DNA from: a virus
DNA: 21,704 nucleotides
Direction: 5' to 3' (one strand)
IMG/VR virus record: IMGVR_UViG_3300048023_000579
Span: 1-21,704 of that record
Shown here piece after piece: positions 1 to 21,704 of the stretch. Every line of letters begins with the position of its first letter. The first letter of the stretch is position 1. Made by a program: the position numbers and the translations under genes. A model generated the notes under the pieces. That model did no database searches. It was not told the origin of the DNA and saw only the letters and a list, made by a program, of their open reading frames with translations.

Positions 1-78
1 TTCGCTGGTGGTATATCTACTCATCTGGGCGCTAGTGGTCCGACCACTATCACTGGTAACCCGATTGCGATTGGTTAA
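1..78 (+). CDS. C-terminal end of a truncated virion protein (possibly gp5-like baseplate hub/spike)
   Basis: The first 25 codons of the window are open in frame 1 and end at a TAA at 76-78, so this is the 3' end of a gene that begins outside the window. The visible peptide is rich in Gly, Thr, Ser and Ile (ending GNPIAIG), with a THLGASGP stretch. Such sequence suits a beta-helical or VgrG/gp5-type spike. In T4-like phages gp5 lies near gp25 and the PAAR tip, which fits this position. That family call rests on composition and neighbourhood only. The next gene starts 11 bases later, and the TAAGGA covering this stop supplies its ribosome binding site. Confidence 0.5.
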   Translation, partial: FAGGISTHLGASGPTTITGNPIAIG

Positions 79-89
79 GGAATAATTAG

Positions 90-1031
90 ATGACTTATAT
101 ACCGCCAGGGATGCAGAAACAACCAAGTCCTTCTGCGTCGAAGGACAAGGTGCCTGGGGTTACACCATCAAAGCCTAGGGTTCCAATTGAAGTTGGGGTG
201 CCCGATGTAGATAATGAGCTCGTCGGGCCGCCAGAAGCGCCAGAAGACGATTCTATTACGGCGGGTGGAGTATTTTCCAGTGAGGCTATTGATGCACAGA
301 TCAATGACATCGCTGCGATGCAGAATCCCTGTGATGCGGTTGGTGAATTCTTTGAAGAGTTAGCGGATAAGATTGACGAGTTAAAAGAAAAATTTGACCA
401 ACTTATAGATTTGTTTGTCGATAAAGTATCCAACTTCTTGGGCGTTCCCGCAGTAATTGTTAGATGGGTAGTTGACTATGCACTGATTAAAGCAGGACTC
501 CAGAAAGAATTTCAAAGTGAAAATATATTTAAGGAAGTAGCTGGTCTGTTAGGTGTTGGTGGTCCAGGCGGAGGTGGTGCCGGTGCTGGTGGCGGCGGCC
601 CAGCTGGTGGTGGCCCATCATTTCAAGATGAGTTGAGAAGACTATATAAATTGGGATTAGACTCTCAGCAATTTCTTGAAGAAGTAGAAAGGATGAAGAG
701 AAAGTGGGGTGGGTTTGATCCTAGTTTGGACGAGATTCTTGATGACCCATCGGGGTGGATAAGAAACCTTGGATCTGACTTTGAACGACTCTGTAATATG
801 ATTCCAAAGTATGAGGCGGCCAAGAAGGGTGGATTAAAAGTCACAACTCCGGCATTTGGACTTGGGTTTCCAATACCACTCATAGAAATATTAGAAGAGG
901 GCCCTTCTCCTTGGATTACAAAATTATTAGATGTTTTAGAAGAGTTAGATTTCAGTGGGTTAGAGGCACACCAACATTATGACAAAATTACTGACGAAGC
1001 TGATGGATATTGTTCTTGGGGCGATGTCTAA
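90..1031 (+). CDS. Unrecognised 313-aa protein with glycine-rich linker, in the baseplate gene block
   Basis: I do not recognise this family. The protein has three visible parts. Residues 1 to about 58 are rich in Pro, Ser and acidic residues and probably disordered. Residues about 64-152 are strongly helical, with an amphipathic stretch of alternating Glu/Asp/Lys and Leu/Ile/Phe (about 84-115) and a hydrophobic helix near 118-137. An almost pure Gly/Ala/Pro linker (about 155-176) then leads to a second helical half ending in HQHYDKITDEADGYCSWGDV. There is no signal peptide; the hydrophobic helix contains Arg and Asp and is unlikely to be a membrane anchor. The ATG at 90 follows AAGGA (77-81) at a good distance. 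The place between a probable spike gene and gp25 suggests a virion or assembly role, which is inference. Two helical domains on a flexible linker would suit a hub adaptor or an assembly chaperone. Confidence 0.85.
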   Translation: MTYIPPGMQKQPSPSASKDKVPGVTPSKPRVPIEVGVPDVDNELVGPPEAPEDDSITAGGVFSSEAIDAQINDIAAMQNPCDAVGEFFEELADKIDELKEKFDQLIDLFVDKVSNFLGVPAVIVRWVVDYALIKAGLQKEFQSENIFKEVAGLLGVGGPGGGGAGAGGGGPAGGGPSFQDELRRLYKLGLDSQQFLEEVERMKRKWGGFDPSLDEILDDPSGWIRNLGSDFERLCNMIPKYEAAKKGGLKVTTPAFGLGFPIPLIEILEEGPSPWITKLLDVLEELDFSGLEAHQHYDKITDEADGYCSWGDV

Positions 1032-1036
1032 ACGAG

Positions 1037-1044
1037 TATAAATA
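1037..1044 (+). promoter_or_regulatory. T4-type late promoter, TATAAATA, abutting gp25 start
   Basis: Exact match to the T4 late promoter octamer, which is read by RNA polymerase carrying the phage late sigma (gp55) and needs no -35 box. It lies in the 18-base gap before gp25, and its last base is six bases upstream of the gp25 ATG. T4 late transcripts start roughly 5-7 bases after the octamer, so transcription would begin at or next to that ATG. The location outside coding sequence supports function; transcription itself is not shown. Confidence 0.75.
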
Positions 1045-1049
1045 ATACC

Positions 1050-1454
1050 ATGCCTATTACACAAAACAATCCGACGAAGATTTATAAAGATATTGATATA
1101 TCTTTTGCGAAGAATCCGAATACACTGGACATCTCAAAGAAGATCGATGTCGCAGCTGTAAAGCAGGCTTTGAGACTTTTGATTAATACACAGTATTATG
1201 AGAAACCTTTTAATCCAGAATTCGGAAGTAATATTAGAGCGTTATTGTTTCAACCTTTTGGCATTGAGACCGCTAGTAGATTACAGAGAGAACTAAAACA
1301 GACAATAGAGAACTTTGAACCCAGAGCAAAGATTCAATCAGTACTTATTGATCCCAATCTTGACACGCAGGAATATAACGTAGAACTTGAATTTTATGTT
1401 GTTGGCATACAGGGTGTTCAAACTTTGGATACCGTTCTAACGAGGTTAAGATAA
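1050..1454 (+). CDS. 25: Baseplate wedge subunit gp25 (lysozyme-like gp25 family)
   Basis: The 134-residue product matches the gp25/TssE-like family in length (T4 gp25 is about 130 residues) and motifs. Its central block LLINTQYYEKPFNPEFGSNI (about 43-62) is followed by ALLFQPF and, near 88-95, NFEPRAKI, ending in a beta-strand-rich tail. In T4-like phages gp25 belongs to the wedge core with gp6 and gp53 and helps nucleate sheath polymerisation at the baseplate. The lysozyme-like label is historical and no enzymatic role is implied. The start at 1050 has no clear Shine-Dalgarno sequence; instead a late promoter ends six bases upstream, so a leaderless transcript is possible. The stop TAA shares its last base with the ATG of the PAAR gene (TAATG), indicating coupled translation. 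Confidence 0.95.
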   Translation: MPITQNNPTKIYKDIDISFAKNPNTLDISKKIDVAAVKQALRLLINTQYYEKPFNPEFGSNIRALLFQPFGIETASRLQRELKQTIENFEPRAKIQSVLIDPNLDTQEYNVELEFYVVGIQGVQTLDTVLTRLR

Positions 1455-1771
1455 TGGCAGCTATTTGGATTGCTCCTGGCTTTACTTTTAACGCAACCGA
1501 GGGGAATGGTGCAATTACTCCCATTCCTTGCAACGTTACTATTAATGGTGCTACACCAATTCTTGAGGGCAGTGTTGTCGCCCCACACGGCAGTCATACG
1601 GCCTCGCCGGGGTCACCAATAACAATAAGTGGAAATTTGGGTCCGGCCAACATTTTAATTAACGGTTTGAGAATAGCAACAGAAAGTTCTACGGCTTCAT
1701 GTGGAGATGGTATTGCACCAGGCCCACCCGACCCCGCGCCCAAAACACTTTCTACAACTGTAACAATATAA
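1454..1771 (+). CDS. PAAR-domain spike tip protein
   Basis: This 105-residue protein has the layout of PAAR-repeat proteins, which cap the central spike of contractile tails and type VI secretion systems and help pierce the outer membrane. Visible features are paired strands with ING turns (residues 30-32, 70-71), a His-bearing segment VVAPHGSHT (about 41-49), ITISG, and NILINGLRIATESSTASCG (about 66-84). His45, His48 and Cys83 are good candidates for the metal-binding site that orders the tip; this follows the family pattern and is not proven. The tail is Pro-rich (GPPDPAPK). In T4 the equivalent is gp5.4. The ATG at 1454 overlaps the gp25 stop, with GAGG at 1442-1445 as ribosome binding site. 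Placement beside gp25 and gp6 supports the call. Confidence 0.9.
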   Translation: MAAIWIAPGFTFNATEGNGAITPIPCNVTINGATPILEGSVVAPHGSHTASPGSPITISGNLGPANILINGLRIATESSTASCGDGIAPGPPDPAPKTLSTTVTI

Positions 1772-1785
1772 TAAGGTAAAATAAG

Positions 1786-3699
1786 ATGGCAGTTAAGAAT
1801 GTCACAGAATTAGACTACGAGAATATTAGGTCTAATCTAAGAACCTTTTTACAGAATCAGGACGAGTTTTCGGACTATGATTTTCAAGCTTCTGGTCTTT
1901 CTACTCTTATAGACTTGCTTGCATATAACACGCACTACAATGCGGTTCTTGCACACATGGTTTCAAACGAAGCCTTCCTTGATTCTGCTGTAAAAAGAAA
2001 CTCCGTTGTATCCATTGCGAAGACTATGGGTTACATACCCAGATCAGCTAGAGCGTCTGCTGCCGTTCTTAATCTTACCGTATTCCCCTCATCCTTGTAC
2101 ACTAGTTCAGTACTTACTATATCAAAAGATAAAATCTTTTCTAGTAACGTAGGCGGTGTGTCTTACAACTTTGTTCCATCAGAAGATTACACGGCAACAA
2201 AATCTGTAATTGATGATGTGGCTGCATTTAGATTTGAAAATATAAGATTGATTGAAGGGACGAGAACCACTACCTCAGAGGTTATCAATTCTTCTAGTTT
2301 GTCTGGACCTATCGTTTTGGTAAATGACAATGTAGACACCACTACGATAAGTGTTAGGGTTCAATCTTCAATTTCAAACAGTTCTACAGAAGTTTATACT
2401 CCTGTCAATAATGTACTGGATGTTACTGCGACATCAAAAGTTTTTTATCTTGAAGAAAGGACAGATGGATATTATCAAATTGTATTTGGTGATGGTATTC
2501 TTGGTAAAAAATTGGAAGTCGGTAATATTGTAATCGTTGATTACATGACTACAAATGCTTCTCTTGCAAACGGCGCAAGAGTATTTTATTACCCGTCCAA
2601 TCTTACTGGAAACGGTGAGACGACCAACGGTTCTATTGTTGACGCATCTGCTGGTGGGTTTGAAGCAGAAACGACTGACAGCATTAGATTTAACGCTCCT
2701 CGTTTCAATGCTGCTAAGGGAAGGACAATAACAAAGACTGATTACGAAACAACCATCAAAGACTCCAATCCAAATATTCGATCAGTATCGGTTTGGGGTG
2801 GTGAAGATAATATTCCTGCCATCTATGGAAAGGTGTTTGTTTCAATGCAACCACAGGAAGGATATGTAATCAGTGACGCAGACAAACAAACCATTCTCAA
2901 CGGCGTACTGGAACCCAGAATGCCAGTTGGCCTTATCCCAGAATTTGTTGACCCCGAGTATATTCAGCTGGGATTGGGTGTTACTGCCACATATGACGAT
3001 AAACTCACAACACTGTCTCCCGATGCACTCAAGGCTTTGATTGTTGCGAAGATAGAAAATTTCTTTGATACTGAAGTGAACCAGTTGAAGAAAAACTTCT
3101 ACATCTCCAAACTGACAAGAGAAATTGGTAAAGTGTCTGATTCTATTGTTGCAAGTAACGTCGAGATGCGATTGATTAAAAAACTTGACCCGACATATTC
3201 GAGTAGCAAACGGTATGAGGCAAAGTTCAACAATAAAATTATGCCCATGGCAGTAAGATCAAATTACTTTACTGTAAATCTGAATGGTTCTAGATCAGAG
3301 GTATCTCTTGGTGATGTACCCAACCCAACCGTTGTTGCACCAGTATACAGTGGTACGGGAACACTTGTTCTCAAAAGTAAGGCGACAGGGGAAATCTTGG
3401 CGCAGAATGTTGGTACGGTAGATTACGATACAGGAAAGATTGATATTACTAGTATGATTATTGAAAGTATTACTGGTATTGCAAATACTCAATTAAGAAT
3501 CGTTTGTACACCGCATGAATCCGCTAGGAATATCTCGGTTGATATTCTTGTAAGAACAACCGCAGAGGCGGACTACGCCGTTGAGGCTTCTCCCGCTAAA
3601 AACATCATTTTGCAGTTGGATGATTCAGCTGAAGATGTCATTGCGAATATTAGAAAAGGACTTTCTGTGGTGATGATTCCAAGGGTAACTGATGAATAG
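1786..3699 (+). CDS. 6: Baseplate wedge subunit gp6 (baseplate J-like)
   Basis: The 637-residue product is close in length to T4 gp6 (660 residues) and has the family's typical beginning: an LDYENIRSNLRTFL helix, then DYDFQASGLSTLIDLLAYNT (about 30-49), NEAFLDSA and the strongly conserved RNSVVSIAKTMGYIPRSARA. Middle and C-terminal parts include VVFGDGILGK-like turns and the RFNAPRFNAAKGRTITKTDY block seen in gp6/baseplate J proteins. gp6 forms dimers that make the continuous inner ring of the baseplate, touching gp25, gp53 and gp7. The start at 1786 is preceded by AAGG (1773-1776) with a 9-base spacing. The stop at 3697-3699 lies inside the next gene's start region (ATGAATAG, 8-base overlap), consistent with wedge proteins made in fixed ratio by coupled translation. 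Confidence 0.95.
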   Translation: MAVKNVTELDYENIRSNLRTFLQNQDEFSDYDFQASGLSTLIDLLAYNTHYNAVLAHMVSNEAFLDSAVKRNSVVSIAKTMGYIPRSARASAAVLNLTVFPSSLYTSSVLTISKDKIFSSNVGGVSYNFVPSEDYTATKSVIDDVAAFRFENIRLIEGTRTTTSEVINSSSLSGPIVLVNDNVDTTTISVRVQSSISNSSTEVYTPVNNVLDVTATSKVFYLEERTDGYYQIVFGDGILGKKLEVGNIVIVDYMTTNASLANGARVFYYPSNLTGNGETTNGSIVDASAGGFEAETTDSIRFNAPRFNAAKGRTITKTDYETTIKDSNPNIRSVSVWGGEDNIPAIYGKVFVSMQPQEGYVISDADKQTILNGVLEPRMPVGLIPEFVDPEYIQLGLGVTATYDDKLTTLSPDALKALIVAKIENFFDTEVNQLKKNFYISKLTREIGKVSDSIVASNVEMRLIKKLDPTYSSSKRYEAKFNNKIMPMAVRSNYFTVNLNGSRSEVSLGDVPNPTVVAPVYSGTGTLVLKSKATGEILAQNVGTVDYDTGKIDITSMIIESITGIANTQLRIVCTPHESARNISVDILVRTTAEADYAVEASPAKNIILQLDDSAEDVIANIRKGLSVVMIPRVTDE

Positions 3700-6600
3700 A
3701 GTTGCAACATTTAAGGAATATATTGCATCTATCCAAATAGATGATGGCGGCGAATTTTATTTTGGATCGCCCGGCGTAATAATTCCTCCCCCAGATAGGG
3801 GTCACGGAAACCTCGTTCAAGCAACGGGAACGGTTTCTCTTGATAGTTTCGGCAGCATCGATTCCATTACCATAACAAATGAAGGTGATGGATATACGAC
3901 ATCCCCCACACCTTATATTGTTGGTTTCCCCACGACTTATGGAATTACCTCTGGTGAGGCTTCATACGGTGTTGGGTCTCATAATACGGTACAAACAACA
4001 TCTGATTCGACAGATGGCGAAGGATTGACTATCAATGTTACTATTGATTCCTTTGGTACTGTTAGTCTTGTTACTGCCAATAGAGGAAACTCTCTATACA
4101 GGTCCGGCGACATAATATCGATTGATCCCACGTTGATTGGTGGAAACCCAGATGATGACCCAATCACCGCACAAGTATCAAAGATCAACGGTGGAGACGT
4201 TGCGACTCTCAGTGCCACTGTTGCCAAAGTTAGTTCTGGTGACGTTTACGTCCAACCAAAAATTTCTCCGTTTGTCGGAAATCAACTTCCAGAAGTTTTT
4301 CAAGTAGACTATCCTCTCTTTAAGACTTTCTTTGAAAAATACTACAAGTTCTTAGAACAAACAAATACAACGGACAACACTAAACACGGTCCATTGAAGG
4401 TACTTCAAGATTTTCTCAACAAACTTGATGTTGACTTCAACGATGATGGTAGTCCGATCACTGATGACAATTTCTTAGTAGAATTTTTCAAAGACTATGC
4501 TAAAGATTTGCCTCTAAAACAGAGCGCAAAGTTATCTAGAGTTATCAAAGATATCAATTCTTTCTACACTGCAAAGGGTAGTCCAGAAGCGATCAAATAT
4601 CTTTTCAAAGTTTTATACAACGAAGATGTGGGTGTAGTAAACTCTGGTCAATTTATTCTTAGACCTTCATCAAACCAATTCACGCAAGATTATGTTATCA
4701 AAGTATTTGAAGCAGAACACAATCCCAACAATGTATTGGAGTTGGAAGGCAGAAGAATTGACTTACACTACTCTGTTTCTGATGGTGCTGCGACACAAAA
4801 CTTAATAAAAACTACTACAGTAAAACGAGCCACAAAAATATCTTACACCAACCCACAAGCATTTGAGTTGGTGTTGGACCTGCCGCCCAGTTTTACTCTG
4901 GTTGGTCCTGGCGTTGGTCAAGATGGATATGACGATCAATTATTTGCTTACGTCTGTGGTAACGTTGGCACGGTCACTGGTACGGGTACTGGTGGAGTTT
5001 TTGAAAATCCCAGTTCTAGTGTGGTCGATGGGACATACACGGTCACCGATTCTGATTATACAAGTTACTTAGATGTTGAATATCAAAACAATGTAGAGTA
5101 TGAAAAGGGAACGTATGTCAAGACAAACGGCAGACTATATGTTACTGTAAACAAAGGAACAACCGATTCGTCTAGTGCTGGACCCACTCATGAAAGTGGA
5201 GAGAAGTTAGACGGAACCTCAAAACTGCGTTTCATTTCTTTTAGTGAACACAAAACAACATCAAGTTCTGGTGCCGAATTTGAAGTAGTAATTCAAGGAA
5301 ATGCGATAGATAGTGTCACTGTCAATTCAGTTGGTAGTAATTATGTTCTTGGGGAAATTTTTGAAATACCGACAACAGTATTTGGCGGCAGTGGAACACC
5401 CCCCGTCAAGTTTAAAGTTGGTACAATTACTTCTGGTAAAATAGATCACGTTCTTATTACTGATGGCGGCACTGGATTTAGTGCAAACCCATCTGTAAAA
5501 ATTGTCCCAAATGAAACTGACACAATATTATCAGATGCGGCAATTTCAACAAGACTTGCCGATGGGAGTATCAGTGAAACCGTATTTATTGCAAACGCCA
5601 GAGGCATTGGGTACAACAATACCCCAGAACTCAGAGTAAACGTTGGCAATATACTGACGTTCCTTACACTTGAAGATGAGTCTGGATACTTCAACATAAA
5701 GGCATTCCCTGTTAGAGTATTGAACGGGGCTACCTTCAATACAATCTCTCCCACTTCTTCTACCACCAAGGGTGGATTTAATATTGGCGATACGTTCAAG
5801 GTATCTGAAACAGGATCAACCCTTGGACAATATGCCCTAGATTACTTCTTAGAAGACTATACAATTAGTGGAGTGACAAATAACGGATATGTTAAAATTA
5901 CTGCGCTCAGTGACAATGGGTATCCAAGAGAATTTGAAATCGTTGCTGTCGGTGGTGGATACTACAGGGCTGACTTTACATTTGATATTACTTCTGACAT
6001 AGATGAAACTTGTACAATCGATATAACCACTGGATACAATGCACTCCTTGCTGGTGTGTTTAAAGATGCCGGAAGTTTCTTGTCAGATGCAAATAGGGTA
6101 TTTGATAACAGAATTTATCAACACTTCTCATATGAAATTGAGAGTGAAAGACCTCAGGCCGAATGGGATGGGTATGTCAGAAGAGCTGCTCACCCAATTG
6201 GATTTGGTGTCTTTGGAAACTTGCAGATTAGACAAGATGTTGACCTCTCTTCAAACTTTGTTATTGAGACTGATGTCTACATGTTCTTCAAGTATCCAGA
6301 CATCGAAGAAATGTTTATGTCTGACACTGCTCGCAAGGACGTACATAAAGCAGGCATCACTGATTCCATATTCCCAGGCGATGGATTGGCATCCAGACAA
6401 AACGTTGGAGTGGTGGTCAACAAATTCGATGTCGGGTTGGGCAAATTTGATGATGTTGGTCTATCCGATGAGTTTGGTCCGTATACATTACAAGGTACTG
6501 AGGTTGAGAACTTCTATGCTACCTCTGATGGTACTGTAACTGGTGACCCCTACTTCTTTGTCCACGGGGATGAGGATGATGATTACATACAAAGATTTGC

Positions 6601-7345
6601 GAATGGTGATTACTTCTTAGAAGACTATGTAGAACAAGGTAATCCATTCAAAGACATTACAATGTTGTTTGATTCTACCACTACTGGAGGATACGCTACC
6701 GACTACTTCTTGGAAGACTATGCATTGGTTGTCGATGCAGACCCAGAGAGAGGAACGACACTTGTTTATGTAGATGATACTGTTTCTAGTTTAAATGTTC
6801 ACATCGAAGTTGCGGGTGGTGTTTCTCCGATAGACAATTTGTATGCTACCTCTGATGGCACTGTAACTGGTAATCCCTACTTCTTCCAGCACTCCAATTC
6901 AGATGACGATTATGTACGAACGGCCGTTCCGAGTGGAGACGAAGTGCGTTTCGATGATTCAAGTGTCGCAATTTCTTTCGTGTTCTTTAGAAATTCTCCA
7001 TCGGACTTTGACCATGAAAGTGTGACGGTTGAAGATACGGCAGTACCGACACTGAATAGGGTTATTACATCAGGCCTCGCGGTCAATGATGTCGCGCTAA
7101 TTAATGGAGGCCTTGGAAATTCTGATACGATGTCTATTTCCGACAGTGTGCCTTCACTTGAAATTGTTGCTGCACCGTCAGACACACCAAATGTAAATGA
7201 TTCGACAGAATTTGACTTTGTATTATCTGAAAGAACGGACGCATTTGATGTGTCTGAAAGTGGTAATGTAATTTCTCAATCTTATACGGAAGATTTGTCA
7301 TATTTCTCTCAAGATTATGTCGCAGATACCGTAGTTAATTTCTAG
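3692..7345 (+). CDS. 7: Baseplate wedge protein, gp7-like, with C-terminal repeats
   Basis: This 1217-residue protein directly follows gp6, as gp7 does in T4-like phages, and is somewhat longer than T4 gp7 (1032 residues). The most family-like part is about residues 198-310: PEVFQVDYPLFKTFFEKYYK, then LKVLQDFLNKLDVDF, VEFFKDYAKDLPL and FYTAKGSPEAIKYLFKVLY. Flanking parts are beta-rich with several GxGY-type turns (for example ITNEGDGYTTSP, ITDGGTGFSANPS). A module with GTT and GPTHESG lies at 5099-5239. The C-terminal third carries repeats: YFLEDY three times and YATSDGTVTG twice, followed by an acidic, threonine- and aspartate-rich tail ending near YFSQDYVADT. The protein would help start wedge assembly and link inner ring to periphery. 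The gp7 label rests on position and the central motif; the tail may be lineage-specific. Confidence 0.8.
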   Translation: MNRVATFKEYIASIQIDDGGEFYFGSPGVIIPPPDRGHGNLVQATGTVSLDSFGSIDSITITNEGDGYTTSPTPYIVGFPTTYGITSGEASYGVGSHNTVQTTSDSTDGEGLTINVTIDSFGTVSLVTANRGNSLYRSGDIISIDPTLIGGNPDDDPITAQVSKINGGDVATLSATVAKVSSGDVYVQPKISPFVGNQLPEVFQVDYPLFKTFFEKYYKFLEQTNTTDNTKHGPLKVLQDFLNKLDVDFNDDGSPITDDNFLVEFFKDYAKDLPLKQSAKLSRVIKDINSFYTAKGSPEAIKYLFKVLYNEDVGVVNSGQFILRPSSNQFTQDYVIKVFEAEHNPNNVLELEGRRIDLHYSVSDGAATQNLIKTTTVKRATKISYTNPQAFELVLDLPPSFTLVGPGVGQDGYDDQLFAYVCGNVGTVTGTGTGGVFENPSSSVVDGTYTVTDSDYTSYLDVEYQNNVEYEKGTYVKTNGRLYVTVNKGTTDSSSAGPTHESGEKLDGTSKLRFISFSEHKTTSSSGAEFEVVIQGNAIDSVTVNSVGSNYVLGEIFEIPTTVFGGSGTPPVKFKVGTITSGKIDHVLITDGGTGFSANPSVKIVPNETDTILSDAAISTRLADGSISETVFIANARGIGYNNTPELRVNVGNILTFLTLEDESGYFNIKAFPVRVLNGATFNTISPTSSTTKGGFNIGDTFKVSETGSTLGQYALDYFLEDYTISGVTNNGYVKITALSDNGYPREFEIVAVGGGYYRADFTFDITSDIDETCTIDITTGYNALLAGVFKDAGSFLSDANRVFDNRIYQHFSYEIESERPQAEWDGYVRRAAHPIGFGVFGNLQIRQDVDLSSNFVIETDVYMFFKYPDIEEMFMSDTARKDVHKAGITDSIFPGDGLASRQNVGVVVNKFDVGLGKFDDVGLSDEFGPYTLQGTEVENFYATSDGTVTGDPYFFVHGDEDDDYIQRFANGDYFLEDYVEQGNPFKDITMLFDSTTTGGYATDYFLEDYALVVDADPERGTTLVYVDDTVSSLNVHIEVAGGVSPIDNLYATSDGTVTGNPYFFQHSNSDDDYVRTAVPSGDEVRFDDSSVAISFVFFRNSPSDFDHESVTVEDTAVPTLNRVITSGLAVNDVALINGGLGNSDTMSISDSVPSLEIVAAPSDTPNVNDSTEFDFVLSERTDAFDVSESGNVISQSYTEDLSYFSQDYVADTVVNF
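5840..6721 (+). repeat. Three dispersed copies of a 21-bp YFLEDY-encoding repeat
   Basis: Near-identical 21-base segments at 5840-5860, 6608-6628 and 6701-6721 encode (D)YFLEDY inside the gp7-like gene. The first two are identical at the DNA level and the third differs at synonymous positions. A weaker relative (YFSQDYV) sits at the protein's C-terminus. Conserved peptide with some silent changes suggests an old internal duplication kept by selection on the protein. Confidence 0.8.
6509..6892 (+). repeat. Two 57-bp direct repeats encoding YATSDGTVTG-xPYFF
   Basis: Segments 6509-6565 and 6836-6892, 327 bases apart, encode the same peptide core: N-[FL]-YATSDGTVTG-[DN]-PYFF, followed shortly by an acidic DDDY. 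They are in frame with each other within the gp7-like gene and differ at only a few bases. The first copy is followed by a YFLEDY repeat and the second is not, so a larger unit has been duplicated and partly eroded. Confidence 0.85.
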
Positions 7346-7351
7346 AAACAT

Positions 7352-7359
7352 TATAAATA
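7352..7359 (+). promoter_or_regulatory. T4-type late promoter, TATAAATA, upstream of the 149-aa gene
   Basis: Exact late-promoter octamer in the 55-base gap between the gp7-like gene and the gene at 7401. A start about six bases downstream would give a leader of roughly 35 bases that includes the ribosome binding site GGAG (7390-7393). This is the best-placed late promoter in the window: intergenic, correctly oriented, with an ordinary leader. Confidence 0.85.
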
Positions 7360-7400
7360 AGTAGATCATAGGCGAAACAAATCCCCAATGGAGACAACAA

Positions 7401-7850
7401 ATGCAACATTCTAGTGCCTTAAATGCCAAAGGTCGTTTGACCATCGAACAGTTTGATAAGGAAGGCAACCTTATCCACGCAGAAGATACAACTAACGTTG
7501 TTGTTAGTGACGGTCTTGACTATATCACCGAACGCATGAAAGACAATACGACAACTGTCATGTCTCATATGGCTGTTGGTTCTGACAACACTGCTGCCGC
7601 TGCTGGCGACAGTACTCTTGGAACAGAACTTGGTCGAGTCGCTCTTACATCAACAACCGTTTCCAGTAATACCATTACTTACGTCGGCGATTTTCCCGCT
7701 GGTACTGGTACTGGTGCTGTTGTTGAAGCTGGTGTCTTGAATAACTCTACTGGTGGTGATCTGCTTTGCAGAACAGTATTCTCAGTAGTGAATAAGGCCG
7801 CTGCGGATACGCTAAAAATTACTTGGACGCTGACTGTAAGCGACTCCTAA
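7401..7850 (+). CDS. Small virion-type protein of unknown role (149 aa)
   Basis: I recognise the general pattern but not a named function. The segment from about residue 57, MAVGSDNTAAAAGDSTLGTE followed by LGRVAL, then TYVGDFPAGTGTGAVVEAGV and TVFSVVNKAAADTLKITWTL, resembles a widespread family of small phage tail or fibre-associated proteins in which 'GTELGR', 'EAG' and 'K.a.DtL.itW' are conserved. The protein is beta-rich, lacks a signal peptide and is of ordinary composition. It has its own late promoter (7352) and a good ribosome binding site (GGAG at 7390-7393), so it is probably made in quantity late in infection. It lies between the gp7-like and gp8-like genes, which suggests a baseplate or fibre-attachment component; that is inferred from position. 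Confidence 0.8.
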   Translation: MQHSSALNAKGRLTIEQFDKEGNLIHAEDTTNVVVSDGLDYITERMKDNTTTVMSHMAVGSDNTAAAAGDSTLGTELGRVALTSTTVSSNTITYVGDFPAGTGTGAVVEAGVLNNSTGGDLLCRTVFSVVNKAAADTLKITWTLTVSDS

Positions 7851-7861
7851 TTATAGTTTTT

Positions 7862-7866
7862 GGGAG
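7862..7866 (+). promoter_or_regulatory. Ribosome binding site fixing the gp8-like start at 7875
   Basis: GGGAG lies 8 bases before the ATG at 7875. An in-frame TTG at 7860 would extend the protein by five residues, but it overlaps this site and has no ribosome binding site of its own. The site could also pair with ACTCC at 7843-7847, forming a small hairpin. Confidence 0.75.
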
Positions 7867-7874
7867 TTTGCCGA

Positions 7875-9482
7875 ATGGCTATATTAATACGAGACCAAGC
7901 AAGAGTACAGCAGGCAAGATCATTTTATAGAGATATCTACAACGATAATGATAGATATTTTTTAGCTGCCTGTCGTACTCAAACTTGGACCACGGACACC
8001 GATCCCGATACTTCTTATGATAATAGGATCGATATGTCCCAGTTTCGGAGAGACATTCTTTTTGTAAAGAAGGTCCAAAACTCCGATGTAGCCATGCTTG
8101 CTAGAAGGATTGATTGGACAAGTGGTACAGTGTATGACCAGTATGACGATGCGCTGAGTCCAATCATTACTGCTAACTCTGGTGCAACATCACTTGATGA
8201 AGCAAACTTCTATGTACTTACAGAAGATTTCAATGTCTATAAGTGCATGAATAATAATTTCAATGCACAGAGTACAACGAAACCTTCTAGTACAGGAACG
8301 GAAGTTTTTGAAACTGCTGATGGATATAAGTGGAAGTTTCTATTTCAAGTAGGCGCTTCAGACAGGACAAAATTTTTGTCCAGTGCCTTTATGCCAGTTA
8401 GAAAAGTTTCTGGCGGCGGAGAACCGGATTTTGATGTAAACGGTGAGATCGATGACATCACAATCTCAAATGTTGGGGCGGGATATACGAGTTCACCAAT
8501 TGTTACTATTCAAGGTGATGGTATTGGTGCTGTTGCCACTGCTACCGTTTCTGGTGGAGTGGTAACTGGTATAACCATTACAAATGGTGGTTACGGATAC
8601 AGTTTTGCAGACGTTGTTCTGACGGGTGGTGGTTTTACCACACTCGCCAAAGCTGATGCAGTTTTGGGTGGCGTTGAAACCAGTACTCTACAGAGTGCAG
8701 TAGAATCTACTGCGGTCAGAGGAACGATTGACAATATCGTTATTGATAATATCGGACAAGACTATGTAAACGGTGACGCACTAGTTAAGATCGAAGGTGA
8801 TGGTGAAGGTGCTCAAGCAGCATTGGTAATCAATACAAACGGAAACGTTGAGTCGATATCTATCACCGACCCAGGCGTTGGATACACGAAGGCTACGGTA
8901 ACACTTACCCAAACTTTGGGTTCTGGTAGTGGTGCTTCCTTTAGGGCAATCATTTCTCCTTGGGGTGGACATGGTTCAAACCCGCAACAGGAATTATTTA
9001 CCAGACGGGTTGGTATTACCGTATCCTTTGATAATGACTCGCAAGATTTGATTACAGAAAACGATTACAGACAGGTTGGTTTGTTGAAGAACATTACTCC
9101 TTATGGAAGTACAACTCTTTTCAACGAGGCAACTGGTAGTGCATCTTTTACAATTGGCACTTCAACGCCAACTAGTTTTGCTCCTGATGATAATATCACA
9201 ACAGATAGTGAGGGAGAATTTAGGGTAACTCAGGTCAGAGATGAAAACAATGATGATACGGATGATACTGTTCATCTACAAGAGATAACTGCTGGTATTG
9301 CAGCGTCTGATACTTTGACAAATAACACACAGGACATCACTGGACTGACTATAAATACTGGTACACTTAACACTCCCGAGTTTGACTGTAAGTCGGGAGA
9401 ACTCTTATATTACGACAATAGAAAACCAATCGTCAGAGACGAAGATCAAGTTGAGACGGTAAAGTTAATCTTTACGTTCTAG
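7875..9482 (+). CDS. 8: Baseplate wedge protein, gp8-like
   Basis: The 535-residue product begins MAILIRDQARVQQARSFYRD and continues YFLAACRTQTWTTDTDPDTS, FRRDILFVKKVQNSDVAML, then IDWTSGTVYDQYDD, FYVLTEDFNVYKCMNNN and TADGYKWKFLFQV. This series is the hallmark of gp8-type wedge proteins in marine T4-like phages; T4 gp8 itself is shorter (334 residues). Residues about 190-345 hold four related beta repeats with a GxGY-type turn, and the C-terminal part reads as further beta structure ending PEFDCKSGELLYYDNRKPIV. gp8 joins the wedge after gp7 and forms the outer part of the wedge. The start at 7875 is chosen for its GGGAG site. A TATAAATA near the 3' end (9350) may serve the next gene. Confidence in the gp8 family is good; the repeat region looks like an insertion relative to T4. 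Confidence 0.85.
   Translation: MAILIRDQARVQQARSFYRDIYNDNDRYFLAACRTQTWTTDTDPDTSYDNRIDMSQFRRDILFVKKVQNSDVAMLARRIDWTSGTVYDQYDDALSPIITANSGATSLDEANFYVLTEDFNVYKCMNNNFNAQSTTKPSSTGTEVFETADGYKWKFLFQVGASDRTKFLSSAFMPVRKVSGGGEPDFDVNGEIDDITISNVGAGYTSSPIVTIQGDGIGAVATATVSGGVVTGITITNGGYGYSFADVVLTGGGFTTLAKADAVLGGVETSTLQSAVESTAVRGTIDNIVIDNIGQDYVNGDALVKIEGDGEGAQAALVINTNGNVESISITDPGVGYTKATVTLTQTLGSGSGASFRAIISPWGGHGSNPQQELFTRRVGITVSFDNDSQDLITENDYRQVGLLKNITPYGSTTLFNEATGSASFTIGTSTPTSFAPDDNITTDSEGEFRVTQVRDENNDDTDDTVHLQEITAGIAASDTLTNNTQDITGLTINTGTLNTPEFDCKSGELLYYDNRKPIVRDEDQVETVKLIFTF
8451..8909 (+). repeat. Four degenerate beta repeats (I-x-N-x-G-x-G-Y) inside the gp8-like gene
   Basis: Four in-frame units share the pattern hydrophobic-x-I-x-N/D-x-G-x-x-Y followed by a strand and, in two of them, GDG: ISNVGAGYTSSPIVTIQGDG, ITNGGYGYSFADVVLTGGG, IDNIGQDYVNGDALVKIEGD and ITDPGVGYTKATVTL. 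They are clear at the protein level and not obvious as DNA repeats, so the duplication is old. Related units occur in the gp7-like protein and, more weakly, near the end of the 2429-residue protein. Confidence 0.75.
9350..9357 (+). promoter_or_regulatory. Candidate late promoter, TATAAATA, inside the 3' end of the gp8-like gene
   Basis: Exact octamer about 135 bases before the ATG of the giant DUF4815-type gene, within coding sequence. It could give that very long gene its own late transcript. Location inside a gene makes chance occurrence more likely than for the intergenic copies. Confidence 0.5.
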
Positions 9483-9492
9483 GAAAAAAAAG

Positions 9493-12400
9493 ATGGCAAT
9501 TAATCTAAATGTATCCCCATATTATGATGACTTTGATGCGAACAAAAAGTTCAATCGGGTTGTGTTCAAGCCTGGTGTCGCCGTTCAGGCTCGAGAACTT
9601 ACGCAGATGCAGGATTACTTTTATGAAACAATAAAAGACTTTGCTGACCACCTCTTTGTGGATGGTGCTGCGGTAAGTGGTTGTGAGGGCGGCGTTAATC
9701 TTTTAGAATACATTAAGGTTAATGATATCGATGCAAGTGGGGATACTGTATCAAACGACACACTGGCAAATTATGTCGGTGATAGTGTGGTTGGTGCCAC
9801 CACTGGAATGAAAGCTAAAATTGATGCGGTAAAAATTGGTAATCAGTCTGACCCCACTGCAAAGAAAGTTCTTTATATTACCTACAATGAAGGTAACAAG
9901 GACGGAGCAGGAGATGGCCTCAACAAGAGGTTTGATGGCGGAGAAACACTCACCGTAATAAGTTCAAATAGTGACCGCAATGATGATACATTTGTTACAA
10001 ACTCTGACGTAGATACAACTACCTTTACAAACAGTTTCTACGGACTCGCTATGGACTTTGTTATTCCAGAGGGCGTTCTGTATGTACAAGGTAAGTTTGT
10101 AAAACACGAAACACAAAAAATTCGTCTCGACGATTATAGTGCAAGAACAAATTACTTCATTGGTGTTATTCTTAAAGAAGATATTATCACCTCCGATGAT
10201 GACGGCACTCTGTTAGACCCCGCCACTGGTGCATTTAACTACAACGCCCCAGGCGCAGACAGGACAAAGGTTCATACTGAGATTGCCAAGGTTCCGTTTG
10301 GACAAGAGTTTGTAAATAACAAATACTTCAACATTAACGAACATGTAGCATACGAAGACAGATTGTACACGGTCACAGTGGCTGGTACTACTTCTCTCTC
10401 TGGCTCTGGTCCTACGCATACAAGTGGTTCAGCACTAGAGGGTAGTGCCGAATTTACTTTCTATCAATTCCCAGAAAACTTCACCTCTATTTACAAAGTT
10501 GCAAATGGTGCGATTGTCAAGAAAATCAACGAAGAGTTGAAACAATATGAATCGCTGGGTAGAACTCTTGCTACCAGAACATACGAAGAATCTGGTAACT
10601 ATGTCGTCGAACCGTTTACACTGGAGTTGATGGAACACCTCAAGACGGTGAAGGGTACTGTATTTAACACTACGACAAACACCACTTACGCTCCAAACCA
10701 ATTTGTAAACTTTAACGGCAATCTCTACTATGTGAGTAACACTTCTGCAGCCGAAGCTGATAGATTAAATCCTCCCATCCACACCTCGGGCGAAGTAACT
10801 TCTGGAGCAATCAAGTTTGTTTACGCTGGAGACTCTTTCAGATTTGATAACGAGGGATATCAACTTCCTAACGCACCCGTTGACCCAGGCGACTCCAACT
10901 ATCTTGTTGCGAAAGTATCGCCTGGTATTGCATATGTAGAAGGATACAGAAGAGACTTTGGTGCCGGTGAAGGAAACACATACGTCAAGATAAGAAAAGG
11001 AACCAGTTCCAAAATCCAAGAAGGTTTGGACATAAACCTCGGATACGGCAACTTCTTTGAAGTCAAAGAAGTCTGTGGTGATTGGAACATGGAAGAAGGG
11101 ACCATCGTCGCCATCTACAAAGGCAGCGCCAAGGGCGCCGTCACTGCTGCGTCTCATTCCGGTACTGCCGTTCCAGCTTCTACCGACAAAATTGGTGAGT
11201 GTCGAGTCAGAAGTATCAAAAACCTTTCCGGTGTGCCTGGAGCCGCAGCTGCAAGATATAGAATATTTGTTTACGATGTTAGAATCTTAAAAGATAACCT
11301 AAAGGATGCGGCACACCTGTATTACCTCGGCGATTCTGGTGGTTCTTTTGCGGATATCATTCCTAAAAATGGTATCGACATCGACGGAAACGCGATTGAG
11401 TTTGCCACTTTAGACGGTACACAGGCAAACAAGATGTTGTTCCGTTGTCCTTGGCGTGCAACAAAGACGTTTTACGCTGCTGGTTCGGGAACACTAGATA
11501 CTCAATATTACTACACAGAAGAGTTTGGCAGTCTTTCGACTCTCGCTGACGGAACGTTCACCGTAAACATTTCTAGTTTGGGTACTGAGTTTAGTTTCCC
11601 ATACTCTGCTACACCAGCACAAGATCAATTGAATGCCGCTTTCTATCTTGTGAATAGAGGTAATGCATTTACTCTTAATGGAACGGCCAGTTTCCCAAGC
11701 AGTACGACCATAAACCCTGGCCAAATTATTCCAATGACTCCTGCTATGATTGTTTCATACAGTTTGCAGGAAATGGATTTTGATATCACAGAAGGTGGTG
11801 GTGTAGGTACTATATCTGGGGCCGCAGATTTGTATTTGCAAGTCAAACTCAAAGTGACTGATGCTCCTCCTGTAACCAAAAACTTGAACATAAATCGTTA
11901 TGTGAAAATTCGTACAGTAGACAATGCTGGTGGGTCTCTTGGTCCTTGGAATCTTGGATTGGCGGACGTTAGAGAGATCGAAGCAATCTACATCTGTGAC
12001 GGCGAAAGAGAGGGTGGTTACTTAGACGATGATGACGACCCAGTAAACTACAAAGATGACTTCCAGTTGGACAGCGGCCAACAAGATAACTTCTATGGAC
12101 ATGCACGACTAATTAAGAAGGGCGGTGTTGCTCTTGACATGTCTAATAAACTCATAACGGTTAAGTTGAGTCACTTTGAACCAGACTACAATAGTTCAAA
12201 TGCAACATACTTTGCTTACGATTCTTATCCAGTAGACGATACTGGTGCCACTGGTATTTACACGTTTGAAGTCCCATACTACAGATCAAAACTATTCGGC
12301 ACATTTGATCTCAGAGATTGCGTAGACTTTAGACCGTATGTAGAGAACACTGCTGTTAGTGCTCAGGTGTTAGGTGGTGCAACACAGAACCCGTACAAAA

Positions 12401-15400
12401 CAAACAATTTTGATCTGCCCACCAACGGAATTCAATATCCAATTCCTGCTAGTGCCTTCACGACTGATGTCGAGTACTACTTACCCAGAGTAGATAGACT
12501 TTTCATTAATAAGTTTGGTGACATGGCAATCAGGGAAGGTGTCTCAGAGATTCCTGCTAAACCTCCTGTATTGAAACAGGGTATGCAAATTGCAGAAATC
12601 CGAGTGCCTCCGTTCCCCTCTATTCCAAGAAAGGTTGCTAAGAAAGTCGGTAAGGTAGAATCTGCAGCTCGTCATATTCTACAAGGTCAGACCAGACGAT
12701 ATACCATGGCGGATATCGGAAACATTGAAAAGAGAATTGATAGACTAGAATACTATCTTGCTCTTTCTCTGATGGAGATGGCTGCCAAAGACAAACAGAT
12801 TTTGGATGCAAACGGAAACGATAGATTTAAGAATGGTATCTATGTGAATCCATTCGATAGTGATCTATTGAGTGACTTGGCAGACCCGAGTTACAACGCA
12901 GCTTACAATTCTATCGCAAAAGAGTGTGAACCAAACTACGACGAGAGCGATATTTCATTGATTCTCAACCCGACTTATGATAATTCTGGTTGGGATTTCA
13001 TGGGTCAAATGATTACAAGACCTTACACTAGAACCGCCCTCTTTGAAAACCGTTTTGCTACTAAGACAAGAAACCTTGTGGGTGAGTTACTGTTTAATTT
13101 TACTGGTAAGATGGAATTGTTTCCCAGATCGGATAACTTTGCTTCAACCACTACAATGGAACCGATGCACCTCACCTCGAGCAACCAAGCTGCTGTACAA
13201 GCCTCCGCTGCTTCTATAACCAATTCCAAAAACGTAATCGGTACTTCTAGTAGCATTACGGTTGGCGCGGTCAATGCAGGCGGCCAAACAATTGGTTATT
13301 CTAACGAACCCTCAACATCAACTAGTACGTTTTCAACGAATGGTGATGGTATACCTTTCACAGAATCCGAGACTACATCGTATGAAGGTGCTGGGCCTCC
13401 CGGCTCAACAAATCCAATGAACCCAGGCGGTTGGTGGGAACAGGTTTCTGAGGGAAGCCAAACCACTACGACCACTGGTACACATGAGATCACTGGTACG
13501 ACTTCAACCACTACCAGTACTTCAAGTATTGTGCAGTCAACCACAGAATATTTGTTGACTGCTTCTGCTCGAGGAGCTGGAAAACTTGAATTCATGATCG
13601 GTGACGTTGTTAGAGACGTAAGTTTGTTGCCATATATGAGAGCAAGACCGATTGGTGTTCGTTGTTCTGGTCTAAAACCCAAGACAAGACTGTATTGTTT
13701 CTTTGACGATGAGAATGTCACTGAATTCTGTCGTCTTGGTAGAATTAATTCAAAATTCCTCTCCGGTAACAAGGGCGGGCCTGGATTTGATAATTTGGCC
13801 AGATGTGGAGTGATGCCCCCCAACCCCTATGGCGGTGCCATATATTCTGTATGTCAAATTAGTGTAGGCGAACCCAGTACTCATGGCACATTTACTCAAG
13901 ACCCAAATGTGTTAGTCACGGACGAACACGGTGACATTGCTTTCATCTTTAATTTGCCTGGCGATAGATTCCCAGTGGGTACTAGAAGAATTTTTGTTGT
14001 AGATGATCCTACAAATAGAAACAACTTCATTACTACTATGGCAGAGAATCAATACTCTGCGTTTGGTATGCACCAGACTACTCAGGCAGTTAGTTTGACT
14101 GCTGAACTCTATCAGTTGGAGTATGGAAGTACTACTGGTGGAACATCGACATCTGTGGTCGGATCGGTTGTTACTGGAGTAGAAACCAGTACTAGTATTT
14201 CGGTTGATAAAGTTGACGTAGAGACTAACGTTGATACCACAAACCCAGAATATGTATTCCACCCGCCGCTAAGATTCGGTGACCCGATTGCTCAGTCGTT
14301 TACAATTGAAAACGTTCCGACAGAAGGATTCCTATCTAGGATTAAAGTCTGGTTTAGACAAAGACCTGGCCAGAAGGACGGTGTTGCTGATTCTACCACC
14401 CACCCAGATCAAACTGGAACTGGTAGAAAAGTTACTATGGAAATTCGAGAATGTAATGATGCCGGATATCCAACAAATAAAATTATCGGTAAGAGCACCG
14501 TGCCGTTTGACCAGATCGCTACGACACCCGACATATCAGGTGGACAAGCCACAAACTTTGAATTCACAGACCAATATTCTACAAACTTTGATTTTGGTTC
14601 GGAACCCGAGTTTAGCGTTCTTGCCTCAGCCCCTGGCATCGGTCACGCACAGGCAGCACCAGTTGTGCTCGATCCCGCGAAAGAATATGCATTTATCATA
14701 ATTCCAGAAAACAACGATCCGCATTATGATATCTGGTGTTCTAAGTTGGGCGAGACGAAGATTGGTACGAAGGCAGACAGAGTAACTGCTGAAGAAACCT
14801 ACTCTGGTATTCTGTTCACTTCTGCCAACAACAGAACGTGGACTCCGCACCAACAAGAAGACCTCAAGTTTGTATTGTACCTCCACGAATTTGCCACGGG
14901 CACAGGAACCGTGGAGTTTGCAAACGCAAACGCAGAATTTGTTTCGGGTAAAGATTTCGTTGGTGGCAAACCCGATCAGAATGACCCAGGCACATGGTAT
15001 AGTTTCAGAAATACTATCAATGCTGGTGGTTCTGGACATTCGGTTGGTGACCTAATTACAATGAATACGACCAGAACAAACTGTCCAAAAGGAATTATCT
15101 TTGAGGTAATTTCTGTTGATGGTAGTGGTGCGGTCACGGGAATTAAAGCGAATCAGTATCACGATGGGTCTGCAACTTCTTACAATGATTGGCCTTGGAG
15201 TTTGGGTAGAGATGGTATCTCTTTGGGTGTATACGATCCCGAGTCGAGTTCAGTGCCGCCACCATTGACTGACGCAACGCTAGAACAGGCTTCATCTACT
15301 GGTAGTGGTGTAGGGTTTACTTGTAATATGCGACCCAAGAAGATGTATATGCAGAAGGTTGATAATGTTCTCGACAGGTATGATTTTTACTTGCCTCCTG

Positions 15401-16782
15401 AGAATCAGGATAACGAATTGAACGTTGCAGGAATTCTCGCTGGAGATACTACCCTGTTGCCTCAGGTCGATGATCTATGGTTCCAAAGAATAATTGGTAA
15501 GAGGGCTTTCTATATCAAAGAGGCTGGCCTCAAGAAGATTATCAATACTTCTAGAACAAACATGACTCTCAGAGATTATACTAGTACTGATACTAACATC
15601 ACAAGGGCTACAACACTGTCAAGTGGCGTCAATCAGAGGGGAAGTACATTTGAATCAATGACCCCGACGATGTTGAGACCGACCCTACAAGAAACAGCTG
15701 TCTATTCCCTGAGTGACGAACTCAGTTTTGCAGTGGGAACCGATATTTGGTCTAGAAAGAGTTATCGACACAGAGTGGAGATGACAAATAATACTGTTTC
15801 GGCATCTCCCGTTTTGAACCCCATGAGAACTTCTGCGGAAGTTAGAGAATATATTGTCAACAATGATGCTACAGATGAGACAGAACCACTTGGCGGTAAT
15901 GCTCGTTCGAGATTTATTAGTAAGATTGTAAGACTCGCAGACGGACAAGAGGCAGAAGATGTTCTACTCTCTGTTGCACAGTTTACTCCGCCTGGCTCTG
16001 ATGTCAAAGTATACTTCAAGGGTGTTTCCGCAGAAGACGATCTTGACATCCGAAGAGAAAAGAATTGGATTGAAATGGAGTACGGAACCAGCAATCCAAC
16101 TGGTTCTTTGAATAAGAATCGATTCGTGGACATGGAATATCAACTTCCGAAGACTTCTCTGAACTCCAACGGTAAGTATTTTTATAGTACAGACCGACTC
16201 GACCCAGATGCGTTGACACTGAGTCAGGGTGCTGGATACGAGAATCTTCAACAGTGTCCCGTATTTGTAACGGGTGGAACCTCAACCGACATCGTAATCA
16301 AGTCACTGAATAATAATGGTAATCTTTTGACGTTTGATGTTCTCAACCCAGGCGCTAACTTTGGTGGTTCCGTACCAACCATCAAGATTGGATTTGACCA
16401 TGAAGGAAGTGAACAATATGCCGTAAATACGGTGGTTGCTGACACTGATGCCACTGGGAGCGTTGAACGCATCTTTAAGTGTATCACTGCTGGTACTACT
16501 GCGGCACTGTCTGAGGGTGAGAACCCAGGCACTCAATTAGACAAAACTGCTAATCCAAGTTTGGTCGCGGGCGTTGCACAGTGTACTGATGGAACGTGTG
16601 TTTGGTTATACCTTGGTGAGAGAGCAGTGTTTAGTGGTGCCGCGTTGCAGACGGTAGAGTACACAGGATTTAAATACTTCCAGTGTAAGATTGTAATGAT
16701 TGCAGAGAACACTTCATTAATACCGAAATTGAAACAATTGAGAATGATTGCCATGATGGCCGGTGTTCAAGATACGGTATAA
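9493..16782 (+). CDS. Giant virion structural protein, DUF4815-type (2429 aa)
   Basis: The N-terminus (INLNVSPYYDDFDANKKFNR, then FKPGVAVQARELTQMQDYF and a GAAVSGCEGGV segment) matches the DUF4815 domain of large baseplate or tail proteins in marine T4-like phages. Two GTT/THTSG modules follow (10324-10470 and 10654-10830). Around residues 1320-1356 is a linker of mostly Thr and Ser. It leads to a block with SLLPYMRARPIGV, then GLKPKTRLYCFFDDENV (about 1375-1410), familiar from other large tail proteins. Near residue 1590 RFGDPIAQSFTIENV starts another recurrent beta module. The last third includes Cys-bearing beta units, a further module at 16441-16617, and ends KQLRMIAMMAG. It probably forms the outer baseplate or an attachment platform for fibres, as gp10-like proteins do; that assignment is inference. 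The ribosome binding site AGGA (9481-9484) overlaps the previous stop. Confidence 0.88.
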   Translation: MAINLNVSPYYDDFDANKKFNRVVFKPGVAVQARELTQMQDYFYETIKDFADHLFVDGAAVSGCEGGVNLLEYIKVNDIDASGDTVSNDTLANYVGDSVVGATTGMKAKIDAVKIGNQSDPTAKKVLYITYNEGNKDGAGDGLNKRFDGGETLTVISSNSDRNDDTFVTNSDVDTTTFTNSFYGLAMDFVIPEGVLYVQGKFVKHETQKIRLDDYSARTNYFIGVILKEDIITSDDDGTLLDPATGAFNYNAPGADRTKVHTEIAKVPFGQEFVNNKYFNINEHVAYEDRLYTVTVAGTTSLSGSGPTHTSGSALEGSAEFTFYQFPENFTSIYKVANGAIVKKINEELKQYESLGRTLATRTYEESGNYVVEPFTLELMEHLKTVKGTVFNTTTNTTYAPNQFVNFNGNLYYVSNTSAAEADRLNPPIHTSGEVTSGAIKFVYAGDSFRFDNEGYQLPNAPVDPGDSNYLVAKVSPGIAYVEGYRRDFGAGEGNTYVKIRKGTSSKIQEGLDINLGYGNFFEVKEVCGDWNMEEGTIVAIYKGSAKGAVTAASHSGTAVPASTDKIGECRVRSIKNLSGVPGAAAARYRIFVYDVRILKDNLKDAAHLYYLGDSGGSFADIIPKNGIDIDGNAIEFATLDGTQANKMLFRCPWRATKTFYAAGSGTLDTQYYYTEEFGSLSTLADGTFTVNISSLGTEFSFPYSATPAQDQLNAAFYLVNRGNAFTLNGTASFPSSTTINPGQIIPMTPAMIVSYSLQEMDFDITEGGGVGTISGAADLYLQVKLKVTDAPPVTKNLNINRYVKIRTVDNAGGSLGPWNLGLADVREIEAIYICDGEREGGYLDDDDDPVNYKDDFQLDSGQQDNFYGHARLIKKGGVALDMSNKLITVKLSHFEPDYNSSNATYFAYDSYPVDDTGATGIYTFEVPYYRSKLFGTFDLRDCVDFRPYVENTAVSAQVLGGATQNPYKTNNFDLPTNGIQYPIPASAFTTDVEYYLPRVDRLFINKFGDMAIREGVSEIPAKPPVLKQGMQIAEIRVPPFPSIPRKVAKKVGKVESAARHILQGQTRRYTMADIGNIEKRIDRLEYYLALSLMEMAAKDKQILDANGNDRFKNGIYVNPFDSDLLSDLADPSYNAAYNSIAKECEPNYDESDISLILNPTYDNSGWDFMGQMITRPYTRTALFENRFATKTRNLVGELLFNFTGKMELFPRSDNFASTTTMEPMHLTSSNQAAVQASAASITNSKNVIGTSSSITVGAVNAGGQTIGYSNEPSTSTSTFSTNGDGIPFTESETTSYEGAGPPGSTNPMNPGGWWEQVSEGSQTTTTTGTHEITGTTSTTTSTSSIVQSTTEYLLTASARGAGKLEFMIGDVVRDVSLLPYMRARPIGVRCSGLKPKTRLYCFFDDENVTEFCRLGRINSKFLSGNKGGPGFDNLARCGVMPPNPYGGAIYSVCQISVGEPSTHGTFTQDPNVLVTDEHGDIAFIFNLPGDRFPVGTRRIFVVDDPTNRNNFITTMAENQYSAFGMHQTTQAVSLTAELYQLEYGSTTGGTSTSVVGSVVTGVETSTSISVDKVDVETNVDTTNPEYVFHPPLRFGDPIAQSFTIENVPTEGFLSRIKVWFRQRPGQKDGVADSTTHPDQTGTGRKVTMEIRECNDAGYPTNKIIGKSTVPFDQIATTPDISGGQATNFEFTDQYSTNFDFGSEPEFSVLASAPGIGHAQAAPVVLDPAKEYAFIIIPENNDPHYDIWCSKLGETKIGTKADRVTAEETYSGILFTSANNRTWTPHQQEDLKFVLYLHEFATGTGTVEFANANAEFVSGKDFVGGKPDQNDPGTWYSFRNTINAGGSGHSVGDLITMNTTRTNCPKGIIFEVISVDGSGAVTGIKANQYHDGSATSYNDWPWSLGRDGISLGVYDPESSSVPPPLTDATLEQASSTGSGVGFTCNMRPKKMYMQKVDNVLDRYDFYLPPENQDNELNVAGILAGDTTLLPQVDDLWFQRIIGKRAFYIKEAGLKKIINTSRTNMTLRDYTSTDTNITRATTLSSGVNQRGSTFESMTPTMLRPTLQETAVYSLSDELSFAVGTDIWSRKSYRHRVEMTNNTVSASPVLNPMRTSAEVREYIVNNDATDETEPLGGNARSRFISKIVRLADGQEAEDVLLSVAQFTPPGSDVKVYFKGVSAEDDLDIRREKNWIEMEYGTSNPTGSLNKNRFVDMEYQLPKTSLNSNGKYFYSTDRLDPDALTLSQGAGYENLQQCPVFVTGGTSTDIVIKSLNNNGNLLTFDVLNPGANFGGSVPTIKIGFDHEGSEQYAVNTVVADTDATGSVERIFKCITAGTTAALSEGENPGTQLDKTANPSLVAGVAQCTDGTCVWLYLGERAVFSGAALQTVEYTGFKYFQCKIVMIAENTSLIPKLKQLRMIAMMAGVQDTV

Positions 16783-16786
16783 GGAT

Positions 16787-16794
16787 TATAAATA
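16787..16794 (+). promoter_or_regulatory. Late promoter octamer TATAAATA, two bases before an ATG
   Basis: Exact octamer in the 14-base gap after the giant virion gene. The next gene's ATG begins at 16797, only two bases after the octamer, so a transcript starting at the usual distance would begin at or just inside that start codon. It may therefore serve mainly the downstream fibre-like genes (17041, 17892) while the small gene is read from longer transcripts. Confidence 0.7.
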
Positions 16795-16796
16795 CA

Positions 16797-17039
16797 ATGG
16801 AAAACAGAGTATCAAAGAAAGATTTTTCAAGAGACCCAGAATCGGGAGCAATAGTTTCTGTCAACAATGATGCACTTGATGCATATAGACAGAAGATTGG
16901 AAAACAACAAGCCCAAAAAAGAAATATTTCCAAAATGTCAGATGATATAAATAATCTGAAGGAAGAATTTCAAGAAATGAAAGACCTCTTGATACAAGTT
17001 ACTAACTCGTTAAACAATAAAATAATAGATAGGGACTAA
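16797..17039 (+). CDS. Small coiled-coil protein, unknown function (80 aa)
   Basis: The first half is polar and basic (NRVSKKDFSRDPESGAIVSV, then DAYRQKIGKQQAQKR). The second half is a predicted coiled coil: a leucine/isoleucine/methionine heptad pattern runs through INNLKEEFQEMKDLLIQVTN (about 51-70). Small proteins with a 'RDP.SGA' start and a coiled-coil tail are common beside structural genes of T4-like marine phages, but I know no established role. An oligomeric adaptor between baseplate and fibre is one possibility and is inference. The ATG is at 16797, with AGGA at 16782-16785 as a distant, weak ribosome binding site. The stop TAA is followed one base later by the ATG of the next gene, which relies on AGGGA (17031-17035) inside this gene. 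Confidence 0.75.
   Translation: MENRVSKKDFSRDPESGAIVSVNNDALDAYRQKIGKQQAQKRNISKMSDDINNLKEEFQEMKDLLIQVTNSLNNKIIDRD
16946..16953 (+). promoter_or_regulatory. Candidate late promoter, TATAAATA, upstream of the fibre-like gene
   Basis: Exact octamer within the coiled-coil gene, about 88 bases before the ATG at 17041. The orientation and distance suit an extra late promoter for the two fibre-like genes, but the octamer also encodes part of the peptide DDINNL in an AT-rich stretch, so chance is a real alternative. Confidence 0.45.
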
Positions 17040-17040
17040 A

Positions 17041-17880
17041 ATGGCTACGATTACTTTAAGGGCATCAAAGGGGTCTCCGCTTACTAATACCGAGGTGGAT
17101 ACCAACTTTACGAACCTCAATAACGCAAAATACGAAAGTGGCGATAATGCGTCTTTCGGTACACTGGCCGCTTCGGGTAATTTAACCCTTGGTATTAGCG
17201 CGTCAATTTCTGCCGCTGGTGCAGATGCTGCATCCGCCACTGCACTCACAAAAACTTACAACATCGTTTCTTCTGCTTCGTCAGGTCAAGGTGTTGTACT
17301 TCCTGCTGCTACTGCTGGTTTGCTCATAAACGTTTTTAATAATAGTGGCAACACTATTAAAGTTTATGGTAACGCAGGGTCAGAGACCGTCGATGGAGCA
17401 ACTTCTGTTGATTTGGTAACTGGCAATGGTTACGAGTTGATTGCTACGGGTTCTGGTACTTGGAGTCAGGTTGGTTCCGGTGGTAGTAACGTAGAAGATT
17501 TCACAATCAACGGTACTGCTGAACTTCTCGGTGATTTGAAACTTGGCGCATCTGCTAACGTTTCTTCTGCTGGTAGTGACCAATCAGGTGCGACTGCTCT
17601 CACAGAAACCTTCAACGTAATTGCTACTGTTGGTGGTTCTACTCAGGGTGTTAAGTTACCTACCGCTGCTGCTGGACTCACAATTATCGTTACTAATTCA
17701 ACGACAACCGATTGCGAATTGTATCCGAATACTTCAGATACCATTGAGGGCGGTTCAGCAAACGCTGCTGTTACCCTCCCCGCAAAAACTACATTTACTT
17801 TGACATGTGGAGATGCTACTAACTGGGTTAAACATCGAGGTATCGCTGTATACAATTCTAGTGGCACTTTGATTAACTAA
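17041..17880 (+). CDS. Fibre-like virion protein with two tandem beta domains (279 aa)
   Basis: The N-terminus TLRASKGSPLTNTEVDTNFT followed by NLN is a recurrent start of phage fibre or virion-decoration proteins ('G.PLT..EvD.NF.nL'). The body is a tandem duplication: residues about 48-144 and 167-264 align, sharing SAxxSxAGxDxxxATALTxT, a GVxLPxAxAGL segment, a VxN turn and a final TxxW. The composition is dominated by Ala, Gly, Ser, Thr and Val with little charge, as expected for extracellular trimeric or beta-sandwich structure. No catalytic motif is visible. It would bind at the baseplate periphery or virion surface; receptor binding is possible but unproven. The start at 17041 is supported by AGGGA (17031-17035) with 5-base spacing. 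Two late promoter octamers lie upstream (16787, 16946). Confidence 0.8.
   Translation: MATITLRASKGSPLTNTEVDTNFTNLNNAKYESGDNASFGTLAASGNLTLGISASISAAGADAASATALTKTYNIVSSASSGQGVVLPAATAGLLINVFNNSGNTIKVYGNAGSETVDGATSVDLVTGNGYELIATGSGTWSQVGSGGSNVEDFTINGTAELLGDLKLGASANVSSAGSDQSGATALTETFNVIATVGGSTQGVKLPTAAAGLTIIVTNSTTTDCELYPNTSDTIEGGSANAAVTLPAKTTFTLTCGDATNWVKHRGIAVYNSSGTLIN
17182..17832 (+). repeat. Tandem duplicated beta domain (17182-17472 and 17539-17832)
   Basis: Two in-frame segments of about 97 codons encode recognisably related domains joined by a short linker (GSGGSNVEDF). Shared landmarks are ATALTxTxN, GVxLPxAxAGL and TxxW. Identity is clear by eye at the protein level only. The second copy contains two cysteines (residues 225 and 256) that the first lacks. 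Confidence 0.7.
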
Positions 17881-17891
17881 GGAGTTAAAAG

Positions 17892-18866
17892 ATGGCTGGT
17901 CCAATAACACTTGAAGCTGGAAGTTATCCTGTAGCCGCAGATGGGCTACAAGGTTTTCGTGAACTAACAGCAACGGAAATTCGTAATCAAATTGCTGGTG
18001 TTATTACCCAAAAGTTTGCTACTGATACGGATGGGTCTGGTACTGCTGAACTAAACGTTGTTACTGGTGGTTCTGCTGGTTCTGATGAGATTGGAACCTT
18101 TTCCGACAGGGCAAGAACTGAATCCGTTGGAACCCACCCCGCTGCTGGTACTATCACTACAACCACGTTTCGTTTCAATCAACCCGTTGCTAGTGTGAGT
18201 GAATCTGGGCAAATCAATCCTTTGCAATGGACAAATACATCTGTCGATGAAATGACAGATTCAGAAATTGATTCAGAAATTCTTGATGAAGTTATCAATG
18301 CAATGGTATTGGAAGACGAACATACTGTGGGTCAGTACAAGGTTGATACTTCTACCCCCTCCGGTGGAACGTGGACTTCTCGGTATACTATCCCAGATAC
18401 GCAAACCGATGGTACTACCGTAAACTATTATCTCTGGCAAAAAACTGCGGCGACAACGGATGCGGGTTCTAGTACTAACATGCTTCTCCAAGTCGATGCA
18501 GACGGTAATATCGATGAGATGACAGAGGCTGACGTAGAAACTCTGGTTCCTGCTTTCAGAAACAGAATCATTGCTTCTGGTGTTGGTACATATTTACTGC
18601 AAACTGGTTCTCCGACTGCTACTGGGTCTTGGACTCAGATGGGTGGAACGATGACTGACCAGTTAAAGACTATCGTTTCAGAAAACTACTCAGGTGAATA
18701 TGCTGGGTCGTATACTGGTTACTATGACAGATTCTTTTCTGGATTCTTAAATGGTGCCTATGCGGGTACATACTCAGGAACGTACTACGGTGAATATGCC
18801 GGTGATACCATCCAATCTTCTAGTTCTACTCAAGAGACGAAACAACTTTTTGTAAGAACCGCTTGA
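17892..18866 (+). CDS. Virion structural / fibre-like protein with Tyr-Gly-rich tail (324 aa)
   Basis: The N-terminal part (MAGPITLEAGSYPVAADGLQ, then GFRELTATEIRNQI) leads to EIGTFSDRARTESVGTHPAA followed by TTTTFRFNQ, a block typical of phage virion structural proteins. The middle is beta-rich with acidic DEMTDSEIDSEILDEV and DEMTEADVETLVPAFR segments that look like a loose duplication. From about residue 266 to 305 the sequence becomes a Tyr/Gly repeat (YSGEYAGSYTGYY, AYAGTYSGTYYGEYAGD). Such Y-G runs recur in marine phage fibre proteins and probably form a regular beta structure. No enzyme motif is visible. The start at 17892 has the strongest ribosome binding site in the window (TAAGGAG, 17878-17884, overlapping the previous stop). 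It is the last gene before a terminator, so it closes the structural block. Confidence 0.82.
   Translation: MAGPITLEAGSYPVAADGLQGFRELTATEIRNQIAGVITQKFATDTDGSGTAELNVVTGGSAGSDEIGTFSDRARTESVGTHPAAGTITTTTFRFNQPVASVSESGQINPLQWTNTSVDEMTDSEIDSEILDEVINAMVLEDEHTVGQYKVDTSTPSGGTWTSRYTIPDTQTDGTTVNYYLWQKTAATTDAGSSTNMLLQVDADGNIDEMTEADVETLVPAFRNRIIASGVGTYLLQTGSPTATGSWTQMGGTMTDQLKTIVSENYSGEYAGSYTGYYDRFFSGFLNGAYAGTYSGTYYGEYAGDTIQSSSSTQETKQLFVRTA
18687..18806 (+). repeat. Tyr-Gly (Y-x-G-x-Y) low-complexity repeat in the fibre-like protein
   Basis: About 40 codons are dominated by Tyr, Gly, Ser, Thr and Ala in a Y-[AST]-G-x-Y periodicity, broken once by an aromatic FFSGFLNGA segment. At the DNA level it is a degenerate repeat around TAT/TAC and GGT/GGA codons. 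It ends shortly before a Ser/Thr/Gln tail. Confidence 0.75.
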
Positions 18867-18870
18867 TTAT

Positions 18871-18899
18871 TTGACATATATACTAGTGGGTGTTATAAT
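18871..18899 (+). promoter_or_regulatory. Consensus sigma70-type promoter (TTGACA, 17 bp, TATAAT)
   Basis: The -35 box TTGACA (18871-18876) and -10 box TATAAT (18894-18899) are both perfect and separated by the ideal 17 bases. Transcription should start near 18906, giving a leader of about 29 bases before the ATG at 18935. Unlike the TATAAATA late promoters upstream, this one can be read by unmodified host polymerase, so the genes behind it are likely expressed early or throughout infection. It overlaps a terminator hairpin. Confidence 0.9.
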
Positions 18900-18917
18900 A
18901 CGCCCACAGTATTTTTT
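18880..18917 (+). terminator. Intrinsic terminator whose loop is the -10 box of the overlapping promoter
   Basis: An 8-bp inner stem (18886-18893 with 18900-18907, one G-U pair) extends after a single bulged A (18885) by five more pairs (18880-18884 with 18908-18912). The T run 18912-18917 follows directly. The six-base loop is TATAAT, the -10 box of the promoter for the next unit. It would stop structural transcripts arriving from upstream, while transcripts starting near 18906 lack the left arm and cannot form the hairpin. Confidence 0.85.
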
Positions 18918-18925
18918 ATAGTATG

Positions 18926-18929
18926 AGGA
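18926..18929 (+). promoter_or_regulatory. Ribosome binding site AGGA selecting the start at 18935
   Basis: AGGA ends 5 bases before the ATG at 18935. An in-frame ATG at 18923 would overlap this site and has only a T-rich terminator tail upstream, so the shorter protein is preferred. Confidence 0.75.
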
Positions 18930-18934
18930 ACATT

Positions 18935-19372
18935 ATGGACTCTCAACCAAAATATCGTAACCCCCGCTGGCTTGATAAAGAGAACCGCAGAGTTTTTTGT
19001 GAGATTCTTGTGGGTGACGTATATCGCCCCTGCAACATCAATGTCGGAAATCCAGAAGAAGGTCTGTCCAACAGAGACTTTGATGCAATCATGGAAGAGT
19101 TCGGCGAAGAGGTGTTGGACGAAAACACTGTTCGCCATCAGGAAAGTGCTGACGAAGAACTTAAAAAACGCGAAGAGACGCAAGAGATTCATCACAACAG
19201 GATGAAACAAGAAACCCTGTTTGAGATGAAACTTCAAGCATTTGAGTCTGAGTATATTAAGAACTCCGACAATAAAGAACTCAAGAAACTTCTAAGAAAA
19301 GCAAAGACTCTTATCGAAGTACAATCATTTGCTACCATTCTGATACAAGAAGAACTTAATAAGTCAGAATGA
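18935..19372 (+). CDS. Acidic helical protein of unknown function (145 aa), first gene of the accessory unit
   Basis: I do not recognise a named family. The first third (PKYRNPRWLDKENRRVFCEI, then LVGDVYRPCNINVGNPEEG) looks like a small beta unit with an 'xNPRW' opening; the rest is highly charged helix rich in Glu and Lys (EEFGEEVLDENTVRHQESAD, KKREETQEIHHNRMKQE), ending in a Leu-rich segment (KKLLRKAKTLIEVQSFATIL). A beta unit followed by charged helix, placed right after a fibre gene, resembles small tail-fibre assembly chaperones; this is only an analogy. It differs from the structural genes in being read from the sigma70-type promoter. The start at 18935 is chosen for its AGGA site. The stop overlaps the next ATG (ATGA, 19369-19372), so it is coupled to the glycosyltransferase. 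Confidence 0.75.
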   Translation: MDSQPKYRNPRWLDKENRRVFCEILVGDVYRPCNINVGNPEEGLSNRDFDAIMEEFGEEVLDENTVRHQESADEELKKREETQEIHHNRMKQETLFEMKLQAFESEYIKNSDNKELKKLLRKAKTLIEVQSFATILIQEELNKSE

Positions 19373-20097
19373 ACGGATACCTGTACGTTGCTACGGTCAA
19401 GTATGAATATTACTTGGCCGCGAAGGAATCTGCCCTATCTCTTTTGGATTTTCACCCAGAAGCCAATATCTGTTTATTTACTTTACCAGAGTGGATAGAA
19501 GAAGACGATCATAAAATATTTGATCGCATCATAACAGATATCCCGAATCATATCAGAACAAAACTGTGGGCGTTGTCACGAACCCCATACGATCTAACAC
19601 TTTATGTAGACTGCGACACTTGGATTCAAGATGAGGAGATACAAGATATCTTCAATCATATCGGAGACAACGATATAATCTTCACTCGCAATCGTCCGTA
19701 TAACTCAAAGATCACACAACTCAATGACGAAGAAGAGATGATCTATCACTGCGGCATTTTTCTATATAAGAAAAGTACGCATATAGTTGAGTTGATGGAC
19801 GATTGGTATGAATACTATTGCAGACAGATATCTGAAGGTTATGATATAAGTCCGTATCCAGAAAAGGCCAGACCGTGGGATACGTTCACTATGTGGTATC
19901 TACTAAATAAAACTAAGCACAAAGATACCATAAAAATAGGAGATTTTCCATCACCGGACGCAAGGTGGAATTTTTGTATGGGGCAAAGACCGGAAGAACT
20001 AGAAGGTCAAGATGTAATCATCACTCACTACAGTTTAGGAAAAATCACATTAAATGATAAACATACCAATAAATCAAGAACTTCAGAAGTCTCTTGA
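19369..20097 (+). CDS. DxD-type glycosyltransferase (GT-A fold, GT8-like)
   Basis: The 242-residue protein begins YLYVATVKYEYYLAAKESAL, followed by RTKLWALSRTPYDLTLYVDC and DTW. Asp81-Cys82-Asp83 is a typical DxD motif, which holds the metal and nucleotide-sugar in GT-A enzymes. A later acceptor-side segment reads YHCGIFLYK, then RPWDTFTMWYLLN, and near the end ITHYSLGK supplies His220, matching the C-terminal metal-binding His of GT8-like enzymes. No signal peptide or membrane segment is seen, so it should act in the cytoplasm. The sugar and acceptor are unknown: host lipopolysaccharide, virion protein or another glycan are all possible. It overlaps the previous gene by ATGA, and its last 44 bases overlap the next gene; the final 15 or so residues are polar and may be incidental. 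It sits with an oxygenase-like protein and an SGNH hydrolase. Confidence 0.85.
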   Translation: MNGYLYVATVKYEYYLAAKESALSLLDFHPEANICLFTLPEWIEEDDHKIFDRIITDIPNHIRTKLWALSRTPYDLTLYVDCDTWIQDEEIQDIFNHIGDNDIIFTRNRPYNSKITQLNDEEEMIYHCGIFLYKKSTHIVELMDDWYEYYCRQISEGYDISPYPEKARPWDTFTMWYLLNKTKHKDTIKIGDFPSPDARWNFCMGQRPEELEGQDVIITHYSLGKITLNDKHTNKSRTSEVS

Positions 20098-20662
20098 CGA
20101 TTATATTACTTGGTTCAATAAAAAAGACTTTGAACTCCCAATGGCCGAAAACCACGAAGATGGTTTGGGTATAGACTACTATTGTTCCAAAGAATATCTG
20201 GACACTGTAATCGACAAGGGCAAAGATCATAAAGGTCCACCCGAGTTTGGCATCACATGCAGTTTTCAAACTACACCCAACGTACCAGAAGAAGCTAGAT
20301 CAAAGTCACTAGACTTTTGTACTTCCTTGTCTTCTTATCTAGGAGCAAAGTATACTGCGGTACATGTTTACTACCCACCAGACGGGTTCATGTCTTGGCA
20401 TTGTAATTGGGATTGTCCCGGCTACAATATTCTACTGTCCCATAGTGACGGTGGTGGATTCTTCAGACACCTAGAAGACGGTGAGATCAAAACCATCCAT
20501 GACCCAGCGGGATGGTCTGTCAAGGTTGGATACTACGGTGGCAAGGATGAGGAACCATACTGGCACTGCGCCGGATCAACAAGTCCCAGACAAACGATTG
20601 GGTTTGTCATCCCAGATAAAAATATGTGGGAGATGATGGTGGAGGACATTGGTTTAGAATGA
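20054..20662 (+). CDS. Cupin / 2OG-Fe(II) oxygenase-like protein with HxN in place of HxD
   Basis: The 202-residue product has the outline of a jelly-roll 2-oxoglutarate/iron oxygenase. YTAVHVYYPPDGFMSWHCNW holds the first metal-site His (His116); a GGGFFRHLEDGEI strand pair and HDPAGWSVKVGYYGG follow; then YWHCAGSTSPRQTIGFV gives a second His (His171) and an Arg eight residues later (Arg179), the usual spacing for the 2-oxoglutarate-binding Arg. The usual acidic ligand two residues after the first His is Asn118 here, with Asp120 close by. Activity is therefore uncertain: iron could be held in another way, or the protein may be a binding scaffold. Similar small phage proteins lie beside glycan enzymes. 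The ATG at 20054 is 44 bases inside the glycosyltransferase gene, with only a distant AGGA (20037-20040). The stop forms an ATGA overlap with the hydrolase gene. Confidence 0.75.
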   Translation: MINIPINQELQKSLDDYITWFNKKDFELPMAENHEDGLGIDYYCSKEYLDTVIDKGKDHKGPPEFGITCSFQTTPNVPEEARSKSLDFCTSLSSYLGAKYTAVHVYYPPDGFMSWHCNWDCPGYNILLSHSDGGGFFRHLEDGEIKTIHDPAGWSVKVGYYGGKDEEPYWHCAGSTSPRQTIGFVIPDKNMWEMMVEDIGLE

Positions 20663-21408
20663 AACTGATGCACAAAGAAGGTGACCAGTTGTGGCCGAAG
20701 GTCAGAAGTATCGGTGGCCAAGTTGTGGGTTATGATCCAGACAGCACTGCTGGATATCTGTTATCTGACAATCCAAATTTTTCTGACTACAATGAAGACT
20801 ATGGTCACCGAATATCATATGACTTCAATTATGCTGGACACAGAACACCAAAAACTTTTAACAAAACAAATCACTTCTTAGTTGTAGGTGGTTCTCAGAC
20901 ATTTGGTACTGGAGTGCCAGAAGATAAGTGCTACCCATCACTAATTGCAAAACGTTTGGGTATGGACTATTACAACATGTCTTTGCCTGGCGTGTCTCAT
21001 GACATAAACATTTCAAATCTATTGTGGTATCTATCTACATACTCTCCCAAGTTCATACTGTGGGAGTGGTTATTCGACTCAAGAAATTATTTAATTCTTC
21101 CGCATATGGATGATATGGTTCTGCCCTTGATTTCAACCCATGTAGAAAAGTATGAAGAAGTTTTCGATGTCCGTGGACTGTCGGAATTTTTTCTATCTTG
21201 TAATGACGTTGGGTATAACAAATCCCGCAGGCAGTTACATGAGATGACATTACAAAATATTTCTAATATGCATAAAGTCCATCAATTTGATTTCAACAAG
21301 GACTTTGAAATAAATTCAATTGACGTTGGTAGAGACGGATTGCACTACGGAATTGATACTCACAAATCAATAGCAGAACTTCTAACTGTCGGATTAAACC
21401 TAGACTAG
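20659..21408 (+). CDS. SGNH/GDSL-family hydrolase
   Basis: The 249-residue product shows the family's key blocks. FLVVGGSQTFGTGV (about 73-86) carries the nucleophile Ser79 in a GGSQTxG setting equivalent to GDS(L). NMSLPGVSHDINIS (about 106-119) matches block II with its glycine. RDGLHYG near the end provides the DxxH pair (Asp226, His229) of the catalytic triad. The usual block III Asn is not obvious; the corresponding region is ILWEWLFDSRNY. SGNH enzymes commonly remove or transfer acyl groups on carbohydrates or lipids. No signal peptide is seen, so a cytoplasmic or virion-borne role is likelier than secretion. The start at 20659 forms a 4-base ATGA overlap with the previous stop and is preferred over an in-frame ATG at 20626 lying within the previous gene. 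Next to a glycosyltransferase it suggests acetyl-type editing of a glycan, which is inference. Confidence 0.85.
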   Translation: MKLMHKEGDQLWPKVRSIGGQVVGYDPDSTAGYLLSDNPNFSDYNEDYGHRISYDFNYAGHRTPKTFNKTNHFLVVGGSQTFGTGVPEDKCYPSLIAKRLGMDYYNMSLPGVSHDINISNLLWYLSTYSPKFILWEWLFDSRNYLILPHMDDMVLPLISTHVEKYEEVFDVRGLSEFFLSCNDVGYNKSRRQLHEMTLQNISNMHKVHQFDFNKDFEINSIDVGRDGLHYGIDTHKSIAELLTVGLNLD

Positions 21409-21704
21409 AAGAATCCTTCCCTCTGACCTATAATCATAAACCTATCATATTCTCTCTTGCCATCCCAAGTGTGATACGTTTGTTGAATGGTTCCCTCGTA
21501 CTCCGCATCAGGTAATCCAATTTGTTCTTTCAACTGTTCGATTGAACTAACGCAATTGATACCATACATTTCTTCAACCACATTGGAGTTTTGCATGGCG
21601 AATACTGCATTGGGGTTCTTTGTTACCAATTCATTCAGTGGGTACATCTGTTCCGTGTGGATGCATATCACCACATCAACTTCAATGTTGTTGAGGTTTT
21701 CAAA
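21405..21704 (-). CDS. C-terminal part of an unrecognised minus-strand gene (5' end outside window)
   Basis: Read on the minus strand, the frame is open from the window edge at 21704 to a TAG at 21407-21405, giving at least 99 residues; a GTG at 21674 is internal to this open frame and is not needed as a start. The peptide has a hydrophobic strand IEVDVVICIHT near the visible beginning, then a mixed helical part (EQMYPLNELV, YGINCVSSIEQLKEQIGL) and ends YHTWDGKREYDRFMIIGQRE. I do not recognise the family. It is the only convincing minus-strand gene here. It converges on the SGNH hydrolase gene with overlapping stop codons, so the window's right edge is probably a boundary between transcription units. 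Confidence 0.65.
   Translation of the reverse strand, partial: FENLNNIEVDVVICIHTEQMYPLNELVTKNPNAVFAMQNSNVVEEMYGINCVSSIEQLKEQIGLPDAEYEGTIQQTYHTWDGKREYDRFMIIGQREGFF

What the first reader, a model, noticed from the sequence alone, without database searches (positions are those of the whole stretch)
18871..18917. Terminator and promoter superimposed, with the -10 box as the hairpin loop
A perfect TTGACA-17-TATAAT promoter and a 13-bp (one bulge, one G-U) terminator hairpin with T run occupy the same 47 bases. The left arm is in the promoter spacer, the loop is exactly TATAAT, and the expected start (about 18906) falls near the end of the right arm. Upstream transcripts carry both arms and should stop; new transcripts lack the left arm and should not. 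One short element would close the late structural unit and open a host-polymerase-driven unit. The palindrome around the -10 box could also be a repressor site.
Basis: partly seen in the sequence, partly recalled or inferred. Interest (0 to 1): 0.72.

Follow-up and report, generated by a model that had tools for sequence, protein, structure and literature searches.

The report
Phage promoter inside a terminator hairpin
A 47-base stretch of an uncultured marine T4-like phage genome carries both a strong bacterial-type start signal and, wrapped around it, a stop-signal hairpin; relatives preserve the hairpin by matched mutations, and the same arrangement occurs in phage RB49, whose promoter/stem-loop elements (PeSLs) have been described since 2010.

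Summary
It lies between a run of structural genes with T4-type late promoters (TATAAATA) and a co-directional small-gene cluster. In 36 relatives of the upstream gene whose junction could be read, every distinct sequence folded has a hairpin here. In 11 distinct sequences the six core pairs form in all cells, and four pairs change on both sides. That argues for an RNA-level structure and against a sequence-specific operator. The T run is weak or absent in about half the distinct sequences. In three lineages the -10 is lost but the hairpin stays; two of these carry a TATAAATA late-promoter octamer instead. The same architecture occurs in phage RB49, which has promoter-early stem-loops (PeSLs): 8 of 77 near-consensus promoters against 0.8 expected. 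It also recurs among 123 virus promoter/T-run sites (15 against 0.3 expected). Verdict: a real composite promoter-terminator, a PeSL-type element, single-copy and syntenic here rather than dispersed. Function in vivo was not tested.

The parts
18871..18876 (+). -35 hexamer TTGACA
18894..18899 (+). -10 hexamer TATAAT, also the whole loop of the hairpin; TG at 18891-18892 makes it an extended -10
18880..18893 (+). left arm of the hairpin (18880-18884 AUACU, bulged A 18885, 18886-18893 GUGGGUGU), inside the promoter spacer
   Evidence: fold; core pairs covary in relatives
18900..18912 (+). right arm (ACGCCCAC, then AGUAU); expected +1 about 18906
   Evidence: +1 inferred from usual -10 to +1 distance
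18912..18917 (+). T run of the terminator (18912 also pairs with 18880)
17892..18866 (+). upstream ORF (324 aa), last gene of the structural run; its stop codon lies 4 nt before the -35
   Evidence: relatives; weak match to DUF7484, below the curated cut-off
18935..19372 (+). first downstream ORF, likely start ATG 18935 with a GAGGA Shine-Dalgarno just upstream (longer ORF from 18923 also open)
   Evidence: conserved start context in relatives
16787..16794 (+). T4-type late promoter octamer TATAAATA upstream of the 16797 ORF (others at 1037, 7352, 9350, 16946)
   Evidence: 5 matches, expected 0.99, 0 of 100 shuffles reach 5

Best explanation
A composite promoter-terminator (PeSL-type element) at a transcription-unit boundary. 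RNA polymerase coming from the late, structural side transcribes both arms, the hairpin forms and, with the U run, stops transcription at about 18913-18918. Sigma70-type holoenzyme initiates at about 18906 inside the right arm, so its RNA lacks the left arm, cannot form the hairpin and reads on into the ORF at 18935 and the genes after it. The element insulates the downstream unit from late transcription while driving it from a host-type promoter. Shown: both signals, their exact superposition, stem conservation by compensatory change, late-promoter octamers upstream. Inferred: termination efficiency, the start site, timing, and that a polymerase stopping at the T run would also occlude the promoter.
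For: Perfect promoter. Strong hairpin plus T6, and no hairpin in the new transcript. A hairpin is present at this junction in all distinct relative sequences folded. Core pairs 100% formed in 11 distinct sequences, 4 of 6 with double changes, 0 of 500 shuffles reach the covariation score, and slid controls drop to 33-41% paired (core arms aligned by hand and checked). In most lineages TTGACA and TATAAT stay intact around changing arms. Late octamers on the structural strand (26 against 3 on the two strands of a 161-kb relative). The same architecture in RB49, including a close analogue TTCTC-TATAAT-GGGAGTCTCCCTTTTCTTTT.
Against: T runs are short or absent in L199/L207 (TTT), L214/L215 (TTT) and L216/L217 (none), although the hairpin is kept, so termination may be weak or not the only function there. 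No RNA ends mapped. In L198 and L216/L217 the fold is no better than shuffled sequence (z about -0.4 to -0.6). The host is unknown, so use of sigma70 consensus by the host is assumed.
Confidence: 0.8

Rival explanations
1. The palindrome around the -10 is a repressor or activator operator acting as DNA; the RNA hairpin is incidental.
For: The arms flank the -10 symmetrically, an ideal place to block polymerase. Several relatives keep the palindrome without a T run.
Against: Arm sequences differ between relatives (GTGGGTGT, ATGAGTGT, GTAGGT, GGGAGTAT) while pairing is kept, so no fixed site is conserved. The palindrome stays, and is longer, in lineages that have lost the -10 (L218 group, L222 group).
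Confidence: 0.07
2. The hairpin is mainly an RNA 3'-end protector or processing site for the upstream structural mRNA, not an intrinsic terminator; the promoter overlaps it because intergenic space is short.
For: The hairpin is universal at this junction while the T run is not.
Against: In this window and in L193, L194, L198/L200, L202/L208 and L222 a run of 5-7 T closely follows the stem, the canonical intrinsic terminator form.
Confidence: 0.1
3. Chance: a terminator and a promoter fell on the same AT-rich junction and the overlap has no function.
For: AT-rich phage intergenic regions are short, and a -10-centred 8-bp stem has probability about 0.009 given this promoter.
Against: The superposition persists across relatives at 69-100% protein identity with compensatory stem changes. 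It recurs in RB49 and in 15 of 123 sites elsewhere against 0.28 expected.
Confidence: 0.03

Closest known systems
Promoter-early stem-loops (PeSLs) of T4-type phages RB49/phi1, and of PST/T4 and nt-1/KVP40 (Arbiol et al. 2010, doi 10.1093/gbe/evq006; Comeau et al. 2014, doi 10.1093/gbe/evu129; both known here only through citing papers and memory)
   Same: Strong sigma70-type promoter fused to a stem-loop, in a T4-like myovirus, at short intergenic gaps. In RB49 the -10 hexamer is likewise in or at the loop.
   Different: Single copy at one syntenic junction between the structural run and an accessory cluster, not many copies in hyperplastic regions. No sign that it mediates gene shuffling. 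In some relatives the early -10 is lost, and in two of those lineages a late-type octamer is present.
HGTV-1 haloarchaeal myovirus motif: TATA-box-like region plus inverted repeat before many ORFs, compared with PeSLs (PMC3950731)
   Same: Promoter core and inverted repeat combined in one short intergenic motif.
   Different: Archaeal promoter; repeated before most ORFs of one genome half; not tested here.
Ordinary intrinsic terminators at T4-like unit boundaries, some at conserved positions across genomes (PMC1524935)
   Same: G+C stem and T run right after a structural gene.
   Different: No promoter in the loop. The distant relative C48C1 has a terminator-like hairpin and T run upstream of its homologue of the downstream gene, with no consensus promoter there.

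Membership tests
PeSL (promoter-early stem-loop) | strong sigma70-type early promoter | tested here: met
   12/12 with extended -10; 'early' timing itself not testable
PeSL (promoter-early stem-loop) | stem-loop combined with the promoter in one short cassette | tested here: met
   same geometry as RB49 elements
PeSL (promoter-early stem-loop) | stem-loop is an effective terminator | not testable with these tools
   stem plus T6 predicted; needs in vitro or reporter assay
PeSL (promoter-early stem-loop) | several similar copies dispersed in hyperplastic regions | tested here: not met
   one convincing copy in the window, in G001-G003 and G005 and in the 161-kb relative G006; a BLAST search with the element finds no second copy there. 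The window's own genome is only a 21.7-kb fragment
PeSL (promoter-early stem-loop) | mediates modular gene shuffling | tested here: inconclusive
   the same gene follows the element in the relatives examined, so no shuffling seen; within-species gene-content comparison not done
Intrinsic (rho-independent) terminator | G+C-rich stem directly followed by a U run | tested here: met
   not met in relatives L199/L207, L214/L215, L216/L217
Repressor operator | conserved sequence-specific palindrome | tested here: not met
   arms change sequence by compensatory pairs

The most novel reading that the evidence does not exclude
Promoters whose -10 is the loop of a terminator form a widespread, repeatedly evolved class of self-insulating switch in phages. 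In this marine T4-like clade the insulating hairpin is the constant part, while the promoter overlaid on it can be swapped from host sigma70 type to late type, retiming the downstream genes without moving the unit boundary.
Probability: 0.3. Interest if true: 0.6.

Novelty: new member of a known kind. Interest (0 to 1): 0.42.

Why it matters
It gives a minimal (47-bp) unit boundary that stops one class of transcript and starts another, with covariation evidence that the stem is selected as RNA. It extends a regulatory element described in enterobacterial and Vibrio T4-like phages to an uncultured marine lineage, and offers natural variants (with and without T run, with and without -10) that make the division of labour testable.

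Tried and rejected
DNA search of known phages with the locus gave nothing. The two PeSL papers are not in the library, so the RB49 comparison was computed from its genome rather than read. C48C1, Pelagibacter phage HTVC008M and Methylophilales phage Melnitz showed no convincing -10-centred hairpins, so the element is not general in that wider group. In the automatic scoring, relatives L004-L007 were first assigned a different hairpin; folding showed the same one. Operator and chance readings rejected as above. MAFFT alignment of the whole junction is not structure-aware, so the covariation count used hand-aligned six-pair cores from 11 of the 17 aligned sequences; L214/L215, L218 and L229, whose stems are in another register, were left out, as were L200 and L203, which are near-duplicates of L198 and L199.

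Full report
What is there. The window is an uncultured virus record with T4-type baseplate genes; its gp6 homologue is closest among isolates to Pelagibacter phage HTVC008M, at 37% identity. Between the stop codon at 18866 and the ORF starting at 18935 lies TTGACA-17-TATAAT, the only perfect promoter in the scanned 20 kb. The hairpin 18880-18912 has 13 pairs, one bulge and one U-G pair, and its loop is exactly the -10 hexamer; it is followed by TTTTTT. RNA starting at about 18906 would keep only 7 bases of the right arm and has no stable fold.

Is it more than chance? The hairpin is 5 standard deviations below shuffles. Conditional on the promoter, the inner 8-bp stem alone has probability 0.009. 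The stronger evidence is comparative.

Relatives. Thirty-eight virus contigs encode a relative of the upstream protein, 54-100% identical, and 36 of them include the junction. They fall into about 16 distinct sequences. Each distinct sequence folded has a hairpin at this place, though in L198 and L216/L217 the fold is no better than shuffled sequence. In 11 distinct sequences with a comparable register the six core pairs form in 66 of 66 cells; four pairs change on both sides (A-U/G-C, G-C/A-U, U-A/A-U and others). The covariation score of 0.61 is reached by 0 of 500 shuffles (mean 0.30), and slid partners pair in only 33-41% of cells. The sequences are related and the cores were aligned by hand (arms verified), so the shuffle count is not a probability, but the double changes are read directly from the sequences. 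The promoter hexamers stay constant in most lineages while the arms around them change.

Natural variants. T run: 5-7 T in the window and in L193, L194, L198/L200, L202/L208 and L222; 3 or fewer in L199/L203/L207, L214/L215 and L216/L217. Promoter: the L222 group keeps TTGACA and a perfect 12-13 bp stem plus T7 but has lost the -10. The L218 group and L229 have lost both hexamers, keep a strong stem, and carry an exact TATAAATA, the T4-type late octamer, just upstream. In AT-rich DNA a TATAAATA is not rare, so the late-promoter replacement is a lead only. Overall the hairpin is the constant part and the promoter and T run vary.

Setting. Five TATAAATA octamers lie on the + strand of the window (expected 1), mostly just before structural genes, and a 161-kb relative has 26 on one strand against 3 on the other. 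This supports a late structural unit upstream. The downstream cluster is co-directional; its genes have no confident family assignment. A homologue of the first downstream gene in phage C48C1 follows a giant ORF and a terminator-like hairpin without a consensus promoter.

Comparison with the known. Phage RB49 carries PeSLs. I could not read the defining papers, only papers citing them, so I scanned the RB49 genome. Of 77 near-consensus promoters, 8 have a -10-centred inverted repeat scoring at least 18, against 0.8 expected, including AAGGGAGATTCTC-TATAAT-GGGAGTCTCCCTTTTCTTTT and GGGTGTATAGCATAATACACCC, the latter with nearly the same arms as this window. Most of those RB49 copies also lack a T run. 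The sample was chosen for a T run, so it shows recurrence, not frequency. The element here differs from RB49's in being single-copy and syntenic.

Conclusion. A genuine composite promoter-terminator of the PeSL kind, with good evidence that the stem is selected as a structure. Termination, start site and timing remain untested.

Noticed in passing
L120, L115, L087, L059, L092, L057, L077, L036 (sites found, listed): A second cluster of virus promoters has a short terminator hairpin centred about 13-14 bases downstream of the -10 (TATAATAAGGGGGTnnnnACCCTCTTTTTTATG), so the new transcript itself begins with a terminator; possibly leader attenuators or antitermination sites.
   Followed up: no
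L054 5399-5451 and 5777-5829; L055 1190-1243: Two near-identical promoter/hairpin cassettes (GAGCCGCTATAATGGCGGCTC) 378 bases apart in one contig and a close variant in another, like dispersed PeSLs.
   Followed up: no
L018, L020, L106, L127: Promoters nested in a wider hairpin whose left arm starts right after the -35 (for example CTCCCGT ... ACGGGAGTTTTTT), so the -10 and much of the spacer form a large loop.
   Followed up: no
L218-L221 and L229, junction after the upstream ORF: Exact TATAAATA late octamer in place of the sigma70 promoter, followed at once by the conserved hairpin.
   Followed up: partly
window 20626-21408 and 19369-20097: The downstream ORF at 20626 has a GGSQTFG motif suggestive of an SGNH hydrolase (only a weak DUF6473 hit, below cut-off); the ORF at 19369 has a YVDCDTW motif suggestive of a glycosyltransferase. 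Both assignments are by eye.
   Followed up: partly
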